From an uncultured Lentisphaerota bacterium (GTDB lineage Bacteria; Verrucomicrobiota; Kiritimatiellia; CAIQIC01), in contig CAITZM010000033.1 in the NCBI GenBank assembly GCA_903896925.1, positions 1-64,000 on the forward strand: a DNA stretch of 64,000 bases, written 5' to 3'. The position numbers were made by a program, and so were the translations under genes. Shown here one piece after another: positions 1 to 64,000 of the stretch. Numbering within the stretch: the first letter of the stretch is position 1; every line of letters starts with the position of its first letter. A model generated the notes under the pieces. It was not told the DNA's origin, made no database searches, and worked only from the letters and a program-made list of their open reading frames with translations.

Positions 1-89
1 CTACTGCATCAAGGAGCGATCAACAGGCGCACCTACGCGCCCCGTCAGCGCTCCGGTGCGCCCAAGATGACACCGTCGGCTTGCGAAAT

Positions 90-730
90 TTCAACGCACG
101 GCAGGAAATTTTGATCGCACCGCGACAGCCTTGTTCATGGCAATGTCGGCGTGCACTTGAATCTTCCCTTTTTGTGCGTTGAACCTTCCGCTTTGCCTGT
201 TCACATCGTCGAACAGAGGCAGCGCATTCTATTTGCTGAGTGGGGCCGACATGCGCGCAGGCGTCCAAAGCCATCTGCCAGGTCGGAATTCCCCTCTATT
301 CCCAGCCTTATTGCGATCCTCGGTGTTCTCCCCAACCGCGCCTGCGCGCTTTTAGGGCGCTCCGGCGCGGCCAAGGGTATTCCCGCTCCCTCGCTGCCAT
401 GGCGGAAGGTTCAACGCACAAAGCGGAAGATTCAACGCACGCTAGGAAGGTTTGATCGCACCACGGCAGCCTTGTTCATGGCAATATCGGCGGGCATTTT
501 ATTTCCTTTTTTATGCGGTGAACTTTTTGCTAAGGTTGTTAATCGTTAATAGTAGACGTAGAATTTTTCCTTGCTAGGTGCGGACGACAGGCAAGCGGGC
601 ATTCGGCGAAGCCTTCCAAGTGCGGAATCAACTTTATTCCAGACGGAGCGCGACGGCACGGTGTTCTCCGCAACCGTGTCCGCAATGGGGCCAGTTCAAA
701 GCACGCTAGGTAAATTTGCTGGCACCATGA
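90..730. repeat. Degenerate direct and inverted repeat region built around TTCAACGCAC
   Basis: TTCAACGCAC at 90-99, 410-419 and 431-440; inverted at 174-183; degenerate TTCAAAGCAC at 695-704. About 95-bp imperfect direct repeat 91-190 vs 432-527 (share GATCGCACC, CAGCCTTGTTCATGGCAAT). About 33-bp inverted repeat 159-191 vs 402-434. Confidence 0.7.
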
Positions 731-1478
731 AAGTCGTATCGCGCCCGTGTCCCCAGCCGGGAGAGCGCCTGCGAGGTGCTTCCCGCGCTGGACAATAAGG
801 GGTTCGGGCCACGTTGCGAGGCTTTGTCGCAAGCCCATGCGGGATGGCCTTATCGCAGTCAGGAAGGCTTGGAATAGCTCGACAAAGGGCTGGTGGTTGT
901 GATGTTCAGCCGGTTCTTCAGGTTGAGCCACCTCGCGTGCCGTAGATCCGCCTCGTTCTGGTCAAGGCCGAGGTGGTGACTAACTTCAGCGAGCAGCATG
1001 CGCGGACCTGCGTGCGGAACCTAGGCCCATCGCACCGGACGTAGTACTCGCGGATATTTTCAGAAAAGAGGATGAACTGTGGCTTGCGCCGGGAGAGGAG
1101 GGCATCCTTGGCGCTCACCGAGGGCGTAGCCGTGTAAACCCGATTGTCGGATCGGCGTCGATACCGTTGGCGACCATGGCGGAACGGGGCTTCTACCCAA
1201 AGGCGATAAGCAGTTTCGCTGGATGGTCGCAGCCCTCACGGGTACGGTAGCGCGGGTCAGGCGGGACCACAGGCGGGGGCAGAACATCGATCTTGTGTTG
1301 TTTTTTCTGATCTTCGTGAGCACTCAAGTGTATTCAAGGTCAATAGAAGTGCTGGGACATGAACGCGGTAGACAGGGATGAACGTAGCTGGAAACGTTAC
1401 CATCCAGCGTTACCAGTCACGGGGATATCGAGCAGGTAGAATTCAGCATTCATCTTGCTGTTAATCACTCAGGTGAAT

Positions 1479-1570
1479 TGGCGGAGAGGGAGGGATTCGA
1501 ACCCTCGTGCCCCCTTACGGGGACAACACGCTTTCCAGGCGTGCCCATTCAGCCACTCTGGCACCTCTCC
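1479..1570 (-). tRNA. tRNA-Ser (anticodon GGA), CCA encoded
   Basis: Reverse complement reads GGAGAGGTGCCAGAGTGGCTGAATGGGCACGCCTGGAAAGCGTG...GGTTCGAATCCCTCCCTCTCCGCCA: paired 7-bp acceptor stem, GGTTCGAATCC T-arm, long variable arm, anticodon GGA. Confidence 0.95.
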
Positions 1571-1757
1571 GCGGGAGCGTTGCAGTCGCGCTGAAACTAC
1601 TGGTTCGCCTCGACACCTGCAAGCGCGAATCTAGCGCCGTGTCCGCCGCGCCTGCCGCCGGGTTGCGTTTCCGGTGTCCCGACGGCCTGTCCTCCCCGCC
1701 CGCCGCCGGTGTCCGGCCACCCATGGCGACCACGTCGGGGGCGGCTGGAGCCTGACG

Positions 1758-1786
1758 TTGTCAAGCGGCGGGGCAGACGGTATACT
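1758..1786 (+). promoter_or_regulatory. Putative sigma70-type promoter (TTGTCA-N17-TATACT)
   Basis: TTGTCA at 1758-1763, 17-bp spacer, TATACT at 1781-1786, 24 bp before the prepilin-like CDS start at 1810. Confidence 0.6.
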
Positions 1787-1809
1787 GGCCGCCGTTTGAG
1801 GAACGTATT

Positions 1810-2475
1810 ATGAAAACAACGTGCGAGCGGCGGCGGGGTTTCACGCTGATCGAGCTGCTGGTGGTGCTCGTGATCATCGGCATCCTGATGGCGGTCCTGC
1901 TGCCGGCGGTGCTCAACGCGCTCGATACCGGCAAGATCACCCACTGCCAGAACAATCTCTCGCAGATCGGCAAGACCATCCCCCAATACGCGGCCGATAA
2001 CAAGGATTCGCTGCCCTATTTGAACAGCGGCACCAACCGCTGGGCGCACGCCCTGCTGCCGTACCTCGGCCGGTCGACCAACGTGTTCTGGTGCGTGGCC
2101 GATCCCTTCCCGCTCGCCACGGGAGACCGCATCAGCTATGGCGCCAATGGGGACCAGGGCGACTGTCCGTTCCGGCGCTCGACGGACGCCAACCGGCCCG
2201 CCAAGCTGCGCGACTTCGAGGGCGGCAACCAGATGGGCGACCTGATCCTGGTCGCCGACCTTACCAGAGGCTCGGCCTCCGGCCTGCCCAGTTTCGGCAA
2301 ACAATCGGCGCCCGTTGTCCGGTGGGGCAGTTACCCCAACCTGCACAAGAAGGGTTTGAGCGGCAACTATCTGATGGCTTCCTATGCGGTGCGCAGCTTC
2401 ATCACGGCGGATGCCAACTTGAAGGTAAAATATACCGAACCGAACAATATGTGGGGCTTTTTCGCACCGCCCTAA
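1810..2475 (+). CDS. Type II secretion/type IV pilin-like prepilin N-methylation domain protein
   Basis: N-terminus MKTTCERRRGFTLIELLVVLVIIGILMAVLLPAV is a type III/IV prepilin cleavage/methylation motif. Confidence 0.85.
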   Translation: MKTTCERRRGFTLIELLVVLVIIGILMAVLLPAVLNALDTGKITHCQNNLSQIGKTIPQYAADNKDSLPYLNSGTNRWAHALLPYLGRSTNVFWCVADPFPLATGDRISYGANGDQGDCPFRRSTDANRPAKLRDFEGGNQMGDLILVADLTRGSASGLPSFGKQSAPVVRWGSYPNLHKKGLSGNYLMASYAVRSFITADANLKVKYTEPNNMWGFFAPP

Positions 2476-2495
2476 GCAGGAACGAGAACACCAGT

Positions 2496-3467
2496 ATGGC
2501 AGCCAAACACAGCGGACTCGGACGGGGACTCGGCGCGTTGATCCAGGACGCGGCGCAGAAGATGGTCGCGCCGCCGGCGCCGCCGCCCGCGGCGGCAGCG
2601 GTCCCGGCGGCAGCGCCGGCGGTGGCGCCGGCCGCCAAGCCGGAACCGCCCGGCGAACGCATCCTGCACGTCTCGCCGGACATGATCCATCCCAGCCGCT
2701 GGCAGCCGCGCAAGCACTTCACGGCCGAGGCGATCGAGGAACTCGCGCAGTCCATCCGCGAAAAGGGCGTCCTGCAGCCGCTGACCGTCCGCCGCTCGGG
2801 CGACACGTTTGAGCTGATCGCGGGCGAGCGCCGCTGGCGCGCGTCCCAGGCGGTCGGCCTCAAGGCCATCCCGGTGCGCGTCGTCACCGCCGGGGACCAG
2901 CAGGCCCTCGAGATGGCGCTGATCGAAAACCTCCAGCGCGAGGACCTGAACATCATCGAGGAGGCCGAAGGCTACCGCCAGCTCGCGGAAACTTTTTCCC
3001 TCACGCAGGAGCAGATCGCCCAGCGCGTCGGCAAGGCGCGCGCGTCGGTGACCAACGCGCTGCGGATGCTGGAACTGCCGGATGGCGTGCGTCGCATGGT
3101 GTCCGAAGGCCGCGTCGCGCCGGGTCACGCGAAGGTGCTGCTCGGCCTGGAGATCGCGCACGAGCAGGAGCTGCTCGCCGGCCGCGTCGCCCAGGAAGGC
3201 CTGTCGGTCCGCGCGCTCGAGCGCATCGTCGGCCGCCTGAAGAAGGCGCCGCGCAAGCCGCGCGCCCAGAAGAGCGATCTGCCCGCCGACTACCTGCGCG
3301 ACCTGACCGACCGGCTGCACCGCCACTTCGGCACGGCGGTCCGCCTGGCGCCCGTGCGCACGCTGGCCAACGGCAAGAAGGCCCATGGCACGCTCGAGGT
3401 GGACTTCTACGACAACGACGACCTCGACCGCATCCTGACCATGCTCGGCCTTTCCGAAAGCCCGTAG
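2496..3467 (+). CDS. parB: ParB/RepB/Spo0J family chromosome-partitioning protein
   Basis: Start MAAKHSGLGRGLGALI is a typical ParB N-terminus; ParB motifs IHPSRWQPRKHF, GERRWRAS, ALIENLQREDLNIIEEAEGY. The provided ORF extends upstream to 2091 but the start at 2496 is preferred. Confidence 0.92.
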   Translation: MAAKHSGLGRGLGALIQDAAQKMVAPPAPPPAAAAVPAAAPAVAPAAKPEPPGERILHVSPDMIHPSRWQPRKHFTAEAIEELAQSIREKGVLQPLTVRRSGDTFELIAGERRWRASQAVGLKAIPVRVVTAGDQQALEMALIENLQREDLNIIEEAEGYRQLAETFSLTQEQIAQRVGKARASVTNALRMLELPDGVRRMVSEGRVAPGHAKVLLGLEIAHEQELLAGRVAQEGLSVRALERIVGRLKKAPRKPRAQKSDLPADYLRDLTDRLHRHFGTAVRLAPVRTLANGKKAHGTLEVDFYDNDDLDRILTMLGLSESP

Positions 3468-3469
3468 TC

Positions 3470-4600
3470 ATGACGCCCGTCGCATCCGCTGACCGCGCCC
3501 GGCAGGCGCGCGAGTACGAGAGCCTGCGCAACCGCCTGTTCGTGGTGCGCCTGCTGCTGACGGCGCTGACGCTCGCGCTGTTTCACTTTTCCGGCGGCTC
3601 GGCGCAGCTCGCCGCGGGCCTGCGTGCGCACTGCGGCGCGTGGTGGCCGGTGAGCAACGGCCTCTACGTACTGACCGCGGTCTTCGGCTTCGCGGCCTTT
3701 TCCTTCCCGCTGTCGTTCTACGAGGAATACGCCCTCGAGTCCCGCTACGGCCTGAACCGGCAGACGTTCGGCGGCTGGCTGTGGGACTACGTCAAGGGGC
3801 TGCTCCTCGAGCTCGCGCTCGCGCTCGTCTTCTTCGAGGTGCTCTACGCGCTGCTGCGCTGGGCGCCCGACGGCTGGTGGCTGCTGGCGACGGTCTTCTA
3901 CGTCGTGTTCAGCGTCGGCCTGAGCGCGATCGCGCCGGTGCTGATCATGCCGCTCTTCCACAAGTTCGAGCCGCTCGACAACCCCGAGCTGGTCGCGCGC
4001 GTCACCGAGTTCGCGCAGCGCGCCGGCCTCCAGGTCACCGGGGTCTTCCGCTGGGGCCTCGCCGAGAAGACCGCGACCGCCAACGCCGCGCTCGCCGGCC
4101 TCGGCCGCACGCGCCGCATCATCCTCGGCGACACGCTCCTGACCGGCTACTCCACCGAGGAGATCCTCGCCGTGCTCGCGCACGAGCTGGGCCACCAGCG
4201 GCACCACGATCTCACGCGCCTGCTCGTCGTCGGCACCGCGCTGGCCGGCCTCGGCTTCTGGCTGTTGCATCTCGTCCTCGAGAAGCTGTCGGCGGCCGCG
4301 GGGTTCGCCGGCGCCGCCGACATCGCCGGTTTTCCGATCCTGGTGTTCTGCCTGTTCCTCTTCTCGCTGGTGACGATGCCGCTGGTGAACTGGTACTCGC
4401 GGCGCCGCGAATATGCCGCCGACGCCTATGCCGTCGCCACGCTCGGCGCCGCCGCGCCGCTGGTCACCGCGCTGGACAAGCTCGCGCTGCAGAACCTCGA
4501 CGACCGCGAGCCTGCCGCGTGGATCGAATTCCTCCTGCACAGCCACCCTTCGATCGCCCGCCGCGTCGCCGCCGCCCGCGCCGCGGAACCGCACGGTTGA
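3470..4600 (+). CDS. M48 family metallopeptidase (Ste24-like CAAX protease)
   Basis: Multiple TM segments, HELGHQRHHD zinc motif, SRRREYAADAYA; close downstream of parB. Confidence 0.88.
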   Translation: MTPVASADRARQAREYESLRNRLFVVRLLLTALTLALFHFSGGSAQLAAGLRAHCGAWWPVSNGLYVLTAVFGFAAFSFPLSFYEEYALESRYGLNRQTFGGWLWDYVKGLLLELALALVFFEVLYALLRWAPDGWWLLATVFYVVFSVGLSAIAPVLIMPLFHKFEPLDNPELVARVTEFAQRAGLQVTGVFRWGLAEKTATANAALAGLGRTRRIILGDTLLTGYSTEEILAVLAHELGHQRHHDLTRLLVVGTALAGLGFWLLHLVLEKLSAAAGFAGAADIAGFPILVFCLFLFSLVTMPLVNWYSRRREYAADAYAVATLGAAAPLVTALDKLALQNLDDREPAAWIEFLLHSHPSIARRVAAARAAEPHG

Positions 4601-4667
4601 CTGCTCGCGGATTGCACCGCCGGGCACGGTGCGGCACAATGCGGCGCGGTTGCATGAAAGGGAAAAC

Positions 4668-5363
4668 ATGAACATCAAAAACATCCTGCCAGGGCTCACG
4701 CTCGCGTTGGCCGTACACCTGTTCTCCGGCTGCACCTCCACCATGATGTCCAAGTCACCGGCGACCCTAAAGCTTGGGGGCGGTGGCGGGGCGGCGGAAG
4801 CCGATCAGCAGGAGGTCCGCGCCGACCGGATGCTGGTCTGGAAGGCGTGGCTGGACCTCGAGGTCTGGAACGTCAGCAACGCGGTCGCCCGGGCGGTGGC
4901 CCTGGCGCAGCAACAGGGCGGCTTCGTGGAACAAAGATCAGGGAGCGAGGAGGCCGAGGCCAGCCTGCGCCTGCGCGTGCCGGCGGCGCAGCTCAAGGCG
5001 GCTGTCGGCGGGCTGGAGGAACTGGGCACGGTGACGCGCCGCAACCTGTCGTCGGAGGATGTGACCGAGCAATACGTGGACGTCGCGGCGCGCCTGAAGA
5101 ACAAGCTTGTCCTGCGCGACCGGCTCCAGCAGCTGCTCGACAAGGCGACCGGCGTCAAGGACGTGCTCGCCATCGAGACGGAACTCAACCGCGTGCAGGC
5201 CGATATCGATGCGATGACCGCGCGGCTCAAGGTGCTCAAGGGGCAGGCGGACCTGGCGACGATCGAAGTGAATTTCACACGCCGTGCGATCCTCGGCCCG
5301 CTGGGTTACGTGTGCCACGGCCTGTGGTGGTGCGTCGAGAAACTGTTCGTCATCCGGGATTGA
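4668..5363 (+). CDS. DUF4349 domain-containing lipoprotein
   Basis: Start MNIKNILPGLTLALAVHLFSGCTS (lipobox); RNLSSEDVTEQYVDVAARLKNKLVLRDRLQQLLDKATGVKDVLAIETELNRVQADID is a DUF4349 signature. Confidence 0.82.
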   Translation: MNIKNILPGLTLALAVHLFSGCTSTMMSKSPATLKLGGGGGAAEADQQEVRADRMLVWKAWLDLEVWNVSNAVARAVALAQQQGGFVEQRSGSEEAEASLRLRVPAAQLKAAVGGLEELGTVTRRNLSSEDVTEQYVDVAARLKNKLVLRDRLQQLLDKATGVKDVLAIETELNRVQADIDAMTARLKVLKGQADLATIEVNFTRRAILGPLGYVCHGLWWCVEKLFVIRD

Positions 5364-5482
5364 ACCCGCTCCCGTTGTTTTACAAATAAAAATTTAAGAT
5401 TTGCTTGAAGTTACCCGACGGATGCGGCAAACAAATCCGTGCGGTGCGTGTGCCCATTTAATTTGAAAGGAAGTTTTCCATC

Positions 5483-5704
5483 ATGGCTACCGGAACAGTG
5501 AAGTGGTTCAACGAGAAAAAGGGTTACGGATTCATCATTCCCGACGGCATGGACCTCGACGTGTTTGTTCATTACAGCGTCATCCAGATCGAAGGCTTCA
5601 AGACCCTCGCCGAGGGCGAGAAGGTGCAATTTGAGATGACGCAGGACGTCAAGGGTGCCCGCGCGACCGCGGTCCAGCGGCTCGGCGGCGGCACCCCGGC
5701 CTGA
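5483..5704 (+). CDS. Cold shock domain protein
   Basis: MATGTVKWFNEKKGYGFI..DVFVHYSVIQ: RNP1/RNP2 motifs of the Csp family. Confidence 0.95.
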   Translation: MATGTVKWFNEKKGYGFIIPDGMDLDVFVHYSVIQIEGFKTLAEGEKVQFEMTQDVKGARATAVQRLGGGTPA

Positions 5705-5757
5705 ACGCGCGTTGTTCGCGTGTTCGCGGCTGGTCGGGAGGGGCCGGAGACATCATT

Positions 5758-6291
5758 GTGCAGGATCGCAATATCGCCTTGCTGGGCTTCATGGGCACGG
5801 GCAAGAGCACCGTCGCCAGCCTGTTGGCGCGGCGGCTCGGGCGGCGCGTCGTCGAGATGGACGCCGTCATCGAGCAGCGCGCCGGTAAACCGATTTCCGC
5901 CATCTTCGCCGAGGACGGCGAGCCGCATTTCCGCCAGCTGGAACGCGCGCTCGTCCGGGAGCTCGCCGCGCAACGCGGCCTCGTCATCTCCTGCGGCGGC
6001 GGCGTGGTGCTCAACCCCGACAACGTCCGCGACCTCGGCGCAACCGGGCTGGTCGTCTGCCTGACGGCGAGCCCGCAGGTCGTGCTCCAGCGTGTTGCCG
6101 CAGCGAGCCACCGTCCGCTGCTCGAGGGCGGCGACAAGGCGCAGAAAATCCTCGACCTGCTCGCCAGCCGCCGCGCGCTGTATGCGGCCGTCCCGCACGG
6201 CATCGACACCTCCGCGCGCACCCCGGAAGAAATCACCGACCTGGTCCTCGCCCTGTTCAGCCAGCCTGCGCCCGCCGCGCAAAGGAACTGA
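5758..6291 (+). CDS. aroK: Shikimate kinase
   Basis: GFMGTGKSTVASLLARRL (Walker A), EMDAVIEQRAGKPISAIFAEDGEPHFRQLE, SCGGGVVLNPDN; GTG start. Confidence 0.92.
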   Translation: MQDRNIALLGFMGTGKSTVASLLARRLGRRVVEMDAVIEQRAGKPISAIFAEDGEPHFRQLERALVRELAAQRGLVISCGGGVVLNPDNVRDLGATGLVVCLTASPQVVLQRVAAASHRPLLEGGDKAQKILDLLASRRALYAAVPHGIDTSARTPEEITDLVLALFSQPAPAAQRN

Positions 6292-6293
6292 CG

Positions 6294-7100
6294 ATGCGCG
6301 CGTTCGAGAGCGCCCCGCCGCCGCTGCCGCCGCCCTCGGTTTGGCAGCGCCTCAAGAAGTGGCTGGGCCCCATCGGCTTCGTTCTGCTGCTGCTCTTCAA
6401 GTTCGCCGCGAAGCTGAAGTTCCTGTTCATTCCGTTGCTCAAGTGGCTGCCGGTTGCGTTCAAGACCGGCGGCACGATGTTCCTGAGCATCGGCGTCTAC
6501 GCGATGCAATGGGGCTGGCGGTTCGCCGTCGGCTTCGTGCTGCTGCTGCTCGTCCACGAGTGCGGCCATCTGATCGCGGCGCGCCGGGTCGGGCTCAAGG
6601 TGGGCGCACCGGTGTTCATCCCGTTCATGGGCGCGTTCATCGCGCTCAAGGACATGCCGCCGAACGCGTGGATCGAGGCGCAGGTGGCCATCGGCGGCCC
6701 GCTGGTCGGCGCCGCCGGTGCGCTCGCCTGTGACTTCCTGTATCTGCTGACCGGCAACCAGCTCTTCCGCGCGCTCGCCTATTCCGGCTTCATGCTAAAC
6801 CTGTTCAACCTGATCCCCGTGGGCTTCCTCGACGGCGGCCGCGTGGCCAAGGCGCTCTCGCCGTGGCTCTGGGTGGTCGGCGCGGTGGTGATGGTCGCGC
6901 TGCTCATCGTCCAGTTCAACCTGCTGCTGCTGATCGTGCTCGCGCTCGCCGTGCCGCAGCTCATCGCGCTCTTCCGCCGCCGCACGCCGGAGGAGGCGCG
7001 CTGGTTCGAGGTCACTCCCAGCCAGCGCCAGTTCATGGCGTTGCTCTACTTCGGCCTGATGGCCCTGCTCGCGCTGGGCCTGCACATGACGCAGCTGTGA
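6294..7100 (+). CDS. Site-2 protease/M50 family metalloprotease
   Basis: VHECGHLIAARRVG (HExxH) and NLFNLIPVGFLDGGRV motifs with several TM segments. Confidence 0.85.
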   Translation: MRAFESAPPPLPPPSVWQRLKKWLGPIGFVLLLLFKFAAKLKFLFIPLLKWLPVAFKTGGTMFLSIGVYAMQWGWRFAVGFVLLLLVHECGHLIAARRVGLKVGAPVFIPFMGAFIALKDMPPNAWIEAQVAIGGPLVGAAGALACDFLYLLTGNQLFRALAYSGFMLNLFNLIPVGFLDGGRVAKALSPWLWVVGAVVMVALLIVQFNLLLLIVLALAVPQLIALFRRRTPEEARWFEVTPSQRQFMALLYFGLMALLALGLHMTQL

Positions 7101-7124
7101 TGGTGTCTCGGCTGGAAAAGGTTT

Positions 7125-7207
7125 AACCACAGAGGACGCAGAGGTCCTCCGAGGTCACGGAGGAAAACCTCCGTGAACCTCCTCTTACCTCCGCGACCTC
7201 TGTGGTT
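7125..7207. repeat. Long imperfect inverted repeat of the ACCACAGAGG type
   Basis: AACCACAGAGGACGCAGAGGTCCTCCGAGGTCACGGAGG...CCTCCGTGAACCTCCTCTTACCTCCGCGACCTCTGTGGTT; arms can pair over almost their full length. Directly follows the M50 gene. Confidence 0.8.
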
Positions 7208-7288
7208 CATGCTCGTCCTCGCCAGGGCCGCACGGAAAGCAGCAGAGGCTTCACCGCCAAGACGCCAAGCCCGCCAAGTCCGGAGAAG

Positions 7289-7334
7289 ATTTCACCACCG
7301 AGGACGCAGAGGTTGAGGAGGTCACAGAGGTGGA
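7289..7334. repeat. Second partial copy of the ACCACAGAGG-type repeat
   Basis: TTCACCACCGAGGACGCAGAGGTTGAGGAGGTCACAGAGGTGGAA. Confidence 0.65.
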
Positions 7335-7699
7335 AGCGTAAAGCAGCCACGGACGGGCACGGATTTTCTCGGAAGGGAAGCCCGGCAGCTGAGGCTTCAC
7401 CGCCAAGAGCGGGCGCTGAAGACCGAAAGCTGGTACTGGTGCAGCCTCGTTGCCGCCCTATTGATCAGGCCGGCAGGGATCGTCATGCTGCTGTCTTCAC
7501 AGTCGCTCTATGGCCTGTTTCTGGTGCTCGGCGGCGTGGTGGACGTCAATCTTGGAAAGCTCTGGTCGCACCTTCGACAGGCGACGCACCAGCTCATCCA
7601 GGAATTGCAGTGGGGAGACAAGAAACAGGACACCACTGCGGCCACCATCCCGCGGCAGGGTGCAGTTCATGCCCCTGCGGCAGTCCGTTGGCCACGTGA

Positions 7700-7903
7700 C
7701 TACGGGGCGGGACGCGAGGTGCCATCACGTTGTTTCCTGATCAGACTGATTTCCTCGGCAATCTTCCCGAGTTCCAGGCGTGTGCGCTGGTATTCCTCAA
7801 AGCAGCTTAGTCCGAATCTGCGGAGCCGAATGAGCCCGCTTATCAGCAGGACAGGGATCAGTATCCACACGAACAGGTACAACCATACCAAGGGTGAGGC
7901 CAT
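7700..7903 (-). CDS. Small single-TM protein of unknown function
   Basis: MASPLVWLYLFVWILIPVLLISGLIRLRRFGLSCFEEYQRTRLELGKIAEEISLIRK: hydrophobic N-terminus plus predicted helix; AAGGA SD upstream; starts just after the HTH gene stop. Confidence 0.6.
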   Translation of the reverse strand: MASPLVWLYLFVWILIPVLLISGLIRLRRFGLSCFEEYQRTRLELGKIAEEISLIRKQRDGTSRPAP

Positions 7904-7905
7904 GG

Positions 7906-8106
7906 CTACTTCCTTTCTTTTTGTTTGCTCGGGTTAACTTTTCTTGATTCCAACCACTGGTCGACGTCCGCCCGATCGAACTTGATGTTCTTTGAACTGA
8001 GCTTGATGTAGGGAGGACAGTCGCCGCTGGCAATATAATTGTAGATAGTCCTCTTGGAGTCGCCCAAGTAAAGGGCCAGATCCTCAATCGACATGAGTTG
8101 CAACAT
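7906..8106 (-). CDS. Helix-turn-helix (excisionase/MerR-like) DNA-binding protein
   Basis: MLQLMSIEDLALYLGDSKRTIYNYIASGDCPPYIKLSSKNIKFDRADVDQWLESRKVN. AGAGGT SD precedes ATG at 8106; the longer provided ORF (to 8205) would start upstream of the likely promoter. Confidence 0.8.
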   Translation of the reverse strand: MLQLMSIEDLALYLGDSKRTIYNYIASGDCPPYIKLSSKNIKFDRADVDQWLESRKVNPSKQKERK

Positions 8107-8140
8107 GCACCTCTTTCTCTTAAATGTATCAACAAGGCGC

Positions 8141-8169
8141 AATATGTCACCATATGCAGTCATTGTCAA
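8141..8169 (-). promoter_or_regulatory. Putative sigma70 promoter for the HTH operon
   Basis: Reverse strand TTGACA (8164-8169), 17-bp spacer, CATATT (8141-8146), about 35 bp upstream of ATG 8106. Confidence 0.6.
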
Positions 8170-8288
8170 CATGGAAAGACAAAAATCATGATCCTGCAAG
8201 AACATCCGCGGTACGACTTCGCCGGTTTCGATCCTCAGTGTGTGCTCCGTGAAGTCGGTGGACAGATCGGCTGCTGCCGCGGTTGGGC

Positions 8289-8316
8289 TTGACGCGGGCG
8301 GCGCGGCTTCTATGCT
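8289..8316 (+). promoter_or_regulatory. Putative sigma70 promoter for the GH127 gene
   Basis: TTGACG (8289-8294), 16-bp spacer, TATGCT (8311-8316), 33 bp before ATG 8349. Confidence 0.5.
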
Positions 8317-8348
8317 GGCGCGCGACGTTGAAACGAAAGGAGCGCACT

Positions 8349-10673
8349 ATGCGCAATTGGATCGTCGGTTTCGGTTTGCTGGCGGGCGCGGTGCATGCGG
8401 CGCAGAGCGACTACCCCTTCCACCCGGTGCCGTTCACGGCGGTGCATGTGCAGGACAATTTTTGGACGCCGCGCATCGAGACCAACCGCCAGACAACCGT
8501 CTGGTATGACTTCAAGAAATGCGAGGAGACCGGGCGCAACGACAACTTCGCCAAGGCCGCCGGGCTGATGCAGGGCGAGTTCAAGGGCATTCCCTACGAC
8601 GACTCCGATGTCTACAAGGTGATCGAAGGCGCCAGCTATTCGCTCGCGCTCCAACCCGATGCCAAGCTCGACAAGTATCTCGACGACCTCATCGCCAAGA
8701 TCGCCGCAGCGCAGGAGCCGGACGGCTATATCTACACCGCGCGCCGCTTGCTGCCGCCGGAGAAGATGCCCGGCATGTCCGGCAAAGCGCGCTGGCTCAA
8801 CGAGCATTCGAGCCACGAGTTGTACAACGTCGGCCACATGTACGAGGCCGCCGTCGCGCATTTCCAGGCGACGGGCAAGCGCACCTTCCTCGACGTGGCC
8901 ATCAAGAACGCCAACCTGATCGCGCAGGAGTTCGCGCCGGGCAAGCTCCAGCTCCCGTCCGGCCACGAGGAGATCGAGATCGGGCTCGCCAAGCTCTACC
9001 GCGCCACCGGCGACGAAAAATACCTCCAGCTCGCCAAGTTCCTCATCGAGATCCGCGGCCGGCCGGAGACGCACAAGCTCTACGGCGCCTACAACCAGGA
9101 CCACGTGCCGGTGGTCGAGCAGGACGAAGCGGTCGGCCATGCGGTGCGCGCGGGCTACCTCTATTCCGGCGTCGCCGACGTGGCCGCGCTGACCGGCGAT
9201 GCCAGGCTGATCGCCGCGATCGACCGCATCTGGGACAACGTCGCCGGGAAGAAGCTCTACCTGACCGGCGGCATCGGCGCGCGCCACGCGGGCGAGGCGT
9301 TCGGCGAAAACTTCGAGTTGCCCAACGCCAGCGCCTACAACGAGACCTGCGCGGCGATCGCCAACGCGCTCTGGAACCAGCGCATGTTCCTGCTCCACGG
9401 CGACGCGAAGTACGCGAACGTGCTCGAGCACATTCTCTACAACGGCTTCCTCTCCGGCGTCGCGCTGACCGGCGACGCGTTCTTCTACCCGAACCCGCTC
9501 GAGAGCCGCGCCAACTACAAGCGCAGTCCGTGGTTCGGCACCTCGTGCTGCCCGGTCAACGTCGTGCGCATGGTGCCCAGCGTGCCCGGCTACATCTACG
9601 CGACGCGCGGCGACGCGCTTTTCGTCAACCTGTTCATCGGCGGCACGGCGAAAGTGCAGCTCGGCGGACAGACCGTGACGCTGACGCAGACGGGCGAATA
9701 TCCTTGGGACGGCAAGATCAAGCTCACCGTCGCATCGGAAAAGGAAATGAACTTCGCGCTCAAGCTGCGCATCCCCGGTTGGGCCCGGAACGAGCCGCTG
9801 CCCGGCGGACTCTATCGCTATGCCGACCAACTGCCGGAAAGCTGGACCGTGAAAGTCAACGGCGCGCCCGCGAGTTTCCCAGGGTTGGAAAACGGCTATG
9901 CGGTTCTTTCCAAGACCTGGAAAACCGGCGACGTGGTCGAGCTGGAGCTGCCGATGCCCGTCCGCCGCGTGCTCGCGCGCGACGAGGTGAAAGCCGACCG
10001 CAACCGCTTCGCCGTCATGCGCGGTCCCATCGTCTTTTGCGCCGAGGGCGCCGACAACGGCGGCAAGGTGCTCGACAAGAAATTCCCCGGCGCCGTGCAG
10101 TTCGCCGTCCACCGCCAGCCGGAGCTGTTCAATGGCGTGGTCACGCTGCGCATGTCGCAGAGCGAACAGCCGGACGCGCTGACGCTGATTCCCTATTGCC
10201 TGTGGGAGAACCGCGGCCCGAACGAGATGGCGGCGTGGTTCCGCACCGTGATCACGCCGGATCCGTGGGCGGCGTCCTTCTGCTTCCCGAGCGACAGCAT
10301 CGAGGCGTGTTTCGACGGGCAGCTGCCGAAAAAATCAAGTGACCAAAAAATTCCGCGCATGACGTGGTGGGACCACAAGGGCACCGCCGAATGGGTCGAG
10401 CGCACCTTCGAGAAGCCGACACAATTCACCTCGTCTGAAGTGTACTGGTTCGACGACACCGGCAAAGGCGGCTGCCGCGTGCCGCAGAGCTGGAAGCTGC
10501 TCTATAAATCCGGCAACGACTGGAAACCTGTCGAGCCTACCGGCGACTATGGCGTGGCGGTGGATAAATTCAACACCATCACCTTCCCACCCGTCACCAC
10601 CACCGCCCTGCGCCTCGAAGTCCAGCTCCAGCCCAAATTCTCCGGTGGAATTTTGGAGTGGCGGATGAAATAG
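8349..10673 (+). CDS. Glycoside hydrolase family 127-like (beta-L-arabinofuranosidase type), secreted
   Basis: Signal peptide MRNWIVGFGLLAGAVHAA; PVPFTAVHVQDNFWTPRIETN, YLTGGIGARHAGEAFGENFELPN, GTSCCPVNVVRMV are GH127 hallmarks. Confidence 0.9.
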   Translation: MRNWIVGFGLLAGAVHAAQSDYPFHPVPFTAVHVQDNFWTPRIETNRQTTVWYDFKKCEETGRNDNFAKAAGLMQGEFKGIPYDDSDVYKVIEGASYSLALQPDAKLDKYLDDLIAKIAAAQEPDGYIYTARRLLPPEKMPGMSGKARWLNEHSSHELYNVGHMYEAAVAHFQATGKRTFLDVAIKNANLIAQEFAPGKLQLPSGHEEIEIGLAKLYRATGDEKYLQLAKFLIEIRGRPETHKLYGAYNQDHVPVVEQDEAVGHAVRAGYLYSGVADVAALTGDARLIAAIDRIWDNVAGKKLYLTGGIGARHAGEAFGENFELPNASAYNETCAAIANALWNQRMFLLHGDAKYANVLEHILYNGFLSGVALTGDAFFYPNPLESRANYKRSPWFGTSCCPVNVVRMVPSVPGYIYATRGDALFVNLFIGGTAKVQLGGQTVTLTQTGEYPWDGKIKLTVASEKEMNFALKLRIPGWARNEPLPGGLYRYADQLPESWTVKVNGAPASFPGLENGYAVLSKTWKTGDVVELELPMPVRRVLARDEVKADRNRFAVMRGPIVFCAEGADNGGKVLDKKFPGAVQFAVHRQPELFNGVVTLRMSQSEQPDALTLIPYCLWENRGPNEMAAWFRTVITPDPWAASFCFPSDSIEACFDGQLPKKSSDQKIPRMTWWDHKGTAEWVERTFEKPTQFTSSEVYWFDDTGKGGCRVPQSWKLLYKSGNDWKPVEPTGDYGVAVDKFNTITFPPVTTTALRLEVQLQPKFSGGILEWRMK

Positions 10674-10742
10674 GCCGAGGCGCTTGACAGATATGGGCGA
10701 CATGATAGCGTACGCAAAACTGTACATGTTCAAAGGTGTATT

Positions 10743-10997
10743 ATGACAACGATGACAGCGACCACGGCGCGGCGCGATTTTTTTGACTTGGTCAAAGGCG
10801 CGGCGGAAGGGCACAAGACGTTTCGTATTCAGCACCGCCAAGGCGCGGCGGTATTGCTTTCCGAAACCGACTATGACGGCTTGCTGGAGACCTTGGAATT
10901 ACTCTCGGTTCCGGGCTTCCGCGACAGCCTCAAAAAGTCGGTTGCGCAGATGCGGCGCGGGGAAACCGTGTCGCTGGCGGAGGCGTTAGGAGGCTAG
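10743..10997 (+). CDS. Phd/YefM-type antitoxin
   Basis: MTTMTATTARRDFFDLVKGAAEGHKTFRIQHRQGAAVLLSETDYDGLLETLELLSVPGF; 84 aa, directly followed by a toxin-like ORF. Confidence 0.85.
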   Translation: MTTMTATTARRDFFDLVKGAAEGHKTFRIQHRQGAAVLLSETDYDGLLETLELLSVPGFRDSLKKSVAQMRRGETVSLAEALGG

Positions 10998-10999
10998 GC

Positions 11000-11257
11000 G
11001 TGAAACCCTACGAAATCCGCCTCACACGGGAAGCGGTCAAAGACCTCGCCAAACTGACGCCCAAGCTGAAGCTCAAGCTCAAAGGCATGCTGCTGCACAA
11101 TGTTGCCCTCACGCCCTATCAGGGCAAACGGCTGGTCGGCGATTTGGAAGACTTCTATTCCCTGCGACTGACTTTCAAGGATCGCATCGTTTATACCGTG
11201 GATGAAAGCACCCACACCATTTATGTCCACCGGGTACGGACACATTACGGTGATTGA
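11000..11257 (+). CDS. RelE/YoeB/Txe-type toxin
   Basis: MKPYEIRLTREAVKDLAKLTPKLKLKLKGMLLHNVALTPYQGKRLVGDLEDFYSLRLTFKDRIVYTVDESTHTIYVHRVRTHYGD; RelE-superfamily pattern, 85 aa, adjacent to antitoxin. Confidence 0.87.
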   Translation: MKPYEIRLTREAVKDLAKLTPKLKLKLKGMLLHNVALTPYQGKRLVGDLEDFYSLRLTFKDRIVYTVDESTHTIYVHRVRTHYGD

Positions 11258-11346
11258 TAAATTCACCACCGCCCTCCGCCTCGAAGTCCAGCTCCAGCCA
11301 AAATTCTCCGGGGGGGGGGGGGATTTGGGAGTGGAGAATGAAGTAA
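11253..11346 (+). pseudogene. Duplicated/remnant 3' end of a GH127-like gene
   Basis: GATAAATTC..ACCACCGCCCTcCGCCTCGAAGTCCAGCTCCAGCCaAAATTCTCCGG is nearly identical to 10563-10655 (TTALRLEVQLQPKFSGGILEWRMK); contains a 13-G run at 11310-11322. Confidence 0.75.
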
Positions 11347-11348
11347 CC

Positions 11349-12086
11349 ATGAAAAACAAGACGTTGATCGTGCCGCTGCTTTTGCTGCTGGCCGGCTGCG
11401 CCGCGTTCCACGCCAAGGAAAAAATGCACGCCGAGGAACGGCCGTGGTGCCATATTTTCTCCGTGAACAGGGCGGAGCTGGTTGACGCGGGGAAGAGCCC
11501 CTTCTTTCCGCTCTGGCCGGGCTACAAGATGAAGCTGCAACACGGGGGAGACACGCTGATCATCAGTGTGCTGGACGAGACGAAGATCGTGGATGGCGTG
11601 AGGACGCGCGTGGTCGAGGAGCGCGAAACCAAGGCCGGCCAGGTGGCGGAAGTCTCCAGCAATTATTTCGCCATCAGCCGGGTGACCGGCGACGTTTATT
11701 ATTTCGGTGAGGATGTGGATATCTTCAAGAACGGAAAGCTGGCCGGCCACGACGGCGCGTGGCGCTCAGGAGTTCGCGGCGCAAAGTTTGGCCTGCTGCT
11801 ACCCGGCCGGCCGGGCGTCGGCGACCGGTACTATCAGGAACTTGCGCCGGGCGTCGCGATGGATCGCGCCGAGATCATCGCCTGCAACGAAGACTGCGTC
11901 ACGCCGGAAAAAGCCTTCGAGCAGTGCGTGCGCGTGCGGGAAACCAGCGCGCTGGAAGGCGGCAGCAGCGAAAAGTTTTATGCACCCGGCGTGGGCCTGG
12001 TCAAGGACGGTGAGTTCCTGCTGACCGCGCTGAACTGCCCGATCTGCAGCGGCGAACAAGAGGTACCGACCTATCCGGCTAGATAA
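11349..12086 (+). CDS. Hypothetical lipoprotein
   Basis: MKNKTLIVPLLLLLAGCAAFHAKEK lipobox; ORF open from 11202 but this start follows the GH127 remnant. Confidence 0.7.
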   Translation: MKNKTLIVPLLLLLAGCAAFHAKEKMHAEERPWCHIFSVNRAELVDAGKSPFFPLWPGYKMKLQHGGDTLIISVLDETKIVDGVRTRVVEERETKAGQVAEVSSNYFAISRVTGDVYYFGEDVDIFKNGKLAGHDGAWRSGVRGAKFGLLLPGRPGVGDRYYQELAPGVAMDRAEIIACNEDCVTPEKAFEQCVRVRETSALEGGSSEKFYAPGVGLVKDGEFLLTALNCPICSGEQEVPTYPAR

Positions 12087-12242
12087 ATGCAGGAACAGGA
12101 ACTGCCGTCGGTCTCCAGTGGCAGCCCATCTTGCCCCGCGTTTCGCCGTGTTCTGTTCCAGTTGAAGCCCTTGGATGGGGCACCGGCGCCCGCATCCCCC
12201 GGCAGGGCGCGCGCCGGGTCTCCCGCCATGCGCTTCGGGCCT

Positions 12243-12272
12243 TCATCGCACAGTTGTACAACTGTGCGATGA
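12243..12272. promoter_or_regulatory. Perfect 30-bp palindrome between convergent genes
   Basis: TCATCGCACAGTTGTACAACTGTGCGATGA equals its own reverse complement. Confidence 0.7.
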
Positions 12273-12333
12273 GGGCGGAACAACTGGCTGGTGCCGAACG
12301 CTGGGGATAGCAGCGTGCTCAAGCCCGGCGCCC

Positions 12334-14676
12334 CTACCACTCGTGCCGGCCCGGACCGGCATCGACCCACTGCTGTGCATGCGGTAGCCGGACCGTGGCG
12401 CGCACGCCGGGCGGAATTTCCAGCGTGAGCTTCATTTTCCCTTCGACGATTTTCCATTCGACGCACACCGGGCCTTTAACCGAGCGATAGGTGCCGCGCG
12501 CCCAGGTGAGTCCGGCCACGGCCTGGGGCCGGATGCTGATGCGATCGAAGCCGGCGGCATCGGCGGCGGGCGCGATGCCGAGGACATGCTTCATGAACCA
12601 CTCCTCGACAGAGCCGAACATCGGATGGTTCTGGCTGTAGGTGTTGTCCGACGCTTTCCACGTTTCCCACAGTGTCGTCGCGCCGTGCTCGAGCATGAAG
12701 CCCCAGCCTGGAAATTCCCGTCGTGTGACAATTTTCCCCGCGAGATCCTCCAGGCCTTCCGCACACAACACTTCCAGCAAATATTTCGTGCCGAAGATGC
12801 CGGTGGTCAGCGCGCCGCCTTTGTCTTCGATGCTCTTCTTCAAGAACGCCAGAGCTGCCGGCCGGTCCGCGTCGGGAATCAGTTGGTGGTAGAGGCCGAA
12901 CAGCTGTTCATCCTGCCGGCCTTGTCCAACTTTGCCGGCGACGACGAATCGCGCCTGGAAGGCGGCGCGGATGGAGTCGGCCAGGCGGTTATATTTTTCC
13001 GCGTCGTCGGTTTTGCCAAGCAGCGCGGCGATCTCTGCGGTGAGCCGCGCCCACTGGTGGAAATGCGCCGTGGCGGTCAGCGTGCCCGGCGCCTTATCCA
13101 GCGCCTCGTGATCGCCGATGCAGTGCGGCACGATCAGCTCCGGGCACTTCGCCTGCACGAGATCCACATAGCGGGCGCAGGCGGGGTAATGCCGGGCGAG
13201 CAGTGCCCGGTCGCCGTAGTAGCGGTGGAGGTCGCGGAGCATGATCGGCACGGCCACCGTCCAGCCGATCGGGCCCGACCGTCCGCCGAAGCCGCGGTCC
13301 GCGATGCCGACGAACGGCGCGGTCTCGGTGAACCAGCCGTCGCCCACCGCCTCGTCGGCGAAGTCCTGCAGGACCTTGGCGTAGAACGCCTGCATGTCGA
13401 AGTTGAAGATGAACGCCTCGGTGGTCGCGGCGATGTCGCCGCCATAGCCGAAGCGCTCGCGGGCGGGGCAGTCGGATTGTACGCCGAAGACGTTGCTCAA
13501 GAAGGTGTCGCGGCACACGCGATGAAGCTGGTTGAGCCGTGGATCGGAGCACTCGAACTCGCAGGCGTCCGGCAACTCCGACGCGAGCGCGACGGCGCGG
13601 ATGTCTACCTTCTGCGGCATGCGCTCCAAACCTTCGATCTGTACATACCGGAAGCCGTGCCACGTGAAGCGCGGCGCATAACTTTCGTCGCCACCGCCGC
13701 GCCGGATATACTCGTCGCGCTGCTCCGCCACCGCGGGCGCGCCGGGGCCGCCGGTGCCCGCGCGCTTGATCTGACCGCACACCGCCGTCAGGCCGTTCAC
13801 CGTGCCATCGGGCTTCAGCAGTTCGCCATAGCGGAAAGTCACCGACTGTCCGGCCGACCCCGCGCCGAGTTGGAACCGCGCCTGCCCCGCGAAGTTGCGT
13901 CCGAGATCAACGACGTACACGCCGGGTTTCGGCGCGGTGACGCTCGCTGCCGTCCATGTGTCGCGGATGCCGATACGCGGTGCCTGGCGCGGCTGCAACA
14001 CGCCAGCGGGTCCGTTGACGCGTACGGCTGACCGCCAGGCCGCATCGTCGAACTCCGGCTGCTGCCAGCCGGGCATTTCTTTCCGCGCGTCATAGACTTC
14101 GCCCAGGTAGAGGCTGTTGCGGAGCAGCGGACCCTCCGCGACTTTCCACGAGGCGTCGCTGGCCACGGTCGCGGTGGTGCCGTCGGAGAACAGGACCTCC
14201 AGTTTCGCCCGGAGGCAGGGCCGGCCCACCGTCAGCGCGTCGCGTGGATTTATGTGGCCCCACATCCGCAGCGGCAGCGGATTGAACCAGCCGTTGCCGA
14301 GCGTCACCGTGAGCGCGTTTCCACCCTGCCGCAACAGGCCGGTCACGTCGTACGTGTCGTAGAGCACGCGCTGGCCGTAGGGTGTCCACAGCGGCGCAAG
14401 CGCGTTATCGGCGAGTGCATGGCCATTGAGCTGCGCCTCGTAGAAGCCGAGGCCGACGATGTGCAGCCGCGCCGCCTTGATTTCGCGCAACACGGGAAAG
14501 GTTTTGCGGAACTGCGGAGCGGGATCGTCGCGATAGAAATCCTCGTCGCGCACGGGCTGCGGCTTGCCAGCGCCGATCCATTCCGTCCCCGCCCAGTCGC
14601 ACGTAGTGGTTCCTCTCCCGGCCGAGGCGGACAGCAAGGCCGGCAACAGCACCGCCAACAAAACGGAAATCTTCAT
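12334..14676 (-). CDS. Alpha-L-rhamnosidase, GH78 family
   Basis: MKISVLLAVLLPALLSASAG; ARLHIVGLGFYEAQLNGHAL..LWTPYGQRVLYDTYDVTGLLRQGGNALTVTLGNGWF; SDCPARERFGYGGDI; GATTLWETW. Confidence 0.93.
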   Translation of the reverse strand: MKISVLLAVLLPALLSASAGRGTTTCDWAGTEWIGAGKPQPVRDEDFYRDDPAPQFRKTFPVLREIKAARLHIVGLGFYEAQLNGHALADNALAPLWTPYGQRVLYDTYDVTGLLRQGGNALTVTLGNGWFNPLPLRMWGHINPRDALTVGRPCLRAKLEVLFSDGTTATVASDASWKVAEGPLLRNSLYLGEVYDARKEMPGWQQPEFDDAAWRSAVRVNGPAGVLQPRQAPRIGIRDTWTAASVTAPKPGVYVVDLGRNFAGQARFQLGAGSAGQSVTFRYGELLKPDGTVNGLTAVCGQIKRAGTGGPGAPAVAEQRDEYIRRGGGDESYAPRFTWHGFRYVQIEGLERMPQKVDIRAVALASELPDACEFECSDPRLNQLHRVCRDTFLSNVFGVQSDCPARERFGYGGDIAATTEAFIFNFDMQAFYAKVLQDFADEAVGDGWFTETAPFVGIADRGFGGRSGPIGWTVAVPIMLRDLHRYYGDRALLARHYPACARYVDLVQAKCPELIVPHCIGDHEALDKAPGTLTATAHFHQWARLTAEIAALLGKTDDAEKYNRLADSIRAAFQARFVVAGKVGQGRQDEQLFGLYHQLIPDADRPAALAFLKKSIEDKGGALTTGIFGTKYLLEVLCAEGLEDLAGKIVTRREFPGWGFMLEHGATTLWETWKASDNTYSQNHPMFGSVEEWFMKHVLGIAPAADAAGFDRISIRPQAVAGLTWARGTYRSVKGPVCVEWKIVEGKMKLTLEIPPGVRATVRLPHAQQWVDAGPGRHEW

Positions 14677-14698
14677 GGTATCTCCAGATTGTCCAAGG

Positions 14699-17401
14699 TT
14701 AGAAAAGATTGCCGTAGGTCGTGGCGTCGGGGAGCTTGTCCACAGCTTGCTGCACCTTGCAGCCTGCGCCGGTTTTTTCCAGCAGCAGCGTCGTGCCGGT
14801 TTGCGGGGCTTTGTATTTCGCGCCTTGGAACATGATGCGCTCGGCGGCGCTGCCCGTCAGGATCGCGCCGGTCTGTTCGTCGCTGGCCATCAGCAACGAA
14901 GGTTTGGCCGCGTCCAGTTCGACGCAGATGTTCCAGGCGTCGATGACGAGCTGCAGTTGGCTGCCGGATTTCTCCGCTCTAACTGCGAGCGGTTGGGTGG
15001 GGTCGGTCGCGCCCGGGTTGATGCGGATGACGGTCAGCAGCCGTTCGCGCGCCGTTTTGGATGCGGTGCTCAGATCGGCGTGCCACTCGTTTTTCGTGGT
15101 GGGCAGCTTGTGCTGGAAGTCCACCGCAGGTCCGCCAAAGAACTGATCGGTCACGCCGGCGCGCGCACCGGTGAGCGTGAACATTTTTGCCGTGGCTGTG
15201 GCGTTGCCGTTCCGGACGGCCACGCTGTCGTCCGCGACTTTCGTGATCGTTTCGGGCGAGTTCAGCCGGAAGGTCCACGTGACCGGCTGCTTCGCTTCCA
15301 GCTCGTCATAGACCAACAGCGTCTGCGGGCGCAGGAAAACCAGATGGCGGCGAAACCGCGTGACGCCCGGTTTGCCGTAGCCGTTTGCGGGCGAAACCGC
15401 GATGCCGCGCTCCTTGAGCATGTCGCCATAGGGGCCGTATTCGCCGGTGTACGCCGTCGAGGCGTCGCCGAGGCAGTAGGCGATGTTCCCGCCGTTGAGA
15501 AAGCGCGGCACCCAGCCGTAACCGCTGTGGGCCATGGACATTCCCATGCCGTCGGCAAGAATCGTGTTGTGCGCGCGGCTGTGCTTGTAGTTCGGGACGG
15601 AAAACGGATCGTTCGAGGACGTGTAATAGCCGGTGTGGAAGAAAAGCTTCCTGCCCTGCCACGTCAGGTTGAACGCATTCTGCGCCGCGTGCGCATGGCC
15701 GTTCTGTCCGAAGGGACAGGACCGAAAATTGACCATGGTGTTGGAGCGCAGGTTGTCCGCGTCGCTGAACAGCGCCACATAACCGGTGTCGGGAAAGCAG
15801 GCCGCCTGCTCGGTGAGCTTGAGGTGGCCGGTGGATTTCCCGACTGCTTCCGGATGCTGTTTGCGCAACTGCAGCTCATACCATTTCGTGGCGGACTGGA
15901 GATAGGCGCTCACCCGCTCGTTGCGGACAGCAGACTTGCCCGTCGTCAGAACATAGCGGTGGTTCCAAGGATTTTCCGGATCCACGTAGCGCAGGTTCCG
16001 CACGAGATCGAAGACCGGCGTGGCTTCATACGCTCCAGCCTTGTCCCCGAAGCCTTCGGAAGGATGTCCCGGCAGTGTGGAGTAACACATGAATTTTCCG
16101 ACCTGCTTATACCAGGGGAGGTCGAAGAAATTGGCGCCGGTGTATTGCGACAGGAGATAGGGCACGATGAAGAGCGTGTCGCAGCTCGCGTTGAAATAGC
16201 CGGTGCCGGTGAACCAGCCGCCGTCGTTCCGGCCCGCGCCCGGCGCGCGGAAATTCCACAGGTCATAGAGATAGCGCATCCACTCGGAAGCTTCCGGCGT
16301 CTCGCCCACCAGCACCAGCGTCTTCAGGACCGCCGAGCGGATGAAGGACTGCCACCGGTGCTCGTTGTAGGGGGCGTGCTCATAGTCATCGAGCAGCGTT
16401 TCGAAGTACACCCGGCTTTCTGCTGTCACCGCGGCCCGCAACGCGGTGCGCTGCTCTTTTCCCAGCTCGTTGTAGAGCGAGTCGAACAGGACGTTGATCA
16501 GGTTGCCGTAGGTGTCGTTGACGAAGCCCTCGGCCAGCTTATGCGCCTTGAGTTCCTGGTAGCCCTTGTCCAGTACCACGCCCGCCGCCAGGGCTTCCTG
16601 CAGATAGCGCTGGTCGCCGGTCAAGAGGAAGCCGCGCACCACCGGCATCACTTTATGCTGCTCGAACCCGTCGAGAAGATAGGAGGCCTGCTGGCTCCTG
16701 GTGGTGCCGCTCTTGCGCGCGCCGGGATCGTCCCATTTGCTGAAATCCATGAACGTTTTGGGCAGCGGCGACCGCAATGCTTTCTCCGCCAGTTCGACCA
16801 GTTGCCGGGCCAGTTTGGGATCATCCGGCATCAGGTGCCCGACATCGGCCGCCCGGCACTCGATCCGCGGATGGCCGTTTTTCAGCAGCCCGGCCTCCAG
16901 CACGTCATAGGCTGGTGCGTTCTGCGGATTTTCGCGCCCGCTGATGGTGAAGCAAAACACATCCGACCACTTGATGGCTTGCGGTGAGCTCTTCTGCGCC
17001 GCACCGCATTGCCAATACCACGTGCCCTGGTCCAAGCGTTTATACGGACAGTAAAATGACCAGCGTCGCTCGCCGCTCTCGAACACGGGATGCCGCAGGT
17101 CCGCATCGCGCGCCATGCGGAAATAGAAAAGCGTGGTCAGCTTTTCCAGCTGGTGCTGCTGCTCGTCGGCATAGCTTCTCTGGAAGTACAGAAAGGGAGG
17201 GTTTTCATCCACCCGGCCGACGGGCATCGGGTCTACCATGTTCGAGGGATAAACCTCGTACTGGTCCAACTTGATCTCGGGCGTCTGCGCGAAACCCACC
17301 GCGGGCAGCACGAGGCTGGCCCATAGAACAGCCCTGGTGATGCGCGACTTCGATTTTTTCACCGGCTGCCTTTCACAGGACCATTCCATTCCGCCCGCCA
17401 C
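14699..17401 (-). CDS. Heparinase II/III-like protein (DUF4962-type N-terminus), putative polysaccharide lyase
   Basis: PYKRLDQGTWYWQCG, NDGGWFTGTGYFNASCDTLFIVPYLLSQYTG, HAHAAQNAFNLTWQGRKLFFHTGYY, HSRAHNTILADG. Confidence 0.75.
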   Translation of the reverse strand: MAGGMEWSCERQPVKKSKSRITRAVLWASLVLPAVGFAQTPEIKLDQYEVYPSNMVDPMPVGRVDENPPFLYFQRSYADEQQHQLEKLTTLFYFRMARDADLRHPVFESGERRWSFYCPYKRLDQGTWYWQCGAAQKSSPQAIKWSDVFCFTISGRENPQNAPAYDVLEAGLLKNGHPRIECRAADVGHLMPDDPKLARQLVELAEKALRSPLPKTFMDFSKWDDPGARKSGTTRSQQASYLLDGFEQHKVMPVVRGFLLTGDQRYLQEALAAGVVLDKGYQELKAHKLAEGFVNDTYGNLINVLFDSLYNELGKEQRTALRAAVTAESRVYFETLLDDYEHAPYNEHRWQSFIRSAVLKTLVLVGETPEASEWMRYLYDLWNFRAPGAGRNDGGWFTGTGYFNASCDTLFIVPYLLSQYTGANFFDLPWYKQVGKFMCYSTLPGHPSEGFGDKAGAYEATPVFDLVRNLRYVDPENPWNHRYVLTTGKSAVRNERVSAYLQSATKWYELQLRKQHPEAVGKSTGHLKLTEQAACFPDTGYVALFSDADNLRSNTMVNFRSCPFGQNGHAHAAQNAFNLTWQGRKLFFHTGYYTSSNDPFSVPNYKHSRAHNTILADGMGMSMAHSGYGWVPRFLNGGNIAYCLGDASTAYTGEYGPYGDMLKERGIAVSPANGYGKPGVTRFRRHLVFLRPQTLLVYDELEAKQPVTWTFRLNSPETITKVADDSVAVRNGNATATAKMFTLTGARAGVTDQFFGGPAVDFQHKLPTTKNEWHADLSTASKTARERLLTVIRINPGATDPTQPLAVRAEKSGSQLQLVIDAWNICVELDAAKPSLLMASDEQTGAILTGSAAERIMFQGAKYKAPQTGTTLLLEKTGAGCKVQQAVDKLPDATTYGNLF

Positions 17402-17407
17402 AAGGGG

Positions 17408-19258
17408 TCACGGTGCCGGTTTGGCCGCGAGGTCGTCGAGGACGGCGAGCAGGGTTTGATAGTTGTCCACGAGCAGGCCTTCGTAACCGTGCCCGCCGCC
17501 CTTCCAGTCGCGCCAGTCGCGCGAGCGGCCGCTGGCGTCGAAGCCCTGAAATTCACCGCGCGCGTAGCCGGCGAGCATCGGGTGGAAGATCCTCCGCGCA
17601 TCGGCGGCGCGGCCGAGCCGGTAGAGCGCCTTGACCGTGTAGTAGCTCCAGCAGCCCGTCGCGCCGCCGTTCTCGTAGAACTGGAAGCCGTCGCTGCCGT
17701 CATCGAGCAGCGGCTCGCCGGTGCGCTCCGGTGCGTTATGCTCGAAGACGTAATCGTTTTTCTTCACCGGCACGAGATTGCCCGGCAGGCCCAGGCTGAA
17801 GTTCGTGTAGCCGACCGCCTGCATTTTGGCGAGCAGGTGATCCATGACGGAGTTCGCAGCCGCGTCGTCGAGCAGGCCGTAGGTGATGGCGACGCCCTGC
17901 ACGAAGGTGAACCAGTAATCATGGAGCTGGCCGTCGGCGCTCTTCCATCCGGCGAGCACTCCGGTGGCGGGGTTCAAAAATGTTTTCGTGTAGTTGGCGC
18001 GCAGCAGCGCGGCTTTTTCCGCGAAGAACCGTGCGTCGTCCGCGTGGCCCAGCTGGTTCGCGAGCCCGCCGAAGCGCGTTGCGGCGTGATAGGCGAGCGC
18101 GTTCGCGTAGGCGTCCTCGTGGCCGAAGTTGATGGTGTCCCACCAGTTCGCCGGGCGCATGTCGCGGCGCGGACGGTCGCCGAAATTGCCGCTGCCGGGA
18201 TATTCGAGCAGGCCGTTGCCGTCCTTGTCGGAGGCGAGCATCTCGCGGCCCCACGCGAGCAGCTTGGCGTAGTTGGCGCGCGCCCAAGGCAGGTCCTTGC
18301 TGCCATCCAGGTAGTCGCACGCGGCGATCAGGAACGACGGCAGCGAGTCGAGCGAGGTGCGCGGCGTCTTCCAGCTGATGATATCGGCGTCGCTGTCGCC
18401 GGGGCCGTAGCCGATCTGGCCGTAGCCCTTCGCGCCGGCGAGGTAGCGGTCGAGCGTCATGCGCACCAGGTCGAGGCACGTGAGCCCGTCGGCCAGCGGC
18501 GGCGTGTGCACCGCGAGGCTGGAATATTCGAAGAGCGTGAACGCGCACGGATCGCTGGAGGCGTTGTTCGCGAGCATCTGCAGGCGCGGATTGACCTGGA
18601 ACATATTGAGCCAATCGCGGCGGAAGCCGTCATACAATGCGTCCTGCTCGTGGCCCGGCACCGGCGGATGGATGGCGACGACCTCGAGGCGGTACTCGAC
18701 GTGCTTCTGCTCCCCGCTCGCCGGCGGGAATGCAATATGGACGAAGGCCGGCTTCGTGCGGCGGCGCGCGTCATAGTCGAGCTTCAGTCCGGGCGTGCTG
18801 CTCGTGATGCGCACCGTGCCCATGTCCGGCAGGTGCAGGACGCACGGCAGGCTCATGCGCCGCTCGCCGGACTGCATCAGCCCGAGCAGCGTCGCGTGGT
18901 TCTCGTGCTGGTTGAACTGCAGCACCAGCGGCGGCGCGCCGGCGACGAAGTCCGACGAGAGCGTCAGGGCTTTTTCCGCACACGCGACACGCCACAGCGG
19001 CTGCCCGTTCAGCGTGTAGGTGAAGGCGTCCGGCTTCGTCAAGCCCTGCAGCGCGGCGTTGGTGACGGCCAACACGGGGTTCTGTTGGACCTTGCCCTGG
19101 CCGAGCGAGTCCACGGAGAAAAAGGTGAAGGCCGGCGTCGTCGGCGCGAAGCCCACGGCGAGGTGTTGCGATTGGTAGTCCGGCGGAACCGCACGCGCCT
19201 GGATGGCGGTCGCTGCCATCAGCAGCGCAGCGAACGTAAGCAATTGTTTCCGTCTCAT
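17408..19258 (-). CDS. Secreted (alpha/alpha)6-barrel glycosidase-like protein
   Basis: MRRKQLLTFAALLMAATAIQARA signal; RPANWWDTINFGHEDAYANALAYHAATRFGGLANQLG, GSDGFQFYENGGATGCWSYYTVKALYRLGRA resemble six-hairpin glycosidases. Confidence 0.65.
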   Translation of the reverse strand: MRRKQLLTFAALLMAATAIQARAVPPDYQSQHLAVGFAPTTPAFTFFSVDSLGQGKVQQNPVLAVTNAALQGLTKPDAFTYTLNGQPLWRVACAEKALTLSSDFVAGAPPLVLQFNQHENHATLLGLMQSGERRMSLPCVLHLPDMGTVRITSSTPGLKLDYDARRRTKPAFVHIAFPPASGEQKHVEYRLEVVAIHPPVPGHEQDALYDGFRRDWLNMFQVNPRLQMLANNASSDPCAFTLFEYSSLAVHTPPLADGLTCLDLVRMTLDRYLAGAKGYGQIGYGPGDSDADIISWKTPRTSLDSLPSFLIAACDYLDGSKDLPWARANYAKLLAWGREMLASDKDGNGLLEYPGSGNFGDRPRRDMRPANWWDTINFGHEDAYANALAYHAATRFGGLANQLGHADDARFFAEKAALLRANYTKTFLNPATGVLAGWKSADGQLHDYWFTFVQGVAITYGLLDDAAANSVMDHLLAKMQAVGYTNFSLGLPGNLVPVKKNDYVFEHNAPERTGEPLLDDGSDGFQFYENGGATGCWSYYTVKALYRLGRAADARRIFHPMLAGYARGEFQGFDASGRSRDWRDWKGGGHGYEGLLVDNYQTLLAVLDDLAAKPAP

Positions 19259-19415
19259 GCCCTGTCCTCCGCTTGGTATGATGAGTTGTGCAAACCGCAT
19301 GAAGAAATAGCACGGCGCCCGGGTGGTGTGCCAGCCTGCTGCAAAGCCTCGCCACCGACGCCCGGCCGTGCATCTTTTCTGGTCACGATCATTCCGATCC
19401 GCGATGACACGATGG

Positions 19416-20270
19416 TCAGGTGGCAACAGAATGACCCTTTTTCAGTTCCAACATCTGTGGATCGACAATCCAGCCTTCAAATTTATCGCAACCCTCGGGT
19501 ATGCCATCGGGCGGCATGGTGCAACGGGCGGACCAGGCTGCCTGCACCGAGCAAAGCAAGGCGTCCAGCGTATCGCCCGTCGGATCTTCGCTCGCCGACG
19601 CTTGTATTTGGCGAGGCAGGCGCAGCCGGAAACCAAAATCTTCCTGCACATGCGCCTGAAGGCCATCCAGAATCCTGTCCCGGGTTGCCTTGCGCTCCGT
19701 CGTTTGATGGCGGCGCTCGTCGGTTTTGTACTTTCCGCCGGCCGCATATCGGGCCGCCACGAGCTTAGGGTAGGCCTCGATGGCAACCCGCGGGTCCGGC
19801 CTCGGACACATCGGCAGGATGGAGACACCCGCCGCGTATAAGCGTGGCGCACCGCCGTGGAACATCTTGGCCACGGGTACCCCGTAAAGCATCATCGGGC
19901 TGCAGGCGCTGGCGAGGCGGTCTGTTTCCCTCCGGTGTTGCTTGTCGCCATAGGGACGATGCCGTCGATACTCGGTCAACCACTCCGCAAAGGCGGCACC
20001 ACTGCGCTGTGCCACCCAAGAAACGAACGTCGGCCAGTCCTCCTGTCCCCGGCGTTGCTCGGCGAGCAGGCGGCGCGGCTGGCCAAAGGGAAAGTCAAAG
20101 CCCGCCCGCCACGGGCCTGGACGATGCAGGAAAGCCTCAAACTCCGGAAACGAGTTGAACCGTTCCACCGTCTCCACGCTCAAGCGCCCGCCTTCCAGTT
20201 GCGCCCCGGCGCAGGTGATGGGTTTGCGGCGGCCGGGCACACTGGTGAAATCGAGTCCGTAAATATGCAT
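19416..20270 (-). CDS. DUF429 domain-containing protein
   Basis: MHIYGLDFTSVPGRRKPITCAGAQLEGG; FDFPFGQPRRLL; VAIEAYPKLVA; GDTLDALLCSVQAAW. Confidence 0.75.
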   Translation of the reverse strand: MHIYGLDFTSVPGRRKPITCAGAQLEGGRLSVETVERFNSFPEFEAFLHRPGPWRAGFDFPFGQPRRLLAEQRRGQEDWPTFVSWVAQRSGAAFAEWLTEYRRHRPYGDKQHRRETDRLASACSPMMLYGVPVAKMFHGGAPRLYAAGVSILPMCPRPDPRVAIEAYPKLVAARYAAGGKYKTDERRHQTTERKATRDRILDGLQAHVQEDFGFRLRLPRQIQASASEDPTGDTLDALLCSVQAAWSARCTMPPDGIPEGCDKFEGWIVDPQMLELKKGHSVAT

Positions 20271-20286
20271 CAGGCCCGCCGCGTGT

Positions 20287-21759
20287 TTATCGCTTGAGCT
20301 TCAATTCGTCCATCCGCGCCTGCATGCGCGCGGCGATGTCGGGATGCCGCTCGATGACATTGGTGTGCTGAGGCAAATCGTCTTTGAGGTTATAGAGCTG
20401 CGCCTTGGGCGCGTCGGGTTTGATCTGGCCCTGCGCATCCACGTCGCTGTTGGTCAGGCCCAGCTTGGCATAGGGCGCGCCCCACTGCGGGCCGGGCGGG
20501 ACCTGCACGGTCATGCCGGCGGAACCTTGCTTGGGGATATACAGCCAGTCGCCCTGCCGCAGCGCGTGGCCGCCGGTGCCGAGGAACGAGGCCTCGGTGC
20601 GCTTCACCGGCGCGTGCGCGGGATCGGTGAACGCCGCGAGTTCGCTCGCGCCATCGGGCGAGGCGCCGTCGGGCAGTTTTGCGCCCACGGCTTCCGCCAG
20701 GGTCGCCATGCAATCCACCTGCGTGAACAGCGGCGCACGCAGGCTGCCCGACGGGATGCGGCCGGGCCAGCGCGCGAGCAGCGGTATGCGGTGACCGGCT
20801 TCCCATGCATCGGTCTTCTGCCCAAGCAGCACGCTGTTGGGCCGGTGGGCCGAGGTCAGCACGTCGTTGTTGAGCACCGCACCGTTGTCGCTGGTGAAGA
20901 TGACCAGCGTGTTCTGTGCGAGGCCCCGCTTCTCCAGCGCATCGAGCACCAGCCCCAGGCAGTGATCGAGCTGCTGGACGTAATCGCCGTAGAGCTTGGC
21001 GCCGCTCTTCCCTCGAAATTCCGGTGCGGGATCAATGGGGACATGCGGCGCGGCGAACGCGAGGTACAGGAAGAACGGCGTATCCCGGGTCTGCTGCGCG
21101 AAGAACTGCGCCGCCTTCTCCGCGAGGATGAAATCAATTTGATCATCGGGCCGCGCCTGCTGTGCCGCCGCGCCGCCGGTCATGACGCCGTGCGGGCCCT
21201 TCGACTTATCGATGCGGATCGGGTCGGCGGGATCGAGTCCGACGACCTTGTGATTCTCGACAAACACCAATGGCGGCTCGTTGTGCGTCTTGGGCGTGCC
21301 AAAGAAATAATCGAAGCCAATCTCCAATGGGCCGGGCTTCAGCTCCTGGTTCCAGTCCGGATCGCCGTTGCGACCGAACCCGTTATGCCATTTGCCCAGC
21401 GCGGCGGTGCGGTAGCCGGCGGACTTCAGCAGCGCAGGCAGCGTGACCTGGCCCTCGTGGAAATAGAGCGAGTAGTCGTTCTTCCGCTTCGCATGCTGGA
21501 GCAGGGTGCCGGAGAGGATCGCGTAGCGCGAGGGATTGCAGACGCCGCAAGTCGAGTGCGCGTCGGTAAACCGCACGCCCTCGCGCGCGAGCTGATCCAT
21601 GCGCGGCGTCTGGATCTTGGTCGCGCCATAGCAGCCCACATCGCCCCAGCCGAGGTCGTCGGCGATGATGAACAAGATGTTCGGGCGCGACACTCCGGCG
21701 GCAAACGCCGCCGCAGCCATCGCCATCCATAACGAAAATCCGCCGGCCAGTTTCCTCAT
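20287..21759 (-). CDS. Sulfatase (arylsulfatase family S1), Cys-type
   Basis: RPNILFIIADDLGWGDVGCYGATKIQTPRMDQLAREGVRFTDAHSTCGVCNPSRYAILSG; CNPSR formylglycine motif. Confidence 0.94.
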   Translation of the reverse strand: MRKLAGGFSLWMAMAAAAFAAGVSRPNILFIIADDLGWGDVGCYGATKIQTPRMDQLAREGVRFTDAHSTCGVCNPSRYAILSGTLLQHAKRKNDYSLYFHEGQVTLPALLKSAGYRTAALGKWHNGFGRNGDPDWNQELKPGPLEIGFDYFFGTPKTHNEPPLVFVENHKVVGLDPADPIRIDKSKGPHGVMTGGAAAQQARPDDQIDFILAEKAAQFFAQQTRDTPFFLYLAFAAPHVPIDPAPEFRGKSGAKLYGDYVQQLDHCLGLVLDALEKRGLAQNTLVIFTSDNGAVLNNDVLTSAHRPNSVLLGQKTDAWEAGHRIPLLARWPGRIPSGSLRAPLFTQVDCMATLAEAVGAKLPDGASPDGASELAAFTDPAHAPVKRTEASFLGTGGHALRQGDWLYIPKQGSAGMTVQVPPGPQWGAPYAKLGLTNSDVDAQGQIKPDAPKAQLYNLKDDLPQHTNVIERHPDIAARMQARMDELKLKR

Positions 21760-21772
21760 GGGCTTGTTCCTT

Positions 21773-22894
21773 TCAGGGCGTGCCGGCTTTGCCGGTCACC
21801 CGCTTGATATAGGTTGTCTCGGCTGGATCAAACGGCGTGCCGTCGCGCCGCACAATGTCGTGGAACCACAGCTTGGGCTCCGGGGCCGGCTCCGGTTTCT
21901 CCCATGTATTCCACGCGAAGCGCGTGTTCGACTTGCCCGTCACAAAGCCCCAGTTGTAGGCGGCGACCTTCTGCTCCTTGAAGTAGCCCAGGATCGGGTC
22001 GAACCGGCTCTCGCGGCGTTTCATATATTCCGAACAGAGGATCGGGCGGCCTTGCGGACGCAGATAGGCGATCCACTTTTTCACGGCGTCCAGCCCTCCA
22101 TAGTTGTGGAAGCTGAACACGTCCGACTCGGCCAGTTGCACGCGCTCGATTGCATGCAGCTTGGTGGCATCGGGCTTGGGACCAAGCCACGGCGCGGAGG
22201 TCAGCGGCTGCGAAGGCTGCGCGGCGCGGGCCCACGCGAACGCCTGCGGCAGCAACGCGGCCACCAGGTCCTGCTTGTTGCGCGGCTCCTGCGCACCGTA
22301 GCTGGAGCCGTTGGTGTTGTCCGGCTCGTTCCAGACGTCCCACAGGTGGACACGCCGGTCATCCTTGAAGCGGCCGACGACGCCCTTGACGTAGGCCTCG
22401 AGCAGCTTGTAGCGCGCGGGATCTTGCAGGTCGGCCGCGCCCGGCGACTGCACCCAGCCGGAGTTGTGGACGCCCGGACGCGGCTCGTGCTGCCGGCCCA
22501 GCTTCGGGAATGGATCCCAGCAGCTGTCGAACAGGACGAACATCGCGCCGATCTTATGCCGGTCGGCGATGGCGAGGAACTGGTCCATCCGCTTGAGGAA
22601 ACCTTCCGGGTCCTGCTCCCAAAGCTGGTGATGGAGGAAGACGCGCATGGAGTTGAAACCGAGCTGTTCGGCCCAGCCGAGTTCCTTGTCAATCTGCGCC
22701 GGGTCAAAGGTGTCGGCTTGCCACATCTCCAGCTGGTTGATGGCGTTCTCCGGCAGGTAGTTGCAGCCCGCGAGCCAGCCGGTTTTCTCCAGCCAGGCCT
22801 GCGCCTTCTCGGCGGGCCAGCGCTCGGCAGCCGGCGTGACACCGGTTAGTACGAACATCGCGAGCATCGCTTTCAGCAGACCTGCAGTCTTCAT
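21773..22894 (-). CDS. Cellulase-family (GH5-like) glycoside hydrolase, copy A
   Basis: WLAGCNYLPENAINQLEMWQADTFDPAQIDKELGWAEQLGFNSMRVFLHH; HLWDVWNEPDN; PILCSEYM. Confidence 0.83.
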   Translation of the reverse strand: MKTAGLLKAMLAMFVLTGVTPAAERWPAEKAQAWLEKTGWLAGCNYLPENAINQLEMWQADTFDPAQIDKELGWAEQLGFNSMRVFLHHQLWEQDPEGFLKRMDQFLAIADRHKIGAMFVLFDSCWDPFPKLGRQHEPRPGVHNSGWVQSPGAADLQDPARYKLLEAYVKGVVGRFKDDRRVHLWDVWNEPDNTNGSSYGAQEPRNKQDLVAALLPQAFAWARAAQPSQPLTSAPWLGPKPDATKLHAIERVQLAESDVFSFHNYGGLDAVKKWIAYLRPQGRPILCSEYMKRRESRFDPILGYFKEQKVAAYNWGFVTGKSNTRFAWNTWEKPEPAPEPKLWFHDIVRRDGTPFDPAETTYIKRVTGKAGTP

Positions 22895-22916
22895 GGTTCT
22901 TGCTCCTCCGGGTTTA

Positions 22917-24053
22917 TCACTTGCCGCTCATGATCCGGCGAATGTAATCGGTTTCGTCTATCAAATAGGGCGCGCCATCGGGGTGGAGCATACACGTATT
23001 CCAAACCGCCGGCGCGGCAGAAAAAACCTGTCGCCAGGATTCCACCGGATAGATCGTCTGCGTGCGACCATTGACCAGGTCCCAGCAGTAGGCGGCGACC
23101 TTTTGCTCGCGCATGAAACCCAGCAGCGGGTCGAAGTGGCCGCCGCCCGGCCGTGCCATGTATTCCGTGCAGAGCAGCGGCCGGCCCAGCCGCTGGAGCG
23201 ACCGCACCACCCGCTGGAATTCGACGGTCGGACTGTAGCTGTGGAAGGAAACCACATCGCTGTTGGCCTGCTGCACCTGTTTTGTTTCATCAAGTGCATC
23301 AAGCCGGCCGCTGTCGCGCCACACGGCGGAGGTCAACGGCTGTGCGGGGTTTGCTTCGCGCGCCCAGACGAAGGCTGCTTTCAACAGAGGGAGGACCAGT
23401 TCCGGCTTGTGGCGCGGCTCCGGCGGCATCTCGCGCACGCCGCCATCGAAGTTGTCCGGCTCATTCCACACATCCCAAGCGAGCACGCGCCGGTCGTTGG
23501 CGAAACGTTTGAGCACGCCCTGCACATAAGGCTTCAGGTGAGCCTGCTGCGCGGAATCCTGCAATACAGCCAGGCCGGGCGACTGCAGCCAGAGGGCATT
23601 GTGCGTGTGCGGACGCGGCGCGGGTTGCGAACCCCACCGAGGGCACGGATTCCAACACGAATCAAAGAAGACGAACAGGGTCTTGATGCCGTGGCGGTCA
23701 GCGAGGGCGAGGTACCGATCCATGCGCTCGAGCAGGCCGGCGCTGTCATGCTTCCACAACAGGTCATGCAGAAAGACCCGCATCGTATTGAAGCCCAGCG
23801 CCTGCGCATAGCCGAGTTCGCGATCGATCGTCGCCGCATCAAAAGACTCCGCGCGCCACATCTCGAGCTGGTTGCCGGCGGTGCTGGGGGAGAAGTTCGC
23901 CCCGGCCAGAAACGGTTGCTGCGCAGACCATGCTTGCGCGCGTTCCTTGCTCCAGCGGCCGGGCGCGTCGGCCAGCGACGAGGCGCCTGCGCCCCCTCGC
24001 AGCGGGCACATGGCCAGCCAACCGGTCAACAGGATGAGCAGACGGGCGGTCAT
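22917..24053 (-). CDS. Cellulase-family (GH5-like) glycoside hydrolase, copy B
   Basis: FLAGANFSPSTAGNQLEMWRAESFDAATIDRELGYAQALGFNTMRVFLHD; LAWDVWNEPDN; PLLCTEYM; tandem paralog of copy A. Confidence 0.83.
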   Translation of the reverse strand: MTARLLILLTGWLAMCPLRGGAGASSLADAPGRWSKERAQAWSAQQPFLAGANFSPSTAGNQLEMWRAESFDAATIDRELGYAQALGFNTMRVFLHDLLWKHDSAGLLERMDRYLALADRHGIKTLFVFFDSCWNPCPRWGSQPAPRPHTHNALWLQSPGLAVLQDSAQQAHLKPYVQGVLKRFANDRRVLAWDVWNEPDNFDGGVREMPPEPRHKPELVLPLLKAAFVWAREANPAQPLTSAVWRDSGRLDALDETKQVQQANSDVVSFHSYSPTVEFQRVVRSLQRLGRPLLCTEYMARPGGGHFDPLLGFMREQKVAAYCWDLVNGRTQTIYPVESWRQVFSAAPAVWNTCMLHPDGAPYLIDETDYIRRIMSGK

Positions 24054-25432
24054 GGGTGCTTCGGTGCCTGTTTCTCGGCCGCTTGGCCGGCGTGCTTGCG
24101 CGGGGCGGGCGGGATGACCTGCGGTTTTAGGCTCGCGCGCCAGGTCTCGAGCGCGGCGCGCAGGACCTCGCGTCTTGCCGGCTCCTGCGCAGCCAGGTCC
24201 GTGGCTTCGCCGGGATCGTTGGCGAGGTTGAACAGCTCCTGCCGGTTCGCGCCTTCTTCATCGAGCACTACGAGCTTCCAGTCCCCCTGCCGCACAGCGG
24301 AAAGATGTGCCGCCGGCGTGCCTTGCTCCCGCGCGCGGCGCCACTGGGCATGGTCGGTGGTGCGCCAGAACAGGGCGGTGTGCGGCACGGCGTTGCTGGT
24401 GCCGTCGAGAAACGGCAACAGGTTGACCCCGTCGGTCACACCCAGTGCGCCGCCCGCCGCCGCCAGGCAGGTCGGCATCACATCCAGCGTCGCCACCGGC
24501 GCGGCATACGTGCGGCCGGCGGGCAGCGTGCCCGGCCAGTGCACCACGAACGGCACGCGCACGCCGCCCTCGTAGAGGTCGAACTTCTGTCCGCGATACG
24601 GCGTGTTCCGTGTGCCCAGCACCAGCGGTTCGCCGCCGTTGTCGCTGAGGAAAAAGGTGAGCGTCCGCTCCGTGAGGCCGGCGTCCTGCAGGGCCTGCCG
24701 CAGGCGGCCGAGGTTTTCATCGAGGTTGCTGATGATGGCGGCGGCCATCTGGCGCTTCGGGTCCAGGTGCGCGAACCTGGCGAGGTCGGCAGGTTTGGCC
24801 TCCTGCTTCAGGTGCGCCGCGGTATAGGCGAGATGCAGAAAGAAGGGCTTGTCCTTCCAGGCGCGGAGACGCTCGCACGCCTCGGCGGTGAGCAGGTCCG
24901 TGCCGTAGCCCGGGCAAACCTGCTCGACACCGTTGCGCGAATAGGTGGGATCCACATAGGAACCGAAGGCCCCGAAGTAGCCGAAGAACTCATCGAAGCC
25001 GCGGTTGCGCGGCGCATACTCGAACTTCAGGCCCTTGCCGAGATGCCACTTGCCGACCAGCGCGGTGGCGTAGCCGGCCTCGCGCAATTTCTCCGGCAGC
25101 GTGGGGATGCTCCGTTCCAGCCCGGTATGCGCCGTGTCGAAGGGCCGGTTGTCCTCGTAGCCCAGCCGCTGCGGATAGCGCCCGGTCAGCAGCATCGCGC
25201 GCGTCGGCGCGCACATCGGCTGCACGTAGCCGGCGGTGCAGACCACGCCCTCGCGCGCGAGACGGTCCAGGTTGGGCGTGGGGATGTCCCGCGCGCCGCA
25301 GAAGCCGAGATCGCCCACGCCGATATCGTCCACGACGATGAGCAGGACGTTGGGCTTGGAGGGGGCCACGGGCGCGGCGCCGGCCGGTGCCAGCCAGAAC
25401 GCTGCACACAACATCAGGAGGACACGTTTCAT
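24050..25432 (-). CDS. Sulfatase, Cys-type
   Basis: MKRVLLMLCAAFWLAPAGAAP; PNVLLIVVDDIGVGDLGFCGARDIPTPNLDRLAREGVVCTAGYVQPMCAPTRAMLLTGRYPQRLG. Overlaps GH5 copy B by ATGA. Confidence 0.93.
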   Translation of the reverse strand: MKRVLLMLCAAFWLAPAGAAPVAPSKPNVLLIVVDDIGVGDLGFCGARDIPTPNLDRLAREGVVCTAGYVQPMCAPTRAMLLTGRYPQRLGYEDNRPFDTAHTGLERSIPTLPEKLREAGYATALVGKWHLGKGLKFEYAPRNRGFDEFFGYFGAFGSYVDPTYSRNGVEQVCPGYGTDLLTAEACERLRAWKDKPFFLHLAYTAAHLKQEAKPADLARFAHLDPKRQMAAAIISNLDENLGRLRQALQDAGLTERTLTFFLSDNGGEPLVLGTRNTPYRGQKFDLYEGGVRVPFVVHWPGTLPAGRTYAAPVATLDVMPTCLAAAGGALGVTDGVNLLPFLDGTSNAVPHTALFWRTTDHAQWRRAREQGTPAAHLSAVRQGDWKLVVLDEEGANRQELFNLANDPGEATDLAAQEPARREVLRAALETWRASLKPQVIPPAPRKHAGQAAEKQAPKHP

Positions 25433-25464
25433 GGAGCTTCTTTCGCCCGAAGGCTCACCCGCCG

Positions 25465-27543
25465 TCAATGCTTTTCCTGGGCTTGGAAGCCGGCAGCGCT
25501 GTTTTTCCAAGCCTTGGAAGTTTGCCCTGCCGGCTGTTCATGGCGCGGCTTTTTGACGGCGCGGAAGTCCCAGGCGCGGACGGGCCTGGCGGCATTCGCC
25601 GGCAGATATTGGATGGACTCGATTTCGACGGGCGCTTTGTCGGCCGGCAGGTAGAGGCGGACGATGCGCGGCTCGCCATGGATCGGCAGAGCGATCGTCA
25701 CGTCCTGCCAGCCGGCGCCGGCGGGCAGCGTGTAGTTGACCAGCTGGCCGGTCTTCGGGAAATCCGCCTGCTCCTTGGTGCTCCACTGCACTTTGCCCTC
25801 GCCGCCGGACGTGCTGCGGGCGCGCAGCTGCAGCGTGAGCGGGCCGGCGTGTTTGACCTGCGCGGTGCCGAGGAACGGCGTGCGGCCATCGGCTTCGACG
25901 TGCAGGGCGCCCTCCACCAGCGTCGCTTTGCAGAATTTCGGCACCAGTCCCGCCAGCGGATCGGCCGGCGCTTGGGCCGCGCTCTCCTTGGCGGCGGCAC
26001 GCGGCTTGTAGGCGGGATTCGCCCGGGGATAGAGCGCACCGGTATCCTTGACGAACGCATCGATCAGCGCGTCGAGCTCCTGCACCTTGTCCGGCCTCTG
26101 TGCGGCGAGATTTTTTGTTTCGCCAAGATCTTCCCGGATGTTGAACAGCTCGCGCGTGCCATCGTATCGGTCCGGCCGCTCGGCGAAACGGCGGATCAGC
26201 TTCCAGTCGCCCTGGCGCACGCTCACGCCGGGGACGAGGTGCGGGAACCAGATGAAGTAGGCGTCGCGCGCCAGCGGGCCGGTGCCGCGCAGGACGGGTG
26301 CGTAGGAGACGCCGTCCAGCTTCTGCTCCGGGTGCGGCGTGAGGCCAACAAGATCGAGCACGGTGGGATAGACATCAATGCAGCCGACGACCGCGTCGCT
26401 CGTCGCACCCGCCGCAATCTTGCCGGGCCAGCGGACCAGCAGCGGCACGCGCGTGCCGCCCTCGTAGAGGCTGCCCTTGCCGTCGCGCAAAGGCCAGTTG
26501 CTGGTCGGCGGCTTGTGGTCCGCCCACTTGCGGTAGCTGGCCACCGCGGGATTGGTCGTGTCGTCGCGCTTCGGCTTACGGCCTTCCTCGTCCTCGGTCA
26601 TGCTGTGCGTGTTGCCGCCGTTGTCCGACATGAAGAGGATGATCGTGTTGTCAGCCAGCTTGAGTTCGTCGAGCCTGGCGAGAATCCGCCCGAGGCTTTC
26701 GTCCACGCTCTTGAGCATCGAGGCCATGACAGCATTGCCCTGGTGGCCGGTCGGGTCGGTGCGCTTCGCCAGTTCCGCGGTGAGGCTTTCCTTGTGGCCC
26801 CACGGACCGTGGACGCCAAAGTGCCAGAGGTTGAGGAAGAACGGCCGGTCCTTGCTTTCGCCGATGAATTTCAACGCCTCGTCGGTCAGGCGGTCCGTGA
26901 TGTACTCGCCGGGCTGGCCATCGGTGATGGTGCCCGTCAGAAATTTCTGCCCCGCCTTGCCCTTGGGCCGCTCCGTGCCCGGCGGAACAACGCCGTAGGG
27001 CGAGAAATAGAAGTTCGGCGGTCCGGCGCTCGGCTCGCAGTGAAACGCGACGTCGAAGCCCTGCCGCTCCGGCCAGTGGGGCTGCGTCGCGCCGAGGTGC
27101 CACTTGCCGAAATGCCCCGTGCGATAGCCCGCGTCGCGCAGCGCCTTCGCGAGCGTGTGCTGGGACGGCTCCATGAAATTCTTGCTTTCCGGCATCAGCA
27201 GCGGCGCGTTGGGCGGCGCGGTTTCCGGCAGGAACTGGTGGCCCGGCGGCTGCGGCGGCTGGTGCCCGCTCGCGCTGGTGATGCCGTGCCGCGCCGAGTA
27301 TTGCCCGGTGAGCAGCGAGCAGCGTGTCGGCGAGCACAGCGGCTGCGAGTAGGCCTGCGTGAAGCGCATGCCCTGCGTGGCCAGGCGGTCCATCTCCGGC
27401 GTCACGTAATACTTCGAGCCGTTCGCTCCGCAATCCATCCAGCCCATGTCGTCGACGAGGAAGAGGATGACGTTCGGCTTGGGCGTCGCGGCGCCCGCCG
27501 CGGCGGCGAGCAGGCTGCACACCAAAAGGGCATAACGTTTCAT
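25465..27543 (-). CDS. Sulfatase, Cys-type, with extra C-terminal domain
   Basis: PNVILFLVDDMGWMDCGANGSKYYVTPEMDRLATQGMRFTQAYSQPLCSPTRCSLLTGQY; about 170-residue C-terminal beta-rich extension. Confidence 0.92.
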   Translation of the reverse strand: MKRYALLVCSLLAAAAGAATPKPNVILFLVDDMGWMDCGANGSKYYVTPEMDRLATQGMRFTQAYSQPLCSPTRCSLLTGQYSARHGITSASGHQPPQPPGHQFLPETAPPNAPLLMPESKNFMEPSQHTLAKALRDAGYRTGHFGKWHLGATQPHWPERQGFDVAFHCEPSAGPPNFYFSPYGVVPPGTERPKGKAGQKFLTGTITDGQPGEYITDRLTDEALKFIGESKDRPFFLNLWHFGVHGPWGHKESLTAELAKRTDPTGHQGNAVMASMLKSVDESLGRILARLDELKLADNTIILFMSDNGGNTHSMTEDEEGRKPKRDDTTNPAVASYRKWADHKPPTSNWPLRDGKGSLYEGGTRVPLLVRWPGKIAAGATSDAVVGCIDVYPTVLDLVGLTPHPEQKLDGVSYAPVLRGTGPLARDAYFIWFPHLVPGVSVRQGDWKLIRRFAERPDRYDGTRELFNIREDLGETKNLAAQRPDKVQELDALIDAFVKDTGALYPRANPAYKPRAAAKESAAQAPADPLAGLVPKFCKATLVEGALHVEADGRTPFLGTAQVKHAGPLTLQLRARSTSGGEGKVQWSTKEQADFPKTGQLVNYTLPAGAGWQDVTIALPIHGEPRIVRLYLPADKAPVEIESIQYLPANAARPVRAWDFRAVKKPRHEQPAGQTSKAWKNSAAGFQAQEKH
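25505..25519. repeat. TTCCAANNNTTGGAA palindrome (copy 1)
   Basis: TTCCAAGCCTTGGAA inside the 3' end of the sulfatase ORF; a half-degenerate copy (TTCCTGGGCTTGGAA) lies about 20 bp away. Confidence 0.7.
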
Positions 27544-27603
27544 ATGGGCTCCTGTGATGACAACGGCCCGGCTCCAGTTATATTTTTCGCCACCGCCGTG
27601 GCT

Positions 27604-29433
27604 TCACGGCGGGAGCAAGGTTGCGGCTTCGATGGTGAGGGGCTGGCCGTTTTCGCGGGTGCCGGAAAAAGCCAGGCCGTCGAACGGACAAGGCAGCGGC
27701 GGAGCGGTGACGCTCCTGGTCGTCAGCTTGAAGGCGCTCCAGGGAAGATCAAACAGGGCGCTGGCAGCGGCATAGGCGATCTCGGCGGTGTAGGCGCGCT
27801 CGTCGAGGCTGTTCGTGTCGCGCAGCAGCGTGATTTTCAGGACGCCCGCAGCGCCATGGCCATGGATGCGGAGCTGCAAGCCTTTATGCTGTGCGGCCAC
27901 GCCGCTGGCGAGGATGGCGCTGTTGCTGACGAGGGCGAATTCCTTGCCGCCCTTGTCGGGGCCAAGTTTGAGCCCGGTCGGCGGCGCAAATTCGAACACG
28001 GTTTTCGGCAGCCAGCCGGCGGGGGTGCGCCATGCCGCCGCGCCGCGCTCGGTGTCCCACAACTGGCCACCGCGCCACGACGGGCCGGCCGCGGTCATCG
28101 GGTCGAGCCCGTCGCGCACGAGCAGCGTGCTGGACACGACGAGGCCGCGCTCGTCTCCGATGTTGACGAAGGCCTGCGCGGCGCACTTCCCGAACTCCGC
28201 CGGCACCTGCGCGCTCCACGTGTCGCCCTCACGCGTGGCGGGGCATTCCATCCAGTAGCGGGCGGGACTGACCGCCTTGCCGGGGCTCCAGTTGAGCACG
28301 GCGCGCGTGAGCGCGCGCGGCCCGGTCGCCTGCCAGGTATAGCGCAAGCCATCGTCGCTGACCTGCAAGGCGCTCACCTGGGGCAGAGCGGGTTCGCCGA
28401 GCAACACGTGACGCATGAAGGCGGGGGCGGCCGTGTCCGGCACCTCGGGGCCGCCCGCACCATGGTTGGAGTTCGGCCGCAACACCCAGCCTTTCTCACC
28501 GGGCAACGCCGCAAGGTTTTGCGCCGCGCCGTTGAGCCAGAAAAACAGATCGTTCGCGGCGAGCTGGAAGAACACCGCCGCCTTCGTGCGCGGCGCATGC
28601 GCGAGCGGTTCGTAGTTGGCGAGCCAGAGCGCGCGCTGCTCAGCCGGCTCCCAGCGCAGTTGTTGCGCAGCCCGGCCGGAGGTGAGCCCGGCGCCACCCG
28701 CGCTGACGCCCGTGGTCACGCACTTCACGCGTTCGTCCACGCCGGCGAGCAGCAGCGCAACCCAGCCGCCGTAGCTGATGCCGACCGCGCCGATCCGGTT
28801 TTTGTCGGCCCAAGGCTGCGTCTCGAGGAAGTCGATCATCCGCCGCGCGGCGGTGACGTTGTGCCACATCGGCCAGTTTTGCAGGTTGGGGACGAGGTCG
28901 AACGTCCGGTCATGCGGGACGTTTTTCCACTGCGTGACCTTGCCTTTGGGCCCGGGCATGAACTGCCCGTTATAGTCGATCGCCACGCCCGCCATGCCCG
29001 GGTGCCGGCGCGCCGCCGCCAGCGCGAGCGCACCGCTGGCGTGCCCGCCGCCGCCGTGGAAGATGAGCACGACCGGCACCGGCCCGGCGGCTTTCTCCGG
29101 CCGCGCGACGGCGCAGAATATCCGGTTCGGCCCGGCCGGCGAATTCTCTGAGCTGATGAACAATTCCTCGACGAGCAGTTGCTCATCACCCGACGCTGGC
29201 TTGGCGGCGGCAGGCGCAGGCGCGCCCTTCTTGCCGGCCACCCAGCCATCGCCGGTGTTCATCCAGTCGGCCGCTCCGGCAACTACCAGCGGCGCCTTGC
29301 GCGGCGCGCCGACCTGCTCTACATCCAACGGCTGCTTCCGCACCTCGGTCATGTCCCAAAGATCAACTGGGGCCGGCGCGGCCGGGGTGGCCAGGAGCAG
29401 CATGGCTCCGAAGAACCACAGCCTGCTCTTCAC
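27604..29433 (-). CDS. Alpha/beta hydrolase (acetylxylan esterase/dienelactone hydrolase-like)
   Basis: VPVVLIFHGGGGHASGALALAAARRHPGMAGVAIDYNGQ; RIGAVGISYGGWVALLLAGVD nucleophile elbow. GTG start overlaps the upstream TGA (GTGA). Confidence 0.78.
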   Translation of the reverse strand: MKSRLWFFGAMLLLATPAAPAPVDLWDMTEVRKQPLDVEQVGAPRKAPLVVAGAADWMNTGDGWVAGKKGAPAPAAAKPASGDEQLLVEELFISSENSPAGPNRIFCAVARPEKAAGPVPVVLIFHGGGGHASGALALAAARRHPGMAGVAIDYNGQFMPGPKGKVTQWKNVPHDRTFDLVPNLQNWPMWHNVTAARRMIDFLETQPWADKNRIGAVGISYGGWVALLLAGVDERVKCVTTGVSAGGAGLTSGRAAQQLRWEPAEQRALWLANYEPLAHAPRTKAAVFFQLAANDLFFWLNGAAQNLAALPGEKGWVLRPNSNHGAGGPEVPDTAAPAFMRHVLLGEPALPQVSALQVSDDGLRYTWQATGPRALTRAVLNWSPGKAVSPARYWMECPATREGDTWSAQVPAEFGKCAAQAFVNIGDERGLVVSSTLLVRDGLDPMTAAGPSWRGGQLWDTERGAAAWRTPAGWLPKTVFEFAPPTGLKLGPDKGGKEFALVSNSAILASGVAAQHKGLQLRIHGHGAAGVLKITLLRDTNSLDERAYTAEIAYAAASALFDLPWSAFKLTTRSVTAPPLPCPFDGLAFSGTRENGQPLTIEAATLLPP

Positions 29434-32408
29434 GGGTACCCTGCTTTCTGCAACGTCACCGGGCCGAGCAGGCCGGAGGGGACGAGGGGCGTATCCTTCC
29501 GGTAATGGCGACATGAGGTGAAGGTCAAACGGCCCGAGGTGCGCGGCGTGCCGTTCAGGAACCACGCGGGCCAGGCGAGCAGCGTCTCGAAATCCTTCCA
29601 GTCGCCGTCGAGCGGCAGTTGTTCGTCGCCGATCAGGCGGTTGATCCATAGGTTGACGACGGAAATCTCCAGCTCGTTTTTCCCGGCGCGCACGGCACCG
29701 GAGATGTCCACGCGATAGGGCGGCTTCCAGGCGATGCCGCAGTCCTGGCCGTTGACCCGCACCCGCGCCATCACCTCCACGGAGCCGAGGTCCAGGAAGA
29801 GATGGTTGATGGCGGATGGTTGATGGCGGATGGGGGATACGCTGCTTGTTTCCCCCTTAACCGCCAACCATGAACCGTCAGCCATAAAGGTCTTGCGATA
29901 GACCGCGGTGCCCGAATAATACTTGATGCCATCTTCCGCATGCTTGCTCCAATCGGTCAGCTCGTTGAACGTCACGGGCTGTGCCGGTCCTCCCCACTTG
30001 GGATCGAACGTGACCTGCCACGGGCCGGCGATGACGCCTCGCGCGATCTGCGGAAGGAAGTTTTTCTGCGCAGCATCTCGCGGAGCGAGATGACTACTCT
30101 GACGGAAGACGACGAACCAGCTCTGCAGCGGATCGAAGCGGAGCGGGATGCTGATGCGTCCGTCCTGCTCGGAGAACTCCGGCAGCGTGCGGATGGCGCC
30201 GGTCTCCGGGTCCCACAGTTCAGGGCGTTTGCCGGCGATGCGGAAGGTGCAGGTGGCCCGGCACGCGTTGGTGGTCTGGTTGGCGACGAAGTAGATGTCG
30301 GCTTCGCCGGAACGGCGGTGGATGTAGGGCAACCCGGCGCCCTCGAAATCCGGCGCGAGCTGGTCCCGCGCGAACACCTGCGCCGGCGTCTTACCGGTCA
30401 CAATGCGGTTGGCGTCCCAGAGCGACACGGCGAGCTTTTCGATCCCGGCATCGCAGCGCGGAAAATCCGACAGACCGGGCGCACCCTTGGGCCGCGGGCC
30501 GCCGATGACGCGCGCGCCGGCATCCACCAGCTCGCGGATCTTTTGCGCGAACGGCAGCGTCATGCGGTCGGTGTCCGGCAACACCAGATAGCGATAGCTC
30601 GCGCCCGAGGGCAGCACGAGCCGGCCATCTTTCACGGCCATTGTGAGCAGCAGTTCCGCCGAGACGTGGTCATAGTCATAGCCCGCCGGCAAGTCCAGGT
30701 GCATGTCGTCCACATTCAGCGGCGCGCCTTCGCCGGGGCAGTAGCAGACATCGGCGACAAAGCCGCCCTGCTGGAGCAGATACTGGCAGCGCGTGAGATA
30801 ATCCATCCACGGCTGCATGTAGGGGGACCAGGTGTTGTTCCGCTGGATGTGCTCGCCCCACTTCCGGTGTGTCAGGCCGGGGACCATGTTGGCGTAGGCC
30901 TGGTGCGCGGAGAGGTGGAAGACCATCCGGTTGAGCCCCTCGCAATATTTCTTGTCGCCCTGCGCCTTGAGCGTGAACGGATGGTCGCGCCAGCCGCGGT
31001 CGGAGGTGAACGACTCCGCGCCGATCACCGGCCTGCCATAGGTGTGCGCGGCGGAGGCCATCACCTTGGTGGAAAGTTCGTAGCCGTGCCCGGTCTGCAC
31101 ATTGGGGAACAACCCGGTGCCGCGCGACCAGAACTCGCTGATCGGGAAATCGCAGGCACCGGCGTAGGCGAGGTTGTCGATGCACAGGTGGCCGTAGGCC
31201 TCGGTGGAGAACTTGATGCCGAACGGCCGCGCCAGCTCGCGCAAACGGACCGAATAATTGTCATGGATCATCTCGCTGACGGTCTTCCGCATGTCCCACA
31301 GGAAGCGTTCCGAGAGTTCCGCGCTGCCCACCATGCGGCCCGCGAGCACCGGGAGCCACGGGCGCAGGTTGTAGCCGCGCCGCGTGCGGAATTCCACAGG
31401 GAACGTCGCCGTCCAGTTCTGGCCGCCGGCCTCCCAGCTGTCCACGTGGACATGCGACAGCGCCGGGCCGGCCAGCGGGCCGGCGTCGGTGAAGATCTTT
31501 TTCAGGAAGCCATTGAAGTGCGTCTCGATGCCGGCCTGGCCGAGGCGGTCGCATTCGAGCCCGATGGCCGCGGTCGGGCACGGCCTGGTCATCTTGAAGT
31601 TGGAGGCGTGTCCGCAGCGCAGGACCAGCCAGTTGCCCGGCGGCGCGTCCCACGTCAGGCGGCCGTCCGGGCCCATGCGGTCGGTCAAATCAAGCACACG
31701 CGCGAGGGGTGTCACGGCGTCCGGCGGCAGCGCGGGCGCTTTGTTTCCGCGCGGCAACAGCCAGCTGGTGCCATCCTTGAGGTTGAGTTCCGGGATGCGA
31801 TAGTCGCGCCCCTGCGCCGACGCCGGCGCCGGAAGCGCGAGCACGGCGACGTCGCGGTAGGAATCCATCTTCTCAATATCAGCTAGCACCTTCGCGGTGA
31901 TGCCCGCGCCGGGCCGCAGCCATGCCGAGAGATTCTTTTTCGTGACCTCGGGCTTCGGCAGCACCAGCTCCAGCTGCTTTCCGCCCGTGATGTCCGTCTC
32001 GCTCCAGTACAGTTTCTGCATCGAGCGGTCCGGCGTGATGTGCGGGCCGCCGCTGCCGTAGCCGAAATCCAGCGAAAGGTCGAACTCCAGGCCGAGGCGG
32101 CCGCACTCGTGGAACGCCCACTGCATGCAGTCGTGCCACTGCGGGCTGCCGCCCGCCACCTTGCCGTCCGGCGCCCACCACGGCCCGCTGACCTCCATCC
32201 AGATCACGCCGCCGATGCCGGCGCGCTGCAGTGCCTCGAGGTCCGCGGTGATGCCTTCCTTGCTGATGTTGCCGTTGATCCAGAACCAGAACACCCACGG
32301 CTTCGCCGCGTGCGGCGGCTGCGCGAACCCGCGCTCCAACTCGTAAGCGGTTGCGATACGCACCAGCGAACACAGCGCGAGCAACATCATCAACATGCGT
32401 TTTTTCAT
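29430..32408 (-). CDS. GH106-like alpha-L-rhamnosidase
   Basis: PPHAAKPWVFWFWINGNISKEGITADLEALQRAGIGGVIWMEVSGPWW; FDLSLDFGYGSGGPHITPD; C-terminal FLDLGSVEVMARVRVNGQDCGIAWKPPYRVDIS. Confidence 0.9.
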   Translation of the reverse strand: MKKRMLMMLLALCSLVRIATAYELERGFAQPPHAAKPWVFWFWINGNISKEGITADLEALQRAGIGGVIWMEVSGPWWAPDGKVAGGSPQWHDCMQWAFHECGRLGLEFDLSLDFGYGSGGPHITPDRSMQKLYWSETDITGGKQLELVLPKPEVTKKNLSAWLRPGAGITAKVLADIEKMDSYRDVAVLALPAPASAQGRDYRIPELNLKDGTSWLLPRGNKAPALPPDAVTPLARVLDLTDRMGPDGRLTWDAPPGNWLVLRCGHASNFKMTRPCPTAAIGLECDRLGQAGIETHFNGFLKKIFTDAGPLAGPALSHVHVDSWEAGGQNWTATFPVEFRTRRGYNLRPWLPVLAGRMVGSAELSERFLWDMRKTVSEMIHDNYSVRLRELARPFGIKFSTEAYGHLCIDNLAYAGACDFPISEFWSRGTGLFPNVQTGHGYELSTKVMASAAHTYGRPVIGAESFTSDRGWRDHPFTLKAQGDKKYCEGLNRMVFHLSAHQAYANMVPGLTHRKWGEHIQRNNTWSPYMQPWMDYLTRCQYLLQQGGFVADVCYCPGEGAPLNVDDMHLDLPAGYDYDHVSAELLLTMAVKDGRLVLPSGASYRYLVLPDTDRMTLPFAQKIRELVDAGARVIGGPRPKGAPGLSDFPRCDAGIEKLAVSLWDANRIVTGKTPAQVFARDQLAPDFEGAGLPYIHRRSGEADIYFVANQTTNACRATCTFRIAGKRPELWDPETGAIRTLPEFSEQDGRISIPLRFDPLQSWFVVFRQSSHLAPRDAAQKNFLPQIARGVIAGPWQVTFDPKWGGPAQPVTFNELTDWSKHAEDGIKYYSGTAVYRKTFMADGSWLAVKGETSSVSPIRHQPSAINHLFLDLGSVEVMARVRVNGQDCGIAWKPPYRVDISGAVRAGKNELEISVVNLWINRLIGDEQLPLDGDWKDFETLLAWPAWFLNGTPRTSGRLTFTSCRHYRKDTPLVPSGLLGPVTLQKAGYP
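29801..29888. repeat. Intragenic palindromic/tandem repeat element inside the GH106 CDS
   Basis: GATGGTTGATGGCGGATGGTTGATGGCGGATGGGGGATAC...CCGCCAACCATGAACCGTCAGCCAT: ATGGTTGATGGCGG units with an inverted counterpart; encodes MADGSWLAVKGETSSVSPIRHQPSAINH. Confidence 0.75.
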
Positions 32409-32489
32409 AATCACACCTCTGTCATGCAGTGTGCTGGAACCAAGACCTGGGGGGAAGTCGCCAATTTTCAAACCCTGGATAACGACAGC

Positions 32490-32523
32490 GGCGGCGTGAC
32501 ACGCCGCCCTCCAGCGAGGAGGG
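32490..32523. repeat. Paired GC-rich hairpins upstream of GH106
   Basis: GGCGGCGT-GAC-ACGCCGCC followed by CCCTCC-AGCGA-GGAGGG. Confidence 0.6.
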
Positions 32524-32600
32524 CGGTGCCGGATGGCGGGCAGAAGGCATGGATAGCGCTTTCATTTTGAGTTCGGTGAATCATGGCGGGGACGAGCTTT

Positions 32601-34052
32601 TCAAGGGTCGTCGCCCTTGCGTTGTTTTGTTTTTCCACCCTCCGGAGGCGGGACAAACGAGCGGCCGCTGGCGAGGATCTGCTCCCAGCGTGCGCGGCAG
32701 TCGCGCTCCATGCGCGCGGCGAGGTCGGGGAATTTCGCCTGCACATCGGCGGTCTCGCCGGGGTCGACGTCGAGATCGAAGAGCGCGTGCTGGCCGCCGG
32801 GGAGCGCGTGGAATTTGAAGCGCGGGCCGCGGAGCGTCAGGTGATGATCCTCGTACTTGCGCTGGTGCACGTCGGCGATGTTGTCGCGCGGCGAGCCGGG
32901 GCCGGAGATGGCCATGCGGAACACCTCGGGCCGATCGCAGATCATCGCCGCGTTCTCGAGCGAGGCGCGCAGGCTGACGCCGCTGAACGGCAGGTGCGCG
33001 GGCAAGATCCCGGACTTCGTGAAGTCCGGGATCTTGTTGCTCTCGCCCAGGCCTGCCAGATCGAGCAGTGTCGGGAGGATGTCTTCCGCGCAGCCGAACT
33101 GCCGGCGGTCGCCGGGCGCGATGCGGCCGGGCCAGCGCACGAGCAGCGGTACGCGGTCGCCGTTTTCCCAGACGAGCGCCTTGTGCCCGCGCAACTTCGC
33201 GACGTTGCGCTTTTGCCAGTCGGTGTCCTTCGCCAGCGCTTCCTCATCCTTGAGCTTCTTCACTTCCGGGCTGGTCGGTCCGTTGTCGCTGATGAAGACG
33301 ACGATCGTGCGCTGGTCCTGCCCGGCCGCCTTCAGGCCGTCGAGCAAGCGCCCGATGCACTCATCGAGGTGTGCGATGCTGCCGTAGCACGCCGCGAGAT
33401 TCGAGGAGCAGCCCTGGGCCGCGAACGGCGCGCTGTATTTTTCGGCACAGACCCAGGGCATGTGCGGGATGATGTAGGCGAGCGAGACGAACCACGGCTG
33501 GTCGCCGTGCCCGCGGATGAACTGCAGCGTGTAGTCCGTCCAGATATCTGCGGTCCAGCCCTGGCCGCGCGCGCTGTTGCGCGGCTTCCACAGCATCGGG
33601 TCGCGATGCTCGTAGCCGCCGCCGCCCAGGTAATCCTCCCAGCCGAAGTCGGTGGGATTGCCCTTGCCCATCTTCGCGCAGTCGAGCTTGCCCACGTGGA
33701 GCGTCCGGTAGCCGGCGGCCTTGAAGAAGGCGGGCATCCGCGTCTCGTCGGGCCGCAGGTTGGCGCGCATCGGCACGCCCCAGACGCCGGTCAGCAGGTG
33801 GTCGCGCCCGGTGAAGACCGCCGCGCGCGTCGGCGAGCAGGCGGCGGCGACGGTGAAGTTGCGGTAGACCGCCGACTCGCCCGCGAGCCGGTCGAGCTGC
33901 GGCGTGCGCACCAGCTTGTTCCCGTTGAACCCGAAATCGCCGAAGCCCTGGTCGTCGCTGATGATCAGCAGGACGTTAGGCGGTGCGGCCTGGATCTTCA
34001 ACCCCAGGCAGCAGACCGCCAGCAGCAGCGACCGTAAGATGTTTTTCTTCAT
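32601..34052 (-). CDS. Sulfatase, Cys-type
   Basis: MKKNILRSLLLAVCCLGLKIQAAPPNVLLIISDDQGFGDFGFNGNKLVRTPQLDRLAGESAVYRNFTVAAACSPTRAAVFTGRDHLLTG. Confidence 0.93.
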   Translation of the reverse strand: MKKNILRSLLLAVCCLGLKIQAAPPNVLLIISDDQGFGDFGFNGNKLVRTPQLDRLAGESAVYRNFTVAAACSPTRAAVFTGRDHLLTGVWGVPMRANLRPDETRMPAFFKAAGYRTLHVGKLDCAKMGKGNPTDFGWEDYLGGGGYEHRDPMLWKPRNSARGQGWTADIWTDYTLQFIRGHGDQPWFVSLAYIIPHMPWVCAEKYSAPFAAQGCSSNLAACYGSIAHLDECIGRLLDGLKAAGQDQRTIVVFISDNGPTSPEVKKLKDEEALAKDTDWQKRNVAKLRGHKALVWENGDRVPLLVRWPGRIAPGDRRQFGCAEDILPTLLDLAGLGESNKIPDFTKSGILPAHLPFSGVSLRASLENAAMICDRPEVFRMAISGPGSPRDNIADVHQRKYEDHHLTLRGPRFKFHALPGGQHALFDLDVDPGETADVQAKFPDLAARMERDCRARWEQILASGRSFVPPPEGGKTKQRKGDDP

Positions 34053-34308
34053 ATCAACCCTTTCAATACTAACGGCCAAGGTGAGGGGATATTTTCCGGG
34101 CGTTGAACTTGTGCCAAGGATGGGGAACGGAGTGCTGACGAAAAGCTGGGCGTATGCTCCACGGGTGTTAACCGAAAAGAACGAGGTGCTCCGCACGGAC
34201 ACCAGCTGGGAGCGGCGGTCCCGCCGCGGCGGGATCGCTGCAGATGAGCCGTCGGGCGTGTGTGTTGCACACGTGTCTGCGGTCACGGCAAGGCGGTTTA
34301 CACTATGC

Positions 34309-34330
34309 GGGGCGGTGAGGACACCGCCCC
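34309..34330. repeat. GC-rich hairpin GGGGCGGTG-AGGA-CACCGCCCC
   Basis: Perfect 9-bp stem with 4-nt loop in the region upstream of the sulfatase at 32601-34052. Confidence 0.65.
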
Positions 34331-34498
34331 TCCCAGCCAGGCAGACAACCTCGAGGGCAAAATCTCCTCGTTTGGCTGATGAGCATATGGTGGGCACAAA
34401 GGCTGGTGTTCGCTTCATGCAGTATCAAGCCGCCCCATCCTTGGCGCAATATACACACCTTGGTCTCGCTCTGGTGCCTGCCGGCGGAGTCATCCGGT

Positions 34499-35755
34499 TC
34501 AGGGGATCAGCTCGCCGGCGAGCAGGACGCCGCCGAGGTACAGCCGGTTCTCCGTGAACGCCTCGGGCTTGTCCATCGTCTTGTGCTGCTTCTTCAGGAT
34601 GCCGGCCTTGTCCGGCGGCTCGGCCAAGAATTCCAGACGCACACGGTGCTCGCCGTTCTTTAAATCACCGGAATAGAACCACGGCTGGATGCGCCACGTA
34701 TTGGCCTTGGCATAGTGATCGAACAGCGTCCCGTTCACCGGCGTGCCGTCGTCCACGGTCACGCGGAACTGGCCGGCGTCGGGACCGCGCAGCCCGACGA
34801 GGCCGCAGCACGTCCCGCGGAACTTGAACGTGAGCGACTGGCCGGGCTGCTCGGCCTTCCAGAGCGACGGCAGATGTTTCTTCTCCACGGCCGCGGCCCA
34901 CGCGTCGCTCGGCGAGGTCGCCAGCTTCCAGCCGTCGCTCTTTTGGATCTGTTCCAGCGGCACAAGCGCGGCGCGGCCCCAGTTCGCGGCGTCCAGCGGC
35001 TCCGGCAGCGCATGCGGTCCGGGCTGGCCGGCTTTTTTCAGCGCGGGCGCCGCGCGGAGGATGGCGTCGAGGTAGAGCTTGTGGCCGGTCTCGGCAAACG
35101 GATGGACGCCATCGGCGCTGAACACGGTTTTGTTTTCGTGATGGGCGGTGGGCGCCTGGAACACCAGCCGGCCCGCCTGCACCTGTCGCGCCACCTCGAC
35201 GCCGAAGTTGAGCGACGGCACCTGGTAGTGTTCCGCGACGCGCTCCATCTGCACCTGCAGCGCCGGCAGTTTATCCGCCTGAAACGCAGGCAGCATCCCG
35301 GAGTTGATCGTATAGACGAAGCAGATGTCGGTGGCCGGATCCAGCCGCCACGTCTGCCGGATGATGCCTTCCATCGTCTGGATCGGCCGCCGGCTGTTGC
35401 CCGCGCCGTTGACGGCAAACTCCACGAAGAGCAGGTCCGGCTTGAACTGCAGCACGTCATGCGTCAGCCGGCACGCTCCGAGTTCCGCGCCCGTGCCGCA
35501 GATGGTCGCGCGAATTTCCCGCACCTGCGCCTGCGGGTACTGGGCCGCCAGCCACTGGCGCGACAGCACCCGCCAGCCTTCCGCGTCGGTGATGCTCCCG
35601 CCCAGATAGGCCACGCGGACTTCGCCGCCGGCCTGCAGCTTGGCAAAAACATTCGGCAGACCGGTGCGGGCGTGGCATTCCTGTAAAGGCTCCGCCGCCC
35701 GCGCCGAAAGACCAGCCAACATCGCCAACGCAAGCCACATGATTTGCAGTTTCAT
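34499..35755 (-). CDS. SGNH/GDSL hydrolase-family secreted protein
   Basis: MKLQIMWLALAMLAGLSARAAEP; VRVAYLGGSITDAEGWRVLSRQWL; LLFVEFAVNGAG; GVHPFAETGHKLY. Confidence 0.82.
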   Translation of the reverse strand: MKLQIMWLALAMLAGLSARAAEPLQECHARTGLPNVFAKLQAGGEVRVAYLGGSITDAEGWRVLSRQWLAAQYPQAQVREIRATICGTGAELGACRLTHDVLQFKPDLLFVEFAVNGAGNSRRPIQTMEGIIRQTWRLDPATDICFVYTINSGMLPAFQADKLPALQVQMERVAEHYQVPSLNFGVEVARQVQAGRLVFQAPTAHHENKTVFSADGVHPFAETGHKLYLDAILRAAPALKKAGQPGPHALPEPLDAANWGRAALVPLEQIQKSDGWKLATSPSDAWAAAVEKKHLPSLWKAEQPGQSLTFKFRGTCCGLVGLRGPDAGQFRVTVDDGTPVNGTLFDHYAKANTWRIQPWFYSGDLKNGEHRVRLEFLAEPPDKAGILKKQHKTMDKPEAFTENRLYLGGVLLAGELIP

Positions 35756-35921
35756 TTTATTCCCATCCGCATGCTCGGTTTCACGACAGACAATGGCATC
35801 CGCCAACTCGGCCGCGCCCAACCCATTAGCCGCACCAGGTTCAGTCCCTACTGGCACACCGAAAAACCAGCGGGCGCATCCGCACACACGACAAAGGCAT
35901 GATGCCTCGTACTACCAGCTA

Positions 35922-36740
35922 TCATGGCTTGGAAGGCGTCGGCAAGGTTGGAGGTGCGATGGCGCGGGCCTTCACGAAGTTCACCAACTCCTCGCACTGA
36001 AAGAATCCATTCCACATAGTGTGACCCTGGCCGGCCGGGACGATCAGCTGCATCGTGCCGCCGAGCGCGGCGTAACGCTCCTTCAGCAACCCGGAGTTGA
36101 GCGCCAGCGGCACGAGCTTGTCGCTGTCGCCGTGGATCGCAAACAGCGGGACACCCGCCTGCGCCAGCGTCGCGAGGCGATCGATGGGGTTGTGCCCGGC
36201 CAGCCGCGCCTGCAAGTCATCAGGCTTCAGCTCAAAGGCGCCGGCGGCCTTCGCGATGCCGGGATAACTGGTGAGGTTACTCACCGGATAGATGCCGGCG
36301 AAGCCCGCGACCTTGTCGGGGTTTTCCTCCGCCCACGAGAGCAGCTGCAGGCCGCCGCGGCTCCGGCCGAGGAGCACCGGCTGGCGTGCGTAGCCGCGCG
36401 CGAGCAGCTCGTTGTAGAGTGCGGTGAAGAGCTTGCGGCCCGCGGGGCTGCCATAGGATTCGCCCGCGTCTATGCCGGCGATGGCGAGGCCCGCGGCCTG
36501 GAACTTTTCAAACATCCACTTTTCCGCCGCGCCCGGATAACTCCCCAGGGTCGGCGCATACCAGACCCACGGCTTGCCCGCGCCCTCCGCCTTGGCCGGA
36601 ATCAGAAAAGCCGTGTGCCCGGCGACAGAGAAAACCTCGCCCGGCAGCGGCAGAACTTTCTTGGGCGCGCTCGTTTCCGGGGCGCACAACGCGACCAGCG
36701 GCGCCAGGAGCAGCGTGATGCACAGCGTGGTGTTTTTCAT
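35922..36740 (-). CDS. Alpha/beta hydrolase-fold secreted protein
   Basis: MKNTTLCITLLLAPLVALCAPE signal; PVLLGRSRGGLQLLSWA; PLFAIHGDSDKLVPL; GQGHTMW. Confidence 0.8.
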   Translation of the reverse strand: MKNTTLCITLLLAPLVALCAPETSAPKKVLPLPGEVFSVAGHTAFLIPAKAEGAGKPWVWYAPTLGSYPGAAEKWMFEKFQAAGLAIAGIDAGESYGSPAGRKLFTALYNELLARGYARQPVLLGRSRGGLQLLSWAEENPDKVAGFAGIYPVSNLTSYPGIAKAAGAFELKPDDLQARLAGHNPIDRLATLAQAGVPLFAIHGDSDKLVPLALNSGLLKERYAALGGTMQLIVPAGQGHTMWNGFFQCEELVNFVKARAIAPPTLPTPSKP

Positions 36741-36775
36741 GGTGTTTTCTTTTTCATCGAACAGCCTGGTGCCTG

Positions 36776-38257
36776 CTATTTTTCAAACTGGATCGCGGTG
36801 GCGTTTTTCACGCGCAGCTGCGCCTCCTCCGGGGAGGACAGGGTTTTTCCTTGGAACGAAAGGTTTTTGAAAACGACCTCGCTCACTTCGTGGCGCGCGC
36901 TGAAGCCTACGATGTCGGAGCCCGGGAGCCGGTCGCCGCCGATCCGGATGTTCTTGAACAGCACGTTCCGGATGGTGCCGCGCGTGCCGGACCTCTTCTC
37001 GCGCAGCACCTGCTGCCACGCGTCACCCTGCGCCTCCTTGCGCGCCGGGTTGTTGCGGAAAAACTCGGACGGGCAGTCGGCGCTGTACTGGGAGAACGCC
37101 ACCTTCAGCGCCAGCAGCTTGTCGCAGCCCTCCTCGACGCGGATATCCTCGAAGCGCACATCCTCCACCGCGCCGAGGTCGTGATTATCGATGCTCAACG
37201 CCGGGCCTTTTTCCTTCTTGATGATGTCGCAATCGGTGAAGACGACATGACGGATGGAGGGCGCGCCGACCGCGAAGCCGACGGTCAAGGCATGACCCCA
37301 TTCCGAACTCCAGAAGATGGAGTTGGTCACGCATACGTCGTCCGTGTTGAATTTCCCCGGGTCGCTCTTCGACGCGCCGCTTTTCCCGGAGTAGTCGTGG
37401 GCCTTGACCGCGATGCAATCGTCCTTGGTGCGGAAGAAGCTGTTGGCCACCGTCACGTGGCGGGAGCTGTCGGGGTCGCAGCCGTCGTCATTGTCCCGCC
37501 AGCCGACCACTTTGATGTTATGTATAAGGATGTTTTCCGAGCACCGTGGGACGAGCGTCCACCCGTAGCTGCCCTGCAGGATGACGTCGCTGACCTCCAC
37601 GTTCCTGCACGTGTCCAATTCGACCAGCCTGGCCTGCGTGGTCCGTGTGGACCCATCGAGCATGCCCGGCCCCGCGATGCGTAGGCCGGAAGCGTGCTTG
37701 GCGTGAATCGAGCCGCGCACCACAGCGCCGCCGGCCAGATACACGGTCTCGTTGTCCTTCAATTCGATGCGACCCGCCTCGTGAATTTTCCCGCCCTCGA
37801 AATAGCGTACCTGGGCAGCGCCCGCCTTGGGCGCTTTTGGTTCCGGCGCGTTGGCAAACAGGAACAGCGGGCGATGCAGGTCGTCATCCACCTCGATGGC
37901 CAGCTGGCCGGGACCGGGCAGACGGAAACGGAGGCTGCCGCGCTCCACCACCGGCTTGATGCCGCGTGCGAGCGGACGGATCACCGGGTGCGTGATCGGT
38001 CGCTGCACTTTTATCTCGACCTCCACCTCGCCCGTCACGGCGAACGTGGCGAGGGAACACACCGGCGTCCGATAGACAAAAATGCTTTGGCCGCCCGCGC
38101 TGACGAGATAATCCGGCGACGCCTCCATTCCCTGCGGAACCGGATACGCTGTGACCACGCCACCCGCCAAGGCGGCGACGCCGGAAACCGCGCCCGCCAC
38201 CAGCGCGACCAAACGTGCGCAACTCGAACAATACAACGCCATTAAATTTTTGTTCAT
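36776..38257 (-). CDS. GH28-like (polygalacturonase family) protein
   Basis: Start MNKNLMALYCSSCARLV; VYLAGGAVVRGSIHAKHASGLRIAGPGMLDGS; NILIHNIKVVGWRDNDDGCDPDSSRHVTVANSFFRTKDDCIAVKAHDY. Confidence 0.82.
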   Translation of the reverse strand: MNKNLMALYCSSCARLVALVAGAVSGVAALAGGVVTAYPVPQGMEASPDYLVSAGGQSIFVYRTPVCSLATFAVTGEVEVEIKVQRPITHPVIRPLARGIKPVVERGSLRFRLPGPGQLAIEVDDDLHRPLFLFANAPEPKAPKAGAAQVRYFEGGKIHEAGRIELKDNETVYLAGGAVVRGSIHAKHASGLRIAGPGMLDGSTRTTQARLVELDTCRNVEVSDVILQGSYGWTLVPRCSENILIHNIKVVGWRDNDDGCDPDSSRHVTVANSFFRTKDDCIAVKAHDYSGKSGASKSDPGKFNTDDVCVTNSIFWSSEWGHALTVGFAVGAPSIRHVVFTDCDIIKKEKGPALSIDNHDLGAVEDVRFEDIRVEEGCDKLLALKVAFSQYSADCPSEFFRNNPARKEAQGDAWQQVLREKRSGTRGTIRNVLFKNIRIGGDRLPGSDIVGFSARHEVSEVVFKNLSFQGKTLSSPEEAQLRVKNATAIQFEK

Positions 38258-38263
38258 CCGCTT

Positions 38264-38278
38264 TTCCAATGCTTGGAA
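38264..38278. repeat. TTCCAANNNTTGGAA palindrome (copy 2)
   Basis: TTCCAATGCTTGGAA, 7 bp upstream of the GH28 ATG on the minus strand. Confidence 0.75.
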
Positions 38279-38369
38279 CTTTCTGAAAATGCGGCTCGCA
38301 TAGGCGCGATCCATGGCGCCAGCGGCGCTGGCGGTAACCGTTTCAGTGCAAAATTCCAGTCGGAGTTCT

Positions 38370-39713
38370 TCATGATCCCAGCGCGCGCAACACGGCGCGG
38401 GCGTTCCTGTTCTCCCCGTCGAGCTTGAGGGCGTGCCCGAGGTGCAAATCGGCGGTCTTGCGGTCGCCGCGCAGGAGCGCCTGGATGGCTTGCAGCACCA
38501 GGAGGTCGGCGGTTTGCCCCGGATCGGTCTTATCGTTGGCCAACGCCGCGGCGCGCTGGAGGCACCCGGCGGCCTTGGCCTCGTCACCGCGGCGCAACAG
38601 CATGGCGGCCTTTCCTAGGGTGGCGAGGAAATGGTCCGGCTCGCGTTTCAAAATGAGATCGAGTTGTTCGATTGTCTGGTCAAACTGCGCAAGCTGTTCA
38701 TGGGCCTTGGCGAGGAAATAGCGGTTGCGGCTGGTATCCGCGGCCCTGACGCGTTCGGTGCAGACGGCGAGCAGTTCAGCGTTGCGTTCGGCCTTGATCT
38801 GTACCGCGGCGAGCAATTCCCACGCGGAATCGCGGGCGGGGTCGAGCGTGATGGCGCGCCGGCAGTAGGTCTGCGCGTCGTCCGTCGCGCCGAACATGAG
38901 CCTGTTCATGCCCAGCCCTTCGCAGGCTTGCGCGGCCAGCTTGGAATCGCTGCCGGCGGCGAGGGTTTCGAGGCGGGCACGGGTTTCTTCGCGGGCCGTC
39001 CGGGCTTGCGCAAGGAAGGCGGGCTCGAAATGGGTGCCGGGCTGTTTGGCCGCTCCATCGGACATAATCAGGAAGAAGAGGAGGGTGGACTGGATGTTCA
39101 CGTTGTCGGGGCACAGCCGCGCTACTTGTTGAAAATCGCTCAAGGCCTCGGTTGTGAGGAACTGCGACAGGTTGGGCTGGTCACCGCCCAGTACGGCCCT
39201 TACCGCTTGCAGGCAATTGCGAAAAAAAAGCTGGCAGCCCAGGCGCTTGAGATAGCCATCGAGTTGTTCCGGCGCGTTCGCGATCGCCTTGGAAAAACAG
39301 TCGAGCGCTTCCTCCATCAGTTGCCAGGCGTGTTGGACGTCGTCACGGGTCAGCCGCCCCGCCTGCAGCGCGGCCAGCAGCTTGGGGATGTCGTCGCCAT
39401 GGAGGCGCGCCACGTGCAGATGGTCGTGCATCGCGCGCTCGAGCAGCTGTTCGCCGAGCTCGCACCACGCCGCCGCGTTGGTCGGCGACGCTTTCAGGAC
39501 CTCGCGTAACTCAGCCTCGCTTTTGCGCGGCGCGGCGTTGGTTTTATGCACCTCGAAGTCCGTGCTTTGGAAGCCCATCGTTACGTTGACGTTGATGGAC
39601 GGCAGCCTGGCCAGCAGGCGGAGGGCTTCCGGTTTTGTCCCGTCCTCGGCGGCGTGGACCGCGGCCAGCGGCGCGAGCAGCAAGGCGACGAGGAGTGTGA
39701 CGGTATGTTTCAT
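38370..39713 (-). CDS. Secreted tetratricopeptide-repeat-like protein
   Basis: MKHTVTLLVALLLAPLAAVHAAE; SPTNAAAWCELGEQLLERA, QTYCRRAITLDPARDSAWELLAAVQIKAER, RNRYFLAKAHEQLAQFDQTIEQLDLIL. Confidence 0.72.
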   Translation of the reverse strand: MKHTVTLLVALLLAPLAAVHAAEDGTKPEALRLLARLPSINVNVTMGFQSTDFEVHKTNAAPRKSEAELREVLKASPTNAAAWCELGEQLLERAMHDHLHVARLHGDDIPKLLAALQAGRLTRDDVQHAWQLMEEALDCFSKAIANAPEQLDGYLKRLGCQLFFRNCLQAVRAVLGGDQPNLSQFLTTEALSDFQQVARLCPDNVNIQSTLLFFLIMSDGAAKQPGTHFEPAFLAQARTAREETRARLETLAAGSDSKLAAQACEGLGMNRLMFGATDDAQTYCRRAITLDPARDSAWELLAAVQIKAERNAELLAVCTERVRAADTSRNRYFLAKAHEQLAQFDQTIEQLDLILKREPDHFLATLGKAAMLLRRGDEAKAAGCLQRAAALANDKTDPGQTADLLVLQAIQALLRGDRKTADLHLGHALKLDGENRNARAVLRALGS

Positions 39714-39744
39714 GTTCTTCTTTCCACTTCACTGCATGCATCAT

Positions 39745-39759
39745 TTCCAAACCTTGGAA
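39745..39759. repeat. TTCCAANNNTTGGAA palindrome (copy 3)
   Basis: TTCCAAACCTTGGAA, 32 bp upstream of the TPR-protein ATG on the minus strand. Confidence 0.75.
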
Positions 39760-39777
39760 CGCCCGGCAAGGCGCGAC

Positions 39778-41613
39778 TCACGGCTTCAATAATTTCTCCA
39801 GCACGGGTTTCAGTTTGCTGGCGTAAATATCGTAGCCGGCGGGGCCGAGGTGCAGGTGGCCGTCGGAGTAGGCGGCGGCCTTGAGCGAGCCGTCGGGATG
39901 GGTGAACTCGCTCCAAAGATCGAGGAGGTGAAGGTTGGGGTCGGTGTCGAGTTTCAGCGCGTCGAGTGCAGTATTGATGCTCTTCACGTCCTGGTAGATG
40001 ATGTTGCCAGGTTTCCCTGCCGGCAGAATTTTCACGACGACGATCTGCGTTTGCGGGCAGCGGGCGCGGAGATTTTGCGCGCAGAGCCCGATGCCCTGCG
40101 CGACGGACGCGGCGGGCACACCGTTCGCGCCGACGAGCGGGGCGTTGTTTACGCCGACCAAGAGCACGATGACCTTCGGCGCAGCGCCCGCGAGCGCGCC
40201 GTGATCGAGCCGCCAGAGAACATGCTCGGTGCGGTCGCCGCCGATGCCGAGGTTGACGGTTTTGAAAGCAGCGAAATATTTTTGCCATGCGGCGTTGAAC
40301 GGCACGCCATCCCAGCCGCCGCCCCAATACTGCGTGATGCTGTCGCCGAGGAGCGCGATGTCGGGCGCGCCCTTCGCCGCCTGGACTTTCTCGATGAGCG
40401 TCGCGTGGTGTTCCAGCCACAGATTGCCCGCGCTGCCGTCCTGCGTTTTCCAATGTCCCGCGGTGGGGGTCACGGCCCAGAATTGCGGCAGATGTTTTTG
40501 CGCCTCGTGGCCCGGCTTGCGCGAGTACTCCTCCTTCAGCACCCACGCGCGCTCGGCGTCGGTCAACGGCCAGCCGCTGAGTTGCGGGTCCATTTTCCCC
40601 TCATTGTAGGGCGCGTAGGGATAGGCGAGCACGGGTTTCAATTCCAGAACGATGTTGGCCGCTGTGGATGCTGCGCGGGGTGTGCTTGCGGGCTTGGTGG
40701 ACAGCGCCAGAGCAGGAGGCGCCGCATTACGCGCCTCCGTCTTGGCCGGCTGGGCGGGCACCGGCTTGCCGCTCAGCAATGCCTCCAGGATTGGTTTCAG
40801 CCTGCCCGCGTAGAGCGCATAGCCGCCGTCCTGCGTCAGGTGGATGTTGTCGGGCGTGAAGAGTTCTTTCTTCAGCGTGCCGTCGGCCTGGGTGAAGTCG
40901 TTCCACAGGTCGAGAACGTGAACCTGCGGGTCGCTGCCGAGCTTCAGCGCGTCGAGCGCGAGATTCGTTTGCTTGATGTCCTCGTAGAAACGCACACCGG
41001 GCGCGTGGGCGGGCAGGATTTTCGCGACGATGACGGCCGCCCGCGGGAACTTTTCGCGCACGTTCGCGACGACCGTCTGGACACCCTGCGCCGCCGCTGG
41101 GATGCCGGTCTCCGGCGTGAAGAACATGTTGTTGTTGCCGATCATCACGATGACGATCCGCGGCTCCAAGCCGGCGACGCCGCCATGATCGAGCCGCCAG
41201 AGCACGTTCTGCGTCTTATCGCCGCCGATGCCGATGTTGACCGTCTTGAGCTGCGGAAAATGTTTCGCCCACGCCGCGCCCCACTGCATGGTGATGCTGT
41301 CGCCGACGAGCAGCACATCGATCGGCCCCTTGCTCGCCTCCGCGTCCTTCACCAGCTTCGCGTGCATATCCAGCCAGCTCGTTCCGCCCCAGTTTCCGGC
41401 CGACGGAACCGACGGCCACAGCTGCGGCAGATGCTTGTTCGCCTCGCGGCCCGGCCGGCGCTCGTACTCCGGCTTCATGACGTAGGTCTTCTCTTCGTCC
41501 GTCAGCGGCCAGCCGCATTTCTGCGGCTCGGCCGTCACGCAGGCGTAGTCGAGCGCGAGCGCATTCGCCAGCGGCAGCAGCAATCCAACGAGCAGGATGA
41601 CGGTAGTTTTCAT
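39778..41613 (-). CDS. Tandem two-domain SGNH/GDSL hydrolase (PAF-acetylhydrolase-like)
   Basis: Two homologous halves: IDVLLVGDSITMQWGAAWAKHFPQLKTVNIGIGGDKTQNVLWRLDHGGVAGLEPRIVIVMIGNNN and PDIALLGDSITQYWGGGWDGVPFNAAWQKYFAAFKTVNLGIGGDRTEHVLWRLDHGALAGAAPKVIVLLVGVNN. Start overlaps upstream stop (ATGA). Confidence 0.88.
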   Translation of the reverse strand: MKTTVILLVGLLLPLANALALDYACVTAEPQKCGWPLTDEEKTYVMKPEYERRPGREANKHLPQLWPSVPSAGNWGGTSWLDMHAKLVKDAEASKGPIDVLLVGDSITMQWGAAWAKHFPQLKTVNIGIGGDKTQNVLWRLDHGGVAGLEPRIVIVMIGNNNMFFTPETGIPAAAQGVQTVVANVREKFPRAAVIVAKILPAHAPGVRFYEDIKQTNLALDALKLGSDPQVHVLDLWNDFTQADGTLKKELFTPDNIHLTQDGGYALYAGRLKPILEALLSGKPVPAQPAKTEARNAAPPALALSTKPASTPRAASTAANIVLELKPVLAYPYAPYNEGKMDPQLSGWPLTDAERAWVLKEEYSRKPGHEAQKHLPQFWAVTPTAGHWKTQDGSAGNLWLEHHATLIEKVQAAKGAPDIALLGDSITQYWGGGWDGVPFNAAWQKYFAAFKTVNLGIGGDRTEHVLWRLDHGALAGAAPKVIVLLVGVNNAPLVGANGVPAASVAQGIGLCAQNLRARCPQTQIVVVKILPAGKPGNIIYQDVKSINTALDALKLDTDPNLHLLDLWSEFTHPDGSLKAAAYSDGHLHLGPAGYDIYASKLKPVLEKLLKP

Positions 41614-42737
41614 CTTCCTCTCCCCGGCAGCGGCGGTGCGGCGAAGGTGACGCCTTTCCACTCCGCCAAAATTTTCAGATAGAGATAGGGATCGGGCCAC
41701 GATGACGAAGGCTCGATGATCGTCGTCTCCGGCCATTCGTTCCAACTGGTGACCATGATGTAATCGGCGCCGGCCTCGGTTGCGGCGCGCAGAAAATCGC
41801 GCAGCGTCTGGCCGTCACGCCGCGGCATTTCGTAGGGCGTGGGATTGAAATGCGAGTTGTTGTGGCCGGGATGGACGGGCAGCAACATTTTCCTGCCGGA
41901 GTCGTGCGCGAGCTTCGTCAGGTAGCGATATTTTCCGGCGAGTTCCTCATGGCGGCACGCCCTGAAATTCGAGAACGTGCCGTAGAACGCGAAGCTGTCC
42001 ACGCCCGGCGTCGCCAGCCAGTCGGCGGGGATGCATTTCTCGCGCGCCAGGTCGCCGGCGTTGTGCGCCCGCGCATCGTGCGCGAGCTTGTCCACGATCC
42101 AATAGACCGCGCCGATTTCTTTTTCGACGTGCTGCTTGAGCGTCGAAAATTCCTGCGGCGTCAGGCCGGGCTTGGTCCCTACCTGGTAGAGATAGACCGC
42201 CGGCTTGCCGTCGAGCTTCAGATAGACGGGGTTGTCCTTGTACTTGCGCAAGGCGCGGGTGAGCATCGCGGCGTAGTCCTCGAGCTGGCCGTGGAACTGC
42301 GCGCGTTCGTCGAGCAGCGCGAATTTGAAGCCGAGTTTCTGCGCCGCGGCGACGATGCCGCTATCCACCACCCGGTCGAGCCCGTTGTGCTCGCCCCACC
42401 AGTCCACGAGAAACGCGTCCAGCCCCGCCGCTTGCGCCAGCCGCACGTGCCACTCCGCGACGACAGGATCAGCGCTGTCGTAAAATCCGACGAGCGGACG
42501 CGCCGCGCTGTTGAGCGGCGGCTCGCCCGGCCGCTGCTCGCGCAACGCCACCGCGTTGGTCGCCGCCGCCGGATAGGTCCAGTGCAGCCACGGCGCCTGC
42601 ACGTTGGTGGCCGAGTGATACCAGCAATAATACGCCGCAAACAGCAGCGGGCGCGCCGGCGCATCGGCAGCGTGCAGCGCGGCCAGCGGCGCCAAGAGCA
42701 GAACGGCAAGAAATTGGAGGGTGTTTCTCAAAGCCAT
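41610..42737 (-). CDS. GH99-like domain protein (endo-mannosidase-like)
   Basis: PLLFAAYYCWYHSATNVQAPWLHWTYP; AGLDAFLVDWWGEHNGLD; YIMVTSWNEWPETTIIEPS. Confidence 0.8.
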   Translation of the reverse strand: MALRNTLQFLAVLLLAPLAALHAADAPARPLLFAAYYCWYHSATNVQAPWLHWTYPAAATNAVALREQRPGEPPLNSAARPLVGFYDSADPVVAEWHVRLAQAAGLDAFLVDWWGEHNGLDRVVDSGIVAAAQKLGFKFALLDERAQFHGQLEDYAAMLTRALRKYKDNPVYLKLDGKPAVYLYQVGTKPGLTPQEFSTLKQHVEKEIGAVYWIVDKLAHDARAHNAGDLAREKCIPADWLATPGVDSFAFYGTFSNFRACRHEELAGKYRYLTKLAHDSGRKMLLPVHPGHNNSHFNPTPYEMPRRDGQTLRDFLRAATEAGADYIMVTSWNEWPETTIIEPSSSWPDPYLYLKILAEWKGVTFAAPPLPGRGR

Positions 42738-44395
42738 TAGGGCCCTTTCAGCACGCTGATGCGGTAGACGGCTGCATCTGTAAACGCTTCCTCGACCATT
42801 CCATTGCGGTGGTTGAGCCGCTTCCCTGTCCGCTGCCAGGTGGCGGTGGCCGGCTCGTTGACCGTCACCTGCACCCCGCCATCCGTCCGCTTCAGCCGCA
42901 ATGCGTTGCCATCGAGATGGATGTCGGTCTCCTGCTGGCCGTCGAACACCAGCATCGGAAAACCGATCCGCGCCACGGAGCCGGCGGTGACCGTTACACC
43001 CTGGGCATGGAGTGTCAAGGTTTCACCGCCCGCCCTGAACTGTACCTGCCGGGCCGACTCCTCCAGCACTTCGACCTGGCGCACCGGTTCGGTGGTCTTG
43101 TGCAGAATGCCATCCGAATACCCCAGTTGCGGACACCCGCCTTGGAGGTGGACGCGGATCAGGCCGGACGGGTTGTACACACCGTTCCCGCGCGTCATGT
43201 ATTGGAGATAATTCCCGCCGGCGTTGGCGACGACCATGTTGAACTCGGGCAGCCGGACCACGAAGCCACCGACCTCCGCGGGTGCCGGTCTTTCCACGAT
43301 CGCCTCGTCCGCCTGTTGCCACGCGGCGCAGAGCATCGAGCAGGCGAGCAGATTGTAGTTCGCATGGACGGAATATCCCTCATAGCCGTGCCGGGCTTCC
43401 ACGGGGTACCGGTTCTTCACGATGTAACCGGAGCCGTCGGGGCGGATCCACTTTTGGATGGACGCAAGGGCCAGCCGCGCGCCGCGCTTGAACGCGCCAG
43501 CCTCTGCCGGCCGCCCGGCCTGCGCGTATTGCGCTGCGTAGGTTTCGTACACCGCGGCCAACTCGGCCTCGTTCCAGAGGTGCTGCGCGCTGCGGTAGCC
43601 GGTCGGCAGTTCGCCAAACGGCGACTGGATCAGCAGCGAAGTCCACGCGCCTTTCCAGCAGGCGTCGCGATAGAAGGTGTCCTGGTAACCGCGCTGCAGC
43701 ATCCCCGTCAGGAAGTACCGGCTGAAGGCGTCGTAGGCGAAGGGCGCGCCGTGTTCCAGATACTGTCCCGCCGGCGTCATATGCGGCCGTTGGATCTGCA
43801 GCGCGTGGGCCACATAGGCCGGGTCGGTCAGGCGGTGGAGCGAGCGCAGGTATTCGCCGGCGGCGTGGACCAGCGTCCAGTTGCCGTCGGCTTTGCCATA
43901 CGCGGCGTAGGTCTTGGCGGGGTTGATGGCGGAGAGCTGCTTCCGCCAGGTCTCCAGCCTTTCCTTGGGCGCGACCTTCTCGAACTGCTCGAAGGCCAGC
44001 ATCACGGGGTAGGTGTAGAAGTCCGGATGTTTGTCGGGGAAGGCGGACATACCCTTGGCGAGGCTGTCCACGCTGAAATCCATCGCCCGCATCCCGCTTT
44101 CAAGCAATTGCGGGTCGGTGTCGAACCCGCTCGCCGCCAGCGTCGCGACGCTGTGCGCGTAGCAGGGTGGGCTGAACTGCGTCCGCCCATCCACGGGATC
44201 CGGCAGGTCGCCGTCGGGCTTCAGGCACTTGCGCAGCGCGCGGACCTGGCCGTCCACGACCTTGAGATAATCGGCCCGGCTCAGCCCGGTCGGCTGCACC
44301 GTCCCCCGGTGCTCAAGAAACCGGCTGATCTGCGGCTGGAGCGGATGCTCCGCCGTGCTCAGCAACGTTGCTGCGATGACGACACCGAAAATCAT
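42737..44395 (-). CDS. Conserved protein of unknown function, probable alpha/alpha-toroid carbohydrate-active protein
   Basis: Start MIFGVVIAATLLSTAEHPLQPQISRFLEHRGTVQPTG; linked to GH105 by ATGA and to the GH99-like gene by a TAATG overlap. The provided ORF extends in frame into GH105. Confidence 0.6.
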   Translation of the reverse strand: MIFGVVIAATLLSTAEHPLQPQISRFLEHRGTVQPTGLSRADYLKVVDGQVRALRKCLKPDGDLPDPVDGRTQFSPPCYAHSVATLAASGFDTDPQLLESGMRAMDFSVDSLAKGMSAFPDKHPDFYTYPVMLAFEQFEKVAPKERLETWRKQLSAINPAKTYAAYGKADGNWTLVHAAGEYLRSLHRLTDPAYVAHALQIQRPHMTPAGQYLEHGAPFAYDAFSRYFLTGMLQRGYQDTFYRDACWKGAWTSLLIQSPFGELPTGYRSAQHLWNEAELAAVYETYAAQYAQAGRPAEAGAFKRGARLALASIQKWIRPDGSGYIVKNRYPVEARHGYEGYSVHANYNLLACSMLCAAWQQADEAIVERPAPAEVGGFVVRLPEFNMVVANAGGNYLQYMTRGNGVYNPSGLIRVHLQGGCPQLGYSDGILHKTTEPVRQVEVLEESARQVQFRAGGETLTLHAQGVTVTAGSVARIGFPMLVFDGQQETDIHLDGNALRLKRTDGGVQVTVNEPATATWQRTGKRLNHRNGMVEEAFTDAAVYRISVLKGP

Positions 44396-45447
44396 TTTTT
44401 CAGCTTCAGCATCTCGCTGCCCGCGAGCAGAAACGTGCCGGTGACGTATTCGTGGGTCTGGGCCTGCTGCAGGCTCACCGGGCGGTCCCCGACGGGCTGG
44501 CCCCATTGGACCTGGCCCTCGGCGCTGACGCTCTGCACCAGTCCGGCCCACGCTTTCTGCACCACGGGCAGATACGTTTCGCGGTCGAGCAGCCCGTGGT
44601 TGAGGCCCCACGCCAGGCCGTAGCAGAAGAAGCCGGTGCCGCTGGTCTCGGGCACGGCCACATCCTCGGGATCGGCGAGGTTCGGCCGCCAGAGACCGTC
44701 GTCGCCCTGCCGCTTCGCGATGGCAGCGGCCATGGTCTTCAGCAGCGCCACGTAGCGCGGCCGCTGCGGATCGTCCTCCGGCAGATATTCCAGGATGCGG
44801 ACGATCCCGCCCAGCACCCAGCCGTTGCCGCGCGACCAGAAAATTTTCTTCCCGTTCTTCGTTGTCTGACCGATGAACCGCTTGTCGCGATAGAACAGCC
44901 CATCGTCCTTGTCGAAGAGTTCCGCGTGTACGTCCCAGAAAAACGCGTGCATATAGGCGAGATACTTTTTGTCGCCGGTCGCTTTCGCCAGCATCGCCAG
45001 CGAGCACGCCCCGTAGAGCGAATCCGCGTAGCGCCGCCCGCCTTCGAGATACCAGACCTTGGCGCCCGCCGGCGAGTTGTTCGTGGCGGTGTTCAGCCAG
45101 GCGATGGCCGGCGCCAGCATCGCCTTGTCCTGCTTCGCGAAATAACATTCGGCCCAGGTCTCGACGCAGAACAGCCGGTTCGCGCCCTGCTGCTCCGTGC
45201 CGACCTTCCACTGATGTTGCGCACCCCACGCCAGCGCCTGCTGGAGAAACTTCTCGTCGCCGGTCGTCTTGAACGCGGCCATCACGCCGGTGTACCACGT
45301 GCCGCGCTCCCAGTTGCGGTCGCCCGCCTGCATGCGCGGGTGCGCGACCTGCCAGGCGTTGACGCGGTGCAGCAGCGGCGCGATCTCGTCGGCTTGCGCG
45401 GCAGCGCAGCCCCAACCAACCAGGGCCAGACACCAAGCGATCTTCAT
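44392..45447 (-). CDS. GH88/GH105-family unsaturated glucuronyl/rhamnogalacturonyl hydrolase
   Basis: WERGTWYTGVMAAFKTTGD; VHAELFDKDDGLFYRDKRF; FWSRGNGWVLGGIVRILEYLP; ETSGTGFFCYGLAWGLNHGLL. Confidence 0.9.
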   Translation of the reverse strand: MKIAWCLALVGWGCAAAQADEIAPLLHRVNAWQVAHPRMQAGDRNWERGTWYTGVMAAFKTTGDEKFLQQALAWGAQHQWKVGTEQQGANRLFCVETWAECYFAKQDKAMLAPAIAWLNTATNNSPAGAKVWYLEGGRRYADSLYGACSLAMLAKATGDKKYLAYMHAFFWDVHAELFDKDDGLFYRDKRFIGQTTKNGKKIFWSRGNGWVLGGIVRILEYLPEDDPQRPRYVALLKTMAAAIAKRQGDDGLWRPNLADPEDVAVPETSGTGFFCYGLAWGLNHGLLDRETYLPVVQKAWAGLVQSVSAEGQVQWGQPVGDRPVSLQQAQTHEYVTGTFLLAGSEMLKLKK

Positions 45448-45460
45448 CGAAAGGCTCCTC

Positions 45461-46135
45461 TCACATGATCCCGAATTTGCGGAACGCCTCGACGGTGCTC
45501 ATGCCGTCCGCCAGCGCCAGCTGCACGAGCTTTTCGCCGCGCGCCTTCTCCAGCGCCTTGGTGAAGGTCTCCACCTCCGCCGCGCGCGGCACGACGCATA
45601 CGCCGTCGAGGTCGCCGAACACGATATCGCCGGGCTGCACGGTGACGTCGCCGAAGGCGAGCGGCACGCGGAAATCCACCACGGTGCCGCGCGGCCCCTG
45701 GTCCTGCGCGTAGCGGCCGTAGGAAAAGGTCGGGAAGTTCAACCGCAGGATGCCGGGCGTGTCGCGGGAGTAGCCCTCCACCACCGCGCCCGCCGCGCCG
45801 AGCTTTGCGGCGCGCGTGCTCATCATCTCGCCCCACAAGGCATACCGCGGTGATGCGCCGGCGCAGATATAGACTTCGCCCGGCTTCAAGTCGTCCAAGG
45901 CCTCAAACATTTTTCCGAACGGCGGCAGTTGCGGCCCAGCGGCGACCACATCGGCCTCCAGCACCGTCATCGCCCTTCCGATGACGACCATGTCGTCGCG
46001 CAGCGGTTTCAGGTCCGGTGGCAAGAATTGATGGAGCAGCCCCAGCTTGTCCATCGCGTCGCCGACCAGCGCCGTGAACAGCTCCCGGCGCGCGAGCGCG
46101 AACAGTTCCGCATCGTCTTTCCACCCGGCTGCCAT
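45461..46135 (-). CDS. RraA-family protein
   Basis: Start MAAGWKDDAELFALARRELFTALVGDAMDKLG; GEVYICAGASPRYALWGEMMSTRAAKLGAAGAVVEGYSRDTPGI; VQPGDIVFGDLDGVCVVPR. Confidence 0.88.
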   Translation of the reverse strand: MAAGWKDDAELFALARRELFTALVGDAMDKLGLLHQFLPPDLKPLRDDMVVIGRAMTVLEADVVAAGPQLPPFGKMFEALDDLKPGEVYICAGASPRYALWGEMMSTRAAKLGAAGAVVEGYSRDTPGILRLNFPTFSYGRYAQDQGPRGTVVDFRVPLAFGDVTVQPGDIVFGDLDGVCVVPRAAEVETFTKALEKARGEKLVQLALADGMSTVEAFRKFGIM

Positions 46136-46199
46136 ACTCGTTCCTTCCAAGGATTGCTTGTGCGCAGCGGCCTGCCGGGCGCCACGCCCGGCTCTGCCG

Positions 46200-47522
46200 T
46201 CAAGGGGCCACACGAAACGGAAAATTCGCGGTGGCCGCACCGCCCTTGCCATCCTGCACGGTCACGAACAAACGATAAGGGCCGGCGGCGGCCGGGCTGG
46301 TGAACACACAATGGGTGGAGTTGTTCTGCGTGACCAGTTCCGGGAAGGCGGGCGGGACCGCTTCCGCATCGCCGCCCACGCCGGGCGCGGCGCTTTCGGC
46401 GACGACCAGCCATCGATAGGTGCACACGCCCCCGGCAGGTTGCTCCATGTCCAGGTCGGCCGTCAGCGTCTGGCCGGGCTTGACCGTCTGGCCGGCGGCG
46501 GCGGAAGTCAGCGCGCGAATTTCCGGGCAGCGCTGCGCGGGCCATTGGCCGGTCCAGGCTTTCGTCATCGCGTCCACCGGCGACAATTTTTCCAGCGTCG
46601 GCAGGAACATGCCGAACCACGTCGCGGTGCGTTCCTGCTTCCAGCCCCAGACGAAGGCGAACGTGCCGAGGCATTGTTCCTTGCCCTCGTTCAGTTCGGT
46701 CACGAGCCGTTGCGTCGCGTAGAAGGTGCGCGCCTTCTCATGGCTCGTCGGTTCCAGCGGCGCGCCCCAGGCGGTGGCCGGGACCTCCCACGGGCCGCGC
46801 ACGCCGAACTCGGTGACGACGAACGGTTTCGTCCAGCCGGCCCGCTTCAGCGCCTCGCCCGCGCCCGCCGCGCCGCCGTAGGAATTGACGCCGAGGATGT
46901 CGAGGCTGGGGCAATGACGCTGCACGTTCTCCACCTTCGCCGCGTTGAAGGCGATGACGCTCATCACTGGATGAGCGGGATCTTCCTGCTTGATGAGCTT
47001 GGTGAGTTCCTCGATCTCCTTGAACACCGCCACGCTGCCGGTTGGCGACGCCGGCCCTTCCATCTCGTTGCCCAGGCCCCACACGAGCACCGCCGGGTGG
47101 TGCTTGTAGCGACGGACGGCAGCCACCACCTTCTCGCGCTGCGCCTGGACCTTGGCGGGGTCGGAGTAATTGAAACCGTGGCGCTCGTGCTCGATCCAGA
47201 GCCCCGGGACGACCATGAGGCCCAGTTGCTGCGCGCGGTCGATGAAGCGCGCGCCGCCGGTCACCTTCGCCTCCAGCGTCTCCACGCTCCAGGTGCGCAC
47301 GCAGTTGCCGCCGGCCTCCTTCAGCTTCTCCAGCAGGCCGGGCGCCTCGGCGCCGCCCGCGCCGTGCATGGAAAAAGCCGCGCCGTTCACCTGCAGGCGC
47401 CAGCCCGACGGGCTGATCGGCTGCAGCTCCACCTTCGCCGGCTCCTGGGCATTGCAAGCCGCCGCGCAGAGCAACGGCGCCAAGTGACCCAGAACGACGC
47501 GCGCGAACTTATTTCTTTTCAT
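46200..47522 (-). CDS. GH2/GH5 TIM-barrel-like glycoside hydrolase
   Basis: GGNCVRTWSVETLEAKVTGGARFIDRAQQLGLMVVPGLWI; HPAVLVWGLGNEMEG; SLDILGVNSYGG; PFVVTEFGVRGPWEVP. Confidence 0.78.
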   Translation of the reverse strand: MKRNKFARVVLGHLAPLLCAAACNAQEPAKVELQPISPSGWRLQVNGAAFSMHGAGGAEAPGLLEKLKEAGGNCVRTWSVETLEAKVTGGARFIDRAQQLGLMVVPGLWIEHERHGFNYSDPAKVQAQREKVVAAVRRYKHHPAVLVWGLGNEMEGPASPTGSVAVFKEIEELTKLIKQEDPAHPVMSVIAFNAAKVENVQRHCPSLDILGVNSYGGAAGAGEALKRAGWTKPFVVTEFGVRGPWEVPATAWGAPLEPTSHEKARTFYATQRLVTELNEGKEQCLGTFAFVWGWKQERTATWFGMFLPTLEKLSPVDAMTKAWTGQWPAQRCPEIRALTSAAAGQTVKPGQTLTADLDMEQPAGGVCTYRWLVVAESAAPGVGGDAEAVPPAFPELVTQNNSTHCVFTSPAAAGPYRLFVTVQDGKGGAATANFPFRVAP

Positions 47523-47985
47523 CGAATTCCAGCTCGACGAGTTTCTGCTTGGCGGCGTCGGCGGGTTTCCAGAACCAGCCCTTTTCGTCCCAGCATTGGG
47601 CCCACTTGAACCCGGCGACCAATTTGGCGAAAGCTTCCTTCGCGCCTTGTTTGTCGCCCTTCTTGAGCAGCACCTCGCCCTTGATGAACAGGCAGGTGCC
47701 CACGTCGTTGAGCGCCCAGCGCTTGAACGTCTCTTCCTTCGGCTCGGTGGCCGGCAGTTCCTTCAAGGCCTCCTGCATTTTTTTCGCCTCGGCCTCGTAG
47801 AGCTCGATGCACTTGCCCACGTAGGCGAGCGCCTCCTCGGCGTTCCCGCTCCCGTGCGCCTTCCACGCCTTGCTGGTCAGCGTCTCCGATTTGTGGTCGC
47901 CGAAATCCGGCGCTGCCGCCGCCGGTTGCACCAGGACGAACGCCGCGAGCAACGCGGCCACGATGCTGTTCACGTAGCTGTTCAT
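47509..47985 (-). CDS. Small secreted protein with TPR-like features
   Basis: MNSYVNSIVAALLAAFVLVQPAAAAPDFGDHKSETLTSKAWKAHGSGNAEEALAYVGKCIELYEAEAKKMQ; WALNDVGTCLFIKGEVLLKKGDKQGAKEAFAKLV. Confidence 0.65.
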   Translation of the reverse strand: MNSYVNSIVAALLAAFVLVQPAAAAPDFGDHKSETLTSKAWKAHGSGNAEEALAYVGKCIELYEAEAKKMQEALKELPATEPKEETFKRWALNDVGTCLFIKGEVLLKKGDKQGAKEAFAKLVAGFKWAQCWDEKGWFWKPADAAKQKLVELEFDEKK

Positions 47986-48005
47986 TTCCGTCTCCTGCTT
48001 GTGTT

Positions 48006-49085
48006 TTACGACTGCTGCACGGTCTCGATCATGGCGAGAATATTTTCCAGCGGCGTGCCGGGTTGGACGTTGTGGCAGGAGCAGCAGATGAAGCCCTCGC
48101 GGCCGGCGCCGAGCGTGGCCAGGCAGGCGCGCGTCTCGCGGCGGACGTCGTCGGCCGTGCCGCGCGGCAGCACGCTCTGGTTGTCCACGCCGCCGTGGAA
48201 GATGACGCGGTCGCCGAACTCCTTTTTCAGCTCCGCCGTGTCCATGCCCGGACAGGCGTGCTGGATCGGGTTGAGCACGTCCACGCCGCAGTCGAGGATC
48301 GGCCGCAGCAGCGGCCGGGCGGCGCCGTCGGTGTGATAGAAAACTTTCAGGCCGTGGGCGTGGATCAGGTCGCACCAGCGCCGCATGCGCGGCTGCAGGT
48401 GCCGCATCCACGCGGCGGGCGAGATCAGCAATCCCGTCTGTCCGCCGATGTCATCGCTGATGAAGACCAGGTCGAGGTAGGGGCGCGCCTGCGCGAAGAA
48501 CCGCCGCATCATCTCCGACTGGATGGCCTCGATCCGGTCGAGGATCGCGTCCACCAGTTCGGGGCTTTCGGCGATGTCGAACATCGCCTGCTCCAGCCCG
48601 CGCATCTGGCAGTAGATCTCGAAGAACGACACCCAGGGGCCGATCACCGCGAAATCGTGCGACGCCTTCTTTGCGAGGGCCGTCGCGCCGGCATAGTCGA
48701 AGCGCTCGACCTGCGGCCACCACGCATAGGCGTCGAGCGACTCCGGCGTGTCGAAGCCCAGCAGCGGCGCCGTGCCGAACTCGGCGTAGTGCGCCAGGCC
48801 GGCCTGCACGCCCTTGAGCGGCACGCCCCACATGGTGCGGTCGCCGCCGCTCTCCGCGCCCGCCCCCGACTGCCCGCCGGCGCGCGCGCCGACATCGGTC
48901 CGGTAGTCCATGAAATCCCAGACGATCTTGTCGAGGCCGAGCGCCTGCCACATCGCGAAGTCGTCGGTGACGCCGCAGTGCTGGCGGAGCAGGGCGGCGA
49001 TCTCCGGCGTGTGCCAGAGGTCGACCGGCAGGCGGTCCACCGGTTGGCGCGCCAGCGTGGCGAGCACCCGTTCCTTAGGTTGCAT
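48006..49085 (-). CDS. Uroporphyrinogen decarboxylase (URO-D) family protein
   Basis: MQPKERVLATLARQPVDRLPVDLWHTPEI; SDDIGGQTGLLISPAAWMRHLQPRMRRWCDLIHAHGLKVFYHTDGAARPLLRPILDCGVDVLNPIQHACPGMD. Confidence 0.88.
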   Translation of the reverse strand: MQPKERVLATLARQPVDRLPVDLWHTPEIAALLRQHCGVTDDFAMWQALGLDKIVWDFMDYRTDVGARAGGQSGAGAESGGDRTMWGVPLKGVQAGLAHYAEFGTAPLLGFDTPESLDAYAWWPQVERFDYAGATALAKKASHDFAVIGPWVSFFEIYCQMRGLEQAMFDIAESPELVDAILDRIEAIQSEMMRRFFAQARPYLDLVFISDDIGGQTGLLISPAAWMRHLQPRMRRWCDLIHAHGLKVFYHTDGAARPLLRPILDCGVDVLNPIQHACPGMDTAELKKEFGDRVIFHGGVDNQSVLPRGTADDVRRETRACLATLGAGREGFICCSCHNVQPGTPLENILAMIETVQQS

Positions 49086-49250
49086 AGTCGGTTCCTTTCT
49101 GCTGCGGCCCTATCAAACCACAGGGCGTGCGTTTTGAAAATGCCCAAACCGCGCCGAAGACCGGTGGCGAGGGCGGGTGGCGAGGGGCGGAAGAAGGAGG
49201 ACAGAGGTCGGCGGTCAGAGGTCGGCAGGAAGAGGCGGAAAGGAATTCAC

Positions 49251-49320
49251 CACGGAGGTCACAGAGGTCGGAGGAGGTCACAGAGGAAAAAAACAGCCGC
49301 GGATGAACACGGAAAGGAGG
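49251..49320. repeat. ACCACGGAGGTCACAGAGG-type intergenic repeat (3' flank of giant gene)
   Basis: TTCACCACGGAGGTCACAGAGGTCGGAGGAGGTCACAGAGGAAAAAAACAGCCGCGGATGAACACGGAAAGG; related to 61575-61650. Confidence 0.8.
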
Positions 49321-49450
49321 CAGCAGATATTTTAGCTCAAAGACACGAAGGCAAGCACCCTGCGACAGGCCCGACAGGGATGGCGCAGAGAAGATTCTTT
49401 GCCTTGTTAACCAGCAGAATTTCATTTTCTCAACACAATTTACCCGGATT

Positions 49451-49480
49451 TCGACAGAACCATTGCCGACAGAATCATCA
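49451..49480. repeat. Two-unit tandem repeat TTTCGACAGAACCAT/TGCCGACAGAATCAT
   Basis: 15-bp units in tandem directly visible. Confidence 0.55.
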
Positions 49481-49590
49481 GGCGGCGAGGGGCAGATTTA
49501 GCTGATGGGTCGCTGACAGGCAGCAGGCTCTCACACCTTGTTGATATGGTTCTACTCTGACGCTTTGAGCGGCGGAGGGACTCTTCGTAG

Positions 49591-49647
49591 AAGCGGCGTC
49601 CTCGCCGCTTTTCCTTTGCGTTGGGTCTACGCGGCGGGACGCCGCGT
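49591..49647. repeat. Paired GC-rich hairpins AAGCGGCG-TCCT-CGCCGCTT and ACGCGGCG-GGA-CGCCGCGT
   Basis: Two perfect stems at 49591-49610 and 49629-49647. Confidence 0.7.
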
Positions 49648-49776
49648 CCACGGGTTGTTGTGCGGGCGCGGTCGATGCGTGGGTACGGCTGGGCTCGCGG
49701 GGTGGGCCTGCCCGGCGCAGCGCCGCGCGCAGCCGGGAAAACCCCGCCCACGAAGAACAGAGGATAAGCGGCCGGC

Positions 49777-52700
49777 TCAGCCCTGCGCGGTGCAGCGGCG
49801 GCGGATGCGCCGCACGAGCCACGCGACGCCCACCAGGCCGAGCAGCGAGGCCGTGCCCGGCTCCGGCACCGCCGTCAACGTGATCTTATGCCCGTTGGCG
49901 AGGTTGTCACCGTAGTTGATCGTGAACAGATTGGTCGAACCGCTCTGGCCGACGACGGGCAGCATCATGCCCTGCGCCCACAGCACGCCGTTGCTCGGCC
50001 CGCCCACATCCATCAGCGTCAGCCACTGGGCCGCGTTCAGCGGGTCGAAGTCGGAAGCGCCTGTCCAATCCACGAGGGTGTAGGACGCGCCGGCGACCAG
50101 GCTGTAGGCCCGCAGGTCCAGCTTCAGCAGGCCGCCGGAGATGGTCAGGCTGTTGGTGACGATGCTCCGGTCGTTGACCTGGGCGCCGTTGCCCAGTTCC
50201 ATCTCCAGGATGCCGGCGTTGGCCAGCGTCAGGCTGGCGACATATTGCGTGGCGATGCTGTTGCCCGGCGCGTAGACGCCGCCGCTGCCGACCACCAGCG
50301 TGCTGAGCGGGCCGTTGCCGCCCACCAGGCCGTTGCTGATGACGGTGATGACGCCGCCGTTATGCAGGCCGTTCACGAAGTAGTTCGCGTTGCTGACGAG
50401 CGTGCCGCCACCGAAGTTGTTCGTGCCGGTCAGCCTCAGCGTGCCGCCGCCGGTCAAGGTGAAGGTGCTGGCGCCCGTCAAGACACCGCCGAAGACGTTG
50501 GTGGCGTTGACCAGCTGGAGGGTCAGGCCGCCGCCGCCGTTGGTCACCATGCTCCCGCTGGCGCCGGTGAGGCCGGCGATGGCCAGGCTGTTCCCGTCCA
50601 AATCCAGGACCCCCAGACTGTCCACATAGACCCGCGTGCTGCTGGAGAGCGTGGCCCCGCTGGCGAGCTTCAGGGTGCCGTTGCTGATGGTCGTGGTGCC
50701 GCTGTAGCTGTTCGCGCCGGAGAGCGTCAGGGTGCCAACGCCGGACTTGACCAGGTTGCCGCCGTTGGTGATGGCGCCGGTGAGCGCGAGGTTGCCGGCG
50801 GACGTATCGAAGTTGCCGGAGGTGGCCAGGTTGACGGTGTTGGTCAGCTGCCACGAGCCACCGTAGGTGCCGAGCGAGCCGCCGGCCATCGTCACCAGGC
50901 CGCTGCCCAACGGATTGTCCTGGCCCATCCGGAGCAGGCCGTTGCTGATCGTGGTGCCGCCGACGTAGCTATTGTTGGCATAGGCTGCGGCGAGGGTCTG
51001 CGTACCGCTGCCGCCCATGACCAACGCCAGGTTGTTATCGTTGACACCGACACTGCCCAGCGAGCCATCAAAGAAACTATCGCCCGTCGTATGGAGGGTC
51101 AGGATGGAGAGCGTGGCCGCACCGCCGATGACCCTGTTCGTATTGAGGCCACCGCCCCCGTTGGTGCTGACCAAGCCAGCCAGCGTCTGATTATAACCAT
51201 CGAGCATCAAGGTGGCGGTATTGGTCCGGGCCGCGACGCTTTGCGCCTGCAAATTCAGCACCGTCGTCGTCGGCAGCGCGTCGTTGATGCCCAGCTGAAC
51301 CGTGAGGCCATTAAAGTTGACGTTGCTCACAGCCAGATACGTGTTGCCATTATAGGACGATTGGCCCTTCAGGATGTACAGCGCGCCGCCATTGTTGGCC
51401 GCACTGGCGCGCAACGTCAGGTCGCCTGTGCCGCCAATCCCTTGATCCATGGTGACCAAGGCCTTGCCGGCGTTATAGGTGTTGATGGCCGCACCGCCAG
51501 CCAACGTGATGGGCCCTTGCAGTTCGAAGACACCCGTGTTCTCGTTCAGCAGCAGCGCGCCGTAGGCGGCGGGAGCGGTGCCGATACCGCTGCCCGAGAG
51601 CGTGAGGGGCACCGCATTGGTCGTGTGGGACGCGAACTGCAAGCGTGCGCCATTGGAAACCACGGCGCCCACGCTCGCCGGGCTTAGCGCATCCTGCCGG
51701 TCCAGGCGCAACACACCTTCGCCCACCAGCGTCCACCCCGTATAGGAGTTCGAGGCGTTAAGGGCCAAGACGCTGTTGCCGGTCTTGGTCAGCCCGCCGC
51801 CGCCGGAGAGCACTCCGCTATTGGTGGAAGCGGTGTTGTTGCCGCCCACCGTCAGAGTGATGGCATTGCCGCTGAGATTGGTCAGGCCGATGTTCTGCGT
51901 GCCGGCCAGGCCGCCGAGGGTGAAGGCCGTGGTGCCGCCGATGAAGCTGACCGTACCCGCCGCGTTCGTATAGTTCAGCGTGCTGTTGGTCAGGGCCAGC
52001 GTGCTGCCGATGACCAGCGTGCCGGCGTTGGGGATGGTGTCGCCGGAATAGGCGTTGGTGCCGGCTATCGTCAGCGTGCCGGCGGTGCTCTTGACCAGCG
52101 CCGCGCCGCCGTTGAACTGGCCCAGGTTCATCAGCGTGCCGGACTGCAGGTTCAAGACACCGAGCGGAGCGGCGGCGCTGCCGATGCTCGCGCCGGTCAT
52201 GTCCAGCGTGCCCCCGTTGAGGTTGATGGTGCTGGTGCAGTTGCTGGGACCGACCGTGATGGGGGCGTAGGATCTAAAGACGCCGCCGGAGAGGGTCAGC
52301 GTGCCATTGGCGGAGCCGGTGCCGGTTTGGGAGGCGAGCGAGAAGCTGCCGCCGGGATTCACGGTGAACTCGCCGCCGCCGACCATCAGCGTGGCCGTGG
52401 CCGTGGTGGTGTTCGCACCGCTCTTGGCCGCCATGACGATGCTCGTCACGGTGAAGACGCCGTTGTCGAAATAGAGATTGCCGAACGCGCTGCCGGCGCC
52501 GCCGCCGGTCTCGATGCCGTTGGTCAGGGCGCCGGCGGTGACGTACGCCGGATGGCCCAGCAGGTTGAGCGTGCCCGTGATGGTCGCACCGGTGCCGGTA
52601 CCCGTCTTGCTGCCGATGGTGATCTCGGTGGTCGCCCCGCTCTTGCCGCCAATGGTCACGGTGCCGGCGCTGCCGTTGGTCTGTGAGGCAAATTTGACCA

Positions 52701-55700
52701 CCCCGTTGGCCTTGGACAGGCCGATGGTGAGCTTATCCACGGCCAAGGTGTTGACACCTGCGCCCAGGATGAGGGTGCCGCCGGTGGCGCCTGCGTTCGA
52801 GCCAAGCGAGTGCCCAACTTGCAGCGCCGTGGCGGTGATGAGGTTGTTGGTGTCGGACAGGGTCAACTGGCCTGAACTCTTCTGGCCATAGCCGACACGC
52901 ACTTCGTTGAGCGGGACGGCGCTGCTGCCAAGGATCACGCTGCCCAGTCCGGAGAGGTCCAGTATGCCGCTGCTGGAACTGGTGTCCACGGCTTGGGCCC
53001 TGCCGATGACCACATACGCGGCTGTATTGGTGACCACCAAAGAACCCGCACCGCTCACGACCAATCTATTCGTGGTGGAAGTGGTGCCTCCAAAATCAAC
53101 ACCATTGGTGAGGCCGCCCGCCCCGTTGATCGTCAACGTCTGGCCGGCGCCGATGTTGATCATGTTCGTGGCGAACGCGCCGGTGGACTGCACCAGCAGT
53201 TGGCCTATGGTCTGGCTGTAGGAGGGGAGATCCAGATGGCCCGCGCCGGTGCCTTCGCCCAAGGACACTCCGCCCGTGGTCGGCAAAGCATCCGTGATAC
53301 CTACCCGCAAGGTATTCCCATTGTTGACCAAGGTGCCACCGCCGAAACTGCTGGCCGCCGTCAGCACCACGGTACCGCCGTTGCCGCCGCCGACGACCAG
53401 ATTGGAGGAACCGCCTATCGCCGCCGGATAGGTCAACACGCCGCCGCCACCGCCCAGGCGATAGGTCGTGCCATTGAAGGCCCACGCGCCGCTGTAGGTC
53501 CCGGTGCTGCCGGCCGCCATGCCGAGGAACAGGCTGTTGAAGCCACCCGTAGCAAAGTCAATCGTCTCGGAGTTGTCGCCGACCATGGCCAGGGCGCCCG
53601 CCGAGGCGGTGTCGAGCCTGCCGGAGCCCAGCCAGTTCACCACCGAGCCATAAGCGCCGGTGGCCACCAGCGCGCCGGCGCTGTTGATGAGCACGTTGCC
53701 GGTGGGCGGCAGGGCACTGGCGCCGAAGGCCAGCAAGCCGCCGTTGACGAACGTCCCCCCGCTGTAGCTGTTGGCGCCGGTGAGCTGCAGCACGCCGGTG
53801 CCGACCTTGGTCAGGCTGCCCCCTTGCGACAGCACGCCACCATAGACCAGATCCACGTTGTTATTGCCCAGGGAGAGCGCCACGTTCACGCCACCCGCGT
53901 TGGTCAGCGCCACATTGCCCGTGCCCGCCAACCCGCCCACGGTGTAGGCGTTGGTGGTGGCGGAGAAGCCGAGGCCGTCAGATGCAGCAGCATTGGTGAT
54001 CGTGACGAGCTGCGCCGCCGTGGAGCTCAGCAACAACAATTGCCCGCCGTTGATGGTGGTGGGGCTGACGAAGGCCGTGGTGTTGGTGAGCGCCAGCACG
54101 CCGCCGTTGATGGTCGTGGGCCCCGTATACTTGATCGTGGTGCCGCTCAAGGTTTGCGTGTAGGTCCCGTTCATGAGCAGCGCAATATTCCCGTCGATTC
54201 TGCCGGAATAGACGTGGTTCGTCGGGTTGGGATTGCCCAAGGTCAACACCACCTGGGTGGCATTCACGGTATTGGTGATCGTGCGGGTGAAGGACGAATC
54301 CCTCAGGCCTGCGAGCGTTTGGCTGAAGCCGTTGAAGTCGAAGAGGCCGGTGGCGGAACCGGCCACCTGCAACACAGCGTTCGTGGCCAGGCCGTTGTTC
54401 GCCCCCAGTTTGACCGTGTCCTGCGAGATGCTGAAATCGGCATACGAGCCGCCGCCGCTAAACACCACGGTACCGATCCGGCTCACCACCCCCACCGAAC
54501 TGGTGACGGCACCGGCGATGACCAGGGTTCCCCCGGCACCCGTGCTGCCAAAATGGCCGCCGGCGGCCGCGATGTTACTGATGGTAATCGGGCCACTGAA
54601 CGCGCCGGTACTCGCACCCGCGTATTCAAGCAGGCCGCGTCCCGAGGCGCCGCTATTGTTATACAGCGCGATGGCGTTGGTGATGGTGACCCCATCGCCT
54701 ACCGTCACGCGCACCGCGGTGCTGGTCATGACCAAGGTGCCTGAGCCCAGCGCAGCGTTGTTGTTCAAGGTCAATTGACCGGCGCTGATGAAGGTGCCGC
54801 CGCTGTAGGTGTTGCTGCCGCCGAGCGTCGTGGTGCCCGTGCCGGTCTTGGTCACGGTGCCCGTGCCCGCCAGGTTGGCCGTGGCGGTGCCGCCGGAGAA
54901 GGCGTAGGACGCACCCACCAGCGTGCCGTTGGAAATGACGCCACCGCTCAGGGTGACGACCCCATTGGTCACATTGGGGAACGTGTTCAGATCGTAGCCG
55001 CCGCCGCGCACGGTCACCGCGGCGGTGGCCGGCAACGCATTGAAGAGGCCCAACTGCAACACGCCGTTGCTGATGGTGGTGGTGCCGCTGAAGCTGTTCA
55101 CGGCGTTCAGCACGAGCACGCCGCCGCCGCTCTTGGTCAGGCCTCCGATGTTGGAGTCATCCAGGACGCTGGCGAAGGTTACGGGCAGGTTGGTGGTGTC
55201 GATGGCGATGGCGCCGGTGCTGTTCTTGATCCGCGCAGAAAGGTCCAGGGTAATGCCCGACCCGTACCGCAGGGTGCCGCCGCCAAAGGTGATATCGCCG
55301 CTGGTGCCCAGTGCCGCATCGTTGTTGAACGTCAGCACGCCGCCATTCAGCCGCGTCCCCCCGTTATAGGAGTTCACGCCGGAGAGCACCAGCGTACCGG
55401 TGCCGGTCTTGGTCAGGCTGCCGGCCCCACCGATGCTGTCGGCGACCAGCAGGGTGCCACCCGCGCCCACGCTCAGCCCGCCATTGAAGGTGCCCCAGTT
55501 GATGGCATAGCCAACCAGGTTGGTAATCAAGCTGCCGGTCACTTGCAACGTACCGCCATTGACATGGAGGTTGCCCGCCGCCGGCAGGTTGACGTAGTCA
55601 CCGATGGATAGCATCCCTCCCTCGAGTGCCATGCCACCGGTAAAGGTGTTCGTGCCGGACAGCGTCGTGACGCCACCGCTGTTGGTCAAGGCCCCGGAGC

Positions 55701-58700
55701 CGGCCAGGTTCGCATAGGCGGTGCCGCCGGAGAACGTATAGGACGAGCCGACCAGGGTGCCATTGGAGATGCCACCGGAGCTCATCGTGATCGCGCCATT
55801 GGTCACATTCGGGAAACCGTTGAGGTCATAGATGCCGCCGGCCATACTCACGGCGCCATTAGCAGGCAGCGCATTGAAGAGGCCCAACTGCAGCCTGCCG
55901 CCCGTGAGCAGCGTGGTCCCGCTGAACGTGTTGACGCCATTGAGCACCTGCAAGCCGGTGCCTGATTTGACCAGCGACCCGGCGCCTGAAAGGCTGCCGG
56001 AAAAAGCCCCCGACTGATTGCCGCCACCGAGCGTCAGCGTGACCGCGGCGCCGGCGTCGTTCGTCAAGGCGATGTCGCCCGTGCCGCTCAGGCCGCCGAT
56101 GGTGAAGGCGTTGGTCGCGAGGAAGCCCACGCCTTGGGCGACGAGGTTGGTGATGTCGCGGTCGCCGCCCATGGCATTGGCGGTGGCGAGCAACAGACGG
56201 CCACCGTTGATGGTCACCATGCTGTTGAAGCCCGACGTATTGGTCAAGATCAAGGTGCCGCCATTGACGGTGGTGGGCAGGCTGTAGGTGATCTGGCTGC
56301 CGCTGAGCGTCAGCACGCCGCTGCCGGACTTGGTCAGGGCCAATCTGTTGGAGGGACCGGTCTTGTTGCTGTCCCGCAAATAACCGGCATAGACGAAGTC
56401 GGCCGTGTTGTTCACCACCAACAGGCTGGGGCCTGAATTAGTATCCGTGACGGCGGCATCATTAACCTCGATGACGCCATTGGTGCCCGGGTCGGAGATG
56501 CCGGCGACGGTATTGGTGTGGCCCAGCAGCAGGAGCCGGCCATAGGATCCGGCGAAGGTGAGGATGGCGCTGGAAGCGATCTGGTCGCTGGCTTCCATCC
56601 GCACCAGGACATTGGCGCCGGCGGCGGCGGCATTGCCGATCTGGAAGTTGCCCGGCACCGTCAGACCGCCGGTCGTGTTGCTCAACGTGAGGGTGCCGTT
56701 GGCGGCGATGGTCATGCCGGGATAGGTGTTGTTGCCGGTGAGCGTCAGGTTGTTGGTGCCCAGTTTGACCAGACCCCGCGTGGCTTGCGGCGTGGCATAG
56801 AGGAAGTCACCGGCCGTCGTGTCGATGCCCACGAGCGCGTCGGCGTTCATGGCAACACCGGCCATCCCGTTGGCCCACAGGGTGTCTACGTTGGCGGATG
56901 TGAAGAACCCGCCGGCGGAGCCTACGCCCAGCGCCAGGGCTGCATTGGAAAGGACATTGATGGTGCCTGCCGGAGGCTGGGCCGACGTGTTGGCCAGGCT
57001 CAAGGCGCCGTTGCTGACGATGGTGCCGCCGCTGTAGGTATTCGCGCCGGAGAGGGTCAGCACGCCCGCGCCCTGCTTGATCAGGATGCCGTTCTGGCCC
57101 ACACCCACGGCGTCCTGGAGCTTCTGGACGATGAGGATGTCCTTGCCGTAGCCCACATTCAAGGTGCCGCCGTTGGTGGTCAGGAAGGCATAGGTCAGGT
57201 TGCTCATGTAGTTCAAACTGGTGGCATAGGGGCTGAGCGTGCCGCCATCCATGGTGAGTTCCGTATAAGTGCCCGAGGAGCCGCGTGTCGTCGGGAAGGA
57301 GGGCAACGTCACGAGGCTGCCCTTGCCAAAATAGAGCACGCCCGTGTTGTTGGGACTGCCCGCCAGGGCGCTGAACGCGGAGGCGCTGAAGACACCATTG
57401 CTGACGGCAAAATAGCCGTAGGTATTGGTGGTTAGCGAGCCGCCACCGACGTACAACGTGGTCACCGTGGCCGTGCCGCCGGATTGGTGATAATAGGCCG
57501 TGACGTTGGTTGCGAAATTACCGCTGCGCCCAAGCAGCAGAGAAGTGGCCCACATCTGGCCATTGGTCATCTCGAAGAGGCCGTGGGTATTGTGGTTCAC
57601 GCCCACATACAGATTGGGGCCGGCGTTCAAGGTGCCGCCATAGAGGTGATATTCGCCATAGGAACCGACGGTAGAGCCGTCTTGGATGGCCGTGCCGAAC
57701 GACACCGCGCCGGCGGTCTGCACGACGATGCCCGTCGCGGCGGCCAGGTTGCCCACCATGAAGTTTGCGCCGCTGACCGATCCGCCCTGGATATTGACCG
57801 TGGCGGTACTGTTCGCCAGTTTGCCTAGATAGATGTTGTTGGCGCCAGCCGAGACGTTCCCCGACACGTTCAGCGTACCCTCGCTCACAAGGGGGGCGCC
57901 GCCGAGGTTCGCATCGCCGGTCAGCGTCAACGTGCCCCCGCCGGCCTTCGTCCAGGCCCCCGCGCCGCTGATGTTGTTGGTAATGGTCAGCGTGGTGCCG
58001 GCATCCACCACATTGGTGCCCGCGCCGGCCAGCGTGACCGTGCGATTGCTCAGCGTCATGTCGCCGCTGGTTTGCAACGCGCCGCCGTTGAAGGTCAGGC
58101 TGTTGCCTGTGCCCAGCGCGGTGTCGTTGGTCACGTTCAGTATGCCGCCGTTGATCGTCACGCCGCCGCCAAAGGAGTTCGCGCCGGACAGGACCAGCGT
58201 ATTCGGGCCGAGCTTGGTCACGCCGGCCCCGGCGAGCGTGATGGCCGTGGCCCACTCGCCGCTGCCATTGCTGGTGTCGAAGCCGAGCGCGGAACCGGCA
58301 GCAAAGGCGCCGCTATTGCCCAGCAGGTTATTGATCTGCGTGGTGTTCCAGTCGCTGCCGCCGCCGTAATTGATCGCCAATGTCGCGCCGTTGGACACCG
58401 CCAGCCTGCCCGCCGTGGCGTAGCCGGGCAGCGCATTCGTGGTCGTGGCCAGCAGGGAGCCCGCCTGGATCACCGTGCCGCCGGTGTAGGTGTTCGCGCC
58501 GGAGAGCGTCAGCATACCTGCGCCCTGCTTGGTCAAACTGCCGCTGCCGTTGGCGCCGATGGAGACCGTCGGCACCGTCGGATTGGTGCTGCCGCCGCCC
58601 ATCAAGGTGACCACGGGCGCCAGGGTGTAACCAACGCCGGGGCTGGTGATGATCAGGTTGGTCACCTGCCCATAGGTCAGGCTGCCCAGCGTCAGGTCGG

Positions 58701-61362
58701 TCTGCGCGATGGCCGTCGCGCCCGTGCCGTTGCCCGAGATGGCCACATAGGGCGCGCCGACAAAGCCACCCAGGCCGGAGCCGGACAGGCTCAAACCCGT
58801 CAGCCCGCCGGTCGGCGGGGCAAGCAGGTCCTGCGAAATGGTCACGGCCAAGCCATTGTCATCGATGATGGCGCCGCCGGTGCGCACATAGGCGGCATCC
58901 ACGGAGCCGGAAGCGCTGCCCATGATGACCCCGGTCTGCGCCGCGCGGAAGGTGCCGCCGTTGAAGTTGACGACCGCGTAACCCGTGTTGGTGCTGTTGT
59001 AGCCCTTGAAGATGGAACTGGCCTGCAGCACACCGCCGTTGAGGTTGAGGAAACCGGTGGCATTGGTGCCGGCGGCAGCTTGCCGGTTGATCCCCACCGA
59101 GGCGTTGGAGAGGAGCACGGTGGCCGTGCCGTCCACGGTAAATTCACCGCGGCCGAAGGAACCGTTGTTATAGCCCACCCAGATGGGTACTCCGCTGCTC
59201 AGGGTCGTCAGGCCGCCGGCGAGGTAGACCGTGCCGGTGCTGGTGCTGCCGCCAATGATAAGCCCGCTGCCGGTTATCAGATTGGTGCCGCCGTATTGAT
59301 AGAGCAAACCCTGGCCCGCCGCGCCCACCTGGATCCAGGTGGTATTGGTCATCACGCCACCGCTCAATTGATACATGCCGTAAGCGCTCGCGTTGTTGCC
59401 CATGTAGAGCTGGTTGGCCTGCCGGAGCGCGCCACCCGTCTGATTGATCACACCCACGCCCCCGGCATTGGCGCCCACATAGACTGTGCGGCCGGCATAG
59501 ATCGAACCGCCGGCCAGATACACCAGGCCGGTACCCGTGGCGCCGGCGTAGAAATTCGTCTGCACACTCAACAGGGCGTTCTCCTGCACCTGCAGCATGC
59601 CCCAGGCGGCGGCATTGTTGCCCACGACGAAGTTGTTTTGCAGCTTGCGGAAGACGGCCGTCCCTCCCAGCACGTTGGTGGCTATATCGCCGTTCGCATT
59701 GCCGACATAATCCACACTGTTGTGGATGCTGGTGATCGAGCCGCCCACCTGCACGAAGGTGCCGGCCTTGACCTGGAAGCCGGAGCTGGCGTTGAGGGTG
59801 GCGTTTCCCGCGGCATTGCTGAAGATGAGCGTGCCGGTGCCCACCTTGACCAACGAGCCGGTACCGGTGACCGGGTTGGCGAAGACCAGCGTGGTGCCGG
59901 CATCCGCCGAGTTGGTGAACGGGCCCGCCAGGACCAGGTCGCGGTTGTTCACGGTCAGGCTGCCGCTGTTCCACAGCGTGCCGCTGTTGACCGTCAGCGC
60001 ACTGCCGCCCACGCCCAGGGCGGCCGCATTGCTGATGTTCAGCGCGCCGCCGTTGATCGTCACCGGGCCGCTGAAGTTGTTGGCGCCGGAGAGCGTCAGC
60101 GTGTTCGCGCCCAGTTTGGCCAGGCCCAAAACACTGGTCGTGGTGTTCGAAAACACGGGGGCGTACTCGCGGTTGGCGAGGGTGGTGTCGAAGCCGAGGC
60201 TGGCGCCGTCGGCGAAATAGCCCGTGTCCCGGATGGTGGCGATCTCACTGTCGAGCACAGCGTTCCCCACCGCCAGGATCGCGCCGTTGGAGATGGCATA
60301 GCGCCCTGCCGCATTCCAGCCCGGCAAGGCGGAGGGGATGGAAATGATCAAAGCACCGGTCCGGATGTCCGTGAGACCGCCATAGGTGTTGACGTTGGTC
60401 AAGGTCAGGTTGCCCGCACCCGCCTTGATCAGACCGTAGGTGTTGACGCCATCGTCAATCACGCCGCCCACCGTCAGCATATTGGTCCTGACCGTCACCG
60501 TCCGGCTCCCGCCCAACAGGGTCACCGCGCCGTTGCCCGTGTCCCAGTTGAAGGAACCGCCAAACGTGAAGTCACCGATCCAGTTTTGCGGGTTGTTGTT
60601 GGCCGTCGTCCGCGCGGCCGTAACATCCACCGTGCCACCGGCGAGCTTAAAGACGCCGGCGGCGATGCCCAGCGCCCCGTTGTTGCCCAGCACCAGGGTG
60701 CCATTGTTTAACGTGATGCCTCCGTTGAAGGTGTTCGACGCTCCCAGATACAACGAACCTGTCCCGGTCTTGATGATGCCATTGCCGGCCGTGGTGCTGG
60801 AAACCACACCCGAGGCATTGATGCCGCCGGTGCCGTCAAAGGTGAGGAGCTTGGCATTCAGGTTGATAGTGTTCTGGCTGTTGAGGATGAGGGTATTGGC
60901 CGAATTGTTCTGCCACGTCTGCGTAGCGCCGAGGGTAAAAGGCAACCTAAATTTATCTACGGTCGTCCCGAAGACCACCGGTCCCGCGCCCGCGTTGATG
61001 GTGAGACCGGCGGCGCCCAGCGTGATGGTACGATTGGCTATGCCATCGGTTTTGATGTCGGTTTGCGCGGTGCTGCTGAAAACAAAGCCCGAGACCGAGA
61101 GGGCTGCGGCCAGCGTCGCGGTCTGCGCCGAGTTGAGCGAGGAGACGTTGAACCAGGCGATGCTGCCCGCGCCGGGCGCCGCAAGGGGATCGCTGCCAGA
61201 GCCATCAGGGGCCGTGTTCCAGTTGGCCTGCAACGCCCAATTGGTATTGGGCGTTCCGCTGCCGTCCCAATACAGAATTTCCGCCTTTGCTGAGCCCAGC
61301 GCACCTGCCACCGCCAGCCACAGCCAGCCCGTTTTTCTCAGCCAGTCGAACGAGTTTTTCAT
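49777..61362 (-). CDS. Giant (3861 aa) autotransporter-associated beta-strand-repeat protein with PEP-CTERM sorting signal
   Basis: N-terminal MKNSFDWLRKTGWLWLAVAGALGSAKAEILYWDGSG; dozens of GxLTLSGANTYSGGTxIxxGxL repeats; C-terminus VPEPGTASLLGLVGVAWLVRRIRRRCTAQG. Confidence 0.93.
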   Translation of the reverse strand: MKNSFDWLRKTGWLWLAVAGALGSAKAEILYWDGSGTPNTNWALQANWNTAPDGSGSDPLAAPGAGSIAWFNVSSLNSAQTATLAAALSVSGFVFSSTAQTDIKTDGIANRTITLGAAGLTINAGAGPVVFGTTVDKFRLPFTLGATQTWQNNSANTLILNSQNTINLNAKLLTFDGTGGINASGVVSSTTAGNGIIKTGTGSLYLGASNTFNGGITLNNGTLVLGNNGALGIAAGVFKLAGGTVDVTAARTTANNNPQNWIGDFTFGGSFNWDTGNGAVTLLGGSRTVTVRTNMLTVGGVIDDGVNTYGLIKAGAGNLTLTNVNTYGGLTDIRTGALIISIPSALPGWNAAGRYAISNGAILAVGNAVLDSEIATIRDTGYFADGASLGFDTTLANREYAPVFSNTTTSVLGLAKLGANTLTLSGANNFSGPVTINGGALNISNAAALGVGGSALTVNSGTLWNSGSLTVNNRDLVLAGPFTNSADAGTTLVFANPVTGTGSLVKVGTGTLIFSNAAGNATLNASSGFQVKAGTFVQVGGSITSIHNSVDYVGNANGDIATNVLGGTAVFRKLQNNFVVGNNAAAWGMLQVQENALLSVQTNFYAGATGTGLVYLAGGSIYAGRTVYVGANAGGVGVINQTGGALRQANQLYMGNNASAYGMYQLSGGVMTNTTWIQVGAAGQGLLYQYGGTNLITGSGLIIGGSTSTGTVYLAGGLTTLSSGVPIWVGYNNGSFGRGEFTVDGTATVLLSNASVGINRQAAAGTNATGFLNLNGGVLQASSIFKGYNSTNTGYAVVNFNGGTFRAAQTGVIMGSASGSVDAAYVRTGGAIIDDNGLAVTISQDLLAPPTGGLTGLSLSGSGLGGFVGAPYVAISGNGTGATAIAQTDLTLGSLTYGQVTNLIITSPGVGYTLAPVVTLMGGGSTNPTVPTVSIGANGSGSLTKQGAGMLTLSGANTYTGGTVIQAGSLLATTTNALPGYATAGRLAVSNGATLAINYGGGSDWNTTQINNLLGNSGAFAAGSALGFDTSNGSGEWATAITLAGAGVTKLGPNTLVLSGANSFGGGVTINGGILNVTNDTALGTGNSLTFNGGALQTSGDMTLSNRTVTLAGAGTNVVDAGTTLTITNNISGAGAWTKAGGGTLTLTGDANLGGAPLVSEGTLNVSGNVSAGANNIYLGKLANSTATVNIQGGSVSGANFMVGNLAAATGIVVQTAGAVSFGTAIQDGSTVGSYGEYHLYGGTLNAGPNLYVGVNHNTHGLFEMTNGQMWATSLLLGRSGNFATNVTAYYHQSGGTATVTTLYVGGGSLTTNTYGYFAVSNGVFSASAFSALAGSPNNTGVLYFGKGSLVTLPSFPTTRGSSGTYTELTMDGGTLSPYATSLNYMSNLTYAFLTTNGGTLNVGYGKDILIVQKLQDAVGVGQNGILIKQGAGVLTLSGANTYSGGTIVSNGALSLANTSAQPPAGTINVLSNAALALGVGSAGGFFTSANVDTLWANGMAGVAMNADALVGIDTTAGDFLYATPQATRGLVKLGTNNLTLTGNNTYPGMTIAANGTLTLSNTTGGLTVPGNFQIGNAAAAGANVLVRMEASDQIASSAILTFAGSYGRLLLLGHTNTVAGISDPGTNGVIEVNDAAVTDTNSGPSLLVVNNTADFVYAGYLRDSNKTGPSNRLALTKSGSGVLTLSGSQITYSLPTTVNGGTLILTNTSGFNSMVTINGGRLLLATANAMGGDRDITNLVAQGVGFLATNAFTIGGLSGTGDIALTNDAGAAVTLTLGGGNQSGAFSGSLSGAGSLVKSGTGLQVLNGVNTFSGTTLLTGGRLQLGLFNALPANGAVSMAGGIYDLNGFPNVTNGAITMSSGGISNGTLVGSSYTFSGGTAYANLAGSGALTNSGGVTTLSGTNTFTGGMALEGGMLSIGDYVNLPAAGNLHVNGGTLQVTGSLITNLVGYAINWGTFNGGLSVGAGGTLLVADSIGGAGSLTKTGTGTLVLSGVNSYNGGTRLNGGVLTFNNDAALGTSGDITFGGGTLRYGSGITLDLSARIKNSTGAIAIDTTNLPVTFASVLDDSNIGGLTKSGGGVLVLNAVNSFSGTTTISNGVLQLGLFNALPATAAVTVRGGGYDLNTFPNVTNGVVTLSGGVISNGTLVGASYAFSGGTATANLAGTGTVTKTGTGTTTLGGSNTYSGGTFISAGQLTLNNNAALGSGTLVMTSTAVRVTVGDGVTITNAIALYNNSGASGRGLLEYAGASTGAFSGPITISNIAAAGGHFGSTGAGGTLVIAGAVTSSVGVVSRIGTVVFSGGGSYADFSISQDTVKLGANNGLATNAVLQVAGSATGLFDFNGFSQTLAGLRDSSFTRTITNTVNATQVVLTLGNPNPTNHVYSGRIDGNIALLMNGTYTQTLSGTTIKYTGPTTINGGVLALTNTTAFVSPTTINGGQLLLLSSTAAQLVTITNAAASDGLGFSATTNAYTVGGLAGTGNVALTNAGGVNVALSLGNNNVDLVYGGVLSQGGSLTKVGTGVLQLTGANSYSGGTFVNGGLLAFGASALPPTGNVLINSAGALVATGAYGSVVNWLGSGRLDTASAGALAMVGDNSETIDFATGGFNSLFLGMAAGSTGTYSGAWAFNGTTYRLGGGGGVLTYPAAIGGSSNLVVGGGNGGTVVLTAASSFGGGTLVNNGNTLRVGITDALPTTGGVSLGEGTGAGHLDLPSYSQTIGQLLVQSTGAFATNMINIGAGQTLTINGAGGLTNGVDFGGTTSTTNRLVVSGAGSLVVTNTAAYVVIGRAQAVDTSSSSGILDLSGLGSVILGSSAVPLNEVRVGYGQKSSGQLTLSDTNNLITATALQVGHSLGSNAGATGGTLILGAGVNTLAVDKLTIGLSKANGVVKFASQTNGSAGTVTIGGKSGATTEITIGSKTGTGTGATITGTLNLLGHPAYVTAGALTNGIETGGGAGSAFGNLYFDNGVFTVTSIVMAAKSGANTTTATATLMVGGGEFTVNPGGSFSLASQTGTGSANGTLTLSGGVFRSYAPITVGPSNCTSTINLNGGTLDMTGASIGSAAAPLGVLNLQSGTLMNLGQFNGGAALVKSTAGTLTIAGTNAYSGDTIPNAGTLVIGSTLALTNSTLNYTNAAGTVSFIGGTTAFTLGGLAGTQNIGLTNLSGNAITLTVGGNNTASTNSGVLSGGGGLTKTGNSVLALNASNSYTGWTLVGEGVLRLDRQDALSPASVGAVVSNGARLQFASHTTNAVPLTLSGSGIGTAPAAYGALLLNENTGVFELQGPITLAGGAAINTYNAGKALVTMDQGIGGTGDLTLRASAANNGGALYILKGQSSYNGNTYLAVSNVNFNGLTVQLGINDALPTTTVLNLQAQSVAARTNTATLMLDGYNQTLAGLVSTNGGGGLNTNRVIGGAATLSILTLHTTGDSFFDGSLGSVGVNDNNLALVMGGSGTQTLAAAYANNSYVGGTTISNGLLRMGQDNPLGSGLVTMAGGSLGTYGGSWQLTNTVNLATSGNFDTSAGNLALTGAITNGGNLVKSGVGTLTLSGANSYSGTTTISNGTLKLASGATLSSSTRVYVDSLGVLDLDGNSLAIAGLTGASGSMVTNGGGGLTLQLVNATNVFGGVLTGASTFTLTGGGTLRLTGTNNFGGGTLVSNANYFVNGLHNGGVITVISNGLVGGNGPLSTLVVGSGGVYAPGNSIATQYVASLTLANAGILEMELGNGAQVNDRSIVTNSLTISGGLLKLDLRAYSLVAGASYTLVDWTGASDFDPLNAAQWLTLMDVGGPSNGVLWAQGMMLPVVGQSGSTNLFTINYGDNLANGHKITLTAVPEPGTASLLGLVGVAWLVRRIRRRCTAQG

Positions 61363-61574
61363 GATTCACTCCATCTATTGCATACACCCCGGCATCACCC
61401 TGCGCACGCGAACGAGTCACGAGCAGTCAATTCCATCCATATTTCACCCGCATACACAGTAGGAATTACTAGCGGAAAGCATCGCGTTTGTCACGTATTT
61501 TTTGGGCGCTTTTTAGGGGGGGGCGGAAGCAAGCGGACAGCGAGCAGCGGACAGCAGGAGGCAGCAGGGAAGAG

Positions 61575-61650
61575 GCAACCACGGAGGATACAGCGGCCAG
61601 AGGAGGTCACAGAGGAAATACAGCCACGGATGAACACGGATCGGCAAGGA
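61575..61650. repeat. ACCACGGAGG..GGTCACAGAGG-type intergenic repeat (5' flank of giant gene)
   Basis: CAACCACGGAGGATACAGCGGCCAGAGGAGGTCACAGAGGAAATACAGCCACGGATGAACACGGATCGGCAAGG; same orientation as 49251-49320. Confidence 0.8.
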
Positions 61651-61824
61651 AAGGCGGCGGCAGAGAACTCATGGCTGTCTTGGCGTTTCTCTGTGTTCCC
61701 CGTGGTTGATCTTCCTGCCCCAAGGAAGGCAGCCTGTTTGGAGTGCGGTAGCGGGATTTGGGGCGGCGGGCAGCGTTTCTTGGCTTCCACCTGGAGGGCG
61801 GCGAACAGGCCAAGGCTTGGCCGT

Positions 61825-62604
61825 TTAGCGCCAGGACCGGATGTGGGTCGTGTCGTTTTTGTTCGGCCGACAAGTGCTGCCGCGGTTGGTCGGTCCCCAC
61901 GACCAGACCGCCACGCCACGCCGGACGATTTCGCCGTCGGTGACATCGGTATTTAAGTTGCCCACCAGGCCGTCGTGCGTCATGTCCATGGCCACCACAT
62001 AGCGGTTGCCCCAAGGGTCGGCGAATTCACCCTGCCTGGCTTCCACCGTGATGGATGAGTTGCCGGGCAGCCAGTGGGTCAGGGTGGCGGGCGCGTTGGT
62101 CTGGATGCTTTTCTCGGAGACCTGCAGATAGACCCGCTGGCGCGGATTCTGGTTTTTCCAGGCGGTCCCGAGGCCGAGCAGGTCTTGCACCGTCCCAGGC
62201 ACGTTGCTGCCCCGCAGGGTGGGAATCAGCTTGTCGTAGCCCCAACAGATTTCGTCGTTCCCCGCGCCCTCATCGGGATATTTTCCGTAGTCCACGAAAT
62301 AGGCCTTGATGGCCGTCTCAATCAGTTTGACTTCGCATTGGGCCTGCGTGATTTCCGCCCGCTTGAGGCCGCCGATCACCGCGGGCAGCAGCAGGCCTGC
62401 GAGAATGGCGATGATGGCGATGACGATCAGCAGTTCAATCATCGTGAACGCCCGCCGGATGCGGGCCGGAGCTGGCGCGAGATGGAGCCTTGTATCGGGG
62501 GAACCGCTGGTGTCCCCATGCAGGGTGGCCGCCTGCACCTGGCCCGGCGTGTCCCCCCACGCCGCCCACCCACCACGCCCAGTCCGGTCGAAAGTGTGTT
62601 TCAT
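61825..62604 (-). CDS. Type II secretion GspG-like pseudopilin
   Basis: RRAFTMIELLIVIAIIAILAGLLLPAVIGGLKRAEITQAQCEVKLIETAIKAYFVDYGKYPDEG; DPWGNRYVV. The start codon is uncertain. Confidence 0.83.
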   Translation of the reverse strand: MKHTFDRTGRGGWAAWGDTPGQVQAATLHGDTSGSPDTRLHLAPAPARIRRAFTMIELLIVIAIIAILAGLLLPAVIGGLKRAEITQAQCEVKLIETAIKAYFVDYGKYPDEGAGNDEICWGYDKLIPTLRGSNVPGTVQDLLGLGTAWKNQNPRQRVYLQVSEKSIQTNAPATLTHWLPGNSSITVEARQGEFADPWGNRYVVAMDMTHDGLVGNLNTDVTDGEIVRRGVAVWSWGPTNRGSTCRPNKNDTTHIRSWR

Positions 62605-62935
62605 GACGCGTCCTCCTGTCCCCGCCAGATGAGCGCGGCACAGCAGGGTGCACCTGCCCTGTTGCGCGCGGCCAGAATTTGCACGAGCTGATCCGCCGCA
62701 CTTCCATTCAGCGTGTGTGCTCTCTAGCAGAGATTCACCCGCTTGTCATGGGGATTCGGGTGAGCGCGGCGGTTTCCAGGCCTGGGGTAGCCGCAGGAAA
62801 GACCGCCCGAGCCCTGCTATGGTGTCAAGAATGGGGAGGGGCCGGAGTGCCTGACGAGAAACTGAGAGTCGGCCAACCCCGGGGCCAACCTCCTCGTTTG
62901 GCGATGAGCACAGCGCGGCAACTGCCGCAACCAAA

Positions 62936-63004
62936 CCTCACGCGGAGCGTGAGGAGCACTTTGCCAAAGCCGCCGCCATAGTAGCCCTCTCGCTCCGCGA
63001 GAGG
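62936..63004. repeat. Pair of related hairpins CCTCACGC-GGA-GCGTGAGG and CCTCTCGC-TCC-GCGAGAGG
   Basis: Perfect stems at 62936-62954 and 62986-63004, complementary loops GGA/TCC. Confidence 0.7.
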
Positions 63005-63131
63005 CTTTTGTAAGCCGCCCTACCGGCCACCTGAAAATAAAGATCTATGCCGAAATGCGGCGATTTTTCAGGTTAGTGGCCTAGATGGGTGGCGGACGGT
63101 TTACCTGGCGGCGGGCGCGGCGGGCGCGACC

Positions 63132-63215
63132 CGTCGACAAGCTCAGGGCAGGCCCTTCGACAGGCTGGTTCGACAAAGCTCACCACAGGTCAGGGCAGGC
63201 AGGCTCAGCGCAGGC
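63132..63215. repeat. GTCGACAAGCTCAGGGCAGGC-type interspersed repeat
   Basis: GTCGACAAGCTCAGGGCAGGCCCTTCGACAGGCTGGTTCGACAAAGCTCACCACAGGTCAGGGCAGGCAGGCTCAGCGCAGG: repeated TCGACA..GCTCA..CAGG(G)CAGG units. Confidence 0.65.
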
Positions 63216-63286
63216 GCGCCCGCCCTGCCGACATCGTGCCTTGGTGGTTGCCAGCCCGGCACGTTTCCGCGGGCTGTTACGTCCCC

Positions 63287-64000
63287 TCAGGGCCGGGCCG
63301 GGACTTGCACCGCGGTCCGCAGCAGCACGGGGCCGAGGAGGCCGGAAGGCAGCAGCTCGTCGGCCTTGGTCCAGTGATGCCAGGTGGTGAAGGTGAAGCG
63401 GCCGGTCGGGCTGGGCTTGCCGTCGAGCACCCACTGCGGCCACGCCTTGAGCTGGATGCCGTTCCATTCGCGGTCCTCGGGCAGCTGCTCGTCGCCGATC
63501 AGGCGGTTCGGCCAGAGGTTCGTGATCTGTACCACGAGTTCGTTCTTCCCGTCGCGCAGGGCGTCGGTGACCTCGACGCGGAACGGCGGCTTCCAGAGGA
63601 TGCCGAGGTCCCGGCCGTTGAGCCTGACCTCCGCGAGGTTTTTCACGAGGCCAAGATCGAGGAAGACACGGTTGATGGCGGATGGTTGATGGGGGATGGA
63701 GAACGTCTTCCTGTACGTGGCGGTGCCGGAGAAATACTTCACGCCCTGATCGGCGTGGTCGGTCCACGAGATGAGCTTGTCGAGTTTGACGGCGGCGGGT
63801 GCGCCCCAGTTGGGCGGGAATGCGAGGTCCCAGGCGCCGGCGATTTCGACGGGCGCGGGCACGGCGGTCGTCGCGGCCTTGAGCGTCTGGCCGGCGGCGG
63901 TCTTGAGCTCGAGGTTGACGGGCTGCCACGCGTAGACGGCGGGCCGGCCATCGGCGGCGACCGCGAGGTCGAAGGTCACCGGCGGCGTGGGCCGGTCGCT
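63287..64000 (-). CDS. C-terminal part of a GH106-like glycoside hydrolase (truncated by window end)
   Basis: YFSGTATYRKTFSIPHQPSAINRVFLDLGLVKNLAEVRLNGRDLGILWKPPFRVEVTDALRDGKNELVVQITNLWPNRLIGDEQLP; homologous to the C-terminus of the CDS at 29430-32408. Confidence 0.82.
   Translation of the reverse strand, partial: SDRPTPPVTFDLAVAADGRPAVYAWQPVNLELKTAAGQTLKAATTAVPAPVEIAGAWDLAFPPNWGAPAAVKLDKLISWTDHADQGVKYFSGTATYRKTFSIPHQPSAINRVFLDLGLVKNLAEVRLNGRDLGILWKPPFRVEVTDALRDGKNELVVQITNLWPNRLIGDEQLPEDREWNGIQLKAWPQWVLDGKPSPTGRFTFTTWHHWTKADELLPSGLLGPVLLRTAVQVPARP
63670..63698. repeat. Intragenic GGTTGATGGCGGATGGTTGATGG repeat inside the second GH106-like CDS
   Basis: Same 23-mer as in 29801-29826, at the homologous protein position (directly before FLDLG). 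Confidence 0.75.

Follow-up and report, generated by a model that had tools for sequence, protein, structure and literature searches.

According to the portions available of two published accounts (PMC1569441; PMC12188702), PEP-CTERM proteins are exported through Sec, tethered by their C-terminal tail, cleaved by an exosortase and moved to the outside of the cell or into exopolysaccharide, and the first of these portions also notes their richness in Ser, Thr and Asn. Large sets occur in PVC bacteria, with 65 members in Verrucomicrobium spinosum and 23 in Akkermansia muciniphila (PMC1569441, PMC4960237, as given in the extracts available), and parts of the PVC superphylum are enriched in huge proteins (PMC11573180). 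In other species, loss of the exosortase altered the PEP-CTERM exoproteome and abolished biofilm formation (PMC12188702), floc formation was promoted by a PEP-CTERM protein (PMC9850573), and experimental support extends to biofilm, motility and floc formation (PMC9850573; PMC12188702). PATR repeats (PF12951, TIGR02601) belong to a different setting, the passengers of type Va autotransporters such as IcsA and the subtilase autotransporters, which end in a PF03797 barrel.

The protein described here is encoded within a stretch of 64,000 nucleotides that was analysed as a whole (the window). Like PEP-CTERM/exosortase substrates (TIGR02595, PF07589), it has a tripartite C-terminal tail, a signal-peptide-like start and a composition rich in Ser, Thr and Asn, it is one of many such proteins in its genome, and exosortase and EPS-type genes are present; unlike them, it is very long, is built of PATR repeats, and has a lineage-specific module of ~110 aa ahead of the tail. 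Giant PATR-built members likewise distinguish this repertoire from those of V. spinosum and A. muciniphila, as far as the available extracts describe them. With type Va passengers the protein shares its repeat family and a predicted beta solenoid, the IcsA passenger being the solved structure closest to its repeats, but it ends in a PEP-CTERM tail and has no C-terminal barrel. The PATR and PEP-CTERM domain models are standard annotation; an open-access literature search for proteins combining the two (beta-strand repeat proteins) found none, which is weak evidence of novelty.

The giant gene and its product

The giant gene (Table 1) is open for 3861 codons from an ATG that a GGAG precedes by a few bases, and its GC content by codon position (0.55/0.54/0.86) is uniform over its length, as in genuine high-GC coding sequence. 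It contains no DNA tandem repeats, so assembly collapse is unlikely to have created or shortened the frame. The product has a high content of Gly, Thr, Ala, Asn and Ser (Ser, Thr and Asn together account for 30% of residues). Cysteine occurs just twice, once in the tail, where it follows the arginine cluster, and the N-terminus is a putative signal peptide that is likely cut after AKA.

Both TIGR02601 (NCBIfam, 311 bits) and PF12951 (Pfam, 240 bits) match the protein in 22 stretches, and a profile rebuilt from its paralogues counts 25 cores. The passenger features of a type Va autotransporter are present in these stretches and in an all-beta model, but neither NCBIfam nor Pfam finds a barrel domain in the protein, and the C-terminal PF03797 domain of such autotransporters is absent. 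The domain models thus confirm the preliminary description of a PATR-repeat frame with a PEP-CTERM tail and no barrel, but its further statement that the protein consists of nearly all GxLTLSGANTYSGGT repeats was somewhat overstated: the 22-25 PATR cores, of ~30 residues each, make up about one-fifth of the protein, and the sequence outside them is similarly rich in Gly, Thr and Asn. Structure prediction, which it had proposed as a check, gave an all-beta, solenoid-like domain of fair confidence (AlphaFold2, pLDDT 80.9, pTM 0.81) for one repeat block, which spans residues 1960-2240 and was modelled from an alignment to six further blocks of this protein. The best PDB match of this model in Foldseek is the IcsA passenger, though weakly (E 0.1, probability 0.90, TM 0.31), and IcsA is also the only find of a sequence search (E 3.4e-4). 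To judge from the model, the fold is likely a beta solenoid.

The tail is recognized by TIGR02595 (17.8 bits in a whole-protein scan, barely above the cut-off of 16) and by PF07589 (23.2 bits, cut-off 20.7). Its pattern is found in all ten of the long PATR frames tested (see below) versus 1 in 20,000 shuffled tails, and in one of the 145 window frames of at least 150 codons, namely the giant frame itself; across the ten long proteins, the tripeptide PEP occurs once per protein, at the tail. A single-sequence AlphaFold2 model of the C-terminal 432 aa is of low confidence (pLDDT 44).

Table 1. Features of the giant gene and its product, in window coordinates
Feature	Position	Strand	Basis
Giant PATR-repeat PEP-CTERM protein, 3861 aa	49777..61362	-	Open frame; TIGR02601 and PF12951, 22 stretches each
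Signal-peptide-like N-terminus, residues 1-27 (MKNSFDWLRKTGWLWLAVAGALGSAKA)	61282..61362	-	Read from sequence by eye
PATR-core region, residues 197-3658, predicted beta-solenoid repeats	50389..60774	-	25 cores, profile; AlphaFold2 model
C-terminal module, ~135 aa, common to paralogues, includes PEP-CTERM tail	49780..50187	-	Alignment A1; genome searches
PEP-CTERM sorting signal, residues 3832-3856: VPEP, hydrophobic helix, RRIRRR	49795..49869	-	TIGR02595, PF07589, tail test

Paralogues and relatives

The genome (7.2 Mb in 191 contigs, with the window on contig 33) contains 150 scored TIGR02601 repeat matches. Among the frames read around these matches, ten long PATR frames have a complete C-terminus (7643, 5053, 4784, 3861, 3021, 2550, 1866, 1641, 1586 and 1245 codons, counted from stop to stop except for the window gene, 3861, which is counted from its ATG), and all ten end in V/I-PEP followed by a hydrophobic stretch and basic residues; a shorter frame of 790 codons on contig 48 also has a PEP-CTERM tail. 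The contig of the window gene encodes a second giant PATR protein (G000:C33:91500-111829) of at least 6776 codons that reaches the contig end. Another giant, of 7785 codons, starts contig 187 and breaks off within the C-terminal module at the contig end, and its missing end may be the sequence with which the small contig 135 opens, within the same module and with a PEP-CTERM tail (G000:C135:14-265). A frame of 1329 codons on contig 166, with two PATR matches, a membrane-regulator-like start and no PEP-CTERM tail, was judged doubtful and left out of the count of ten.

The sole PF03797 barrel protein of the genome has no PATR repeats and is located on a contig other than that of the window (G000:C13, 3695-5020, L081; ~175 bits); its N-terminus is short, and a PATR passenger is lacking. 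A similar orphan barrel occurs in G003 (C81, from 1933, L116; ~175 bits, also with a short N-terminus and without a PATR passenger), and in both genomes a hybrid-cluster-protein-like gene adjoins it.

The C-terminal module (alignment A1) has matches in all three of the other genomes of the genus, where it frequently ends long frames (e.g., 3818 and 3937 codons), and in two of the same family (14 matches in G004, one weak match in G005); of 195 genomes sampled more widely across the phylum, only 10 have a match at E 1e-7. Strong, near-full-length matches in this sample are limited to the genus, so the part preceding the PEP-CTERM tail is lineage-specific, and since the ~135-aa module is almost restricted to the bacterial family, the PATR PEP-CTERM set is a lineage-specific expansion. 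The 3818-aa frame of G002 was considered as an ortholog and rejected: because it is 36% identical in a forced alignment and has different neighbours, it is regarded as a family member only. A match in Verrucomicrobia bacterium LW23 (L098) was a chance one, with no repeat frame present, and the phages searched gave no match.

Exosortase genes are encoded by 37 of 38 genomes (own included), PATR repeats by 27 of the 38 and an above-cut-off barrel by only five of the 38, so PATR repeats in this class mostly occur without a recognized autotransporter barrel. The preliminary description had pointed to a PEP-CTERM tail in place of a barrel; the tail is present and the barrel is absent, but this arrangement is the rule in the genome and not an exception, and among relatives exosortase genes are near-universal and barrels rare.

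A different family within the order has giant PATR frames of 12857 (G017:C14), 10689 (G019:C56) and 4944 codons (G015:C39; L104-L109, L115) that lack a PEP-CTERM tail. These have a common motif (~WTYHPxxFYxxPTRWMG) at or near the C-terminus, which may represent a further type of terminal module in giant secreted proteins.

Exosortase genes and gene neighbourhood

The genome encodes two exosortases (PF09721, 194 and 178 bits; TIGR02602, 144 and 155 bits, both above the cut-off of 105.6), which score below the 208-bit cut-off of the XrtA model (TIGR03109, 162 and 151 bits) and are assigned at the family level only. Both have a PCSG motif and, downstream, Asn-x-x-Arg, which we take to be the catalytic residues expected of the family. 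An EpsI-like gene comes next after each exosortase gene. At the contig 188 locus there follow a gene that by eye resembles an undecaprenyl-phosphate sugar transferase and one for a PEP-CTERM protein; the contig 32 locus includes a WecG-type glycosyltransferase. Genome-wide there are ~38 PEP-CTERM places and three Wza-type polysaccharide-export proteins (PF02563). The absence of any exosortase had been named in advance as grounds for abandoning the proposal of exosortase processing, and with two genes found in the genome-wide search these grounds fall away.

The giant gene is set apart from its neighbours by gaps of ~0.5-0.7 kb. Other genes on the minus strand of the window are mostly polysaccharide-degrading, including sulfatases, rhamnosidases (GH106 and six-hairpin types) and GH28, as well as GH99-like enzymes, a heparinase-like lyase and GDSL esterases; positions 8283-47522 are dense with sulfatase, rhamnosidase, GH127, GH106, GH28 and other such genes, mostly on this strand. 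The gene content fits a polysaccharide-degrading lifestyle, and nothing ties the giant protein to these enzymes. An earlier speculation that it anchors exoenzymes is unsupported, given the gaps on either side, and was rejected because the protein has no recognized enzyme-binding domain. A pseudopilin gene (61825-62604, minus strand) was considered as a partner and rejected, no prepilin motif being found in the stretches fetched around other PATR genes. Gene content, together with a weak Verru_Chthon pilin match, points to the PVC superphylum.

Proposed route and location

We infer the cleavage, outer-membrane route, final location and function of the giant protein as follows, with a probability of roughly 0.8 for the reading as a whole. 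The N-terminal signal would direct the protein into Sec, the PEP-CTERM helix and arginine cluster would anchor it in the inner membrane, and exosortase would cut it at the PEP motif; once freed, it would form an extended beta-helical rod composed of autotransporter-passenger-type repeats and come to lie in the outer envelope or the exopolysaccharide matrix, where it would most likely act in adhesion or matrix stability. Of the exosortase-processed surface fibre proposed in the preliminary description, an exosortase-processed envelope protein is well supported by the two exosortases, the ~38 PEP-CTERM places and the nine further long paralogues with PATR repeats and a PEP-CTERM tail, and a fibre fits the predicted beta solenoid; its location at the surface we infer.

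The main rival to placement at the surface or in the matrix is retention: the protein would remain in the periplasm or the inner membrane and serve there as a scaffold, either structural or polysaccharide-binding. In Akkermansia, intracellular fractions contained more of the PEP-CTERM proteins than outer-membrane fractions did (PMC4960237, in the extract available), the periplasm is rich in scytonemin PEP-CTERM proteins (PMC12188702), and no route across the outer membrane was identified here for the giant protein, but a rod this long would be hard to fit into the periplasm, and other exosortase substrates are found in the exoproteome (PMC12188702); retention is therefore judged unlikely. Export of the passenger-like giant by a separate barrel, as in a two-partner system, might be suggested by the strong PF03797 barrel without PATR in this genome (contig 13) and in one sister species, but is very improbable because two other genomes of the genus have the family and no PF03797 barrel; moreover, the barrel gene lies on a different contig, and the PEP-CTERM tail would be left unexplained.

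Hardly credible at all is the explanation that the tail arose by chance or that faulty assembly produced the frame. The assembly is indeed a draft, and the paralogues on contigs 33 and 187 reach contig ends, but the recurrence of the tail in all ten long PATR frames tested and its rarity among shuffled tails argue against chance, and the uniform coding signal, the lack of DNA tandem repeats and the similar-sized frames of sister species, such as that of G002, argue against an artefact. What the sequence itself establishes is the architecture of repeats, the tail, the exosortase genes and the family of paralogues. The frame is real, intact and a well-supported candidate exosortase substrate, one of a lineage-specific set.

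The giant protein thus exemplifies well a kind of cell-envelope protein that is already known, and is not an oddity. It is suggested, tentatively, that the whole passenger-type beta-helix repertoire of the family, with proteins of up to >7,600 residues, takes the exosortase route and not the autotransporter route, and that the lineage-specific C-terminal module may be required for giant rods to leave through the outer membrane. The passage of exosortase substrates across the outer membrane is described as an unresolved question (PMC12188702), for which a single genome with at least ten giant, rod-like substrates and a C-terminal module common to them is a demanding test case. The PATR PEP-CTERM set is also a warning that PATR repeats alone are not evidence of an autotransporter.
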